From Siphonodentalium dalli (Eukaryota; Mollusca; Scaphopoda; Gadilida; Siphonodentaliidae), in contig CP136069.1 in NCBI GenBank assembly GCA_032622095.1, positions 100,840,278-100,904,277 on the forward strand: a stretch of 64,000 bases of DNA, in the 5' to 3' direction. Both the position numbers and the translations under genes were made by a program. This document shows, piece after piece, positions 1 through 64,000 of the stretch. The notes beneath the pieces are model-generated. The model saw only the letters and a program-made list of their open reading frames with translations. It ran no database searches and had not been told where the DNA came from. The stretch's first letter is position 1; every line of letters starts with the position of its first letter.

Positions 1-2
1 AT

Positions 3-1001
3 TCCATTCACCCAAATATTAAAGTTGAACTGCGACATCACGACAAATGTATTGAATTTTTGGACACATACGTGAAAATTTGTAACGGTAAAATATATAC
101 AGATCTGTACAAGAAACCGACAGATAACCAACTATACCTGTATCATAGTTCGGATCACCCATCGCACACGAAAAGGTCAGTGGTATATTGCCTTGGATTG
201 AGAATCAAGCGGATATGCACTCGGGAACAAGACTATATACGACACCGCATTGAGCTGAAAAAGCAATTGAGGAGACGAGGATACAGTGGTAGTTTTATTG
301 AGAGGGAATTGAGCAAAACAGACTTACTGAAACGAGAGGAGTTGTTGACGGGGAGGAGGCAGCGGAAGAAGAATAACCGGGTACCCTTAGTAACAACATT
401 CTCAAAAGGACTACCAGACCTGCCAAAGATAACGAGGAAGTATATGGGAGCATTACACGAATCAGCTAGGATGAAGAAAGTCTTTGATTCTCCCCCTTTA
501 ATATCATATCCGAGAGACAACAACTTGGGCGATATATTGGTACACAGAAAGACAGCTAAAGCCGTCTGTACTCCAAACAACCTGTGCACAGATGAATGTG
601 AAGTATGCAAGATAATAATTACGGATCCCATCAAATCGACGGACTTGATTAATGAGTACAAAGTGGCACAGAATGCTAAATGTGATTGTTACAGGAATGT
701 CGTATATGGCCTAATTTGTGACAAGTGTTCGTGCACGGTGTATGTGGGAGAAACATCACGGGAACTGAAAGAAAGAGTTACAGAACATATGCGAGACATT
801 CGCCTGCATCCAGATAAGCCGGTGTATGACCATTTCAATACAAATGGACATTCACTTCTAGATATGAAGGTAGTCGTGTTAGAGTATGCTAGTGGGAGTC
901 GCTACTTCAGACTTATAAAAGAGAATGGTTGGATACGCCGGCTAAGAACGTGCTACGGGGTTGGATTCAACACTAAAATCAACAACATTGGCGCCAGGTA
1001 A
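3..1001 (+). CDS. Penelope-like element, C-terminal part with GIY-YIG endonuclease (5' end outside window)
   Basis: The frame is open from base 3, so the gene starts upstream of the window; counting from the TTG at 60 gives 313 residues. The first 50 residues have the features of the end of a Penelope reverse transcriptase (FLDTYVK, YKKPTDNQLYLYHSSDHP). A cysteine cluster (CTDECEVC near residues 176-183, further cysteines to 223) precedes a GIY-YIG nuclease: VYG and VYVGET around 215-232, Arg 234, and ENGWIRRL near 288 with the expected catalytic Glu. In this family the domain nicks target DNA for priming. No stop or frameshift is visible in the part present. The hammerhead-like motif at 1142 lies 140 bases downstream, as expected for a Penelope 3' region. 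Confidence 0.9.
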   Translation, partial: SIHPNIKVELRHHDKCIEFLDTYVKICNGKIYTDLYKKPTDNQLYLYHSSDHPSHTKRSVVYCLGLRIKRICTREQDYIRHRIELKKQLRRRGYSGSFIERELSKTDLLKREELLTGRRQRKKNNRVPLVTTFSKGLPDLPKITRKYMGALHESARMKKVFDSPPLISYPRDNNLGDILVHRKTAKAVCTPNNLCTDECEVCKIIITDPIKSTDLINEYKVAQNAKCDCYRNVVYGLICDKCSCTVYVGETSRELKERVTEHMRDIRLHPDKPVYDHFNTNGHSLLDMKVVVLEYASGSRYFRLIKENGWIRRLRTCYGVGFNTKINNIGAR

Positions 1002-1141
1002 TTTGGCGCGAAATGAAATCGATCACTAACGTACATGACGTCAGGTAAACAAACTCAATGAACGTACGTTATCCGTCTGGCATTTACGAATGAGTTGATG
1101 TCAGAGCAACATGTAGACTTTACTGTGTTAATCGTTTTCCA

Positions 1142-1182
1142 CTGACGAAGGCCTATGGCCGAAAGCTATGGAATGAGCTAAT
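1142..1182 (+). ncRNA. hammerhead-like ribozyme of the Penelope element
   Basis: CTGACGA (1142-1148) is followed by a GGCC-TAT-GGCC helix (1150-1160, stem II), GAAA (1161-1164), an AGCT/AGCT helix (1164-1167 with 1176-1179, stem III) and A1180 at the cleavage position. This is the core order of a type I hammerhead, which Penelope-like elements are known to carry. Two oddities: A1149 is one extra base between CTGACGA and stem II, and stem I pairing is weak. Self-cleavage is therefore uncertain. Confidence 0.5.
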
Positions 1183-2006
1183 AAATCATGTTATACAGGT
1201 ATTTAGTTTGTAACTAAATCTAGAAATATATAATACTCGAGCAGTGTTCGAGTCTATAACACACATAGATACATGCATTCATAAGCACATGCATACAGAT
1301 ATTCCAAAATGTATAATAGATAGCTACAAGAATTCTATGATAAATAGTTCATGGGTGACCTGATGCATGCATCTTAGTTTTCTTGTTATATCTATGAACC
1401 AGGACAGTCATGTCGACACGATGTCACAAATAACCATTGTAAATACAAAAAAACAGGCATGGGGATCCACAAAAAAACTTTAAGGACATAGATGGTGATC
1501 GGTGCAAACAAGAGCTCGTCGGTGGTCGTGAATAGAGAAGAGTACAGTAACACAGATCTATGTTTTGCATATATATAATTTTACAATGTTTACTTATGAT
1601 TGCAATAAACTATTTCAAAATTATTTGTTTTGTGGTTAGTATTATACTATCCGAACCATTTCGGCATGAGTATCTTAACTCAACAACCGATTTACTACTT
1701 CTTAGAAGTCCGGGGCGTGCTGATATGTTCGCATTTGTCCAGTATGATCCACCTAAACTACCGTATTGTACGAATGGACTTGTAATAATAACGGGTGGGG
1801 GTAACATTTTAGTGATAATACCAGATAATACAGTCGAAAATGGACAACAAAACACGTTTTCCTCGCGAATAAAGCCTGCCAAATCCCATCTGGCAGATAT
1901 TAATTATCACCCATCAGCGGATAAACTAATCCATGAGACAGAACTTTGTGTTCGGCTTTTCTATGCCGAACACAAACGCGTTATACAAAACATCTAACAA
2001 AACAAT
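1183..2006. other. non-coding DNA, nothing recognised except a short hairpin
   Basis: AT-rich sequence whose open frames are short, overlap on both strands and have no recognisable domain. Near 1951-1974 there is a GTTCGGC/GCCGAAC hairpin that recurs in direct orientation near 5818-5841. The final part, up to 2014, is the left half of a repeat into which the foldback element inserted. Confidence 0.5.
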
Positions 2007-2025
2007 CATTATTGGGGACATGACA

Positions 2026-2450
2026 ATCTGCGGGATGGGATGGGATATGGGACAAAACGACAATCTGCGGGACAGAATTTCAAATTGCGTGGGACGGCCG
2101 ATATCTCAAGGAATACAGGGCGTAGGGGGCTCATTTTGGTGTCTAACGAAAGGCCCACGTTCGCCCTATCCAAACATATTAACCCCGCCACTGACCGGAC
2201 ACCAGAAGTTGCATTATTTGATCGACAACTGACCTAACATGGGGTGGAATTTGGGATAGCATGACAATCTGCGGGACAGGATTTTCAAATTGCGTGGGAC
2301 GGCCGATAGCTCGAGGAATACAGCGCAGAGAGGGCTACTTTTGGTGTCTAACGAAAGGTCCACATTCGCCCTATCCACACATATTAACCCCGCCACTGAC
2401 CGGACACCGGAAGTTACATTATCCGGTCGACAACTGACCTAACATAAAAT
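2026..2450 (+). repeat. two tandem ~205-bp subterminal repeats, left arm of foldback element
   Basis: Two copies start at GACAATCTGCGGGACAG and end at CAACTGACCTAACAT. They differ by small substitutions and are mirrored in the right arm at about 5195-5620. Open frames of 60-99 residues inside them appear on both strands and look like by-products of the repeat. Confidence 0.85.
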
Positions 2451-2608
2451 GCCACAAACACGAAAAACTGCGTTCGACATTAATGTTTAGAATTTAGATT
2501 TCTCGATGAATACACTAGCAAACAACAAGTTTTAGGTATCAAATAACGCAGTGGAATACTGTGCATCGTTTTTAGCTACAATATGGCTGTTTTAGTGCGA
2601 ATATTGTA

Positions 2609-2911
2609 ATGGCGAACACGCAAACACGCTCCGATAAAACAGCTAAAAATAGACTCGATGTTTACAATTACAGTATCGATTTCAGCCGGTATATTCAATA
2701 TAATGGGGCGTATAGTATATCAAAATGTAGAATTAGACACAGGGAATGTATTTTTTTCCAAATGGGTCCACCAGGCGGTGAAATTGTTGCAGAAATTCGC
2801 TCCGAGATATTCGCACTTATTTTTATTTCAGTTGTGACTAAAAGCCCAGATGCCGGAGCCCAGCGACTAAAAGCCAAGTTACAAAATAGATCAACTGGTT
2901 TGAACGAATGA
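2609..2911 (+). other. 100-residue open frame in left arm of foldback element, not a recognised protein
   Basis: The frame starts at an ATG (MANTQTRSDK) and is mirrored in the right arm (see 4755-5138). The two differ at several residues, and around the HRECIF stretch they carry two compensating small indels that leave both frames open. There is no recognisable domain. It may be chance conservation of a young duplication. Confidence 0.3.
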
Positions 2912-2994
2912 ATATGTCAATGGTAAGACTATTCAAAAGAATATTCAAATCAAATAGTGTTTATAGACTTAAAAACTTATGTGTCCGCCATTCA

Positions 2995-4690
2995 TATATG
3001 AGGTGAAGTTCTCATATTATCTCCCAGTAATTCGCGGGGGAGGTTCTCATATGAACATATTATCTGCCGGTCATACACGGTGGAGGTTCATATTATCCGC
3101 CGGTCATACGCGAGGGAAGTTTTCTTATTATCCTCCAGTCATACGCGGGGGAGGTTCTGATATGAACATATTATCTGCCGGTCATATGCGGTGGAGGTTC
3201 ATATTATCCACCAGGTCATACGCGAGGGAGGTTCTCATATTATCCTCCGGTCATACGATGGGGAGGTTCTCATATGAACATATTAACTGCCGGTCATACG
3301 CGAGGGAGGTTCTCATATTATCCACCGGTTATACGTGAGGGAGGTTCTCATATTATCATCCGGTCATACATAGGGGAGGTTCTCATATGAACATATTATC
3401 TGCCGGTCATACGCGGTGGAGGTTCATATTATCCGCCGGTCATACGCGAGGGAGGTTCTCATATTATCCTCCGGTCATACATAGGGGAGGTTCTCATATG
3501 AACATATTATCTGCCGGTCATACGCGGTGGAGGTTCATATTATCCGCCAGTCATACGCGAGGGAGGTTCTCATATTATCCTCCGGTCATACATGGGGAAG
3601 GTTCTGATATGAACATATTATTCGCCGGTCATACGCAGTGGAGGTTCATATTATCCACTGGTCATACACGGTGGAAGTTCTCATATGAACATATTATCCG
3701 CCGGTCATACGCGGTGGAGGTTCATATTATCTGCCGGTCATACGCGAGGGAAGTTCTCATATTATCCTCCGATCATATGTGGGGGAGGTTCTGATATGAA
3801 CATATTATCCGCCGGTCATACGCGGTGGAGGTTCATATTATCCGCCGGTCATACGCGAGGGAGGTTGTCATATTATCCACCGGTCATACGCGAGGGAGGT
3901 TCTTATATTATCCTCCGGTCATACGCTGGGGAGGTTGTCATATGAACATATTATCCGCCGGTCATACGCAGTGGAGGTTCTCATATGAACATATCCGCCG
4001 GTCATACGTGGTGGAGGTTCTCATATGAACATATTATCCGCCGGTCATACGCAGTGGAGGTTCTCATATGAACATATTATCCGCCGGTCATACGTGGTGG
4101 AGGTTCTCATATGAACATATTATCCATCGGTCATACGCGGTGGAGGTTCATATTATCCGCCGGTCATACGCGAGGGAAGTTCTCATATTATCCTTCGGTC
4201 ATAGGTGGGGGAGGTTCTGATATGAACATATTATCTGCCGGTCATACGCGGTGGAGGTTCATATTATCCACCGGTCATACGCGGTGGAGGTTCTCATATG
4301 AACATATTATCTGCCGGTCATATGCGAGGGAGGTTCTCATATTATCCACCGGTCACACCCGAGGGAGGATATGACCGGCGGATAATATGTTCATATGAGG
4401 ACCTCCCCAACGTATGACCAGAGGATAATATGAGAACATCCCTCGCGTATGACCGGTGGATAATATGAACCTCCACCGCATATGACCGGCAGATAATATG
4501 TTCATATCAGAACCTCCCCCGCGTATGACCGGAGGATAAAATGAGAACTTCCCTCGCGTATGACCGGCGGATAATATCAACCTCCACCGCGTATGACCGG
4601 CAGATAATATGTTCATATGAGAACCTCCCCCGCGTATGACTGGCAGATAATATGAGAACCTCCACCGCATATGAATGGCGGACACATAAG
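2995..4690. repeat. minisatellite core of foldback element, units of about 33-43 bp
   Basis: Units contain GGTCATACGCG, GGAGGTT and CATATTATC in three length classes, with or without an inserted CATATGAA. They run in one orientation from about 2995 to 4365 and in the opposite orientation from about 4370 to 4690. The inversion point at about 4366-4372 is far right of the element's midpoint (about 3822), so the left half has expanded or the right contracted. Open frames repeating AGHTRWRF are by-products of repeat length. Confidence 0.9.
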
Positions 4691-4754
4691 TTTTTAACTC
4701 TATAAACACTATTTGATTTGAATATTCTTTTGAATAGTCTTACCATTGACATAT

Positions 4755-5138
4755 TCATTCGTTCAAACCAGTTGATCTATTTTGTAACTTGGCTTTTAGT
4801 CGCTGGGCTCCGGCATCTGGGCTTTTAGTCACAACTGAAATAAAAATAAGTGAGAATATCTTGGAGCGAATTTCTGCAACAATTTCACCGCCTGGTGGGA
4901 CACATTTGGAAAAAATACATTCCCTGTGTTTAATCCTACATTTTGATATACCATACGTCCCATTATATTGAATATACCAGCTGAAATCGATCCTGTAATT
5001 GTAAACATCGAGTCTATTTTTATCTGTTTTATCGGCGCGTGTTTGCGTGTTCGCCATTACAATATTCGCAAAAACGAATGCACAGTATTCCACTGCGTTA
5101 TTTGATACCCAAAACTTGTTGTTTGCTAGCGTATTCAT
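4755..5138 (-). other. open frame in right arm, mirror of the left-arm frame
   Basis: Its last 100 residues correspond to the left-arm frame at 2609-2911 with substitutions and the compensating indels noted there; the upstream 27 residues extend into arm sequence. No domain is recognised and coding function is doubtful. Confidence 0.3.
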
Positions 5139-5629
5139 CGAGAAATCTAAATTCTAAACATTAATGTCGAACGCAGTTTTTCGTGTTTGTGTCATTTTAT
5201 GTTAGGTCAGTTGTCGACCGGATAATGTAACTTCCGGTGTCCGGTCAGTGGCGGGGTTAATATGTGTGGATAGGGCGAATGTTGACCTTTCGTTAGACAC
5301 CAAAAGTAGCCCTCTATGCGCTGTATTCCTCGAGCTATCGGCCGTCCCACGCAATTTGAAAATCCTGTCCCGCAGATTGTCATGCTATCCCAAATTCCAC
5401 CCCATGTTAGGTCAATTGTCGATCAAATAATGCAACTTCTGGTGTCCGGTCAGTGGCGGGGTTAATATGATTGGATAGGGCGAACGTGGGCCTTTCGTTA
5501 GACACCAAAATGAGCCCCATACGCCCTGTATTCCTCGAGATATCGGCCGTCCCACGCAATTTGAAATTCTGTCCCGCAGATTGTCGTTTTGTCCCATATC
5601 CCATCCCATCCCGCAGATTGTCATGTCCC

Positions 5630-5965
5630 CATTATTGAACCAAACTCCACCAAACTTCGTATATAGTTTGAACGTGAATACATATACCTATGAACTTTAC
5701 AAGGTGGTCGTATATTTAGTAGACTGTATATATAGTTATATATCTCAAATGCCAGCTAACGCCACATCTATGTGTTAATTAATTACCGGTGACTTAGTGT
5801 CGAACATAAGCTTGTGTTCGGCTTTTCTTTGCCGAACACTAAACGCGTTTTACAAAATATCGAATAAAACACTTATTATTGGCCCAAACTCCGCCAAACT
5901 TCGTATAGTAATAGTGTGAACATGAATACATATGCCTATGAACTTTATTCTTGAAATTTCCCATT
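5630..5965. repeat. target-repeat remnants: two related copies of an AAACTTCGTATA-containing repeat
   Basis: After the target duplication at 5630-5637, the host repeat resumes with CCAAACTCCACCAAACTTCG. A second, uninterrupted copy starts at about 5816 with the GTTCGGC/GCCGAAC hairpin and runs through CCAAACTCCGCCAAACTTCG to about 5955. The second copy serves as the empty-site reference for the foldback insertion. Confidence 0.75.
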
Positions 5966-6244
5966 ATTTGGACTTGTGTTCGGTTATGTTCGTTTGTGTT
6001 CGGTTGTGTTCGGCTTTTATATGAGCTCCCGATCTACCGACTGGGTGTGGGGTGTCTCAGACCCCTCCCCCCAAATCAGGACCATAATTTTCAATAGTTT
6101 CAATAGTCAGGTCGTTCAAGCATTTGACCTAGAACAAATTGTTGACAAGCTGTTTTTGGTGTCATTTTGTCAGGCAGAATCTTGGGAACAACATATCCAA
6201 AATCCGCTTTGGGGAAAATTTTCTAGAGCATTTTGAAGAAAGGT

Positions 6245-6630
6245 CATATTTGTGGTTTTTAGCTCACCTGAGACGAAGTCTCCGGTGGAGCTATAGTCAT
6301 CACTTCTCGACCATCCGTCCGTCCGTCAAGAATCATCTTCTCCTCCAGAACTGTAAGACTGAATGGGTTCATATTTGGTGTGGATGTTCCCTAGGTGAAT
6401 CACATTCAGATTTGTTCAAATGAGGTCACCCGGTCAAATAGTTGCGAAGCTAGGACCATAACTCTTTTCCACCATTGTAATTCTTACAGTGACTTTTTCT
6501 CGAATTTCATTGGGCCGAATGGGTTCATATTTGGTACAAAGGGTCCTTGGGGGACTGTGGGTAAGATTTGTTCAAATGAGGTCACCAGGTCGAATGTGGG
6601 CGGAGCCAGTGACATAACTAAAAAAAAAAA
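6245..6630 (+). repeat. dispersed repeat beginning AGCTCACCTGAGACGAAGTC
   Basis: The start TTTTTAGCTCACCTGAGACGAAGTCTCC, then GGGTTCATATTTGG and GATTTGTTCAAATGAGGTCA (the last two occurring twice about 160 bases apart), form a repeat type I associate with mollusc genomes. A 10-A run ends it. It has no coding capacity. Family assignment rests on memory. Confidence 0.55.
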
Positions 6631-7019
6631 ATTTGAAAAAAGTGACACCATTATAACATCTGCAGAGTTATGAAACTTTACTCTTTAATGAAATTATGGA
6701 AACATTCCATTACCCATCCCCCCTCCCATATGGCCCAGACCCACCCCACCCTGCCATCAACTAACATCCCTTCCAACCCATATCATCTCCCAATTTAATA
6801 CCTCTTCTCACCACAGAAGCAGATATATGTTTGCAAAGACACAGGTCATTAATTTAGATTATAATAATAGATGTCATCTGGCAGGCTTGTATAAACATAA
6901 CTGCTAGCAAATTAAAAACAAACTGCTGTTCCCAAGGTTAGGTGATGGCTGATGGGAATTGGTTTCCCTGCCATACAATGGTACTGTGAATGGCTTAGAT
7001 TTCTTCAAGTCTGGAAATA

Positions 7020-7445
7020 GTGTCTGACATTTGCAGAATGAGGTCCCCAGAGGGTGAATTTAGTGTTGCTACCCCATACAGCAGGCTAGCATCACCAAAT
7101 ACACCCTGCATGGACCTAATTCTGCTTAGGCCTCATCTTCTGGGAAGTATCCTGAGTATCAAATTGAAATTTTGTTTTAGTTACTTTTTGACTTTTTCAC
7201 ACCTGTTCATTTTCAATGACCCCTAATTTGCAGAAGATAAACTGCATAATTGAGGTGCTCAATGGGTGTGCATCACCAACTTCAACTGTAGATCTTCAAT
7301 CTGTTCCTAGGTTTTTATTGGCTGTTGAGGCCTACTCAGACTGAGGATGAATTTGGTGATGCTAGCCCGCCTTGCGGAATAGTGTCATTACATTCACCTT
7401 TTGGGGACCTCATTCTGCAAATGTCAGACACACTAAATTCAGGCT
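7020..7445. repeat. inverted copies of a dispersed repeat
   Basis: Sequence around GTCTGACATTTGCAGAATGA at 7021-7090 recurs in reverse complement at about 7340-7440. A third copy is at 12131-12260 in the orientation of the second. The second copy runs straight into the TTAA MITE at 7467. Confidence 0.7.
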
Positions 7446-7496
7446 TGGCGGTTTCATATTATTTTCTTAACCCTTTACCCAACAGAACGCCCCTGT

Positions 7497-7565
7497 GCCA
7501 ATGCATTCTCTTATATATGCGAGTCGACCATAGGTCGCCTCGCATATATAAGAGAATGCATTGGC
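7497..7565. repeat. 69-bp palindrome, left
   Basis: GCCAATGCATTCTCTTATAT reads outward from both ends and meets near GACCATAGGTCGC. It could extrude as a cruciform. The second palindrome (7645-7713) has the same arms but the centre in the opposite orientation. Confidence 0.9.
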
Positions 7566-7644
7566 TTAACACATTAAAAATTATAAAATTGTTAAAGAAT
7601 GTAAGAAAAAATGGTAAAAAGTGTTAAAAAAATATTTTTTTTAG

Positions 7645-7713
7645 GCCAATGCATTCTCTTATATATGCGAGGCGACCTATGGTCGACTCGCATATATAAG
7701 AGAATGCATTGGC
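7645..7713. repeat. 69-bp palindrome, right
   Basis: Same arms as the palindrome at 7497-7565, with the centre reverse-complemented, so the two palindromes are themselves inverted copies and the MITE is a palindrome of palindromes. Confidence 0.9.
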
Positions 7714-7859
7714 ACAGGGCATAACTGTAACTATCACAATGTGGTCAAGGAGCCGGTTCCAATGATATCCATATTTGTATGGTTTTATTGAGACAGACCG
7801 AAGATATTTTAGGCTGTTGAAGCTTTATTTGGCCGGTTTGTTGGGTAAAGGGTTAAAGG

Positions 7860-8600
7860 ATGTATTCGGTCTAGAAACTACAAAACGCAATCAGAAAGCC
7901 CTCCCTGTTGTGATTAAAATGATCCAAGTCCCATTCCGATCGCATGATAAATAACCCGTAAAATAAATAAATAATACCACCACCGGTATTCGGAGATTTC
8001 CTGGACTAAGCTACGAGTGACGTAGTTGTGGGAGAGCAAATTAAAAACACAGATTCAGAGCCAGAGTTTATTATGCTGACTACGATGACGTAATCGTAAG
8101 TCAGCCGATACTAAAATGCGGAGTCATATGTGCGCGTGTGGTGTATAGATTACGTCGCTATTCAATGTGTTATCTAATTAATAAAGATAGTGTGACCGCT
8201 TTGGCCGTTTATCTGGAATAGAAGACAATAACTATGTGAATAAAGTAATTAGTAGTGCCTAGAATGGTTGTTTTTGTAGCCATTAATAACATGCCAGAAC
8301 GTGTCTGCTTTGGTGAATAGATGGCAGTAATTAGCGCTTTGATTGTCTCGTATTCACTTGGTGATTTGTAATCACTCAGTGACTATTCATCAGTGTCAGT
8401 CGCAAACTTGTTTGCACTCTAAAATGCCCCAAAGTGAATAGAAAGGACGACGGAGGATCCCATTCACATGGTCATACACAAGAAGCGCCCAAATGTTATA
8501 TAAACACTGTGCTGAATAATGTTAACTCTATTTAGGCGCTTTTGTTTTTTGTTTTGTGTTTTTTTTTACTTTCAATATAAATATCCCGAGTATCTGTCAT
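7860..8600. other. non-coding DNA, nothing recognised
   Basis: No open frame or repeat stands out. There is a short AAATAAATAAATAA run near 7958. Confidence 0.4.
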
Positions 8601-8616
8601 CTCCACACATGCCAAG

Positions 8617-8802
8617 ATGCCTAGTATATGTAGTGTGTTCGGTTGTGGGCGGGCTAGCGATCCATTATTAAGTACCTCCAAAAAGACAACACTGCGTAAT
8701 TTAGAATGCTCTTTATTGTCTACCGCTTTTGGGAGACGGAAGCATGGACGCTCTTTATATTTAAATGTCACAACACCATACAAAATCACCCATGACATAT
8801 AG
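8617..8802 (+). other. possible fragment of a THAP-type zinc finger start
   Basis: The frame begins MPSICSVFGCGRA, which resembles the start of a THAP domain (Met-Pro, Cys-x4-Cys). What follows does not look like the rest of the domain, so this would be a first-exon relic at best. The resemblance covers only about a dozen residues. Confidence 0.2.
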
Positions 8803-8880
8803 AAATAGAGCACGTTCATAATTGAGAACGCTCTTTATTGTCTATACCGCGACGAAAACATGGACGCTCTTTATTAGAGG
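8700..8880 (+). repeat. imperfect direct repeat, two copies of ~53 bp
   Basis: AATGCTCTTTATTGTCTA ... GCATGGACGCTCTTTAT at about 8704-8758 recurs at about 8826-8876 with a few changes. Confidence 0.6.
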
Positions 8881-9022
8881 CAATCATTGGAATATTTTCT
8901 AGGCTTTTAAACAATTAAAAAAAAATCCTCTCTAGAAAATCAATATCTGCATCAAAACGTAAAATACAACAAACACAAACTGAAAAACAATGCCAGGCGA
9001 GCCTTCAATTAACAAATAAGTA

Positions 9023-9460
9023 CTTCATTATTGGTGGAACGGATTAATCGCGATAAACAGAATGACAATTGACAAGCTGAGCCACTACTTATATTCCATG
9101 ACTGTAATAATCATGAGTATACAATTTATGAGAAAACGTATAACACTTTAAGCAAGAGCATTCTCTATTCTCAACAAATATCCACAGCATACATTAACCT
9201 GGGCAACGCCGGGTAACCCTTCGCGAGATCTCATTTCACACTAGCAGGGTTACCCGGCGTTGCCCAGGTTAATGTATGCTGTGGATATTTGTTGGGAATA
9301 GAGAATGCTCTTGCTTAAAGTGTTATACGTTTTCTCATAAATTGTATATTCAAATAGCATCACAAAACATGATTATTACAGTCATGGAATATAAGTAGTG
9401 GCTCACCTTGTCAATTGTCATTCTGTTTATCACGATTAATCTGTTCCACCAATAATGAAG
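9023..9460. mobile_element. 438-bp hairpin MITE with TA-like target site
   Basis: Arms of roughly 200 bp starting CTTCATTATTGGTGGAAC are inverted copies meeting at a short loop near 9220-9242. TA flanks both ends (9021-9022, 9461-9462). The flanks AAATAAG and TATTTATTT are also partly complementary, so the true ends could lie about 10 bp further out. A roughly 20-bp asymmetric segment near 9349-9368 interrupts the right arm. Confidence 0.75.
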
Positions 9461-9464
9461 TATT

Positions 9465-10280
9465 TATTTATTTATAACTGCGTATACATTAGACGTTATA
9501 GTATGATACATGAACATCATAAGCACATTAGTTCGATAAAATATGATAATTGGGTTTTACATATTGAGAAGTATCAATCAATCTAGTGGGTTGGACTAAG
9601 ATCTCGAGGACACCTGGCTATCATATCTCCATGAAGATACAGATGTTTCAAAGAAATTTCCAGGTGCTCCTCTGTTCATGGTGCTATATATTGGCTAAAT
9701 ATTCTTAGTTTAAACGAAATGTTGCTGCGCAAATATATAAGCTACATGTGACAGGCACAGTGCGAGATTTTGAGTTGTTTATGTCAGTCGATGAGTCTGT
9801 TCTAAAACCCTTGTCAGATGTCAGTATTGGTAGGATCCTGAAAAGTCTTGTGCTACTAACTGCATTTTCTTGTATATCAGAAGAAACTATATTTGACTGC
9901 ACACTGTGACCACTATTTTTGAACAGGCCTTCCATATCTCTTGACAAATTGTAACTTTTTGTGGAAACTGTATTGAATGGAACAGACTAAAAAAATTTAT
10001 TATATATATGCAATCCTCTGACGGTTCGAGGTATCTCAGTTTGCACGAATATATGTATCTCTTCAATAAAATGATAAATATACGTTTAATGATTCTTCTA
10101 GTTATCTCTTTTTGCTAGCTCATTGTGTGAATGCCTTGATTGCCATTCCCATATAAATATGACTGTTAAGAAGATATAATTGTTCAAGTGACTTATGTGT
10201 GTCACCATATGTCGGGATTGTGAAATGTGAACGCACAACTACTTAAAATGATATGGATGTGGCCTGGTGACTGTATATAA
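9465..10280. other. non-coding DNA, nothing recognised
   Basis: No supported frame. An 80-codon minus-strand frame at 9705-9947 has no domain features. Confidence 0.4.
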
Positions 10281-10299
10281 CTTATATGTGGATATCGGC

Positions 10300-12070
10300 G
10301 AATAGCAATCTTATCAATGATAGTGCATATCCGCTCGCCATCCGTTATGCAAACGACACCAAATGTTATTTAATTCATGGCATATCATTAGAGAAAAACG
10401 TGTATGAATTTGTTGGAATTTGGTTTATTAAATCAATTGTTGATGCAACGCTGACTCGAACAACGCCATGTTGCGAAGGTGATTATGTATTCGTTTGGCG
10501 GAAATCAGCGACAAAACTATTTCACCATATATTTTTAATTTCCCCTCCTCCCAACAACAGCGTCGTTTTAGAAAATTTTAACCCTCACCATTATCTTCCT
10601 TGTAAAAAGTTACCCCTCTTAGAACGCCTTGGTGCCACCTCGATTGTACCGCGTGAAGTTATATATAGAACGCACACAGACAGACAAAAAGACAGACAGA
10701 CAGCACGATTTTATTTCTTGTATCATTTGAGAAGAACGTGTCTGAATTTGATGGTAATTGGTACTAAAAATATTTTGTATCAGTTTTGGTGACCCTCCCG
10801 TCCCTATTTCGGACTCAAGCTGTACACACTAAGACTCATTAGAGATTAGTGATGCATATATATGAAATTGGTGAAAATTGGCGAGTATACAAATTCGTAT
10901 GAAATTTAAGGTCCCCATATCTCTCACCCATAGGGCACCAATTTGGTGTATCTAAACCACACGATAAGATTCCTCGTATCACGGAGAAGAATATGTATCA
11001 ATCTGGTGGAAATCGGCACTAAACATATAGATATAATTTTTGAGCCCCTCTCATCTCTATACACCACTGACTCGAATGGCCCAACTTATGACATCCTTAA
11101 ACCACACGATTACACTCCTGATATCATGGAGATGATTGTTTATAAGTTTGGTGATAATCGGCGACTAAACATTTTTTTTATCAAATTTGGTGCCAATCCC
11201 TCCCCTCTCCATCTCTCACCTAAGCAGCACCACTATGGCGTCTTTAAATCACGATTAGATTCCTCGTATCATGGATAAGAACGTGTATCAATTTGGTGGA
11301 AATTGGCGCTAAAAAAAATTGTGCATCAATTTTGGTGCCCCTGTCCCTTTCAATGCAACCCTGACTCGAATGAGGCCACATTTGACAGATAAAAGCCACA
11401 CCATTAGACTCCTCATACCATGGGGATGATTTTGTATAAGTGTGGTGGCAATCGGCGACTTATTATCAATTTTAGTGCCCACCCCTGCCAATCTCTCATC
11501 CAAAAACAACAATTTGGCGTTGTTAAATCTCACAATTAGATTCCTTGTATCATGAAGAAGAATATATATCAATTTGGTGGAAATCGGCGCTAAAATTAGT
11601 TTTATCAATTTTGGTGCCCCTCTCCTCTTCCGTTCATTCCTGACTCAAACGACGCCACTTTTGACATATTTAAACCACACCGTTGGATTCTTCATATCAT
11701 GGGGATGATTATATGTAAGTTTCGTGACAATCGGCGACAGAAAAAAAATCTGCCCCCCCCCCCCTTCCGGGCACCCCTGACGCGAACGGCGCGACTTTTG
11801 CCATATTTAAACCACGCCATTAGATTCCTCATATTATGGGAATGATTATATATAAGTTTGGTGGCAATCGGCGACAATTTTTGTTTCTGCCCTCCCCCTT
11901 TTCTGCCCCTGACAACAACGGCGTCACTTTAGAAAATTCTAACCCCGACCATTATCTTTCTCGTAAAAAGCTACTCCTAGTAGACCCCTTTGGCATCATC
12001 TAGATGGTCCCCTGTGAATTTCTATAGAACACAGTCACAGACAGACAGACAGACATTCGCAAATATAGAT
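10300..12070. repeat. degenerate tandem repeat, ~150-bp units, CAGACAGACAGACA ends
   Basis: Units share TTAGATTCCTCRTATCATGG, a TTTGGTGG.AATCGGCG block and TTTTGGTGCCCCTC. At least eight copies of varying decay are visible. Two segments end in runs of CAGA (10675-10705 and 12035-12060). Open frames inside are by-products. Confidence 0.75.
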
Positions 12071-12130
12071 ATAAGATGGAGGGGCCTTGGGTGACCGGGG
12101 TTCAGATTTGTTCAAATGGGGTCATTTTTA

Positions 12131-12260
12131 GGAAATGAGGTCTCCAGAGGGTGAATTCGGTGATGCTAGTCCACCTTGCGGAATAGTGTCACTAAATTCA
12201 CCTGCAAAGGTCAGACACACTAAATACAGACTTGGCTGTTCCAATATTATTTTTTTAACC
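12131..12260 (+). repeat. third copy of the 7.0/7.3-kb dispersed repeat
   Basis: Starts GAAATGAGGTCTCCAGAGGG and ends in TTTTTTAACC. It is the intact counterpart of the copy broken by the TTAA MITE at 7467. Confidence 0.7.
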
Positions 12261-12261
12261 A

Positions 12262-12685
12262 CCACTTATCCAGGTGAAATCATACCCTGATTTTTCAAAG
12301 AAAGATTGGGGGTATATTGGATATTGGGGGGTATATTGATATTACTAAATGAATCGATCTCAAAGATGGGGATTCACATTTGTTCCAATAGGGGCAGAGA
12401 TAAGAGATTTAACTCTCCTCTATGCTGTTTGGTACTGGTATAATAATATTTAGGCAGCCTGGGTGGGGGCAATGGGGAGGGAGTGTAGAGGGGTGGATAT
12501 TTGACCCCCTACTTTGATCAAAATTTAAACAGTTGAAAATTTCATGCCTGATACTACATTAGTTGAAGTTTAGATGTTCACACCAAAAATAGGTTAGAAT
12601 TGTTCTCATAGTTTGGTTTGATTTTCCAACATGTATGTTTTTAAACCAACAGTCCATATGTTCCTACTTCAGGTTAAACTGTTGG
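12262..12685 (+). repeat. block B, donor-like copy
   Basis: From TATCCAGGTGAAATCAT to GGTTAAACTGTTG. It is almost identical to 14759-15176 with only a few substitutions; outside this span the two loci are unrelated. Confidence 0.9.
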
Positions 12686-12689
12686 ACCG

Positions 12690-13835
12690 AATTGGCCACA
12701 AATTTTAACTTTATGGGGGGTGTCAGGTTGGTAATTTTCAAACGTTTGAGAGCTTGAAGTACTGGTATCAGTCGTAAAATTCAACCAAAGAGGGATGTAC
12801 AAAAGATTTTTGTGAACTTAGTACTGTGGTATTGTTGTCTTCTTTAAAAGGTAAGAGGTTGGAGATTTGTCAGTGGTGTGCAATTAAGTAGAAATTTCAA
12901 GGCGAAGAGCCCTGCTCATCGGAGAACTTCCAGCTATGTCCATGTTTAGAACTACTTGTCTTAAGTGATTTTGTCAGGTACTGACTCTTGTAGTCTTCAG
13001 AGTCCCCGTCTTCTCGGTCTTTACAGTCTGGTGAGCGACCCACAGTCATTGACTGTCTTGTTATGTATGATTTTCCGTTCCTTATGAAATGTACACTTGA
13101 ATGGCATTTAAATTAAAGTTATACAGATGGGAAAATGTACCATAAACAAAATATTATTGTTGCCATGAGAGACTATAATGTCATTTCGTGTACAATTCGA
13201 TTGTCAAAATTCAAAATGGCAAACGAAAATTGGTAAAATTGGGAATTTTTGCTAAATTTAACCAGATTGTTTCCATTTATAAGAAATTTGGTTTAAATGG
13301 CAATTTGAGCCAACATATAAAATTTTAAATCAATGTCTAATGATTGTGAATCATATATCACGAGGATTGGGAATTTGGGCCCTCCAGTGTCCCACAAATT
13401 TGAAAAGTTGTACTAAATTTCGAAGAAAAGTCACACCAGTATACTGAATACTCATTAGATGTCAGATATGAACAACTAGTGCCCATTTTAGCCATGAAGC
13501 CATCACTTCCTAAAGTAGGGACAACATGGCTTCCAAAGTTTTAGTAAAATTGGGCAATTTTCGCTAAAGTTCACCAGATTGTTTCCATTCAGAGGAAAAA
13601 TATTTAGGTAATGACAAGCACCACAAAAAATCATGTCGGATCCTAATCAGATAGTAATGAGCTATAGGTCGAGAATTTGTCCATACAGTGTCCCAAAATG
13701 GCGGCAAAAATTGCAAACAAAAGTAACAAATTAAAAATATTTCATTGATTTGTAACTGAGGTGTCATTTACACATAGCTGGTTTATAGTGATCTAAGCGG
13801 TGAACCCGTTAAAGGGCGAAAGTTACTGCCGACTG
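12690..13835. other. non-coding DNA with weak repeats
   Basis: Two related segments with AAATTGGG.ATTTT.GCTAAA.TT.ACCAGATTGTTTCCATT occur near 13234 and 13548. No coding sequence was seen. Confidence 0.4.
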
Positions 13836-13839
13836 TTTA

Positions 13840-14345
13840 CCGGCGAAGATAGGCATGTATTCATTTTTATGTTTACCCATATCATAGTATGGAAAACATA
13901 GTGTCGTTGTCCGGATTGACCACTCGTCGTTAGTCCGTCCGTCTGTCTGTAGACACTTTACGCATGGTGCGATAACTGAAATAGTTTCTATCTGATCGGA
14001 ACCAAATTTGCTATGTGAGTTTCTCAGCCCAAAATACAGATCGAGTTCGATTATGGGTTTGATCTAGGTTTTTTTTACGGAGTTATGGCCCTTTTTCTAC
14101 TTAGAATTCACAGAATCTATGATAACTAAAAAATATTTATCTGATCAGAACCAAATTTGGTATGTGAGTTTCTCCACCTAAAATACAGTTCGAGTTCGAA
14201 TGTGGGTTTGATCAGATTATTTTTAATGGAGTTATGGCACTTTGACATAGAATTCATGGATGCTTCGATAAAGCAACCAGTTTTCATCTGATAGGAACCA
14301 AATTTGGTATGTGAGTTTCTTAACTCAAAATACAGATCGAGTTTG
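13840..14345 (+). repeat. tandem repeat, ~157-bp units (GTTATGGCCCTTTTTC type)
   Basis: Three units share GATCGGAACCAAATTTG, TATGTGAGTTTCT, AAAATACAGATCGAGTT and GGAGTTATGGC. A related copy starts at about 15660 with TTTTTATGTGTACCCATA and ends near 15885. This type is common in mollusc genomes in my experience. Confidence 0.75.
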
Positions 14346-15591
14346 AATATGGGTTGATCTGATTTGTTATACCAGAGTTATGACCCTTTTTCAACTGAGA
14401 ATTGAACAGATTTGAGTTTTTGATAACCCAGGTAGATTATAATTAACTACCAGTAATACCAGCTTAACTGCAGTAGAGAGTTTTCTGAGAGACTAGCTAT
14501 AGTGTTGTCTTATTGAATTAGTTATTTTTAGCCACCATATATATCACATAGCAGTGAATCTGTAACTCATTCATTATTCAATGGACTCTCCCATTCAGTT
14601 CTAAAAGTTTTAATTGAAATAGTAAATTATTCATTTGTAGGGATGTTCTCATTATAATTTTCAATTAATCATTCTTCTGTTATATCTCCAGGTTTCTCCT
14701 CATTCATTTGCATGGATTTCTGTAGTTAAAGATTAACACGTCTCAACATTCCTGATACTTATCCAGGTGAAATCATACCCTGATTTTTCAAAGAAAGATT
14801 GGGGGTATATTGGATATTGGGGGGTATATTGATATTACTAAATGAATCGATCTCAAAGATGGGGATTCACATTTGTTCCAATAGGGGCAGAGATAAGAGA
14901 TTTAACTCTCCTCTATGCTGTTTGGTACTGGTATAATAATATTTAGGCAGCCTGGGTGGGGGCAATGGGGAGGGAGTGTAGAGGGGTGGATATTTGACCC
15001 CCTACTTTGATCAAAATTTAAACAGTTGAAAATTTCATGCCTGATACTACATTAGTTGTAGATTAGATGTTCACACCAAAAATAGGTTAGAATTGTTCTC
15101 ATAGTTTGGTTTGATTTTCCAACATGTATGTTTTTAAACCAACAGTCCATATGTTCCTACTTCAGGTTAAACTGTTGATATGGGTTGATCTGATTTGTTA
15201 TACCAGAGTTATGACCCTTTTTCAACTGAGAATTGAACAGATTTGAGTTTTTGATAACCCAGGTAGATTATAATTAACTACCAGTAATACCAGCTTAACT
15301 GCAGTAGAGAGTTTTCTGAGAGACTAGGTTTAATGTTGTCTTATTGAATTAGTTATTTTTAGCCACCATATATATCACATAGCAGTGAATCTGTAACCCA
15401 TTCATTATTCAATGGACTCGCCCATTCAGTTCTAAAAGTTTTAATTGAAATAGTAAATTATTCATTTGTAGGGATGTTCTCATTATAATTTTCAATTAAT
15501 CATTCTTCTGTTATATCTCCAGGTTTCTCCTCATTCATTTGCATGGATTTCTGTAGTTAAAGATTAACACGTCTCAACATTCCTGATACTT
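14346..15591 (+). repeat. A-B-A duplication
   Basis: Block A (14346-14759, starting TATGGGTTGATCTGATTTG) is repeated at 15179-15591. Between the copies sits block B (14759-15176), a copy of 12262-12685. The A copies differ at a few bases only. Confidence 0.9.
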
Positions 15592-15654
15592 TCATCTGAT
15601 ACCATGTCTCATTTTATATTGGTTTATTTTGACACACTCTTTGCCCCTATTGAT

Positions 15655-15888
15655 TGATTTATTTTGATTTTTATGTGTACCCATACCATAGTATGGTACA
15701 CATATATTGTCAACATCCGGATTGACCACTTGTCATGCGTCCGTCTGTCAGTAGACACTTTACGCATGGTGCGATAACTCAAACATTTTTTTATTCGATT
15801 GGAACCAAATTTTGTATATTTGTTTCTCAGCCCAAAATACAGATCGAGTTAAAATATGGGTTTGATCCAAGTTTTTTTTAGCTCAACT
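15655..15888 (+). repeat. additional copy of the GTTATGGCCC-type repeat start
   Basis: TTTTTATGTGTACCCATACC, the CCGGATTGACCACTTGTC block and CTTTACGCATGGTGCGATAA match the head of the array at 13840. Confidence 0.7.
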
Positions 15889-16335
15889 TTACTTTGTAAA
15901 GTTTGAGCTATTGCCATGGCTTGATATCCATCGTCCGTGTGTGTTTACATGTGTGTGTGAGTCGTCAACAATACAGGCTACAGGTCGGATCATTATGAAA
16001 TTTGTCATAGCTGTTGACATCAACATTTAGACCGGAACGATTCATTTTAGGGTCATTCGGAAAAAAACATGGCCGCCAGGCGCCATCTTGGATTTCAAAA
16101 TTCAATCCATTAGCACGGGCTACAGGTCGTACTGTTCGTCTGATCATCATGAAATTTGCCATGGATGTTAATATTGACATGTAGATGGGAACGAGTAATT
16201 TTGGGGTCATTATGCCAAAAAGCATGGCCGCCAGCAGCCATCTTGGATTTTACTCTTTGCATGACTAAATCCTTTGGCACGGGCTACAGCTACGATCATC
16301 ATGGTCATTGTCAGTTTTGAGATCTTTTTGTCGCA
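15888..16335 (+). repeat. tandem repeat, ~150-bp units (GGCACGGGCTACA / GCCGCCAGCAGCCATC type)
   Basis: Units contain ACGGGCTACAGGTCGTAC, ATCATGAAATTTG, GACATGTAGATGGGAACGAG and ACATGGCCGCCAGCAGCCA. The same family resumes at 17805-18290 and a minus-strand fragment lies at about 48720-48840. Confidence 0.75.
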
Positions 16336-16494
16336 AATTGGTGTCTAATCATTCGGATTGGATTTTCTATTATATATACAAGTTTCAACATCGCGACTCA
16401 AATGTGACACATTTTCCGTTTGCACATATACAATAAAATATGTTTTTCATTTATTTGGGCGTTCACCATGTCCATATATACAGTGTGTCATCCC

Positions 16495-16610
16495 AACTTT
16501 GATCAAATTATTTAAAAGCTGGAAATTTCACACCTAGCTGACACGACATTAGTTGGAAATTTGACATCAACAATATATTAAAATTGTTCTTGTAGTTTGA
16601 TTTTCGAACA
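16495..16610 (+). repeat. diverged copy of part of block B
   Basis: TTGATCAAATTATTTAAAAG, ACATTAGTTGGAAATTT and ATTGTTCTTGTAGTTTG match the central part of block B with many changes. Another diverged copy is reversed at about 45760-45950. Confidence 0.6.
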
Positions 16611-16739
16611 ATTTATTAGTGGGGATTTTTTTTAGACCAATGTTGCCCAAATTATTGGACTGACATGGCCATCAGTTAGAAATGATCCAACCTTTAGAGG
16701 GGTGTCAAGTTTGGAAAATGTCCAACAATTGGAAAGATT

Positions 16740-17810
16740 AAGGCAAGTCTGGGTGCTAGGATTTTGTATTTGCAAACCATCCAAATAGTGCCCAAACCCG
16801 TCCAATGTGTGTTCCATACCATCCAACGATTGCCATATGTAACCCAATCGAGTGTCCCAATTCATGCACGTGGTGTCCCAAAACCACACAAATGGGCATC
16901 TCAAACCAACAAGTGTGTACCACAAACCATCCAATGGGTGTCCCAAACCAACAGATGAGTGTCCATAATCACCCGATGAGTGTCACAAGCCACACGATGA
17001 TTATCTCAAACCAACAGGAGTTTCTAAAAACATCCAACTATTGTCTCAAACCACCCACTGAATGTCCCACATCTAATGAGTTTCCCAAACTTGTGTACAA
17101 AACCATCCATCAAATATATCAAACCATGTTTTGGTAAACTTATTGGATTGTTTAATAAACTCACTTGATCGTCTGAAATACTCGATGGAGGGTTTTGTAC
17201 ACTATTGTAGATGTATTGAGATGACAGTTGGTAGTTGATTTGTAACACCTGTCCAGTGGGATGGATATGGAACTCATTGGATGGTTTGTGATGCTAGTTT
17301 TATGGTTTGGGTCACCCGCTAGGTGATTTGTGACTTCAGTTGGATGGTTTGGTGCACCAATTGGGTGTTTTTTTCACATTGAGTGGTTGGGGAACACTCG
17401 CTTTTGATTTTAAACACTGGTTATGTGCACAGTGCATTGGGACACTGCATGGACGATTTAGGTAATTGATTGGGCCGTTTGGGACACTATAGTTGATTGG
17501 ATTGAGATGACAGTTGTATGTTGTGTGACATATGATACTCTCTCGATATCTTGGGATACTAGTTGTGTGGCATGGGGTACATATTGGATGCCTGCCACTC
17601 GTGTGGTTTCGGACACCCGATGGATGGTTTGGTTACCTTGGTACACCCATTGTGTGGTTTAGGGCACTGGTTGAGTGGTTTGACACACACTTGATTGGTG
17701 CTCTATGTATGGTTTGTTTTACTCATTTGATGGTTATGGACACTCACAGGATAGCTTTCAGTTTGGACACATGTTTGATGGTTTGGGACACCTGTGTAAA
17801 TCGTTTGGCA
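16740..17810. repeat. degenerate short-unit array that inverts at ~17125
   Basis: From 16770 to 17120 the sequence repeats CCAAACCATCCAATGGGTGT-like units. From 17140 to 17800 it repeats the reverse complement, GGATGGTTTGGGACACTC. The whole is a long, imperfect inverted repeat embedded in the GGCACGGGCTACA family, which flanks it on both sides. Frames in it have no meaning. Confidence 0.7.
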
Positions 17811-18290
17811 CAGGCTACATGTTGTATCTTTAATCGGATCATCATGAAATTTGTCGCGGATGTTGACAATGACATGTAGATGCGAACGAGTCATTTTGAG
17901 GTCATTCGACCAAATAACATGGCCACCAGCAGCCATCTTTGATTTTACTCTTTGCATGACCAATCCTTTGGCACGGGCTACATGTCGTACCTTTGGTTGG
18001 ATCATCATGAAATTTGTCATTAATGTTAATATTGACATGTAGATGGGAACGAGTCATTTTGAGGTCATTCGGCCATAAAACATGGCCGCCAGCAGCCATC
18101 TTGGATTTCACTCTTTGCATGACTAAATCCTTTGGAACATCCTACAGTCCTCTTCCCTCATCCGATCATCACCAAACTTCATATTAATCTTGATATTGAT
18201 CTACTAGATGGAAGCTATCAAATGTTTTTGAATTTCATTGAAAAACATAGCTATCAGCAACCATCTTGGATTTTACTTTATATATCTCTT
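17805..18290 (+). repeat. GGCACGGGCTACA family, three decayed units
   Basis: Units near 17805, 17970 and 18130 contain the ATGGCC.CCAGCAGCCATCTT block; the last is the most diverged. Confidence 0.75.
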
Positions 18291-18299
18291 CATGTTGAT

Positions 18300-18990
18300 A
18301 ATCTAGTATTACTTCGAAATTTCAACTTTCCGCATTCCTAATCGCTACATTGACTGTAACACATGACATTATTCCCTTTCCAAGTTGAGCAACAGTGTCA
18401 TTGACACTTTCATGTTTAGAACATCAGATATCCAATTCAGATTATATGAATAAAATTCAATGAGTGACAAAACATAGATTGGAATGAACAGAAACGGTGA
18501 GAAACCTTAGAACAATCGGACTGTCCAGTCATCATGTGCGACCAGTTATCTGCGACACTGCCGGCAGAATTCCTATAAATTACCTAAATTACGGGAAATC
18601 AAGTGCGTTACACCAAGTTTTGATCGGTTGAATCTTGTTGATAACATTTAGCACTTGTAACTTGTGCCTGTTTTCTGGGACCCCCCTCCGTGAAGACTAC
18701 TGTGAATATGTGATGTAGGTGTTTGATCTATTGTGGGGTGAATAGTTTAACAGGAAAGTCCACTTGTGTCAAGTCTTTATTATCTTCATTAAATAATGTA
18801 GACAAGTGACTTACATTCCATGGGGTTTGTGATACGTTGATTGAACTGTCTTTAAGTGTCTTACTGTCACTTCTTGTGTCATGTTTGCCATGACACAGCC
18901 ATATATATAAATTCAATGAAACATATCCCAAACCCTCATGAGACTGAGAGTGACTTGCCTATGTCATGATTTTCCTAAAAAAAAGTTCCA
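18300..18990. other. non-coding DNA, nothing recognised
   Basis: No repeat or supported frame was seen. Confidence 0.4.
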
Positions 18991-19140
18991 ACGGATGCTT
19001 AAAGTGGATATGTCATAATTTGGCTATGTTATAACTATCCGCCGAATTCTATAACGGCAGTCGGCTTATATCTATAAATAGAAACATTACCTCGCATTAA
19101 TTCCTGCGACAGTATTATTGCATGGCTGGAGAAGCCTTTA

Positions 19141-19590
19141 GGTTACAGTGAAGTAATTCGATTGGTGCGCCCTCCAACGGATTTTGGACCAAGATGCAGG
19201 AGAGAATTAAAAATATTCTGGGCTCTGGTTGGTTAATAGTAGTTTCGATATTTAAACATATAAAATACATGCAATCACTCCTCTTGAAATTTCAGACTCC
19301 AAACAAAACATTGGCACACTGTAAAGCACGTCGTTCCTAGATTTTGTTTTTTTGGTGTGAGGTGAAAAATGTCAATATTTTTTTCATGCAATTCTGACTC
19401 TCGATTATAAATCCCAAATTTAAAGCTACATTCCATGCTCAACGATATGATTTTTTTCATGCAGAAACTTTGCGCAGATGCCAATTCCGGTGACCATGTA
19501 CTCATTTATCACAATTCGTGGATAGTCAGGGCTGCAGGCCATTATATGTTAACACTGAGGCCTATGGGAAATAATTACTTCACTGTAACC
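19141..19590. mobile_element. 450-bp TA-type MITE, copy 1
   Basis: Starts GGTTACAGTGAAGTAATT and ends AATTACTTCACTGTAACC, bounded by TA at 19139-19140 and 19591-19592. It encodes nothing. Copies 2 and 3 are nearly identical. Confidence 0.8.
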
Positions 19591-20480
19591 TAAAGCACAA
19601 AAATTATCCTTTTTCTCATTTGGGCCCAGTGGTGGGTTTCCTATAAGCACTGACCAACAAACAATTAGGGAACTTGTAGCACGTGGCATATTATATTATT
19701 TGAGTCGGTGGTAATCAATGAGAAGCCAATATTAACCCATCTGGGACAATTTTTGCTTCAAATTTTCACCTCGAAAATCTCCCTTTGTTGTCCGTTATGA
19801 ACCCATATGTGTACCTTTAATGAATGTCATGGTAACAAATCACGCACTGAACATCGAGGGTCAGTACACAACTGAAATAAAGGCTTTTCGACTAGCCATG
19901 AGAGCAAACTACATCGCTATCTGTGGCAGGTCTCTAAAATTTGATGTAAATCATGACAAGTGCAGGGTTAAATGGCAGCCAATTAGTCTGCTTGAGGTGG
20001 CTTGTCGACAAAAAGTGTAACACGGTGGTGTGTTTGAGTGATGTGGCTGTTTCCATGCACATACATGTAGGCACATAATCATTCTGCTGCACTCAAAACT
20101 TCAGTTTTTGTCAAAAATTTCGTTTACCAGGACTCAGAATTTGTCAAGTGCGCCCAATTCAAGCTCCAGCGTGTCCATGTTTATCAGGCGAACCATCGTC
20201 CATATTCTCAGAGAGAAATCGGTCATCTTTCACACCAATGATGGGTATATATGCTACCATCGTTTACTTTATCGACATGGACCTCACATGGTGACTTTTC
20301 GTGTTCATTTTAAGATATTTTGTGTTGCAATTGTAAACAGGGGTGGGGTCAGGAAAGGGTTAATAAGACGAAAACAAAGTCATGGATAGAGATTTTGTAT
20401 TTTATTTTCAAATGTGAAGAGTCCAGTGACCGATTTGTGTCATTTTCAGATGGCATGTCATTGACGTTGTTGTCACTTTA

Positions 20481-20930
20481 GGTTACAGTGAAGTAATTCG
20501 ATTGGTGCGCCCTCCAACGGATTTTGGACCAAGATGCAGGAGAGAATTAAAAATATTCTGGGCTCTGGTTGGTTAATAGTAGTTTCGATATTTAAACATA
20601 TAAAATACATGCAATCACTCCTCTTGAAATTTCAGACTCCAAACAAAACATTGGCACACTGTAAAGCACGTCGTTCCTAGATTTTGTTTTTTTGGTGTGA
20701 GGTGAAAAATGTCAATATTTTTTTCATGCAATTCTGACTCTCGATTATAAATCCCAAATTTAAAGCTACATTCCATGCTCAACGATATGATTTTTTTCAT
20801 GCAGAAACTTTGCGCAGATGCCAATTCCGGTGACCATGTACTCATTTATCACAATTCGTGGATAGTCAGGGCTGCAGGCCATTATATGTTAACACTGAGG
20901 CCTATGGGAAATAATTACTTCACTGTAACC
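20481..20930. mobile_element. 450-bp TA-type MITE, copy 2
   Basis: Same ends as copy 1; its left flank is the end of the first spacer (GTTGTTGTCACTTTA). Confidence 0.8.
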
Positions 20931-21821
20931 TAAAGCACAAAAATTATCCTTTTTCTCATTTGGGCCCAGTGGTGGGTTTCCTATAAACACTGACCAACAA
21001 ACAATTAGGGAACTTGTAGCACGTGGCATATTATATTATTTGAGTCGGTGGTAATCAATGAGAAGCCAATATTAACCCATCTGGGACAATTTTTGCTTCA
21101 AATTTTCACCTCGAAAATCTCCCTTTGTTGTCCGTTATGAACCCATATGTGTACCTTTAATGAATGTCATGGTAACAAATCACGCACTGAACATCGAGGG
21201 TCAGTACACAACTGAAATAAAGGCTTTTCGACTAGCCATGAGAGCAAACTACATCGCTATCTGTGGCAGGTCTCTAAAATTTGATGTAAATCATGACAAG
21301 TGCAGGGTTAAATGGCAGCCAATTAGTCTGCTTGAGGTGGCTTGTCGACAAAAAGTGTAACACGGTGGTGTGTTTGAGTGATGTGGCTGTTTCCATGCAC
21401 ATACATGTAGGCACATAATCATTCTGCTGCACTCAAAACTTCAGTTTTTGTCAAAAATTTCGTTTACCAGGACTCAGAATTTGTCAAGTGCGCCCAATTC
21501 AAGCTCCAGCGTGTCCATGTTTATCAGGCGAACCATCGTCCATATTTCTCAGAGAGAAATCGGTCATCTTTCACACCAATGATGGGTATATATGCTACCA
21601 TCGTTTACTTTATCGACATGGACCTCACATGGTGACTTTTCGTGTTCATTTTAAGATATTTTGTGTTGCAATTGTAAACAGGGGTGGGGTCAGGAAAGGG
21701 TTAATAAGACGAAAACAAAGTCATGGATAGAGATTTTGTATTTTATTTTCAAATGTGAAGAGTCCAGTGACCGATTTGTGTCATTTTCAGATGGCATGTC
21801 ATTGACGTTGTTGTCACTTTA

Positions 21822-22271
21822 GGTTACAGTGAAGTAATTCGATTGGTGCGCCCTCCAACGGATTTTGGACCAAGATGCAGGAGAGAATTAAAAAAATTCT
21901 GGGCTCTGGTTGGTTAATAGTAGTTTCGATATTTAAACATATAAAATACATGCAATCACTCCTCTTGAAATTTCAGACTCCAAACAAAACATTGGCACAC
22001 TGTAAAGCACGTCGTTCCTAGATTTTGTTTTTTTGGTGTGAGGTGAAAAATGTCAATATTTTTTTCATGCAATTCTGACTCTCGATTATAAATCCCAAAT
22101 TTAAAGCTACATTCCATGCTCAACGATATGATTTTTTTCACGCAGAAACTTTGCGCAGATGCCAATTCCGGTGACCATGTACTCATTTATCACAATTCGT
22201 GGATAGTCAGGGCTGCAGGCCATTATATGTTAACACTGAGGCCTATGGGAAATAATTACTTCACTGTAACC
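21822..22271. mobile_element. 450-bp TA-type MITE, copy 3
   Basis: Same ends as copy 1; the right flank is TATAGATCC instead of TAAAGCAC, marking the right edge of the array and showing that TA is the target duplication. Confidence 0.8.
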
Positions 22272-22274
22272 TAT

Positions 22275-25140
22275 AGATCCTATAGCACTGCAGACATAGA
22301 ACCTGTTGATTCATCTACTATATCTCTAAATGGAAGAAGAAAGCGATGGGCAAAAAAGTGTTTGGCTCGTCATTCCAGCATGATCCTATCGTTGCAAGTT
22401 CACGAAGTGCAAGAATATGTGCAAGGAGGAGTGGGGAAAAGAGGGCCTTGTCGGTGTTTGACTTGCGGCGCTTTTTGCAGCCAATTTTGCAAATGCGCTG
22501 TGTATATTGTGAGCGGTCAAATCCAAATTGGGCCTTAGTTTTCGAGATACCCAAGCATGTACATTGGTAGAAAAATGTGTAACCAACGTTTTATGGAAGG
22601 TAAATCTATATATCATTTACGAAAATGATTCGTGGCCTTATCTGAATTGGCGGAAGCTATGTGTGGTAAGACTATTTGTGAGTTTTCGCAAATAACAGAA
22701 TCATGACTATTCCGACAAACTGTCACTCGTCAACTCGGCACAAAAAATAGATCGTTGGACGTAGCACCCATATGTTATCGTTTGGGGGTGGAGCATTTCC
22801 TACCTAAAAATGTAAACCTTATTACAATAAATATACCCACAAATGTTGAGATAATAGGCAAAAATATAACCGGCCTCCCCAGTGCCATACAATTCAAAAT
22901 AAAGCCATCACTGGCAATAGGAACCAATAATGGTGAATAATGCGACGTATTTGGTTTTATTTAATATCAATCACACATAAGAAGTGTCAGATGCGAATTT
23001 CCATCCATATGCACTGTTATAATTAAGAGTATCAAAATCCAAGATGGCATCCAACATGGTGGCCGATTTTAATTTTAACACTTACTGAACTGCCATACGA
23101 AAATCAAGAAAACGGTATATCGCAGTGGTATATTTTATATTATTGTTATGACTACATAAATAACATTTCATCAAACTGTAGTTTCAGAGTAACTCAGAGT
23201 AAGTCAGCGTGGTGCAACTAAACACTTTTATAAATGCCATGATATTGTGAGTAATTTGTAGAGTAATTTGTGTTTGTCCAGAAAACATGGAAGTGTCATA
23301 TTTAAGTGTCACATTGCTGAAATTGCATAGTTCCACATAGTATGAATCTTAATCAATGAAAATGGGTTAATTAGAAATGAATTTAAGATATGCCCTTGTC
23401 TCTGTATAGTGTATGGTCAACATGTCGTCATCGGAGCCATTGGTGACATTTAGTCACTGAGCGCTAATTGATTGATTCAACATCAGAGCCCATGCAATCG
23501 GCAAACCTCGGTGATTTCCGTATACGCAAATATACTATTTCTGCTAGAACGATAATCCGAGAAGTTGCGATTGTATCAGAGCCATGTAATACTTGTGAAT
23601 GAATACCTGCCCGCGAAGAGAGGCAAATGCTGCTCACCAATTTTAGATTAATGTATGACGCTATGCTACTCCATTCCAAATATTAGAATTAAAAAGCCAA
23701 ATTAATATGTGATATATACAATCAACTATCAGAGCAAACAAGGTGAAACCATTGGAACAGTTACTGAAGACTTCTAAATTGTGAGATTGATTCTTTTTAC
23801 CATCAACTACAATCCTTAGTGGCGCATCTGTGCGGAAGTTTGTGACCGTGTGGTGGTTAAGGGGAAACGCACGGTTGCATAAATCTAGCCCAAAATGGTA
23901 AGATATTTTCAACAAAGAATTTCTCTGGATCTATCTGGCGAAAATCTTGAATTTCACTTATCATCATCTTCATTGTATATATAATCTGAGAAATTATTAA
24001 GAGACGATAAAAACAATGGATTTTAATACATTTGAGAGGTTGGAAATATAATTTTTGTTTTTGTCCATTTGGGTACCAAGAACTGCTCGAATAATAGTAA
24101 TTTCAGTGAAATTATTTCACACAACATAGCTTAATATTGCATTGGCTCTATGCAAGGAGTCTTCATTTGTATCATAATGTTGAGTTAGATTTTAATAACA
24201 TAATATAGAATCATACACCCATATATTATAATGAAGAATAAAGCAGTTACAAGTACTACAGCCCAATGGGAACAACTGTGGTCCCATCAAGCAGGGAGCG
24301 GTCAACTGGAATTAGGCCGCAGTGTTAAGAGATATGGTGGTCAGCTTTAATTTAGTTATCAACACACGAACCAGCCCTTATCTCTGAACAATGTTTCATT
24401 TATCAACATTCGTGACATGAACATTCTCGAATATAGAAAATTCTTTATGGGTAGTTGCCTTTCTAATTGTAAATAATTATTAAATGTCACGAATCAAGAA
24501 AAATTAAGTCTCCTCTCATCATTCTCACGATCTTCAGATATGTCTATGTTCCAGATGGTATACGATTCGGGAATGAGGGACCACACTCACAAATTACACC
24601 CCAATAGATGCAACAAAGACACCCATTTGCACTTCTTTGCAGACTGAGTGGTGCTTCATTGGAGCGATTTATCACAGTTCGTGGTAGATTCGGAAGACCT
24701 GAAAACCTTCAAAGAAAGACTTGATTCGGAACTTTGGAACATCAGATATCATTTCGACGAGTAACAACCTAATACCGCGTACATACATAAACTGTGAACA
24801 GACAGCTTGCAACGCGTGAAAACTTCAAATTATATTTCATATTACGTAACTTGGGCTAAAATTTATTGCGACTTGTTGCCGACATATTTGTGTTATGTTA
24901 TGATATCATGCTGTCTAACAAAACTCAGACCGTGTTTCATTTCAATCAATATATAGATGAAAGTAATGAGACGGAGTCTGGATATATATCAGACTGGATA
25001 TCATGGATATATGAACTGTACGTTTGAAAACAATCTATTTTACAGAGGTTCTTGGAACCGGAAAACAGTGAAATTTTAAATATTTGTCATAAAAGTGAAG
25101 TAAATGATGTTATACTATCCAATGGGTCGATAGTTCTTAC
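22275..25140. other. non-coding DNA, nothing recognised
   Basis: Overlapping frames of 60-80 codons on both strands at 22318-22616 lack domains. No exon, repeat array or RNA gene was recognised. Confidence 0.4.
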
Positions 25141-25145
25141 ATATT

Positions 25146-25855
25146 GGCTGCGGACACCCGTATTACAGTAGCGATGCCATATAGTAGGTGTGACAATTTA
25201 TTATGGTGGAGTTTGGTGACAATTGATCGTCATAATTATGTGCCATATTATAGCTCGCCATGTTGCCCGCTGAGTTTCCGCACAATGAGTCGACTCGACC
25301 AATTAACCCATTGCGTTTCACCAAGGTTGATCTCTACTCATTACGTTTTGCTACATTGTATTATCTACGATATAATATAATTGCACGATCGATCGTCCAG
25401 AATTGTGTTTGACCGTGGCAATCCCTCATTCACTTACATATCATGCACGTAGTATTTTATTGACATGATCTCACTGCATGTTTATCTACTTATATTAATT
25501 TCATGCGTATTAAGACAGTTCCCCAATTGCATTTTTAATTTTGCGACGTTTAGTTCTACGCATAATTCCGCTAACATTATCATGTGGGCCGATGAAGCTG
25601 TGTCGGAATTGTTGGGAGAAATGTAGCTGAGAGAAAGTATCTGGAATAAACAAAGCGAACAATATATACAAGGACCAAAACAAGAAAAAGGCTGATCATA
25701 ACGAACTTTGGTAGACTCATTGTGCGAATATGCAGCGGGCGACATGGCCAGCTATATGGCATATTAATTGTGACGACCAATTGTCACCAAACTCCACCAT
25801 AATAAATTGTCACACCTACTATGCCATCGCTACTGTGATACGTGTGTCCGCAGCC
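25146..25855. mobile_element. 710-bp DNA element with ~145-bp inverted ends
   Basis: Ends GGCTGCGGACACCCGTATTA and its near-complement at 25800-25855 stay alignable for about 145 bp (to GCCCGCTG / CAGCGGGC). ATT at 25143-25145 and 25856-25858 is a possible 3-bp target duplication; the border is uncertain by 1-2 bases. The interior carries short frames without domains, so it is non-autonomous. Confidence 0.7.
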
Positions 25856-25859
25856 ATTG

Positions 25860-26705
25860 TGTCACAATAATCGCTTATACCAAATTTCCGAAAGAAATTC
25901 CTGACAGATTTTTAGCAAATACATTTAGACATATACCAGGAAATTTAGGCAAAACATGCATCTGACACTTAAGTCATCATCTATTATGGCACCAATTGAT
26001 AAGATTTCTGAATGGTGAAACTCCTGTCTGATCGGAAATGTTCTTCTATATAGTCATTACAAAACAATACAATATACTATACTGGGGACTCTTATTGAAT
26101 TTTTCGTATGTCCGTTTACTAATTCACAAAATGGTGGCCGCCATAGAGGATGCTTTCTTAGATTTTGATACACTTCTAATTTATGGGGAAATTAAATTTA
26201 GCGTGATCTGTAAGAGTTTGTTTTGGACGAGTATGGTAGGCCGGTCCTGTTTCGCACTTTTCCGGAGAATGGCCCATTTGCTGATCATAATTCTTATTCG
26301 TTGTCTAAAACTTGTCTTGTACTACACGTTGATGCAAAAGTACACTATAAGAAAGCTATAGCAAATGGATAAGCCGGAATAAAGGGAATTGGTATATGTT
26401 ATACTTGCGGCATATGCATTGTGTTGTTATAATATAATTGTCCAAGTTGTATTTCGAATGATGCAGACAATTTGTCATCGAAAAGACTGTCTAAAAGGTG
26501 TCCATCATTGATTATTACCTATGACACATGGAGAAATCACCCAATGTCCAGGGCACCCTTAATTATCGTTTATTATATTTTCGCGATATGAATCTCGAAG
26601 TTTGTGGCCGTTGAATTCCTGGATATCCGGCGGAATCGTCCGTTACAAGAGGAGTTCATTAATTATACGACGTACCATACAACACAAAACATGAGCAGTC
26701 GCAAA
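25860..26705. other. non-coding DNA, nothing recognised
   Basis: A 107-codon frame at 26038-26361 is hydrophobic and has no recognisable domain. Confidence 0.4.
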
Positions 26706-26709
26706 TGTA

Positions 26710-27779
26710 TGGGAGAGCGGGGCATGTTGGAACGTTTTATATTCAATCACACATACAGGAAAATGTGAGCATGGGCCCCTTCCTTTTTTCAACTATTATT
26801 ATAAAGTATATCAAAGACTTTAAATATGGCATTTCATTATATATGATCCATTTCGCTTTTACATAGAAAAAATAAATTCGTTCCAGCATGCCCCGGGTTA
26901 AATTGTTTGAAACCAGGGGCAAATTGGAACATCGACTGGGGTAAGTCAGAACACTGATCATGTAAGGAACACATATGAAATCAATGCAAAGTTCAAGGTA
27001 AAACTACTAATATATTCCAAGAACTATATTAAATTGCTAGTATAAAACATAATAGCTGAGTCCGAGGCATAAAGTATGTACGAGAAATCGTCATCATTGG
27101 AAAACGCAACACATCCAATGAAAACGTCGTTTCACACACGAGAGGGGCGTAGCAGGGCAAAATTTTGAGGGTTTTTTAGTGCATGCTATCTATACAAACC
27201 TCCCCATTTGCCACACAAATAATTATTCATCAACGAAAACATATTGAAATCATATTTAGGACATGGTTGCAAGCAACTGAGATGAATTCATCCATAATTC
27301 CTTCTGAATTGTTCCATAATGGTTAATTATACTAGCTCAATGCCAAATTTTATGGGGTTTTCCCGTAAGTCGCACTATGGGGACACAATGGGATGTTCCA
27401 ACATGCCCCCGACGTGGAAAAAGGGTCTGATGGTACACGATCTTGGAAAGACACTAATTAATCAGTATTTTGTTTTATTTATGACTGAAATGAAATGAAA
27501 CTGGATCAACTGACATAATTTACAACCTTTACGTCCCGAAATTTTATCTTGAACAATGATAAAACATGAAAATCGAAAAAATTAATTGATACCCCCCCCC
27601 CCCCCCCCAAAGATATTTTTATGCATATCTCTTACACCATTCCGAGAATAGTCAGAATGTTTTTGCGTTATATGTGCATATATGCAAGAGTGTTTTCCAC
27701 AAAATAAGTGGAAATTGTAGATGCTGTTTTAGAGAGGTGTTTCAATATACCCCACGTTCCAACATGCCCCGGTCTCCCC
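26710..27779. mobile_element. 1.07-kb TA-type DNA element with repeated internal binding-site-like motifs
   Basis: The left end (T)GGGAGAGCGGGGCATGTTGG matches the right end reversed (GGGGAGACCGGGGCATGTTGG) over about 27 bp. TA flanks it at 26708-26709 and 27780-27781. The motif GGGGCATGTTGGAAC recurs inside near 26886-26930 (two divergent versions) and 27400-27415. No transposase was seen. Confidence 0.75.
27592..27608. repeat. 17-base C run
   Basis: Homopolymer inside the 1.07-kb element; its length may be unreliable in the assembly. Confidence 0.9.
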
Positions 27780-27781
27780 TA

Positions 27782-30700
27782 TACCTTTTTGTTTATTATT
27801 TAATGTTTATGTATTATATGTATTTTTATTATATGCATTATTATTAAATAGAGTTATTATTAACATACATTTGCCTTATTAAAACTTAAAGGTTCCCGCC
27901 ATTATAGCCCAGCGTAACAGCGTTGCCAATTATTGTTCTAGTTAATCCTGGTTAATCCGATAACATGCATGTAGGCTACACATATCTACACGCTCAGTTC
28001 GATAAAATCAACACATTCGTAATTTGTTGAAGTTTTTGCATTCCATAAACCAATACGGACATAAATTCCAAATTTGATTCATATCGTTTGAGAAACAAAG
28101 GAAATAATGCAATATCACGTCCGCCGGCGCTTTTTCACCTTTGAGGCTGTTTGAGGCCGAAATGTCAATTTTTACCACGAAGTTCACCACCCGCAACGAG
28201 ACTTTTCACCGTCGAAATGTCGATTTTCTTACATCTGTTATTTTGGAGCCGGCATCTTACGCTTTACAGTGTGCTTCAGAACGAAACATTTCAATACATC
28301 ATCAAATGTGTGATTTTGTTTAAATTTAATTTAAACGATTATAAACACGGACATACTTTGAAAATTCCATTCATATCCATTGAGAAACAATGGAGTAAAA
28401 CGTACTAAACGTAATCATGAAACTCCGCTTGCAACTTTAATTTAATTGTCGCCGGAGTCGGCTTACACTTTTAGTGTGTTCCTGTAAACAAACGTGTGCG
28501 CATGCGTACAAAATAACTCGACAAAGGGAAGTAATTCTATACCAAACCAATTGTAATCGATTCCCATGGGGGATAACTGAAAAAATAAGGACATATCCAC
28601 TTTAAGGAGATTAACATTTTTATATAATATCTACCGGTAGTGAATTTTGCAGTTTTTTGTCATGAGACACCGAAACTCACACTGGTTAACAATGTCAATC
28701 ACTAGCTGATTCAATTCGAGATTCGATTCGATGTCAATATCAGGAAGGAGATTCGATGGGTCCTACTAAACAACGAACATAAACGAACACAGGTCCAAAA
28801 AGCGGAATAGAAGGGTGAAATTTGGTTTGTGGGTGCGTGTGGGTCCACTCTATGTGTATGTGGTGTTATTTCCAACTTTGATCACTTATTTTTTGAGTTA
28901 TTAGCATTATTTGAATACAAAACTACTAAACAACGAACACAAGATTAGCCATACTGCAAAGGTGTTAATTAACTATATACGGCGTACTCTGTCTCCTTGT
29001 TAATTGCACATCTGTGAGTTGTTTTTACTGCAAGGTGATTGTCAGTTTTGTCACTGATGGCAATTAAAACACGGGAAACATCAGAGGTCGGCGGAATGTA
29101 TGAATTCATGTATGAATGTGATCCGAAGTACGAACTACATGTATTGTTTCGCGCATAGCCACACATACATGTGGTTCTTTCTAAGTTTAAATTCGTCATT
29201 CGATTTTCCACTTCTCCTCGATAGAGGATATTATGTTCGTTATTTTTATCAGTCGAAAAGTTGCACATCAAATTTGTTCAACTTCCATCTTAAGATACTA
29301 CAGGTAAGGTCAGTCCCGTCGTAGTTTAGACATCGAATTGCAGCGACATGAAGTTGAACAAAATTTATGTAGTTCGATCGGTTGTTGTGTTTTATAATGG
29401 AGATGACAGTTCGCCAGACTTGTGTCTGTTTTTTCCTATTTCAATGCGGAAGCGCAGTTGTTTTCTGATTTGAATTGGTGTAGCGAGAATATCTCAGATC
29501 ACACGTATGTATACACGTATACATGTATATGTATTATGTTTCGGACCTTTTTCGTGTGTTGATCGATCATATTTTGTGGGCATGGAACTATATATAGATG
29601 TCTCATGTACCCGTCCACGGTAATATCTATAACCGAGAAACCATCTTTAGAATATTGTGTTGTTGGAGAACAAATCAATGCGACCAGCAGTCTACCAGAT
29701 GGTGAACCAAAGCATTATCAAAAGACCTCAACGTTAGTTATTAACTGAGTTGTTCCTTCGAAAATCCAAAGGATGGATCCAGTCTGGCTTTCATGTTTTT
29801 ATTTTTGGTGAAATTGGTTATTAGGGAAATTCTGTTACGTGTATCTACCGAAAATATTCGCTCCTTCTTCGGAAAATTATAAATACTAGTTTAGAGTGCA
29901 CCTAACCTTTTCCCAGGCTTGTCTGATACTGTGCGCGAGACATAGTTCCAAACCTCTTTTTGTTCCTATTCTTTTGAGGTTTTACAGTTGAAATATAATA
30001 TTATATGTTTAGTGTAAACATATTTTATTCCAATCAAAATAATAACATATTTAAACATTTGACAAACATGTTACAGTAAGACAGAATAATATAAATAATC
30101 GATTGATTGGAAATTATTGTTTCGTTCATTTCCATGGTGCGCGAATGCTTGTGAACCTGGAAAATGTGAGAAGTTATTCTGCGCGTCACGCCATTTTCAG
30201 GCCTATATATATATATATGCATTTTTACCCATTAAATTGAAAGAGACAACCATTCGTTTCCCAAAATGGCAAAGAATAGTGACCACTCGCTCATATACTC
30301 TAACACAATCCCCTCACAAACCGCGAGAGAAAATACAACATATTTCTTTATTAACTGCATGCTGTCGAATTTAACCACATAGGCCTACATAAAATGGAGG
30401 AAAAATTCAGGCTATAGAGAGTTCTATCTCCATGTGCACTCTGATCCGGAAGCGAGACGATGGTTTCGTAAGCAAAAGGGTTCTATCTCTAAACACATTT
30501 TTCTATAAGCCCTCGGGCTTGTTGTCTGATCCTCATTTCCAAAATTAACTCTTATATGTTGTATATTTATGTCATCTGTGTATTATGTCAATTATCACAG
30601 TGGATCAACGGACACGAACCAAAACCGGAAGTCGTAGATTTCGAGGTGGAGAAATATCTGTCGACAAATATTTGTTGACATTTTTTGACGGTTTTTTGGG

Positions 30701-30915
30701 AAAATAAACGCTTGGATAGCATATCTGACCAACTGAAGGTGAGTAAATATTTCTTCGCTAATGCTCGGACACCGACGATCAATTTAAGTCAGTTGCCATT
30801 GTTCGATCGCGGAAAAAATGTCATTTAATCATCGCCGCGAGACGATTTCTTCCCCAAAATATCCCAGAAAATAATACTTTTCACATTCATCGCAGACAGC
30901 TGTCGCAACAACCTA
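27782..30915. other. non-coding DNA, nothing recognised
   Basis: Short frames only. ACTACTAAACAACGAACA occurs twice (about 28766 and 28921). ATATATATATATATGC lies near 30204. Confidence 0.4.
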
Positions 30916-30917
30916 TA

Positions 30918-31050
30918 TACCGGTCGAAAGGCCTGTTTTCCCCCCACGAATGCATATTTTGAGTATTTTCACGGACTGTCTCAAAATTCCAAATTTCATC
31001 TTTTGATGCAGGTACCCACCTCGAAAATACTGTCCGGTTAGTCCTGTACA
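30918..31050 (-). repeat. dispersed repeat, minus copy
   Basis: About 120 bp, reverse complement of 33885-34005, with few differences. Both copies keep an open frame containing TNRTVFSRWVP and KDEIWNFETVREN, with changes at a few residues. Outside the shared block the loci differ. Confidence 0.6.
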
Positions 31051-31054
31051 CCCC

Positions 31055-31680
31055 GGAATCTAGTTGCAATCCACCAGACCCGGCGGACAGTTTTTGTTGT
31101 TCAATCAAGAGTCGAAATGGATTAGTTGATTGGCTGCCTTTCGTTAACAGTGGCACGTTTTGGGGCAACTGCTTTTCTGTTGCAACTATAGTATACTGAT
31201 CAAGTTTAGTTACCGAGTACAGTTTGCAATTTGCTCTCATATATTCGTTCAGATCGTGTAAGGTCATTAACCAAAGAATCATTTATGGAAATATTGTTAG
31301 AACAAGAATATAACAATGCCCTCCATGACCAAGGCCGTAGCAACAGGATTGTTTTGATGGTGGGAGGTGTAGATGTATTTTCCAATAGTTTGATATTTCA
31401 GCCAGTATATAGCGTGAAATTTGATACTTAAAACAATTAAAATTCGATTAATTTCAGAAAAAACAAATCGTGACCCATGGCTGTTCTTTTTCATTATGGC
31501 CACTTTCGGGACTCACCACCCGAGTTTTGATTACGATTGTATAAAGTTTTAACTACATTTTTCGGGTATATATACACCCCTTTATTTTTATGTTTTAAAC
31601 AACAGGCACCCACCCATATTTCGGAGAATTTTCGCTAATATTACATATTATAGCAATCAAATATGCAGATGTTTATTTCC
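31055..31680. other. non-coding DNA, nothing recognised
   Basis: Short frames, no domains. Confidence 0.4.
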
Positions 31681-31685
31681 ATTTC

Positions 31686-32559
31686 TATCAGAGGCCAAAT
31701 TCACATTTCATAATTAATTGCAGTTAAGCAATAGCACTTAAGCATAATTATTTGCGATTAAGCGCAATTCATGGTTATACTGTGTGTAACTATGTACTCC
31801 TGGTGAATAAATAGGTGAATCTATAACTAAACCTGAACTCATATTGACATATCACCTCCTTGTTTTCATTGCTTTGGATAGTTGTGATTGTGAACTAGCC
31901 TAAATTCTTTATCAAAATGGGTGACTCGCGACAGTATTACCTTCTGTTTTAGTCGAGTCGAGGAACCAACCCATCAAAGCTCAAGTGTGATCAGATATCG
32001 ATTATTGAAGTTTGTTATTTCAATTGATTGCTGCCCAGAAACACGCCGTGAAAAGGGTGGTTTCGGTCAAAATTGCAGATGCAGATGGATAACTCTAAAA
32101 CAAGTGGTAATACGGTAAAATTTCGTGATACTTTAGTAATTATACGGCCATATTTTGTTGAACAAAATGTTTATAAATCACACGTTTTTGGGAAATTTGA
32201 TACCATAGTTGACAGTGGTCAGCATTATTTTTTGCAGTTAATCGATTCTGATAACTAAAGCTTATTTTGAAGAAATATTGTCGTTGTTGTTGTATCTTTA
32301 TAATATGGGTCTTTCTGATCGGATTGAGGACCTTTAGTTTAAATTAGCCAAATGCAGATACACCCGGTCATGCTAATAGTTAGGTTATATGGGTAGTTAC
32401 ACTTACTCTCAAGCAACTCATAGCGCTTAATCGGAATTAATTGCACTTAAGCGCAATTCATTTCAATTATGCGCAAATGACATATGTGTGCTTCAGCGCG
32501 ATGTGTGGTATATGCGCTTAAGCGCAATTCATTATTAAATGTGAATTTGACCTCCCATA
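31686..32559. mobile_element. non-autonomous DNA element with GCGCTTAAGCGC palindromes
   Basis: The right end read inward is TATGGGAGGTCAAATTCACA, followed at base 38 by CTTAAG inside a GCGCTTAAGCGC palindrome. The left end is a diverged version (TATCAGAGGCCAAATTCACA). Subterminal regions hold several degenerate CTTAAG palindromes (31730-31770, 32428-32530). No target duplication was found, so the two ends may have drifted or belong to different insertions. The right 200 bp match the copy at 42525. Confidence 0.6.
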
Positions 32560-32564
32560 CAGTT

Positions 32565-33880
32565 AATGTTTTGTCTATATATATATGAACGAGTAGGGTC
32601 TGTATGCATGTCTTCTGTCCGCTTAAATTTGAATATATAAGCGACCATTTGCGTTAAAAACTTCCCAACCAAATTATCCAGTGTGTGAATCAATGTGGAA
32701 ACAATTAATTATGGCGCGATTTGAATACAACAGGACAAAAATCACGTGCCTATATATTTACAAAAGTAACTTGCATCTGGTTCCACATTCAGTTGTACGC
32801 TATAGATTTGAATTTTACCCGCTATATACATGTAGGAAACACAACACTTCTACATTAATGGACAGCCAAGGTGGGATTAAAAATACAACAACTCGAAAGA
32901 ACACTGGAGTTTTCCTGGTGATGTTTCTATTCTTTATATCAACCGAGAGTACCAATATTTCGTATAGTATTGTATAGTATAGTATTGTATAGTATTTTAT
33001 TATAAATAATTCATTCGGGTGTTGTAAAATCCCATCGTCGATTGCCTCAGCGAAGCCGCAAGCCTTTGCCGCACAGTGGTTACATATATGAAGGCAGGCA
33101 TGCGATCCTATCGTCAGTAGCACCTGGAATTATAAAATAATATCGCTTAGTGGACTTGAACTTAAGCTAATATTAGTAACAGATATAGCTGTACACCCCT
33201 CCGACTGTATATTTTAGTCCCCTCCACATTATTGTTTTAACCATTTATGAATATTGAAAACAATAATTTTCTAGTCGTAAAATGTCATAACTCCAAACAA
33301 AAAGGTCTGACATATTTCATAATCATATATGTTCGCATGTTCCCATGGTACTAAATATATATATGCCAAGCCAAAAAAACAAATGACCGCAAAACTTAGC
33401 AATAAAAACTCGGAAAATTGCATCCACGAAAGGACGAACAAGCTGCCTCCTGTATAACCCCACAAGTTGTGGGCCACAACTCGTTGCGAGTGTATAATCA
33501 AATATAAAGGGTAAAAATCGGCACACCGCTGCATTTTTCTGAAAAAAGATGGATGTAAATCATTTTTTATGTCGGCCTTCCGAGAGTTAACAATATGACA
33601 TACATCAAAAGTTATATGTTTACCAAACATGTACTTCGTAGTTGGATTTCAGTTACAGGTTACAGTTCAGTTATATAATATAAGTCACCGCCTGGATGTT
33701 ATGTTGTACCAGGAGACATATACAACATTATGAACACCCAGAACCATTGTGGCCACGCAAAAGTCAAATGAAACGCCCATCATCTGCGGCAAAATTGCTT
33801 TTTCGACCAGAAATTGAAGATGGCAGACCTCAGCAAAATCACGACTAAGCGGACAGATTTTTTACAACTAATGATTAAAT
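32565..33880. other. non-coding DNA, nothing recognised
   Basis: A TATAGTATAGTATTGTATAG microsatellite lies near 32960-32995. Frames are short and lack domains. Confidence 0.4.
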
Positions 33881-33884
33881 TTTT

Positions 33885-34005
33885 CGGGACTAACCGGACA
33901 GTATTTTCGAGGTGGGTACCTACATCAAAAGATGAAATTTGGAATTTTGAGACAGTCCGTGAAAATACTCAAAATATGCATTTGTGGGGGGAAAACAGGC
34001 CTTTA
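33885..34005 (+). repeat. dispersed repeat, plus copy
   Basis: Counterpart of 30918-31050 (see there). It ends just downstream of the gag-like gene on the opposite strand, so it may be part of that element's 3' region. Confidence 0.6.
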
Positions 34006-34027
34006 ATTTTCCAATGTTGTCGGTTAG

Positions 34028-35245
34028 TCATTTTTGTTGAACAGCATAGGGGCAGGCTGGAGAGCATTCTGGGTGACCCAATTTCTCACTTTTCTCTCGC
34101 CAACAAGTGGCACACACATGTTCAACTAAACGTTCACGTCCCTGGACCGTGGCCTTGTGCGGAGCGTTTAGTTTACATCTATTTCGTTGAAAACTAGAAC
34201 AAAACCATGTGTACTCAATTGAAGCCTTACTTTCGGTTGAATTTCCACGTAACGGGCTTGCATCAAGCTTTGATGTTTGATTCCTACCACCAAATTTGAC
34301 ATTGTAATTACTCTTCACAAATCGAGCCAAAATAGGTGTCTCTATTTGAGAAGGATCATCTGCCCAAGTGTTAATTCCCAATTCCAAGCGCCTTAACCAA
34401 TCTGCATAAAAATTTAAGAGAGCTCGCCACTCATAGACTGATTGATAATATGCAATTTTCTTGAGCAAATTTAATCTACCATTGCGCTCTACAGAGCTAA
34501 TATCTGAGCGACTCGTGACTTCGAGCTCTCCTGCCACAAATTGTTGAAAGGTGAGATTTGTAAATGATATATTTGAATTAACATACTCGAACTGCAAAGC
34601 CGCATGTGAAAATTGTTGTGGATATAGTACTCGGTCACTGGCTCTAGCTTTAATCCCAGATCTACGTTTTTTGTTTTTTATTTTCACAGACTTATTTGAT
34701 TTAACATTCAATTCAACGTTTGAGTGAGATTCACCACAATAGCTATCATGTTCATCAGAGTCAATTTCATCCTCAGAGACTGAGGTATCGCTATCGCTGC
34801 CATCGGTGATGAGGGCCAGACGCCTCATTTTGGAATTCACTTGCTTGTTTAATTGTTCAAGCTCTCGCAAGTCTTGAATGTTCTTGGGTTTTTTAACCGA
34901 TTTAATACCTTTAATGTTTTTCTTTTGAGTGTCTCTGATTTCCTTCTCCTTTTCCAGTTCATCTTCAAGTTGTTGTTTGTATCGAAGAATTTCTGTTTGT
35001 CGATTTGCATTTTTTACGCTCGCAAGCTCCTGCTTTAACTTTCTGATATCCTCTAAGACATCATCTTCGTGGTCGGGTTCGTTTCCTTCGAATTCGTTAA
35101 TCACCTCGTTCTCCGACCAATTAGACTCTTCCTTAACATTTTCGTCCTCGTCCGATAGTGGCAGAGGTGGCAGATTTCCCTCATTCATAGCTTTGTAGTC
35201 TATTGGTGGCTTTCCCCTTTTACTTCGAGGATTAGAAGTGGTCAT
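34028..35245 (-). CDS. gag-like protein with C-terminal zinc-binding region, probably from a retroelement
   Basis: The ATG at 35245 (MTTSNPRSKRGKPP) gives about 405 residues; the frame is also open upstream to 35404. The order is: an acidic stretch, a Lys/Glu-rich coiled-coil region (RKLKQELASVK through LEDELEKEKEIRD), a Ser/Asp-rich linker, a central conserved-looking domain (VLYPQQFSHAALQFEYVNS ... ELEV ... YEWRALLNFYADWLRRLELG), and a C-terminal cysteine/histidine region (WFCSSFQRNRC, HVCATCW, HPECSPACP). The layout resembles gag proteins of tyrosine-recombinase retroelements (DIRS/Ngaro), from memory only. No polymerase or recombinase follows, so it is a solitary or domesticated copy. The frame is intact. 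Confidence 0.6.
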   Translation of the reverse strand: MTTSNPRSKRGKPPIDYKAMNEGNLPPLPLSDEDENVKEESNWSENEVINEFEGNEPDHEDDVLEDIRKLKQELASVKNANRQTEILRYKQQLEDELEKEKEIRDTQKKNIKGIKSVKKPKNIQDLRELEQLNKQVNSKMRRLALITDGSDSDTSVSEDEIDSDEHDSYCGESHSNVELNVKSNKSVKIKNKKRRSGIKARASDRVLYPQQFSHAALQFEYVNSNISFTNLTFQQFVAGELEVTSRSDISSVERNGRLNLLKKIAYYQSVYEWRALLNFYADWLRRLELGINTWADDPSQIETPILARFVKSNYNVKFGGRNQTSKLDASPLRGNSTESKASIEYTWFCSSFQRNRCKLNAPHKATVQGRERLVEHVCATCWREKSEKLGHPECSPACPYAVQQK

Positions 35246-35249
35246 GTCG

Positions 35250-35830
35250 CTTACGAGTTTGAAAATTGTTATGTTTTTGTGTAAACGGTCAAACTTCAAG
35301 CTCTCAATTATATCAAGTAGATTCAATATCGAAAGAACAATCGTATTCAAAGACGATTCAAAAAACAATTTTGTTGGATGTGTTCTGATCAAGAGACGAT
35401 TCAAAAGTGAAGAATTACAGCAAGCAAATACGAAAAAGGTGTGTCTAAATTTTTAACCAATGAGAAACCAGGTAAACAAGAAGAACGCACGTGAGTTGAC
35501 AGGTAAACACGAGAAGGCGTGTAGTGAACAATGAAAAGCGATTAAGGCTCATGAAAGAGATAAGCGAGGTGGCAAGCATATGAAATAGAGAAGTAATCGG
35601 AAACAAAAGGCTAACAAAAGGAACTGCCTGAGTCTTATGTTAATTACATCCTTTGTTAACAAAAGAACTCAATGTGTACAAACTGACTTCAGGATGGGGG
35701 ATTTCGTGTATCTGAGTTATTTTATTCACTCTTCCCACAGAATGACGCAGGGAACTCAATTGTGAGGTTCAATTTACGTTTCACATCACTTTAACAAGAA
35801 ATCAACCTGGCCGCATATGACGTAATCCAA
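35250..35830. other. 5' flank of the gag-like gene, nothing recognised
   Basis: No second ORF and no long terminal repeat was seen. Confidence 0.4.
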
Positions 35831-35835
35831 AATTT

Positions 35836-36960
35836 CGCGATTTGACCCTGTGTCTATTTATATGACGATTGTGGAAAAACTAATTGAGATATGACATTGC
35901 AATGAATTGCATTTTGAATTGCAAATTTGAAAATCAAAATCCAAGAATATGGCACAGAAGTTGAAAAAAATCGTTTTTTTTTTTCAAATTTTTTTTCAGA
36001 AAAAACACAAAACCAATCATAATATGTCACAGATATTTGAACATTATGACGTTTATTTGACCGCAAGTAATCCTTCAATATTATCTGACAAAACAATCTG
36101 TAATCGACAACTCAGGGAGACAGCAAAATGGCCGCCAGTGCGATCTTCCGCAAAAGTCGGTACATTTCGCGATATTACCCTATGTCCATTTATATGACGA
36201 TTGTGGAAAAACCAACTGAGTTATGACATTGCAATGAATTGAATTTGGTTCCTTATGTATTTCTACGTTAACTGGTGTCAAATTTGTAAATTAAAATCCA
36301 AGACGGCCGCCAGAACATGGCTCAGAATTTGAGAAATTAAGATTTTTTTTCAACAATTTTTTTCAGAAAAAACTCAAAACCAATCATAATATGTCACAAA
36401 TATTTGAACATTATGACGTTTATATGATTGTAACTAATCCTTCAATATCATCTGACAAAACAATCTGCAGTCGGCAACTTAGGGAGAAAACAAAATGGCC
36501 GCCATTGCGATCACCCGCAACAGTCGGTACATTTCGCGATATTACCCTATGTCCAGTTATATGAAGATTGTGGGTAAACCATTCGCTGTATTACATGTGG
36601 TGTATTCCTCGTACTTTTCTGGTGTTAATGATGCCAGTAAAGACACAAAGTGGCTGTTTTTTACGTATTTTTGTTTATAATTATATAGTCTGGTAGTGTG
36701 GTTTACCTGTTATGGAATATGGAACCCGAGAGTTCTCAGGACTTATTGTTGTATGTACCTGGACACAACTAAAGTAGAACTTTGAATGTTAACAAGAATC
36801 GTCTTAGACGCACATCTCTTAATCCAAAATGGCCACAGGAGGGTGAACAATTTTCGCAAATTACTCCTAAGTTTATAGTTACATGATTGGGGAAAAACTA
36901 TATGAGATATTAAATTGAGGTAAATTTCGTTTTGTTCCTTATACCATTCCACGTATTGTA
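35836..36960 (+). repeat. tandem repeat, ~340-bp units, three to four decayed copies
   Basis: TTTCGCGAT.TTACCCTATGTCCA and ATATGACGATTGTGG recur near 35836, 36166, 36532 and, weakly, 36868, each followed by TATGACATTGCAATGAATTG-like sequence and a CAAAATGGCCGCCA block. Confidence 0.7.
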
Positions 36961-37289
36961 TTATGTGTTCTGTTCAGAGTATAAAAACCCTCCTATCTAC
37001 CCACACCAACGAGGAGGAATCAGGCACCAGGGCCATTGAAATCAAGAAAACCATAGTCAGAAATGGTAACGCCACCAAGATCATGTTATTAGCCATAAAT
37101 ATAAATTATAATACAATTATTCTATAAACTAGCTTTCAAATTTTATCTGGGAAATTTGCATACTTCTATATTTCAAGTTTTCCCGTTTCTCGTGTTATAC
37201 ATTACTTTCTTCAAACTGTCTTCTTTATTACACAAGCTGATGGGCCCGACTTCGTCCGGGATGTTTCCCATCTGATTTCCGGCGAAAGG

Positions 37290-37800
37290 CGCGATTTGAC
37301 CTTCAATTGACTATTTCGAAAGTCAAGGTCAGGTCAGGGTCATGATTTGACCCGTCCAAAACACCCCCACCCGGAGAAAAGTACCACTAGGTATCAAATT
37401 TCGTCGAAATCCGTCCGTTTTACCCCACTTGACCTTTAATTAACAATTTTGAAGGTCAAGGTAAGGTCGGAGTCATGATTTGACCCGTCCAAAACACTCC
37501 CCCGACAAAAGTACCCATAGGTATCAAATTTCGTCGAAATCCATCCGTTTTACCCGATTTGACCTTTGATTGACCACATTGAAGGTCAAGGTCACGCCGA
37601 TGTCACGATTTGACCCGTTCAAAACACTCCCCGGACAAAAGTATCCCTAGGTATCAAATTTCGCCGAAATTTGTCCGTTTTACCCAAATTGACCTTGCAT
37701 TGCCAGTTTTAAAGGTCAGGTCGGGCTCACGATTTGACCCGTCCAAAACACTTCCCGGACACAAATACCCATAAGTATCAAATTACGTTGAAATCTATGG
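37290..37800 (+). repeat. tandem repeat, four ~128-bp units
   Basis: GATTTGACCCGTCCAAAACA starts near 37346, 37476, 37604 and 37731, each followed by TAGGTATCAAATTTCGTCGA. Confidence 0.85.
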
Positions 37801-38249
37801 AAAGCCGAAGAGGACATGTTAGTTGCTAATTGCTAGATATACGACGCACGACTTGTCGCGGTATTTTAAAGGTGTTTCAAACTAGGAGATAGAAGGATTC
37901 TGCGTTTCAAATGGTGATGAATTATAGTAATTTATTCAAATTGTATGGCATAAATTGTTATTAAAACCGTATATACTATAACAAAAATGAATGACTCGAA
38001 AATTAAGTGGGCCTTTAAACAAAGTCACAATTGCAGTTAGGCTCATCTCATACTCGTTTAATCAGCGATATTCTGCTGCGCAGTTTGTTATAGTTCCCAG
38101 TATTCATTGAGCGTTATAGCCCCACTGTTATAATTCGCCTTTAGCAGGCGTACTCTTGCCTCAGATTATTGAGATATTAGGTCACACGTAGTGACATTAA
38201 ATCGCATGGAAACATAGCAATTGTGTGGGCTGCTTGGCGTGAATATTTA

Positions 38250-39020
38250 ATGAGAAATAAAGTCATACGTAATGACATTAAACTCAAGAAAACCCGCGAA
38301 AACAAAACAAAATCACATTTAATGTTTTAAGTTATTTCCTTCATAAAAAGAATCTTCGTGATAATGAACCCTCCCAATACTTTAGAATATAGAATTAAAA
38401 TAACAAAAAACCTTCGGAATACAGAACCTTCGGAATAACGAACCTTCTAATTGGTGAACCTTCGGAATAGCGAACATTCAGAGAAATTTCGGAATAGTGG
38501 ACATTCTGGATAGTGAACCTTCGGATTAGAGACATGCCCCCAATATTCATATTATATGCCCAGAGTTCAAAGGTATGGGCCCATAAAATCCTAAATTTGG
38601 CCCTTAAAATATTGAACTCCAAATTGGAACCCACACAGAACACCACTTAAGTCAACGGTACCTGTGTCATGTCCCAATGCGGGAGGGTCCACAATATACC
38701 ACAACATTCATATTATATGCCAAGAATTCAAAAGTATGGGCCCACGTAATGACATTAAATCTCAAGAAATCCCGCGAAAACAAAACAAAATCACATTTAA
38801 TGTTCTAAGTTAAGTTATTTCCTCCTGTATCTGTATCGGTATGCGCGCAGGATCAGTTCGGATGTGAGCGCACACTCCGTAAAAAGAATCTTTGTGATAA
38901 TGAACCCTCTCAAATTAGTCTCAATACTTTAGAATATAGAATTAACCTAAAAATAACAAAAACCTTCGGAATAGAGAACTTCGGAATAGCGGACCTTCGG
39001 GATAGCGAACCTTCATAATA
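38250..39020 (+). repeat. tandem duplication (~485-bp offset) with a CCTTCGGAATAGCGAA minisatellite
   Basis: AACAAAACAAAATCACATTT is at about 38302 and 38781; AATATAGAATTAA then leads in each copy into an array of ~16-bp CTTCGGAATAGCGAAC units (38408-38530, longer; 38960-39025, shorter). Confidence 0.75.
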
Positions 39021-39029
39021 GAAACATGC

Positions 39030-42000
39030 CCCCACAAGTACACCGGTGACGTAAACACATGTGCTAATCTTTGTTGTACTATCGTGACTCTATCGGTAAC
39101 CATAATAATACAGTCGCCCAGAGGCGTTATTTCGCTAAAATCCGATTCAGATTCTGGATTCAGATTACTGATTGGTCCCCGTACGACTTGGTTCGGCAAA
39201 AGAACAGACCAGAAATTGGCAGAATCAGTAAACGAACAGACCGTAATCTCAATTTCGTGGTAATCCGATTGGGATTCGGATTCCGATTACGGACTCAAAT
39301 GTTCGTAATGTAAACAAACCGAGATTTCGCCACCTCGGAGTTTAAAAACACAATAAAACATAAGAATCCGTCTCTTGTGTACAAATTATTGCAGAATATA
39401 AACGATCTATATCAAAGAATTTTAAATGCGGAGACAAATTTGTTTTATTGAATGTAAAATGGGAGAATATTACTGAAATTAGCCAAATAATAACGCTATT
39501 GATAGTAACGCTGGGTGAGCACGTCGGTTGATGGCGAAGCAATTGCAAATCATGGTTGATTGTCACTTTCATATGTCCATTTCATAATTCCATCCTTAAA
39601 ATACCGCCCGAACGCATGTCGATTTCGAATTCGGCGGATACGTCACCATTGACCGAATTCATATGAACCTGCATGGATATGTCTTCTGCTGTGTTCGTTT
39701 TTATAATGTTTCTTCTTATTCAAGAAATAGTAGGATTATATGGTATCGATGGATTATCAGATACACGTATGTACTATCATCTAGTCTTAAAGTTATAGCA
39801 ATTTCATGTTTAACATGTTTTGTTTCGTTATATAAAGTGTAACTGACACGAATTTATAAATCTAAACAATTATATACAATGTAAATGATGCATCTATCAT
39901 CCCTCAATGACAATACAATCGTTGCCAGTCGTGACTACAGCCGAATCGACTACCCGGGACCGATAACTGTAAAGCGCTATGTTTTTGTTATGATTTTGCA
40001 CGAAACACGTGGCCTTATTGCGTGACGTCATAGGCAGAGAACCGGCGTGTCATTTACATAATACATTAGTTCATGACGCAATTCTCTAATTAAATATACT
40101 GATATTCTGGTCTTCAGATTTTCGCAATCTTTCTAATTTGTAATGTGTTTTAAGTTATCTGACTGATATAGTATTCACTGTCAGACATTAACCAAATAAA
40201 TATGTTTATGTCGTGCTTAGACTAAGGAATTTGGAAATTCACGCAAATTTGTCACCATGGAAAATCTCGCTGGATAATCAGCTGCCGATTAGTTTTATTA
40301 ATATTTTAATAGATGACAGATATGCATAGAATAAATCAAATTCTGGTGGTCTGATTGACACTTTCACTTAGAGAAACATTCCTTTCTGAATAATAGCTAT
40401 AGTTCTTCTGGTCACGTCTTCACAAACAATGTCATGATTCTGGGTGAAAAATAAAAACAATAACGATTCACCGGCCGGGAATGGCGAATCTTGAATGACA
40501 TTTGCTTCTCTTACAAGAGTGGGGAAGCCGTTGGCTCGGAATCGTAGTACTGTTATAACTTTACACATAACTGCATGGTTACCGATACTAAATACACCAA
40601 ACTTGTATTTATACGGACAATTTTAGGCCTATATATACCGGTATGTGCACTTTTAAGAATACCGGTACCAATTTCTCATCAACTATCACAATTTTTGTTA
40701 ATCTAATATATAAAAGGCTATCAGAAACGCAGGTAATATGACTATTAATTTGTTATATGACCTCAAATATGGTATTTCATCACGTGATTTCTGTTTCATC
40801 GACAAATTTGTCCATACACTGGGATGTACACATTTTGTTCGAGAATATTTTGTCATTTTTTTGTGTATAATCTAGTGGAAAATAATACTATTTTAATAAG
40901 AAATTTCAACACATACTTTAATAAGGATATATATCACTTGAAGTTGCTTATAACATATATTTATTCCTTTGTTAGGAACTCTTTGTAGATAACATATATT
41001 AAACCTGAGGACCATTGTGGAAATAAGTCTACCCAGTCATTAAAAATAGATATTTTCTTTTCTGTTTCAATAACTGCTGTATACAATCTAAACTGCATGT
41101 AACATCATTCAAACTGTAGGACCTTTTGTAATATGTTTTTACATCGCACCAAATAAATCTATCTATATATCTATCTATACACAACAATGAAAAAGCTCTT
41201 AAGTTTTCTCTACTTTTTAAACTACTTGACAATAAAATATGGTAATGAGACAGGCAATCTTATGTCACAATATAATGTTTATAAATAACTCGCCAGATAA
41301 CCACGCCCAAAATAGTATATACTTCAGTGTCAGTGACAGCCGATGTGCATTCGGAACAAACGCAACACAATATAGATCCTGTGTCAGACATGAACTACGT
41401 ATCTATGTCGGTCTTATTTTTCCACAATGCGCAAAAATAAAACAACAAGAACACACGAGTGTTCTTAAGATAAAATATGTTCCACTGTTAAAAAAACAAA
41501 CGTGAAACCATTTTGTTGGGTATCGGTACCTTTGGCGGAGTGATACAAATTACAAGGCCAGTACACGTGGGTGCTTTGTTGTGTGAAGTTTATTGCAAAA
41601 CGAGTTTCAAAAGTATTCGTTGTACTGCATCGCCAGTTTTGCAGAAATAGAACTTCGTGATTCGACTGTACATCTCAGTCAATATCGGGAGGAATTTTCA
41701 GATACAACTTCATAGAGGAAAAGTGTTTTAAGTGTATGTTTTGGAAGGAATATTTTCATTTCGACACGTCGTGTTGGCTATAATAATTGTATCGCCAGTG
41801 TTTCGTGTGACCTCATTATATTTTATATACAGAATCGCTTGTTTCATGCTCGGTTTATCTGGATATACATTGTGGCAAAGAATTAAAATACATTATGAAA
41901 CTTCGTGGAATCTTCGTATGGTGATAGAGTTGATGGTGATACTACAAGTACTGTTGATAATTAATATGTAGTTCAAAATAAACGTAAATATTTACTGCGT

Positions 42001-42510
42001 AAATGTCGTCAACTTGAACGAGGGCTTGAACCAGTTAATATGCTGGTGACGTGAGTACAACACTTTTCTAATTTGTATTCAATTTCGCACATATCTTATT
42101 TTAAGTCATTTGTCTACGATGAACAGTGTCCCCATCCATAATGTATGCACAATATTATAGTTAAGAGTATATAATTTGGTAGAGTTATACAGAAATTATT
42201 AAAAAATGAAACAATTTTAATACTAACAGGGCTGGACTATATATGTATATATACCAGTCACATTATTAACCCAACATATCAAGGCCGCCAAGTCTAAACA
42301 TCTTGTTTGGTATATATAAGTGGACGTGGGCACACATTTAGTCCATGTTTGACCACCCTCTCATTTATTTTGTGTATGTAATTTGTTTCTTTTTTGCACA
42401 TTCGCTCACAATATTATAGGATCACGTTTTATTTGTAATTGTCATTATTTTGTACTTTCATTAAAATAATCAGTGTTCAGCCCACATGCCTACTGTTTCA
42501 CAGCTAGATA
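39030..42510. other. long stretch without recognised genes
   Basis: Frames up to 88 codons without domains. The hydrophobic 79-codon frame at 41732-41971 is discussed under rejections. TTTCGCTAAAATCCGATTCA near 39130 has a relative reversed near 46755. Confidence 0.4.
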
Positions 42511-42524
42511 ATTAACGCCATTAA

Positions 42525-42740
42525 TATGGGAGGCCAAATTCACATTTAATAATCCATTGCGCTTAAGCGCAAATACCACATATTGTGCTTAAGCGCAAAT
42601 AGGGCATTTACGCTTAAGCGTAATTAAGCAATTAATTGCGCTTAAGCGCAATCAATTGCGCTTAAGCATAATTGTGACTACTATCTAACCTACCCATAAA
42701 CTATTAGCATGACCTGGTGTATCACCTAGCAACACAAGAT
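42525..42740 (+). mobile_element. end of a GCGCTTAAGCGC-palindrome element (truncated)
   Basis: Begins TATGGGAGGCCAAATTCACA with CTTAAG at base 38. Five palindromes follow: GCGCTTAAGCGC twice, GTGCTTAAGCGC, ACGCTTAAGCGT and GCGCTTAAGCAT. The segment to AACTATTAGCATGACC matches the right end of the 31.7-32.6-kb copy in reverse. No second end was found before 43.4 kb. Confidence 0.7.
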
Positions 42741-42966
42741 GAGCATTGGGCTAATTTTGACCTGTATTCAACAGTCAACTGTGAGTATGTGTTCAACAAG
42801 GAGAATCCCTAATTACATATTATCAGCATCCCTCTATCCAAAGAATGGATGTCGCCTTCCCGGAACTCTTAGTAATTTTTTGTATGATGTTTTTAATGTA
42901 TTTTTGCACAGATTTTAGCCTATACATGCATGCGGTGTCACTGCATGAGGGCTTTCTTACCTCATA

Positions 42967-43176
42967 CAGTAATGCTCTAATTAATCGACTTCTTAACCAC
43001 AGCAGAATTATGGGTAACGTTTCAGGATTTAGTCGGAAATATGGCTTGTTGCCATTCATCGAAAAGCTCTCGAGAGCTTTCCAATGAATGGCAACAAGCC
43101 ATATTTCCGACTAAATCCTGAAAAGTTATCCATAATTCTGCTGTGGTTAAGGAGTCGATTAATTAGAGCATTACTG
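42967..43176. mobile_element. 210-bp hairpin MITE, TA target duplication
   Basis: CAGTAATGCTCTAATTAATC and its complement form arms of over 90 bp with few mismatches, meeting at CTCTCGAGAG (43068-43077). TA lies at 42965-42966 and 43177-43178. CAGT ends with TA fit the Tc1/mariner group. It sits inside a repeat whose second copy lies at 43215-43400. Confidence 0.85.
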
Positions 43177-43754
43177 TATGGTTTACTTATTGACTTAAAT
43201 CAGGGGGAAAAAACCCTATTTTCATATTATCAGCATCCCTGTCCAAAAAATGGTGTGTAATCACTGGAGCTTTGGTGTCTCAGTCCTGGAGCTCTAGTTT
43301 TCTTATTAAATCAGCATCTCTTGCACAAATCTATAGTATATCCATGATCATATAGTGTGAATGTGGTGTCACCGAGGGCTTGCTTCCCTCATATGGTGTG
43401 CCTGTATACTCGAAAATTTAATAAAATCAATGTCGCCCCGACTAATACAGAAAGTAATGCTATTGCAAGTAGCCCCAACTAATATATACCGAAGATAATA
43501 TAGAAAGTAATGCTATCACGAGTCGCTCCAACTAAAACAGAAGGTGATACTATTGCGAGTCAGCCATTTTGATAAAGAAGTTGGGCTAGCTCCCTACCCA
43601 ATCAAACCAATGAAACCAAGAGGTGACATGTCAATAGGAGTTAATACTAAGGCCTAAACAAATAATACGTTTGTTTCCGCTAACCCGACCGACCCTATTT
43701 TAAACCGCCGACCCTAAACTTTTTATTGCCATTGCAAAACAAAAAAAATTGGAC

Positions 43755-43755
<1 letters not shown>

Positions 43756-43789
<34 letters not shown>
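43756..43789. repeat. 34-base A run
   Basis: The sequence upstream (TTGCAAAACAAAAAAAATTGGACC) could be the tail of a SINE or processed transcript, but no RNA-derived body was recognised. Confidence 0.8.
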
Positions 43790-43792
<3 letters not shown>

Positions 43793-44342
43793 ATTTAAAG
43801 TTTACAAAAAGATTTAAGTTTAACATTTGGAATCATACTGTAAAGTATGTTTGGCTTTATCTAGCTTTCATCTGTGAAAACTTCAAATAATTTGAGTTCA
43901 GGTACGGTATGTTATCATTCAGCGTTCAGACTTCAGTATTTCAATCAATTACAGCACAGGAACATTAACAATTTGATCAAATCAACCTGGTTATCAAGTG
44001 GGATCTCATAATACCAAATGAAAAATTAACATAGAGATTAGTACCATATATAGTCATTACTATCTTAATACATGTACATTGTTTCTGTACTACATGTACA
44101 TGTAGGATTTCTGTATTACATGTACATGTAGTATATTATGTACCGTGTGTGTCTCACTTGAATTTTATAAAATAGCCTATTTATGAATTAGAGTGATGAT
44201 GGCAAGTCTAATTTCAAGCAGGATAAGGCTTCCGATAAGCATAATCCATAGAACCAAAAGATATCTGACAATAACTTATAAGCATTTCCAATCCATACAT
44301 ATATAAAAAGTTCCAAAGTTATGCTTGAGAAACTTGATAAAA

Positions 44343-44408
44343 TTTGAGTCAGTATTTTGAATTTTACAGAGAGGTCACTCTCTGTAAAATTCAAAATACT
44401 GACTCAAA
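44343..44408. repeat. perfect 31-bp inverted repeat with 4-base loop
   Basis: TTTGAGTCAGTATTTTGAAT through CAGAGAG pairs exactly with its complement after the loop GTCA. No target duplication is evident. Confidence 0.9.
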
Positions 44409-45085
44409 GAGCCTTAGATTAGATCTAAATGCAATGGATTTTCAAAAATTTTCCAGGGGAAGAACCCCCACCATCATCAGGGGGTCACCCTTCCCAAACA
44501 TTCCTCTGATCAGGCCTTCAGGTTATGCCTTCGGCATATCATTGCCCAAAAACAGGTGTCCCCGCTCGATCAGAAAACCCCTTCGAACTTCGTATAGTTC
44601 TCGAAATAGCCAGCTAATTTAGCTAAATGTTTATGGCATGATAGACTTGACAGTTTAAAATACTTTCGTTTTGTGGACACAAATCTTCTCCACTGTCGGG
44701 CAAGGCTTGCATCTCTTTGGCCACTTGAAGAGAAGATTCTTCTCTTGCTCACAATTTTCGCTAGCATATCACAGATAACAATAAAAAACAACAAATTTGC
44801 AAAATGAAAACTTCGAAACAAGCCGTGGGCCAAGCACTCGGCCGATGTGTTTACGTCCGCATTCTCTGTCTATGACGTCGTGTCACGTGACCGCCGCCAT
44901 GAGACTTTCTAAAGTCTCTCGAAAATGAAAAAAACTAATGTTTTTCCGAGGCGTATATCTCACTAATTAGGCGGTTTCGTGTCGGATTGTTAACTGATTA
45001 TGATAGAATAGGTAATAGTTGTTTAAATAATCGTATTTTCTGCCCGGTTTGAGCTACTTTTTGATCTCTGACAGCTCCACTTTAA

Positions 45086-45605
45086 AGATGGATTATCTCT
45101 TTAAATAACAAATTTTAAATAGTTGCGCGGGTATAAAATAATAGATATGAACTGAAGACCTTTGTCCTGAAAAGCTTCTATCAATTAATATTGATTTTAT
45201 TTCGAATATTAAATCGGGCCCATTTATGTTACTATTTTTAGAACCGACCATTCGGATGAGACCGTATTGCGATATAGAGCACTGGGTTGTTCCTACGGCT
45301 ACGCAACGAATGTCAAATGTCACAGATTGGTTGTTAGTATTATTTTGTTCCACAGATATATGCGATAATGAGTATAATTAACGTTTATTTGTGACAAAAT
45401 TGCACAATATAATTTCTGGTCTCTGTTAACAGTAACCACTATTGTTCGTTAGCTGAACAAACACACCTTTTTAGACCAGAAAATATTCGAAATAAAATTA
45501 ATATTAATCGATAGAAGCATTTCCGGACAGGAGTCTTCGATTCAACTCTAATATTTTATACCCCGGTAACTATATAATACATGTTTACAAAGAGATAATC
45601 CACCT
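45086..45605. mobile_element. 520-bp TTAA-inserting DNA element with ~150-bp inverted ends
   Basis: AGATGGATTATCTCTTT and its complement (AGGTGGATTATCTCTTT) lie directly inside TTAA at 45082-45085 and 45606-45609. The arms stay alignable to about TTTATTTCGAATATT. It encodes nothing; TTAA targets fit piggyBac or Kolobok. Confidence 0.8.
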
Positions 45606-45703
45606 TTAAATGCAGTCGTTTTGCACAATAGTCTCTGTATAGACAACAGACACATGTTCTAGGGGACGTGGCTAGAAGTTTCCTCAAATTTCGGGCCAAC
45701 TGC

Positions 45704-45960
45704 ACCCCCCCCCCCCCCAATTGAACAAAACATCAATCTCACAGGTTCGCAGAATTCAATTTGCTCCCCTTGGAAATATCCAATCTGACAAACACTAAGA
45801 TTGGAAAATTACCAACTTTTACTGGTTGAAAAAAATCAAACATTGAGAACAATGCCAACCTATATATGGTGTCAAATTAATGTCCAACTAATGTTGTGTC
45901 ATGCATGAAATTTCCGACTGCTGGAATGTACCAAAGTTTAGTTTAGATATATTTATTTCA
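45704..45960. repeat. C run and reversed diverged copy of block B
   Basis: A long C run (about 45704-45718) precedes TTGGAAAATTACCAACTTTT ... GAGAACAATGCCAACCTATA ... CAACTAATGTTGTGTCATGC, which is block B (12.5 kb) in reverse with many changes. Confidence 0.6.
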
Positions 45961-45964
45961 AATA

Positions 45965-47520
45965 TATATATGTCAAATTTAGATAACACATGATATATAA
46001 CACATACATTTGTTTATACATACAAAGGAATTGGGGGACAAGTACTGACTCACTTAAGGGTACCACCTCTCCCATATGTTATTACACTGAACAAATAAAT
46101 AATTAGTAATGGCAAAGCAACATGACTACCAAAACAAGTTGAACATATATACAGATCACTGGACACCCCCTCTCCCGAGTTAGTCATAAGTTTGTATATG
46201 TATTTATTTAAAATCGGGTTTGTTTATTGCGTTTGTTGGCTTGTACGTATCATTATTTGAAACAGTTAGTCAAAATAATCCTGATTTTCCTCACGTATGA
46301 ATGACTGCACAGCTTAGCAAATTGTACCAAAGTTCGGAGTGGGGGTCGAGACACCGAATCAACCCCTGTCGTCACGTCCCTGTTCAACTGGCAAGTTTCG
46401 TGTGTTCTTCACAACATCTTCGGAATTTGATTCAGGAGGCCTAGAGCTGTCACGTTTAGATATGCTTGCCATCATCAATAAACACACTTTAACTTGAAAA
46501 AAAAGATGCGATTAAGTCGGATTGGCAGCAAATTATGTGCCGTGTATATACACATAGAAGAAAAGCATGACTTTCACAACAAACATGAACTTTATAAATA
46601 TAAGATACAAATGATACTTGTGTCAAATACATGAGCCATGTTTGACGCTGGGAGAACATTAAACATAGTTTCGGAGACCACGTGGATTTCAAAATCTGAC
46701 CTAGAATCGGGAATTAGCCCCGCCCGGCCCGTAATCGGCTTCGGATTCTCAATCCGGATTTTAGCGAAATTACGACTCAGTGGATTATCGATCGACCACA
46801 GAATATGAAAATCTGCGTACCAAGCAACACCACGGTGTGGCGTAATAAATCATGTCACGAATGTGTGACAATTTGTATGTACACGTTACAACAAGTGGCT
46901 CCAACCTCAACATTATTCATCACGAACAGACGCCACGAGTAGCCTATAATAAACAAGACAGGCACCAACTCGTATTTATATATTAATCCTGATATCATCG
47001 GATTCAACATCTTCATCGTCAGAGCTTTCAATGTTTCCTTCGACAAGCAAATCTTAGAGTGTTGGTGGAAGAATGCCACATTCGGCCCACAGTGTCTCTA
47101 AAAGCCCTTCGTCATCGGTCCATCCATTTTTCAATGGTGACAGAATAGTGTACTTATTCACATGACCAACACGGGAGTTCACCCGTTTTATGTGAGGCGT
47201 CAGCGACCTCTTACGTGCAGTCGTGCACCCTAAATCTAGTTGGATGAACGTTGTATACAACTCGTTGGGTGCGAATTTGTTGTGTACTTATTATCCAACA
47301 GTTTAGTACGATGTACACAACTGATTGCGTGAACTGTCTTCTGTGGTATTACTTTTATACCACATTGGATAAAACCGCCGCGTGACCGGGTCATCCAATA
47401 GCAGCGCAATGCCGGTGCGGGCGAGCATGCGAGTTTTTGTTTTGGCTCCAAATATTTCAAAACAAGATGGACGACTGCGTGAAAAAACTCCCGAGCTACT
47501 GGAAAATGGGACAAGACGTC
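45965..47520. other. non-coding DNA, nothing recognised
   Basis: Frames under 75 codons without domains. The 114-codon minus frame at 47236-47580 runs into the hairpin at 47524 and is probably chance. Confidence 0.4.
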
Positions 47521-47523
47521 GTG

Positions 47524-47767
47524 GATAGCTTTGCCGGTATAGTTTATACCTTTGTTATAATTATTCTTTGTACGATACACTGATTATGCAGGATTTATGT
47601 ATTGAGTGTATATTTATTTATATTTGCCAAATTTTGATGTTTACAAATTTACACAACTGCTGACGACGTTAATTTGACACTCATACACTCAACACATAAA
47701 GCCTACATACTCAGCGTATCGTACAAAGAATACTTATAACAAAGGTATACTATACCGGCAAAGCTAT
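47524..47767. repeat. inverted repeat, ~90-bp arms
   Basis: GATAGCTTTGCCGGTATAGT at 47526 and its complement ending at 47767 form arms that pair through CTTTGTACGATAC. The right end abuts the LINE tail (CAGATA repeats), so the LINE inserted at or beside its border. Confidence 0.7.
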
Positions 47768-47768
47768 C

Positions 47769-49409
47769 TGTATCTGTATCTGTACGTCCCAGTGACCAGT
47801 TTGGCATTTATAGGACGGTGGAGAGAGCGCATTTATTTTTCCGCCCCTAGTTAGAATCGCTTTGAATGTTTCGATATCTGCGGCGTTGACCGTGTCGTCG
47901 TCAAGTTTATTCCAGTCCAGGACGGTGCGCGGGAATAGGGAATATATACTTGAACTGGTCGGAGTTTGCCTGTATTGGTTGGAATGATTGATTGTTGTTG
48001 GTCTCAGACTTTTCCACAATGTTGGTATAGACACGTATTTCTTTGCCTTGATCTTCCTTTTCGATTGGTTTTTTTTTTTTCAGGTAGTTATCGGGTGATA
48101 TTGCGGGGGCCGACCCCTGAACCACTTTGTAAAATAGGGTCAGGCGTTTATTTCTGCGACACTCTTCTAGAGGTGGAAGTTCCAGATGTTTGAGTATTCT
48201 GGTGACGCAGCCCTTATCTCGTGAGTATTGATGAGTACTTACTACTTAGCCGTGTACGGGTCCCAGATTGTGGCGGAGTACTCCGTAATTGGTTTCACCA
48301 GAGCAATATATGCTGTTTTTCTGCATTTTTCTGGGCAGTGTTGGAGGTTCCTCTTCAAGAAGCCGAGGGTGGAGCTTGCCTTCTTGGTGATGTTAGTTAT
48401 GTGTACGTCCCACTTGAGGTCGTTTAACAGTTTGACGCCGAGATAAGGATTTGTGGGTACTTCCGCGAGGATTTTACCGCCCAGTGCAGGGGGGGGGGGG
48501 GGGGGGGGTGAAAAAAAAATTCAGGCACGTATGCCGGGGTGGGTGGGTGGTCAAAGCCACCAACAAGCAATTTTTTCCGCAACTAAAAAAATAAGTTCCT
48601 GCTTGTTTTTTAGTGTTTTGGCAATGAGTTGGGCTTCAAAACCACTTTGAATGAGAGAAATAATGTAATTCTAACTGTAAACAGATTGCAGGCAGTTATC
48701 GTGTTGTATTTTGTTGCAAATTTTGAAATCCAAGATGGCCGCTGGCAGCCATGTTTTTTTGGCCGAATGACCTCAAAATGACTCATTCCTCTTTACACGT
48801 CCATGTTAACATCCATGATAAATAGTATGCACAGAAATTCATATACAGCTGTTTTAGTGTTAAAAGGGGGGGGGTGGGTGTCAAAAACTGGTCGGAAAAA
48901 ACTGCCGAAAACGGAAAAAAATTTGGCGGTGGGGGTGGGTGGGTACAACAAATTATCGAAAGTGAATTTTTTTTCCGACCCCCCCCCCCCCCCTGCCCAG
49001 TGTGTAGAATTTCTGGGTTTTCTGTTGGATGCTCATTATGTAGCATTTGCTGGTGCTGAACCGCACCCCCATTTCTTTGCCCATTCTTCCAGGTTATTCA
49101 GATCGTTCTGTAGTTTGTTGTGGTCTTCGTATTTGTCGATAGGCCGATAGAGTAGGCAGTCGTCGGCGAAGAGTCGGACTTGCGATTTGACTGTGATGAA
49201 AAGGTCATTTATGTGGCACAGAAAAAGCAGCGGTCCTAATACATCACCTTGGGGTACTCCTGACTGCACATCAACTTCTCTTCAGAACTGCCCCTCAAGC
49301 ATGACTCTCATAGATCGTCTGGTTAAGAATGATGTTAGCCAACTATGTATTTGACCATCGATGCCGTATGATGTCAGTTTGTGGAGGAGCTTGTTGTGGG
49401 GCACCGTGT
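47769..49409 (-). pseudogene. CR1-type LINE (LINE-1 of the nest), second half of reverse transcriptase and 3' end
   Basis: Reading down from 49409: TVPHNKLLHKL, then SGVPQGDVLGPLLFL, RLFADDCLLYR (catalytic FADD), a thumb-like part (NPYLGVKL, TAYIALVKPITEYSATIWDP) and a C-terminal part (GCVTRILKHLELPPL, FPRTVLDWNKL), then a short CAGATA tail near 47768. A stop after DPYTAK, one in the region before SGVPQG, and a frame change make it non-functional. It is broken by the hAT-like MITE at 48487. Upstream it continues at 53206; together with 53206-58014 it is one insertion. Confidence 0.85.
48487..48994. mobile_element. hAT-like MITE with G-run ends inserted in the LINE
   Basis: Begins CAGGGGGG with a G run and ends in the complementary C run. 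GCCCAGTG is duplicated at 48479-48486 and 48995-49002 (8 bp, as in hAT). TGAAAAAAAAATTCA inside the left end pairs with the right. Removing it and one duplication joins the LINE frame exactly (TLG then GKIL). A fragment of the ATGGCCGC-family repeat lies inside, at about 48720-48840. Confidence 0.85.
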
Positions 49410-49899
49410 GACTATGACTATGACTATGATTATTCATAACTCATTCATATGATATATACAATTATATACACAGTGTAATATTATAACATTCAATGAGCTA
49501 TCGGGGACAGCATAACCAAGAAGGTTGTCTACCTGCCGTCCCCGTTGAAAAGTAATATAACTATACATGTAATAATAATTTTAATTTATCTAGGTTTTGT
49601 CTTGTTAACTTTAAACATTGGTATATAAATGTCTGTTTTTAAATAAATAATAGTATAATTCGTTTGTCGTTCACCGTTCATCGCTCAGTTTGTGATATGG
49701 TATATAAAGTACAAGCATGTGGAATATGGATATGTGGATGAGGCCAGCGGAGAACCATGATAATTGTTTAACCAATGGGTCGGATAAGGCATTCGAATAA
49801 TACATTCATGTATTTCCTGCGATAGGGTGATGATGCACATGCATTATCTATCCTTCTCTCTTGTTATACAATGTCAGTTATCGCTATACGAATACTATA

Positions 49900-50379
49900 C
49901 TACTTATTAACATCGTTGCAGTCAGGACAATTTTTGTATGTACATTTGGGATTCAGTTGATATGAAGATAGCCTATTTCGAGAGTAATCATTTTTGAACA
50001 TTGTTCGTGTTGGAAGACGTTTTAGTTTGTCGTCCAGGGAATTCCACATCTTCGGAAGATAGTGTTCTGGTAAGTTTTCCGAGAAGACACTTTTCGGTGT
50101 CCCAGATTTGAGCATACCATCTTGTCGCGTGTCATTTTGGGAACTTGTGAAGAATTTTTCAAATGAATTTGGTAACTGGTCGTGAAACCAGTCATGCACA
50201 ATGAGATTTGAATGCAGGGTATAGATATCATTAAATTTTAAAATGTCATTTGTTTTAAATAGCGGATCTGTGTGACTATTGTATTTTTTATTGTTTATTA
50301 TGCGCATGGATTGTTTTTGCAGTTTGAATACTCTATCACTTTTATTCGAATTTCCCCATATATGTATAGCATACATCAA
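49900..50379 (-). pseudogene. second LINE: C-terminal domain
   Basis: Contains AIHIWGN, MRIINNKKYNSHTDPLFK and LKFNDIYTLHSNL, then a cysteine-rich end (CTYKNCPDC), all typical for the region after the reverse transcriptase in this group. It is separated from the upstream frame by a break near 50380-50416. Confidence 0.75.
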
Positions 50380-50416
50380 ATGACTGAACTATTGCATAGT
50401 ATAACGATTTGAGTGC

Positions 50417-50878
50417 TTAGCGTGGTAAGAAGTGTTTAACTTTATTCAGACTATAATTTGCACTGGCAATTCTAGCGCACACATGATTTATGTGATGATG
50501 AAATTTCAAATTTTCATCCAATTTCACACCTAAATAAGTTAATGATTGTTCGTGTCTCGTGTTACCAACCTGTGTAATTTCGGTGTTGTTGATCCTAAGT
50601 GATAGATTATCGCCCCTATGCGAGTTGTTCATAGGATGAAAGAGAATATATTTACATTTTGAAGGATTTATTTGTATATAATTTGCACAACACCATTCGA
50701 AGAATTTTGCTATTTCGGTATTCATATACGCTTTTAAGTCGCGTGTGTTATTACCATATGTATATAGGGTTGTATCGTCAGCAAATGAAAGTAGCGAGAG
50801 GGTGGTTGCATCTTTCATGTCGTTAACGTAAATTAGAAAAAGAAGAGGTCCAAAAATCACCCCTGGGGCACTCCACAA
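50417..50878 (-). pseudogene. second LINE: reverse transcriptase palm to thumb
   Basis: GPLLFLIYVNDM, LSFADDTTLYTYGN (catalytic FADD), NPSKCKYILFH and LTYLGVKLDENLKFHHHI are all present. The upstream GVPQG is in another frame because one base is missing near 50868. Upstream fingers are in the next frame. Confidence 0.8.
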
Positions 50879-51101
50879 CTAACATCTAAAGTTTCAGAGA
50901 GTGTATTTTTAAAGCATACACATTGTTGTCTATTAACTAAATAGCTACGAAACCAGTCGTTTGTAAGACCTATAATTCCATAGTGGGATAGTTTAGATAA
51001 GAGTATTTCATGATTTATAGAGTCAAATGCTTTCGAAAAATCAACGAATAATGCTAATGTTGAATCTCTAGATATTTGGTCATTATTTTGTGCAACTGAA
51101 C

Positions 51102-52310
51102 TTAGGAGTTGAATTGTTGGATGGTAGGTTGAGTGTTTGCTACGAAAACCATACTGGTGTTCGTATAATATATCATTGTCGTTAAGTCTCTGAGTCTGAT
51201 GGCCATTATTTTTTCCATAATTTTGGAAAATATAGGAAGTATACTTATCGGTCGATAATTATTGAAATTAGAATTATCGCCCTTTTTAAAGACTGGAATA
51301 ACTTTCGCCAGTTTCATGTCATCTGGAAATTTCCCCACTTTGAATGAACGATTAATTATGTGGACCAGTGGTTGTGCTACTTCATTAATTGTTACTTTCA
51401 TAAGTTTGCTGGAAATATTATTTAAATCAAGAGTATGTTTTGGTTTTATTTTGAATGCTGTTAGGATTACTTCTTGCTCATTTGTAGGGAGAAGTTTAAA
51501 AATATGTGGATAATGGCCCGTAAGATAATCTACATGTGAGTTTTCAGTATGAGGTATCGAGTTGACTATGTTGTGTCCAACATTAACAAAGAATGAATTA
51601 AAATGGGATGCAATCTCTTTTGGGTCAGATATGCGTTCGCCGTTGCTGATGAATTCGTTTGGTGGTATGAATGATGATTTATTCTTGCCAATTATACTTC
51701 TAAGGATTTTCCAAGTGGCTTTCATGTTGCCCCTGTTTTCATTGAAAATATTCTTATAGTAAAGCGATTTACTCTTCCTGATGACTCTATTATATATATT
51801 GTAGAATGTTTTATATTTTTTTATGTTTAGATCGGTTGGATTTTTTAGTTTCGTTCTATATAGTTTGTTTTTTGTATGCGAAGACGTTAGGACTCCAGAA
51901 GTGATCCAAGGATTTTGTTTTATGAATCTTTTAGGGATGCGAGTATTAGTTACTGGGAAGGCTGTATGGAATACATCAGTATACGTTGTAATAAATCTGT
52001 TGTATGATTCGTTTGGACACTGGCAATTGTATACATCATCAAACGATGATGTGGTAAGAATTTGTTTGAACAAGTTCATATTTTTTTGTGAACAAACTCG
52101 CCGATCACGCGTTGAGCTCATAAGTGGCGCCGGTGATTTAGTCCCATGCATGTAGAAACATGCCAAATGATAAGAAACATCGGTAATTATTATACCCGAT
52201 TCGTTATCATTCAAAACGTTATTTGAGAAAATGTTGTCTATTAGAGTAGCTGAGAATTCAGTTATTCTAGTAGGTCTGGTAATGGATGGTAAAAACCCTT
52301 CTGAGAACAT
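51102..52310 (-). pseudogene. second LINE: end of endonuclease region, linker and reverse transcriptase fingers
   Basis: PTRITEFSATLIDNIFSN marks the end of the endonuclease; RFIKQNPWITSGVL, YYKNIF and TWKILRSIIGK form the linker; LAKVIPVFKKGDNSNFNNYRPISILPIFSKIMEKIM is the start of the fingers (described in pieces: KVIPVFKKGD, NYRPISILP). The frame breaks near 51110-51180, where FSKAFD-like sequence would follow. Confidence 0.8.
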
Positions 52311-52539
52311 TGTATCGACGAATTTTTCAGTTTTGTTATGTGTGCCGAACTTTAATAAATCTATATTGAAATCACCGAATAAATAGCAATTTTTTGTGCT
52401 CGTTGTTTACAATACCTAATATGTTTTCAATCGACGATTGGAATACGTCTAAGTCAGCTAAGGGCGCGGTATTTGGTCTGTAGACACAACCGATGATGTA
52501 AGAATTTTTTTTTTCGGGAAATATTTCCAGGAACAGAGA

Positions 52540-53037
52540 TTAAAATTTGTGAGGATTAAAAATTGTGAGATCGTCTCTAATTTTGTATGGTAAATTGTCA
52601 TTAACATAAACTGCCACGCCCCCTCTTCCGTCGTCGGTCTCTGTTCTCGTCTTATATAGGAGAGGGTGGTAACCTTCTAGAGAGAAATCTAGACCAGTTG
52701 TGTGTATTTTGAATACTTCTGTTAGTCCTATTATATCGAATATGTTGTTTTCTTGTTGAAGTTCACAGAGAAAGTTATTTAATTTATCCCAGTTAGCACT
52801 TAAACTCCGACAATTGAGGTTTAAGATGTTTGGCCCTTTATTGTTAGCGTGTTCGTATTTGGTTTTAAATTCTGAAGGAGATAGATATTGACAATTTTGA
52901 TCATGAAGATCAAATGGTGAGTCGGGAGATATTTCGTCTGGATCATTTGTATGTTTTAGAAGTTCCTCATATATTGTAGAAAAATCCATGGCTGGGTTCT
53001 CCTTGACCTCATCAATGCTTATTCTATGTGATGCCAT
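52540..53037 (-). pseudogene. second LINE: N-terminus and start of AP-type endonuclease
   Basis: Starts with an ATG at 53037 (MASHRISIDEVKENP). LNLNCRSLSANWDKL and IIGLTEVF (catalytic Glu) belong to the apurinic-type endonuclease, as does GRGGVAVYV. A frameshift near 52545 and others before 52310 disrupt the rest (CLFGDFNID-like part at 52340-52390). Confidence 0.8.
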
Positions 53038-53205
53038 TATTATAACATGTCACAATGAAAACATAACTGAGCGATGAACTAAGTAACAATTAAATAATGA
53101 ACAAGACTATTCACATTATCATGTATGATGTGCATGTATACGTTGGCGTATGTCATGTTAACCGCTGGCTAATTGTATTCTGTATTTACATTGAAGCCTA
53201 TTAAG

Positions 53206-53849
53206 CAAACGCCTTTGAAAAGTCGAGTATGGCTACGTCAACCTACTTTCCGTTGTCGTATTTTTGAAGTATGTCGTGGAGTGTGACTTCCAAGTGTGTC
53301 TCGCATGAGTATCCAGTTCTGAAGCCATGATTTAGTGATGTTAGGATGTTATTCTCCTCAAGATGTTTCATAATGTGGCGACATATTATATGTTACAGAA
53401 TTTTACAAGGGACTGATGTTAGGGATACCGGTCTTTAGTTTTCAGCCAGGTGCCTGTCTCCTTTTTTTTGTAGATAATTGACACGTTTGCCTTCAGCCAA
53501 TCTTGGGGGAGTTTGCCGGTGTCTAGGGAGAGCTTGAATATAAGTCTGAGAGCTGGTGCTAGTTCCTTTGCGCATGTCTTGAGTACCCGGTTGGGTATGC
53601 CGTCGGGTCCTGAGGCTTTGTTGGTCTTGAGTCTGTGTAGGAGAACTTCTATGCCTTTTATATCCAGCTCGGTGTTGCTGATGCTGTCATACTTCTTATC
53701 CGGTGGTGTTATATCCGTCTGATTCAGTGGTTCTTCCTTGGTGAATACGGACTGGAATTGTCGGATGAGTACTTCGGCTTTGCCTTTGGCGTCATCTATT
53801 AGGGTTCCTCCATCTTTTAGAGGTGACACTCCGATGTTATCGTGTCGTC
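53206..53849 (-). pseudogene. first LINE: start of reverse transcriptase
   Basis: From 53849 down: DNIGVSPLKDGGTL, FQSVFTKEEPLNQ, KASGPDGIPNRVLK, LPQDWLKANVSIIYKKK, then in another frame NHGFRTGYSCETHLE and VAILDFSKAF, which ends at the border of the second LINE. The break near 53415-53450 and a stop show decay. Continues at 49409 and, upstream, at 55562. Confidence 0.85.
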
Positions 53850-55555
53850 TATGGCAAGCCGTTTTCACATTTTCGATTGATTTGGACGAATTGGACTTAA
53901 GTCAAAATACCACATAATTGTGAATTCGGCGAGGAATTGTACTTAAGTCCAAATGAATTACACTTAAGTCCAAATACAGATATTTTCATCTATTTGGACT
54001 TAAGTCCAATTCCTCGCCGAATTCACAATTATGTAGTATTTGGACTTAAGTCCAATTCATCTGTATAAGAAACATCCCCATCAGATATTAAGCAGGTCTG
54101 GTTTTGCTCATAGGGCGGAGTTGTGGGAAAATGGCCGTTTACATGTGGGTCTAATTCTTGTTGATCTTGTTAATTGTTACCTTTTTCAACATATATAATG
54201 AATCAGCTAGATGTGGACGAGATCATATCAACAATAGCCCGTGTTGTAAGAAGTTCGGAACGATTTTTAACGTATGATGATGTCTGTCTGTCAAAACATT
54301 ACATCGACTGAGTTGACATCGCTTGAGGTGGCCTCACTGACCAGGCTTCACTGATCAGTCAAAGCATTCTTTGATGTCTGCATTTTATTAGTATGGTGGG
54401 TAAATGTCCGGTGGGTAATTGTCCGGGTGGGGAAATGTCCGTATACCGATAATAATGTTACCAGAGTCCGACCAGGTAGATAAAATACCACCCCTTGCTC
54501 TTTATAATTTTAACCTGATAAAAAAGTTACAACTTATGTACAGGGTCCACACTCGATCGAGGCTGCATGCACTAATGGAATTATGACTGCTAATTTGTTT
54601 ATATATTTGACCAAATTTATAGAAATAGTGGGCTAAAGCGTATGTTAACACTGAGTCTGAGAAATATATAATGTAAATTATTTTTGCAATTTTCTTCTGA
54701 TCAAGCCAATTGATGCAAAGAAGTCTCTGTAGAATAGATTGACAAAGTTAACTGAGGCTGTGCTTCACGCAGTCATTACAATAGCAATAGAAGGGGAGTC
54801 ACTCTAATCTATTGTTTTGGCATAATTCGACTTTCGAGTACACCCTTATTACATTGAGTTTGAAAACCGAGCAAATTATACAAATAAGACACTTAGTAAA
54901 TGCAATAAACGAAACTGCGTGTAGCATACACTACATGCTGTCAAATGACAATTGAATCAAGTCGTGAATTAATTTTCATTCATGCATGCATTTAGCATTT
55001 ATTAAGATCCAATTCGGATTCGAAACATTTTCAATCTCGGCATGCCGAAAACAAGCCACGTGGCAAAGGGGACGTACGGAGTCAAGCTGTACGCTCATGC
55101 TATGATTTGTAAGTCCCGCGTAGCATAGGGGACTGAACTCTGTCTTGCAGTTTGGTACGGAATTAGTCTTGATTGACAGCCGTCTTGTGTATGCTTGGAG
55201 TCAGGAATGCCCTGGTTAGTACGGAGTTTGACTGTCAATCAAAACTTGCAGGAATATACCATTACAAAGAAGGGGACTATCGTTTCAAACCAGATGAATT
55301 GGACTTAAGTCCAAATGAATTGGACTTAAGTCCAAATCAATTCGCTAATTGGACTTAAGTCCAATTCATTTGGACTTAAGTCCAATTAATTGCACTTAAG
55401 TCCAATTATTGGACTTAAGTCCAAATAATTGGACTTAAGTCCAAATAATTGGACTTAAGTCCAATAATTGGACTTAATTCCAAATAATTGGACTTAAGTC
55501 CAAATCATTGGACTTAAGTTCAAATCAATCAAAAATGTGAAAACGGCTTGCCATA
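53850..55555. mobile_element. 1.7-kb DNA element with GGACTTAAGTCC palindrome arrays, 6-bp target duplication
   Basis: Ends TATGGCAAGCCGTTTTCACA and its complement; GTCGTC flanks both sides (53844-53849, 55556-55561). Deleting the element and one GTCGTC restores the LINE frame (KARR then HDNIG). Arrays of TTGGACTTAAGTCCAA lie inside each end: about five at 53895-54050, about eleven at 55300-55530. The left array is itself in a hairpin (GCGAGGAATTG / CAATTCCTCGC). The roughly 1.2 kb between has no recognised gene. Confidence 0.9.
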
Positions 55556-55561
55556 GTCGTC

Positions 55562-57292
55562 GGGCCTTTATGTATTGCCAAAATGGTATGGTGGTGTTGT
55601 TCTTCAGCCCCTCGGTAATTTGGGTGTTGACAAAGTCTCATTCGGCTTTTCTTAATTCCCGTTTACACTCTCATTGTATCTGCCTGTAGTTTTCCCATTT
55701 CCCTGATCTTTTCGCTCTGTTGTATATTCTTCTCTTCTTTCTTAATAGGCGCTTCGTGTGTTTGTTAACCCAGGGAGTATTGTGTTTAGGTTTGATCATC
55801 TTTGATGGTATATGTTTTCCACGATCTCCTGGATTCCGCCTTTCAGTGTGTCCCACATGGTGCTGACGTAAGGATTCGTCAGTAGCCGAAGGCTTTCCCC
55901 TAGGATTGCCACTTCGTCCGCCACGGCTCCCCAATCCGCTTTCCCGTACATGTATATTTTGCGGGTAGGTGTGTCTTGGTGGTGAGCTTTCATGTCGAAG
56001 TCCGTCACTACCATGGCATGATCTGATATGCCTGGAATGTTGTTTGGTGTCTTCGCCAGTGATGGGGTTTGAGGTGAAGACTAAGTCGAGGAGGTGCTTT
56101 TCTCTTGTTGGTTTGTCGTGGATCTGTGTTAGTCCAGCTCTTGATGTAGCGTGAAGCATTTTTTCTTGGACTTCCATCTCTGGTGCTGGTTTTGTCACCA
56201 TCAGCCGTTTCCAATCCACGTTAGGGCAGTTGAAGTCGCCGCATAGGATGGTCTGTTTATTGTCTCCAGCTGCCAGTTTGATTGACTTCTCTAGCTCATT
56301 TATGTGTTTGTCCTCGCGGTGGGGCGTGTAGAAGGATCCTATCAGGATGTCTTTATTCGATCGTGCCTTTATCTTTACCCACATTATTTCGCAGTTGGTG
56401 ATGAGTCGTGGCTGCTCCGTTGATATGAGGCTTTTGTGTGCCAGGACGAAGACTCCTCCCCTACTGATTCTCTGTCGTTCCGATATACGTTGTAGTTTTC
56501 GGGGGAAATTTCACTTGATCTGATGTGCCCGTCTGTTGGTTTTTTGCCTGGTTTCACTCCGATCAGCCAAGATTCTGAGCCGCAGATGATGTCCGGTTTT
56601 ACATATTCTATGGTTGCTGCGAGTTCTGCCCTTTTATCCCTGATGCTCCGACAGTTCACAGTGAGGATTCTCAGGTTCCGTTTCGGTGGTAAATCGAAGG
56701 CGCTTGTATGGTTTTGTCTTGGTTCCCCTGTGGTGTTTGCTTTTGATGTGTTGTTTCGCGGTGTTGGTGTGCTCGTCTTCACTGGGCTAAAGGTCGATGG
56801 TGACTCAACAGACTCGATGGTGGAGTTTGGCTGCTCGTAGATGTTTGACGAGAGTTCGTAGCCATGGAAGGTGAATGAGTCCACGTTCATGCTGTCACAT
56901 TTGCAGCATATCCACGCTACACTTGATCTTTCGAGATCTCTAATATCTTGTGTGCAGTTCCCGAGGCAAGAGTGGTGATGCCAGATACTGCAGTGGTCAC
57001 AACAGACGCCACCCACGGACCATGTTACAGGTTTTTCGCAGAATCCGCATGGGTAGATATCCTTTGCCCTGGGTCCTGGTTGGGTTTCAATGTCACCGGA
57101 GAGTATTATCACCAGTAGGATCACGGACATTGGGTTTGCAGCTACAGGCAAATTCATTGGTCCTTTCCTGAAGGTCGCCAGTTTGCTGTTCAAGAGGCAT
57201 GTTGTCAGTTGCTGGTGGTACCATGATGTTGGTGTAAACTGCGCTTTTGCAGCTTGTAGTAGGACTAGTATCGCGACGTATGAGATGAGCAT
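55562..57292 (-). pseudogene. first LINE: ORF2 start with signal-like N-terminus, 2A-like motif, PHD finger and endonuclease
   Basis: The ATG at 57292 starts a hydrophobic segment (MLISYVAILVLLQAAKAQ). A second hydrophobic stretch leads into DIETQPGP at residues 67-74, a variant of the 2A motif. A PHD-like zinc finger follows (CGFCEKP, CCDHC, WHHHSCLG, WICCKC, about residues 82-132). The endonuclease starts at LRILTVNCRSIRDK and contains ICGSESWL and LCGDFNCPNVDW. The frame changes near 56400-56480 and twice later, and TGA codons replace Trp near 55640-55670, so it is dead. The element at 53850 interrupts its end. Confidence 0.85.
57071..57094 (-). other. 2A-like motif DIETQPGP
   Basis: The 2A consensus is D-x-E-x-N-P-G-P, which makes the ribosome skip a peptide bond before the last Pro. 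Here the Asn codon is CAA (Gln), which would be expected to impair skipping. GDIETNPGP-like sequences at the N-terminus of non-LTR retrotransposon proteins are known from marine invertebrates. Confidence 0.7.
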
Positions 57293-57456
57293 GATGTCGG
57301 TATTTAGTAGGATCGTCCTGCTGGCACAGTTAACGATAGGCAGCTCGGGATCAAGTCCTGCTGTTTACTGTGACAGGGTCGACCGCGCCGGCTATAATCC
57401 GATGATTTTAATGAGGTTATTTACCTTAGTGTCTCCGACAGTCCTTTGCGACCTGG

Positions 57457-58014
57457 TCAGCTATCCGATGTAACCATGTTTCTGTTAGAAGCTTCTGGGG
57501 GTGATTCCGTCCACATACAATGAATAATTGTAGTATCTACGAATTCCCTTCTTGTTTGAGAACTTCTGCATCTGGATTTATTGAAGTGTTTCACAGAATA
57601 TGCTGGTACTTCCAGGATGGTAAGTTTACACCCACGGAATTTCGAGATGATGGTTTTCACAGTGTTAAGTTTTTGAGCGATGTCAGAAATTCTCAGCTCA
57701 GCATTTGGATGTAGTTTTGTGAATTTCTTACCTTTGGTTTTGTCAGTCAAATCGCACGTGCCAGGCCATATATAGAACCACACCTTCCCTTTGTAGTGTT
57801 TCGCTATCGTGGCTATGTGTGTCTCCAGTCAGAAGATTGCGTCATCGGTTGTGTACCCCGACGTCGATTTCCACACAAATGATTTTTCTGTGCGAGATCG
57901 GATGTAGTTTTGAAGATAATTTCCCTTGCTGTCAGAGATTATATAGGGAACCCTTGTCGGCTCTTCTTGGATTTGTATTCTATTCACGACGTCTTGCCCC
58001 ATTTTACTTTCCAA
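57457..58014 (-). pseudogene. first LINE: ORF1-like protein with esterase-like (SGNH) region, one in-frame stop
   Basis: From 58014: VPYIISDSKGNYLQNYI is a plausible SGNH block I (DS-K-G). FVWKSTSGYTTDDAIF is followed by a TGA in the Trp position at about 57829, and the same frame continues to FYIWPGTCDLTDK and a C-terminal part. CR1/L2-type ORF1 proteins are known to carry such esterase-like domains. It lies 165 bp upstream of ORF2, in the same orientation, which supports membership of this LINE. Catalytic residues were not verified. Confidence 0.6.
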
Positions 58015-58061
58015 TCAACGTTGGGTAAACTTTCCAATCAACAAATGTCATCAGTAGTAAT

Positions 58062-58277
58062 GGTGGGCACTATGGCCCAGTACCCCCCAGACATGGGCAC
58101 TATGGCCCAGTACCCCCCAGACATGGGCACTATGGCCCAGTACCCCCCAGACATGGGCACTATGGCCCATGGGCCATAGTGCCCATGTCTGGGGGGTACT
58201 GGGCCATAGTGCCCATGTCTGGGGGGTACTGGGCCATAGTGCCCATGTCTGGGGGGTACTGGGCCATAGTTCCCACC
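58062..58277. repeat. perfect palindrome made of 30-bp tandem repeats
   Basis: Three and a half units of GGGCACTATGGCCCAGTACC (30 bp each) are followed, after the centre at 58169/58170, by the same number in reverse complement. Because the units read the same on both strands, both strands encode repeats of MGTMAQYPPD; these are not genes. It sits between the LINE and the virus-like element. Confidence 0.95.
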
Positions 58278-58422
58278 CTGAGGATAGATGTTCCTGTCAT
58301 TGATGTGACATTTCTGATCGAAAAAATGAAAATGGACTTAGAATTATTTTTTTTCAAAAGGAAAATCTCACTTTGGAAAATATCAATTAGCAATCAAGAG
58401 TTTTTCTTTTCGAATATTTGGT

Positions 58423-58438
58423 GGCCCTGAAAAGGGCC
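58423..58438 (-). terminator. histone-type mRNA 3' stem-loop (gene 58458-58922)
   Basis: On the minus strand the sequence is AACGGCCCTTTTCAGGGCCACC: a 6-bp stem and 4-base loop with the flanks of the metazoan histone stem-loop. It begins 19 bases after the stop codon. A purine-rich GAAAAGAAAAACTC follows about 13 bases later, where a histone downstream element would be. Confidence 0.85.
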
Positions 58439-58457
58439 GTTTTATTTTTGTTATAGT

Positions 58458-58922
58458 TTAGAATCCGCCACATTGAACTTCTTTGTTCGCCAAAACTTCA
58501 ATTGATTTGTCTCCTCGCCTCATCCATATTTCGCATTCACAATAATGCTCGTGGCAAACGTGTGGGATCCACACTAGAGTTATTGATGACTTGAATCTTG
58601 GTGTTGATTTGTAGCCGCCTTTGGTAGCATCAAACATGACGATAGGTCGCTGTATAACAGTCGCCGCTAATTCAACCATCAATCTTGATTCAGCCAAAAG
58701 TGGTGTGCGCCGTAAATCTTGTGCCGACGCACCAAGTTCGTCACTCTCTGCGTAGTACAGGTCAACTGCCGCATCTCTCAGAATCATCCATCCATCGGTC
58801 GTCCCGTAAACCCCGAGGCTGAGTGCTCTCCAAAACAGCGATATTTCTTCACCGTACACTGCTTTACAGTATACCCCACCGGCCATTATCTCGTCAAGAT
58901 CTGTTATGTTTACAGCAGTCAT
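58458..58922 (-). CDS. OTU-like protein, catalytic Cys apparently replaced
   Basis: The start at 58922 follows CATTCAAAG, the same context as the paralogous start at 60529; an in-frame ATG lies at 58997. The product has 154 residues. GEEISLFWRALSLGVYG resembles the OTU motif G-D-G-N-C-L-F-R-A-L-S, with Ser where Cys is expected and one extra residue. MILRDAAVDLYYAE, ELAATVIQRPIVMFDA and ITLVWIPHVCHEHY (the His position near the end) fit the rest of the fold. If real, it would be a catalytically dead ubiquitin-binding or capsid-type OTU-like protein. Divergent to 59546; histone-type stem-loop at its end. Confidence 0.55.
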   Translation of the reverse strand: MTAVNITDLDEIMAGGVYCKAVYGEEISLFWRALSLGVYGTTDGWMILRDAAVDLYYAESDELGASAQDLRRTPLLAESRLMVELAATVIQRPIVMFDATKGGYKSTPRFKSSITLVWIPHVCHEHYCECEIWMRRGDKSIEVLANKEVQCGGF

Positions 58923-58929
58923 CTTTGAA

Positions 58930-59545
58930 TGTAGAATAAGTCTGAAGATCCGTCTTGAACATATATCACGATTGCGCGGGCGGTAGAGAAAGCACATGTC
59001 GCATTGACGTTAAAATGACAAATGCTCCCTGACGTTGTGTTTCTTTTCAGTGCATTATCTGTTAGTTTCACCATTTCGATATGATATAGATTAAATTCAT
59101 GATAGTATATGCAATTAATTAAGATATTTTAACATATGAATTCATCTTCGTTCATAAACGATGACCAAGTAAAGTTATCAATTGTAATGATGAAGAAAAA
59201 TGTTCAGTATGTTTTCTTGTGTTCAGTTTTATGTATAAAATATGTACATTTCCAAAACCAAAAACTAGAAAAACATTCCATATTTGCCTAACGAGGTAAC
59301 AAATATATCAATCATGTGTACCAAATAATAGATAATGATCTAACGAAATAAAAAACATTTGTTTGATCGCTATGCAATAATGATCAAGAAAAATATGAAT
59401 GCTGATCCGTCTCTGAAAAAACACAACGCCAGGAAACATTTGTCAATTTTAACGTCAATGCGACATGTGATTTCATTGACGCCCGTGTCAAATGTATAAA
59501 AATATTTTCGAATTTGATCAACGTTACATTGCATTGCTATCAAAG
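58930..59545. promoter_or_regulatory. bidirectional promoter, copy 1
   Basis: Contains inverted copies of a ~55-bp module (AAACACAACGTCAGG, CATTTGTCA, TTTTAACGTCAATGCGACAT): minus copy at about 58990-59050, plus copy at about 59412-59470. On the plus side TATAAAAA (59495-59502) lies about 50 bases before the ATG; on the minus side TGATATATGTT occupies the matching place. AACGTCA and CATGTG are CRE-half and E-box-like, an inference only. The same ~560 bp recurs at 60540-61100. Confidence 0.75.
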
Positions 59546-60034
59546 ATGGATCCGTTAACAGAATTTCTTCAGAGTGAGATATACAGTAATCCTGTTGTAC
59601 AGAATACATATGCGGCACCACAGTCAACAGGCCAAGCTAATACGACAATGACTATAGGTGGTGATACACTCATTTTAAAAGCGATTTTAGATGAACTGAG
59701 ATGTCTTCGCAGGGATATTGACGTGAAAACACAAGTAACGCATCAAGAAGTAAAAGTGAATCTTCGTTTCGTTGCAGAAGAGATAGATATACCAATCAGG
59801 GTTCATGATGTTCAGAGATCGAAAGAACAGAAACAGATCAAAAAAGAAAAAATATTGGCGGCGAAAGAAAAAGAACCTAAAAGTATCATGAAGCCTTCTA
59901 CTGAGACAAAAGTCAGATTTCGTCTTCCTTGTAAAGAATCTAAAGATACAGAGAAAAGTGATGAATTCGCAAAAGCTATTGGTTCTCATGGGAAAGATAT
60001 GTCAAGATATAAGAAAAACACAAAACGATGTTAA
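59546..60034 (+). CDS. unknown basic protein, 162 residues
   Basis: The start at 59546 (MDPLTEFLQSE) was chosen because the ATG at 59492 overlaps the TATA box. The order is: a short acidic start, a Gln/Asn/Thr-rich linker, a helical segment (LILKAILDELRCLRRDIDVK) and a long Lys/Glu-rich tail (SKEQKQIKKEKILAAKEKE, ending KKNTKRC). There is no match to a family I know. The tail could bind DNA or be coiled-coil. It is followed after 22 bases by a histone-type stem-loop. Confidence 0.75.
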   Translation: MDPLTEFLQSEIYSNPVVQNTYAAPQSTGQANTTMTIGGDTLILKAILDELRCLRRDIDVKTQVTHQEVKVNLRFVAEEIDIPIRVHDVQRSKEQKQIKKEKILAAKEKEPKSIMKPSTETKVRFRLPCKESKDTEKSDEFAKAIGSHGKDMSRYKKNTKRC

Positions 60035-60056
60035 AGTCAGATGATAATTTTAAAAC

Positions 60057-60072
60057 GGCCCTTTTCAGGGCC
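60057..60072 (+). terminator. histone-type mRNA 3' stem-loop (gene 59546-60034)
   Basis: AAACGGCCCTTTTCAGGGCC with CACACA downstream. CCCAAAAGGTTACTCTTTCA starts about 10 bases later and is almost identical in the second plus-strand copy at 61808, suggesting a shared processing element. Confidence 0.9.
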
Positions 60073-60284
60073 ACACACATTTCCCAAAAGGTTACTCTTT
60101 CATTGCTGAAAAAATCAAAAACACGATTGTTCAATTTATATTTTATTCAACAACAAATATTTGCAAGTATATTTTGTTTTAAATTATTCGTGGCGTGATT
60201 TTTTCAAAACAAAACATAGGGTACAAAGAACATTATTAGTTCTTAAGCAATGCTAAAAGTTTTTCTTTTTGAAAAAATTGGTTG

Positions 60285-60300
60285 GTCCTGAAAAGGACCG
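60285..60300 (-). terminator. histone-type stem-loop with covarying stem pair (gene 60341-60529, distal)
   Basis: Minus strand: ACGGTCCTTTTCAGGACCAA. The third stem pair is U:A instead of C:G, so the helix is kept. An AAAAAGAAAAAC purine run follows, as at 58423. Confidence 0.8.
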
Positions 60301-60312
60301 TTTTTGTTTTTG

Positions 60313-60328
60313 GCCCTGAAAAGGGCCG
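60313..60328 (-). terminator. histone-type stem-loop (gene 60341-60529, proximal)
   Basis: Minus strand: AAACGGCCCTTTTCAGGGCC, starting 12 bases after the stop codon. The duplicated stem-loop is unusual; the variant copy lies 12 bases further on. An AATAAA lies further down the same strand, near 60140. Confidence 0.85.
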
Positions 60329-60340
60329 TTTTGTATGGCA

Positions 60341-60529
60341 TCAAAGTTCACGCCACGATTTTCTTTTGAGACTTTTGCTTTTGTTCCAACGCTGTTGTTT
60401 TTTGCATATTTGCATAACCAGTTTTGCACTGGCGGTTACTTCTTTTGCGTGTCCGGCCCGCATTATCTGGGGTGTTAGCCCTATCGTTCCTCTTAGTATA
60501 GACATCAACGGTTCGGGGGTTTCGGACAT
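60341..60529 (-). CDS. unknown small protein, 62 residues
   Basis: The start at 60529 sits in the same CATTCAAAGATG context as the start at 58922; a longer frame from 60557 in another register lacks it. The sequence is MSETPEPLMSILRG..., with a helix-like middle (KEVTASAKLVMQICKK) and a basic end (KSKSLKRKSWREL). I do not recognise it. It is unrelated to the OTU-like protein although the promoter and leader are copies. Confidence 0.6.
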   Translation of the reverse strand: MSETPEPLMSILRGTIGLTPQIMRAGHAKEVTASAKLVMQICKKQQRWNKSKSLKRKSWREL

Positions 60530-60539
60530 CTTTGAATGC

Positions 60540-61425
60540 AGAATAAAAATTGTTCACGGCCGTGTTTGAACATATATCACGATTGCGCGGGCGGTAGAGA
60601 AATCACATGTCACGTTGGCATTAAAAATGACAAATGTTTCCGGGCGTTGTGTTTCTTTACAGTGCATTATCTGTTAGTTTTACTATTTCGATATGTTATA
60701 GATTAAATTCATGATAGTATATGCAATTAATTAAGATGTTTTAACATATGAATTCATCTTCGTTCATAAACGATGACCAAGTAAAGTTATCAATTGTAAT
60801 GATGAAGAAAAATGTTCAGTATGTTTCTTGTGTTCAGTTTTTATGTATAAAATATGTACAATTCCAAAACCAAAAACTAGAAAAACATTCCATATTTGCC
60901 TAACGAGGTAATAAATATATCAATCATGTGTACCAAATAATAGATAATGATCTAACGAAATTAAAAACATTTGTTTGATCGCTATGCAATAATGATCAAG
61001 AAAAATATGCATGTTGATCCGGTTCTGAAAAAACACAACGTCAGGAAATATTTGTCAATTTTAACGCCAAAGTATTATGTGATTTCATTGACGCCCGTGT
61101 AACAATCTTGTGTTCAGTTTTATGTATAAAATATGTACAATTCCAAAAACAAAAACTAGAAAAACATTCCATATTTGCCTAACGAGGTAATAAATATATC
61201 AATCATGTGTACCAAATAATAGATAATGATCTAACGAAATTAAAAACATTTGTTTGATCGCTATGCAATAATGATCAAGAAAAATATGCATGTTGATCCG
61301 GTTCTGAAAAAACACAACGTCAGGAAATATTTGTCAATTTTAACGCCAACGCGACATGTGATTTCATTGACGCCCGTGTCAAATGTATAAAAATATTTTC
61401 ACTTTTTCAGTGAACTTCATTCATT
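60540..61425. promoter_or_regulatory. bidirectional promoter, copy 2, with an internal tandem duplication
   Basis: A near copy of 58930-59545, with about 280 bp (60825-61100) repeated at 61105-61385. The plus-strand module therefore occurs twice (about 61027-61085 and 61311-61370); only the second retains TATAAAAA (61386-61393) before the ATG at 61426. The first is broken (AAAGTATTATGTG instead of the GCGACATGTG form). Confidence 0.75.
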
Positions 61426-61722
61426 ATGCCGTCGTTAAAGAAATTTATCAAGAAGTTATGGAGGAAGAGAGATTCAGAGGAGACGAAAATAAGAACATAT
61501 AGGAAATGGCAGGATTCTCCTGAACAAAAGGTGGTACAGAAACAGATGCTAAGAGATTTTCTGGCTCGGCGACGACCATCGCCTGAAGTATGCGATCAAG
61601 CAATCAAGAATCAAGAATCAAGCAATCTTGATCTCGTGGAGATCTTGTCACAGATCTCGAAGAAAGATCTGTGCAATGCAGCAATTGACAGCTTCGCTCA
61701 GGCTGCTGCGGCGCACAGATAA
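61426..61722 (+). CDS. unknown basic protein, 98 residues, amphipathic N-terminus
   Basis: Begins MPSLKKFIKKLWRKRDSEET, which could form a positively charged amphipathic helix; the middle is basic (QMLRDFLARRRPSPE) and the end is a helical acidic-to-Ala-rich segment (LDLVEILSQISKK, FAQAAAAHR). The N-terminus would suit membrane or nucleic-acid contact; no family is recognised. TATA box 33 bases upstream; histone-type stem-loop 85 bases downstream. Confidence 0.7.
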   Translation: MPSLKKFIKKLWRKRDSEETKIRTYRKWQDSPEQKVVQKQMLRDFLARRRPSPEVCDQAIKNQESSNLDLVEILSQISKKDLCNAAIDSFAQAAAAHR

Positions 61723-61807
61723 AATCCTACTTGGTCTGTGACAATTAATCCCAACGGGATATATCCTGATTTGGCAGAATTTTTATGAATTCTGGAAAAG
61801 AAAAAAC

Positions 61808-61823
61808 GGCCCTTTTCAGGGCC
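61808..61823 (+). terminator. histone-type mRNA 3' stem-loop (gene 61426-61722)
   Basis: AAACGGCCCTTTTCAGGGCC followed by ACCCA, an exact match to the consensus flank. CCCCAAAAGGTTACTCTTTC follows as at 60057. Confidence 0.9.
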
Positions 61824-61884
61824 ACCCACATTCCCCAAAAGGTTACTCTTTCATAGCTGAAAAAAACAAAACACGATTGTTCAA

Positions 61885-61912
61885 TTCATAATTTATTCAC
61901 ACAACATAATTT
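61885..61912 (-). terminator. poly(A) signal of the zinc-knuckle gene
   Basis: On the minus strand GTGTGAATAAATTATG contains AATAAA within 20 bases of the stop codon. No minus-strand histone stem-loop follows, so this gene seems to use ordinary polyadenylation. Confidence 0.55.
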
Positions 61913-62515
61913 TCAAATGTTTGTATCGATTCGTTTATCTGTTTTTGGAATGTAGAATGGTCTCAGCTTCTTTTTCTTGGAAGTTTTCTTGGAATTTTCA
62001 AAATCTGGATTTTTATCTTCAGATTTGTTCTGTGAATCATTCGTAGGATCAACAGGTCGGGGTTGTTTGAAAACATCTGATGTTGTAGACATCTCTTCAG
62101 TTTTGATATCTGCATTTTGTTCTTGTATTGTTACTGCTTGTAGACATTTTTGTATAGTTTTCACATTTTTTTTGTCGCCGAAATCTGTTTTACAATGGAA
62201 GGACCAATGGGATTCTTGTCCGCATTTGTAACAGTAACCATATGGCGGTTTCCAATTTTTATCAGCTTTGTTTTTCTCTTGTTTCTCTTGCCATTGCATT
62301 TTGTTACAAAGTTTAAACAAATTGGCAGAGATCTGTCTCATTTCGACAAGATTATCTTGAATTTTTCTAGTCTGTGGCTGTGTAGATTTTTTTGAATCTT
62401 CTTTATGTAGCTCAATATAGCTCTCTTCAATAACTGCAGGCCTTGGTCTTTTTCTAACAATATCTTCTTCGCTGGCGGCGTCGTCTGAAACAGGTCTTTT
62501 AATTCTCTTAAACAT
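61913..62515 (-). CDS. zinc-knuckle protein sharing its first 32 residues with the PolB protein
   Basis: The first ATG is at 62515 (MFKRIKRPVSDDAASEED); the longer frame begins at a TTG. Residues 1-32 are the same as in the gene at 62711 because the promoter palindrome extends into both. Then follow a charged region, CYKCGQESHWSFHC (C-x2-C-x4-H-x4-C knuckle, nucleic-acid binding), and a Lys/Ser-rich tail with KKTSKKKKLRPF as a possible nuclear signal. About 200 residues. Function unknown, perhaps nucleic-acid packaging or replication. Confidence 0.75.
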   Translation of the reverse strand: MFKRIKRPVSDDAASEEDIVRKRPRPAVIEESYIELHKEDSKKSTQPQTRKIQDNLVEMRQISANLFKLCNKMQWQEKQEKNKADKNWKPPYGYCYKCGQESHWSFHCKTDFGDKKNVKTIQKCLQAVTIQEQNADIKTEEMSTTSDVFKQPRPVDPTNDSQNKSEDKNPDFENSKKTSKKKKLRPFYIPKTDKRIDTNI

Positions 62516-62805
62516 TTTTGTCTTGAGTTTTGTCAGCAAAAAATATTGCGACTGGCTTCTTCGGAGTTGAAGTGTAAAGTGTAGAATTACATCTGCTTTT
62601 ATAGCATTTTCATCGCGAATGCTATAAAAGCAGATGTAATTCTACACTTTACACTTCAACTCCGAAGAAGCCAGTCGCAATATTTTTTGCTGACAAAACT
62701 CAAGACAAAAATGTTTAAGAGAATTAAAAGACCTGTTTCAGACGACGCCGCCAGCGAAGAAGATATTGTTAGAAAAAGACCAAGGCCTGCAGTTATTGAA
62801 GAGAG
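62421..62805. repeat. promoter palindrome, ~188-bp arms with 9-base loop
   Basis: Arms 62421-62608 and 62618-62805 are near-perfect inverted copies, loop TTCATCGCG. They include divergent TATA boxes (CTTTTATA at 62596-62603, TATAAAAG at 62623-62630), leaders, and the first 32 codons of both genes. Confidence 0.95.
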
Positions 62806-64000
62806 CGATATGGAAACTGATAAGGTAGAAAATGAAGAGAGCGATATGGAAACTGATGAGGCAGAAAGTGAAGAGAGCGATATGGAAACTGATAGGGCAG
62901 AAAGTGAAGAGAGCGATATGGAAACTGATGAGGCAGAAAGTGAAGAGAGCGATATGGAAACTGATAGGGCAGAAAGTGAAGAAAGTTCTAGTGATGGGCA
63001 GATTGGACGCGGTCGAAGACAGAATAGAGAAATTGGTGGGAAGAGAAAGAGAAGTCTGGCTAGAGAGCGTGTTGTGTTCAATCCAACAAAATATTTCAAA
63101 ATGGAGCTGAACTCGGAGAAATTTTCCAGAAAATTTAAATCAGCATCACGACAATTTGGTGTGAAATTCGAGAAATTTACAGATCCAATCGAAAACATTC
63201 CAGAGATATTTGAGAAGTTGACAGAAGAATTGAAACAGAAATGTTCAGCAAATGAGAAGACAAGAATCAGAGTTACGATAAATCATCCAGGACTTGATAT
63301 GAGCATTTTCATTCCATTCACAAAAGCCAGTGAATTGAATGGTCGGACACTCATGGATAATATTCAAATGTGGTTCAATCAAATGTAGCCTTTACAATTC
63401 ATGACGGTGCACTCAATTTCGAAATCTTCGTTACAGATATTCCGGAAGGTGGTACACGACACTCACTACATTATGGACCATTTGCAGACAAGAACAAGTT
63501 GACAAAAGTAAAAAGAAGTATTGTCCGGATTGAAAATGCTGATGATGTTATGTGTATGGCAAGATCTATTGTCGTCGGAATGTGTAAGGCAGATAGTGAT
63601 GGATCTGCGTGCTGGTCAAAGATATGGAAAAGAATAAGACAATCAATATACACAGCACAAACAGATGCAGCAAAAAATCTACTCAACCGTGCTGGCATTC
63701 CACACGATACAGTTTGCAGTATCAATGAGTTCCACAAGATTCAAGAAATATTGTATCCAGAATATGTTGTGAAAATTCACAATGAATTTGCTGGCGCTGG
63801 ATTTCTATTTGAACCTGCAGAAATGTGTTCGGATAGCAAATGTGTACACATCTACTACAACAACAATCACTTCGACACCATAACATCAATCAAAGGATTT
63901 CTAGGCACCAGCTACTACTGCGAATCCTGCGACATTGGATTCCATATGCATGGCGATCATCGATGCAGATTTGTTTGTGCATGCTGGTCATTGACACAGT
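62711..64000 (+). pseudogene. PolB-type protein, N-terminal part with one frame break; runs off window
   Basis: The first ATG is at 62711; the frame runs to a TAG at 63386-63388. Residues 1-32 are shared with the divergent gene; five 12-residue repeats (EESDMETD-x-x-E-x; 36-bp units, 62798-62977) follow, then a basic stretch and a folded domain (RIRVTINHPGLDMSIFIPF). The same protein continues in the -1 frame, open from 63361 to the window end: DDVMCMARSIVVGM, QTDAAKNLLNRAGIPHD, NNHFDTITSIKGFLG, and a zinc-binding-like YYCESCD ... HRC ... CAC. These are features of the region before the polymerase in Maverick/adintovirus-type PolB proteins; the Cys-x-x-Arg and His-Phe-Asp parts recall an OTU fold. 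The break is probably a one-base loss near 63368; sequence error is possible. Confidence 0.6.

Follow-up and report, generated by a model that had tools for sequence, protein, structure and literature searches.

Histone-type stem-loops follow four non-histone genes in a compact array beside a PolB-like reading frame

In animals, the mRNAs of replication-dependent histone genes are processed by a dedicated pathway in which SLBP binds a hairpin, the U7 snRNP nuclease cleaves about 5 nt after it, and the mRNA is not polyadenylated and is stable in S phase. The histone genes themselves are laid out in divergent pairs. In the part of PMC5011920 that deals with these mRNAs, the histone stem-loop and the absence of poly(A) are described as features of replication-dependent histone mRNAs, the stem-loop being treated as their hallmark.

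Our literature search found no use of this stem-loop on the genes of virus-like elements such as Polintons/Mavericks and adintoviruses. Within the consulted sections of PMC11071296, histone occurs for histone-like proteins ('Histoid'); in those of PMC8363768 it occurs in the reference list only, and the word is absent from two further papers on elements of this type. A match to the Rfam Histone3 model (RF00032) has also been claimed in a virus, the relevant passage of PMC7786107 reporting it in coronavirus genomes, but that match scores 14.7 bits against a gathering score of 34 bits and lies inside a coding region.

Here we describe six genes at the end of a 64,000-nt window, the window being the whole stretch of DNA that we analysed. 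They form a compact array of four genes (g1 to g4), a CCHC gene and a PolB-like gene, with the following features:

58397-58443, minus: g1 stem-loop and downstream element (stem 58423-58438; Rfam RF00032 41.8 bits, E 6e-9)
58441-58446, minus: AATAAA between the g1 stop and the g1 hairpin
58458-58922, minus: gene g1, 154 aa when started at the ATG at 58922; the frame stays open as far as an ATG at 58997
58920-59509, no strand: divergent promoter cassette, copy 1, in the g1–g2 interval; 92% (575 columns) and 96% (295 columns) alike to copies 2 and 3
59546-60034, plus: gene g2, 162 aa, no Pfam match
60052-60096, plus: g2 stem-loop and downstream element (Rfam 40.1 bits)
60142-60147, minus: AATAAA lying 137 nt beyond the second stem-loop of g3, a possible back-up signal
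60258-60304, minus: second g3 stem-loop and downstream element (stem GGTCCT/AGGACC; Rfam 37.1 bits)
60307-60332, minus: first g3 stem-loop, cut short by the tandem copy next to it (22.2 bits with Rfam, under the gathering score)
60341-60529, minus: gene g3, 62 aa, the weakest ORF call
60527-61400, no strand: divergent promoter cassette, copies 2 and 3, in the g3–g4 interval; one portion is tandemly duplicated
61426-61722, plus: gene g4, 98 aa, no Pfam match
61803-61847, plus: g4 stem-loop and downstream element (Rfam 40.2 bits)
61892-61897, minus: AATAAA just past the CCHC gene stop
61913-62515, minus: CCHC gene (zinc-knuckle-like), 200 aa; zf-CCHC match at E 0.024, which misses the cut-off
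62397-62829, no strand: palindromic divergent promoter, 212-nt arms, 96%
62711-63388, plus: PolB-like gene, first reading frame; residues 186-219 against relative P0003, 16/34 identical, E 4e-9
63361-63999, plus: PolB-like gene, second reading frame, vOTU-like region; Cys and His retained; continues past the window end

Five hairpins with a perfect 6-bp stem and a 4-nt loop were located at 58423-58438 (minus), 60057-60072 (plus), 60284-60299 (minus), 60312-60327 (minus) and 61808-61823 (plus); the preliminary description of this DNA had the third and fourth off by one. The core pattern GGYYCTTTTCAGRRCC, searched with at most one mismatch, matches five times in the window, every time exactly, and never in 100 dinucleotide shuffles. 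Four copies score above gathering with RF00032 (37.1–41.8 bits, E 3e-7 to 6e-9), while at the fifth the tandem neighbour occupies the expected place of the downstream part. These searches uphold the earlier claim of five histone-type stem-loops. In folding calculations all five form the hairpin, and 0, 1, 2, 2 and 12 of 200 shuffles fold equally well, the 12 belonging to g4. The stem is perfect in every copy while the adjoining sequence varies; at one stem position four copies have C-G and the remaining copy has U-A (1/6 pairs, 1/30 cells), a covariation that is weak because 101 of 500 shuffles reach the same level.

All five hairpins lie on the coding strand, as the preliminary description had proposed, and the above-gathering matches sit just 3' of non-histone ORFs at each of the four genes, with 19, 22, 13 and 85 nt between stop and hairpin. 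It had also reported AAACG ahead of the stem, and AAAACG indeed precedes all five; the conserved downstream element that it saw after each copy is present after four of them. Pairing of this element with the mammalian U7 5' end, whose sequence may differ from the host's, is not above shuffles in any of the four modules. For a bivalve, PMC6210712 reports that some histone genes, but not all, have purine-rich elements close to the palindrome.

With animal replication-dependent histone genes (RF00032), g1–g4 share the stem-loop, its flanks, the short distance from the stop and the divergent pairs. The lack of a close downstream poly(A) signal, also a trait of histone genes, extends to two of the four, the plus-strand genes g2 and g4, where the nearest plus-strand AATAAA or ATTAAA lies 485 and 915 nt past the first base of the hairpin. 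They differ from histone genes in standing in a virus-like array, in a downstream element whose fit to mammalian U7 does not exceed chance, and in their products, which had been called non-histone: searched at E up to 10, Pfam gives them neither a histone domain nor any other match. PHROGs likewise returned no family below E 0.19 for g1–g4; therefore, nothing in these two collections marks them as viral. For g1, a protein search found no relative among 97 candidates, comparison with the PDB gave weak ribosomal L3 matches only (best E 0.051), and single-sequence structure prediction was poor (pLDDT 33.6). By eye g1 had been suspected to be an OTU protein; this was dropped, as Pfam gives no match and the protein shows no resemblance to the PolB piece.

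Genes g1–g4 are arranged head to head as two pairs, with copies of a single promoter cassette between the partners; these copies are 92–96% alike. A proximal promoter motif, found in copy 1 at 58993 (minus) and 59447 (plus), lies in constant orientation upstream of the ATG of g1 (70 nt, derived from the motif and ATG coordinates), g2 (76 nt), g3 (74 nt) and g4 (65 nt). TATA boxes occur at 59495 (plus) for g2 and 61386 (plus) for g4, and the scan that found them gave none for g1 and g3. The similarity blocks start at the ATGs of g1 and g3 and 5 nt ahead of the stems of g2 and g4, and the rest of the window has just one match to the cassette, of 26 nt. The 3' modules are also alike; the gene bodies have no match to each other. 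What is new here is this arrangement of paired genes with a common promoter cassette and alike 3' modules around non-matching bodies. Altogether, the data support that non-histone genes carry histone-type stem-loops on their coding strand, within a compact array beside a PolB-like frame.

The neighbouring CCHC and PolB-like genes form another divergent pair on a different promoter, whose best match to the proximal motif of the g1–g4 cassette has 9 mismatches in 23 positions. The palindrome gives both genes one N-terminus, their first 32 residues being in common. The CCHC gene ends in an AATAAA polyadenylation signal without a stem-loop. It converges with g4, leaving 190 nt between the stops, and the 3' block with the g4 hairpin also contains the AATAAA of the CCHC gene; this block is repeated at 60052-60166.

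A 206-residue N-terminal piece of the PolB-like product retrieved three relatives among 136 candidates at E up to 10, and a shorter piece of 150 residues retrieved none from one candidate. The frame from 63382 matches the relatives P0001, P0002 and P0003 at E 4e-44, 6e-37 and 6e-17. They sit on ENA contigs of 1.1–6.0 Mb and show no Pfam domain above cut-off; in the alignment a Cys is present in 4/4 rows and a His in all three rows that reach it. An OTU-like N-terminal domain of PolB is described in section 9 of PMC11071308 and in a passage of PMC11071296, and the same section of the preprint PMC11071308 gives Cys and His as conserved in the vOTU domain of polinton pPolB. On these sequence similarities the product appears to resemble the N-terminus of a protein-primed PolB; single-sequence fold prediction of the piece was uninformative (pLDDT 34.5). 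The preliminary description had named the element after PolB, a name that rests on this N-terminal piece with its relatives and on the published descriptions of such domains; the catalytic part would lie beyond the window end. The locus shares with Polintons/Mavericks and adintoviruses the PolB-like N-terminus, in which Cys and His are conserved and which has relatives on large ENA contigs, and it differs from them in that Pfam finds no capsid, integrase or PolB catalytic (palm) domain among the 15 translated pieces scanned from the window. Between 63361 and 63388 the reading frame of the PolB-like gene is interrupted, so this copy may be dead.

With moderate confidence, we interpret the locus as a portion of a virus-like PolB element of the Polinton or adintovirus type that is integrated in what appears to be animal DNA and has two classes of gene expression, one of which would use the host SLBP/U7 pathway. 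One class would be the PolB-like and CCHC pair on the palindromic promoter, with the CCHC gene ending in an ordinary polyadenylation signal; the other would be g1–g4, two divergent pairs on cassette copies ending in histone-type stem-loops. Host SLBP would bind the hairpins of g1–g4, U7 snRNP and its nuclease would cut about 5 nt past them, and the mRNAs would remain non-polyadenylated and be stable and translated mainly in S phase, making g1–g4 a replication-linked, probably late class. Histone-type hairpins on four non-histone genes suggest that the element ties part of its expression to the DNA-copying phase of the host, and S-phase coupling through SLBP/U7 would follow naturally. In favour of the element reading, Histone3 matches above gathering stand at 4/4 genes, compared with 0/7 core-motif loci in viral contigs. 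Counting against it are the AATAAA (58446) just before the g1 hairpin and the one beyond the g3 hairpin, the broken PolB-like frame, the chance-level pairing with mammalian U7, the shortness of g3, and a g4 ORF of a length that the longest ORFs in shuffled sequence also attain.

The same stem-loops could be idle. Flanks of histone genes might have been acquired by recombination with the host genome, the hairpins being baggage spread by duplication and unneeded for expression, and the broken PolB-like frame and the chance-level U7 pairing fit this history. So does the finding that the stem-loop copies are not independent events, because promoters and 3' modules are duplicated blocks. We nevertheless consider it unlikely, as the five stems stay perfect despite differing neighbours, with one pair changed on both sides (the weak covariation above), g2 and g4 have no other nearby 3' signal, and the g1 and g2 frames run for 154 and 162 codons compared with 136 for the longest ORF in 300 single-base shuffles. 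Somewhat more doubtful still is that g1–g4 are host genes, a lineage-specific replication-dependent cluster, perhaps expanded from a histone-like pair, which the PolB element merely adjoins. Divergent pairs with stem-loop ends do mirror the layout of animal histone gene pairs, and the empty Pfam and PHROGs results suit host genes as well; against this stand the lack of a histone domain, the convergence of g4 with the CCHC gene, and the repeated block that carries the g4 hairpin together with the CCHC polyadenylation signal.

Very improbable, in our judgement, is that the hairpins act at the DNA level or generically, as terminators, insulators or replication signals resembling the histone hairpin by chance or convergence. 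Look-alike core hairpins do exist in viral contigs, some of them between genes: three DNA patterns for the core gave 3, 2 and 2 loci. None of these seven reaches the RF00032 gathering score; two score 21.9 and 21.3 bits and for the other five the Histone3 model returns nothing at E up to 0.5, compared with 37–42 bits here, where the flanks also fit the model and every copy is on the coding strand. The fifth hairpin (60307-60332), being no better than these look-alikes at 22.2 bits, by score alone proves nothing.

If the element reading is true, a virus-like mobile element has put the histone hairpin on unrelated genes, which would show the SLBP/U7 pathway to be open to takeover in its entirety. 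A DNA element would then have a simple route to time its expression to host DNA synthesis, and the locus would offer a natural experiment on which components of the signal are enough when the gene is not a histone gene. On a wider proposal our judgement is evenly balanced: some animal DNA viruses or self-synthesizing transposons may form a lineage that combines a polyadenylated class with a histone-type-ended class expressed only in S phase through host SLBP, without poly(A) machinery, its genes being exchanged between a promoter and a stem-loop that both stay fixed.

Neither the viral contigs nor the genome contigs, collections described as viral and prokaryotic, yielded a related element, and searches of the viral contigs gave no relatives of the PolB piece. 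In the viral contigs, 25 loci with a zinc motif were taken as non-relatives because the best phmmer score, over open stretches around the motif, was only 7.9 bits (L009). The seven look-alike hairpin loci lie mostly on phage contigs, as judged by eye from their ORFs, and some of these hairpins fall between genes.

The four small genes that end in Histone3-type stem-loops (g1 to g4) are arranged as follows:

58458-58922, minus strand: g1, 154 aa
59546-60034, plus strand: g2, 162 aa
60341-60529, minus strand: g3, 62 aa, the weakest of the four
61426-61722, plus strand: g4, 98 aa

When the region was shuffled 300 times by single bases, the longest ORF reached at most 136 aa (mean 72), less than either g1 or g2. 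The length of g4 alone falls inside the shuffled-ORF range; a third-longest ORF of at least 98 aa occurred in 0 of the 300 shuffles. The preliminary description held that these genes are mutually unrelated and that their products are not histones. Both points are borne out: the gene bodies between the duplicated blocks described below gave no match to each other, and Pfam found no histone domain in the products, nor any other match at E up to 10. PHROGs returned nothing for g1 and g3, and for g2 and g4 only families of unknown function at E 0.19 or more.

Five hairpins lie within 58423-61823, with the loop TTTC and the stem GGCCCT/AGGGCC, which in one copy reads GGTCCT/AGGACC. Allowing at most one mismatch, the pattern has 5 matches in 64 kb, every one exact, and 0 in 100 dinucleotide shuffles. 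A run of the Rfam Histone3 model (RF00032, gathering score 34 bits) over the window, as had been proposed, places four copies above gathering (41.8, 40.2, 40.1 and 37.1 bits), thus confirming the five copies reported, all by pattern and four by model. The fifth hairpin, located 13 nt past the g3 stop, scores 22.2 bits, and its expected downstream part is occupied by the next hairpin. The distance from stop to hairpin is 19 nt for g1, 22 for g2, 13 for g3 and 85 for g4. All five copies carry AAAACG directly before the stem, and four carry an AAAAG... stretch about 12 nt downstream of the hairpin; the claim that such an element follows every copy therefore holds for four and fails after the fifth. 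The expected hairpin fold is obtained in 5/5 copies, and few shuffles fold as well (12/200 for g4, 0 to 2 for the others). At one position of the stem, four copies have a C-G pair and the remaining copy has U-A; since 101/500 shuffles equal this, the two-sided change supports the stem weakly.

As a control, seven viral-contig loci containing the core pattern were scanned with Histone3. None reached gathering (best 21.9 bits), and five gave no match at E up to 0.5. Two of those five, the intergenic, imperfect look-alikes of the histone hairpin core at L004:13908-13927 and L005:6628-6647, serve as a negative control.

The g1/g2 and g3/g4 intergenic regions are copies of a single divergent promoter cassette, with alignments of 575 columns (92%) and 295 columns (96%), or 87-96% without gaps. 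Similarity begins at the start codons of g1 (58920) and g3 (60527). It stops at 59509, beyond the TATA box and 36 nt short of the g2 ATG, and at 61400, beyond the TATA box and 25 nt short of the g4 ATG, and then restarts at 60052 and 61803, five bases upstream of the stems (116 columns, 90.5%). The hairpins on the minus strand, those of g1 and g3, likewise resemble one another (56 columns, 82%). Because the duplicated blocks are alike and the gene bodies between them show no match to each other, unrelated genes occupy a fixed promoter/stem-loop frame. The copies of the cassette and of the 3' modules were made at least partly by duplication, so the four stem-loops do not represent four independent gains.

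A proximal motif, TTTTAACGTCAATGCGACATGTG, lies upstream of all four genes in one orientation, with 0 mismatches in g1 and g2, 4 in g3 and 2 in g4, at 76 (g2), 74 (g3) and 65 nt (g4) from the ATG, and at 70 nt for g1 as calculated from its coordinates. A degraded copy with 6 mismatches is found at 61059 in the tandem part; the next-best in the window has 7. TATA boxes lie 51 nt (g2) and 40 nt (g4) upstream of the ATG; the scan that located them gave none at g1 or g3.

The neighbouring CCHC/PolB pair is driven from a different promoter, a palindrome at 62397-62829 (212-nt arms, 96%, 9-nt centre) that lacks the proximal motif, any match there having at least 9 mismatches in 23 positions. Besides serving as divergent promoter, the palindrome encodes the start of both genes, and therefore the CCHC and PolB-like proteins have the same first 32 residues. 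The minus-strand CCHC gene has a weak zinc-knuckle match below the Pfam cut-off, and AATAAA occurs at 61897, just beyond its stop. The nearest same-strand downstream AATAAA/ATTAAA, counted from the first base of the hairpin, is 485 nt away for g2 and 915 nt for g4. Such a signal lies 137 nt beyond the second hairpin of g3 and just upstream of the hairpin of g1, which disfavours a clean division, on the minus strand, between a stem-loop class and a poly(A) class of genes.

The PolB-like gene is read in two frames:

62711-63388, plus strand: frame 1, matching P0003, a PolB-piece relative on an ENA contig
63361 to window end, plus strand: frame 2, matching P0003 and two further relatives

As both frames match one relative, this copy has a broken reading frame. 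Among 136 candidates, frame 2 has three relatives, with identities of 47% (E 4e-44; ENA contig of 1.1 Mb), 40% (E 6e-37; 6.0 Mb) and 35% (E 6e-17; 3.3 Mb); the viral and prokaryote collections yielded no relatives at the sensitivity used. In the alignment a Cys is invariant in 4/4 rows, and a later His is kept in 3/3 rows reaching its position. According to a preprint (PMC11071308, section 9), protein-primed PolB carries an OTU-like protease domain whose catalytic Cys and His are retained in polintons and replaced in adenovirids. From motif and order, we read the PolB-like piece as a putative OTU-like domain; Pfam gives no domain above cut-off for it or its relatives. The predicted PolB catalytic part, past base 64000, and the 3' end of this gene both fall beyond the window, and the reading covers the N-terminal part. 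In-frame 36-nt tandem repeats at 62789-63021 encode an acidic stretch of the first frame.

In animals, the histone stem-loop is associated with mRNAs that lack a poly(A) tail and whose stability is linked to S phase (PMC5011920). Regarding processing, SLBP dependence and timing of the g1 to g4 mRNAs, we infer that they would most likely use host histone-type 3' processing and that their products would be made during host DNA copying, a time at which the element itself would also be replicated. Of the PolB pair, one gene or more would end by an ordinary poly(A) signal. Pairing of the downstream stretch with U7 was no better than in shuffles for 4/4 modules, using a mammalian U7 that may differ from the host's. 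In one bivalve, not all histone genes were reported to have the purine-rich element close to their palindrome, but only some (PMC6210712).

A known element type is joined to a known RNA signal, a combination that we did not find described in the open-access literature searched, where no account of histone stem-loops on DNA-virus or transposon genes was met. The nearest published claim is a Histone3 match in a coronavirus genome, which differs in scoring 14.7 bits and lying within a coding region (PMC7786107).

To the left, where the end of the element was not located, 8 ORFs were scanned with Pfam: 3 match retroelement endonuclease or reverse-transcriptase domains (1 above cut-off) and 5 have no match. 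These 3 mark pieces of non-LTR retroelements at 49900-57292. Together with the stem-loops, the retroelement pieces suggest that the genome belongs to an animal. Just left of g1, an inverted repeat (58049-58290; 121-nt arms, 94%) is built of 30-nt tandem units and has Rfam miRNA matches below gathering; next to it, on the minus strand, a reading frame at 57459-58002 spans about 180 codons and is interrupted by one stop.
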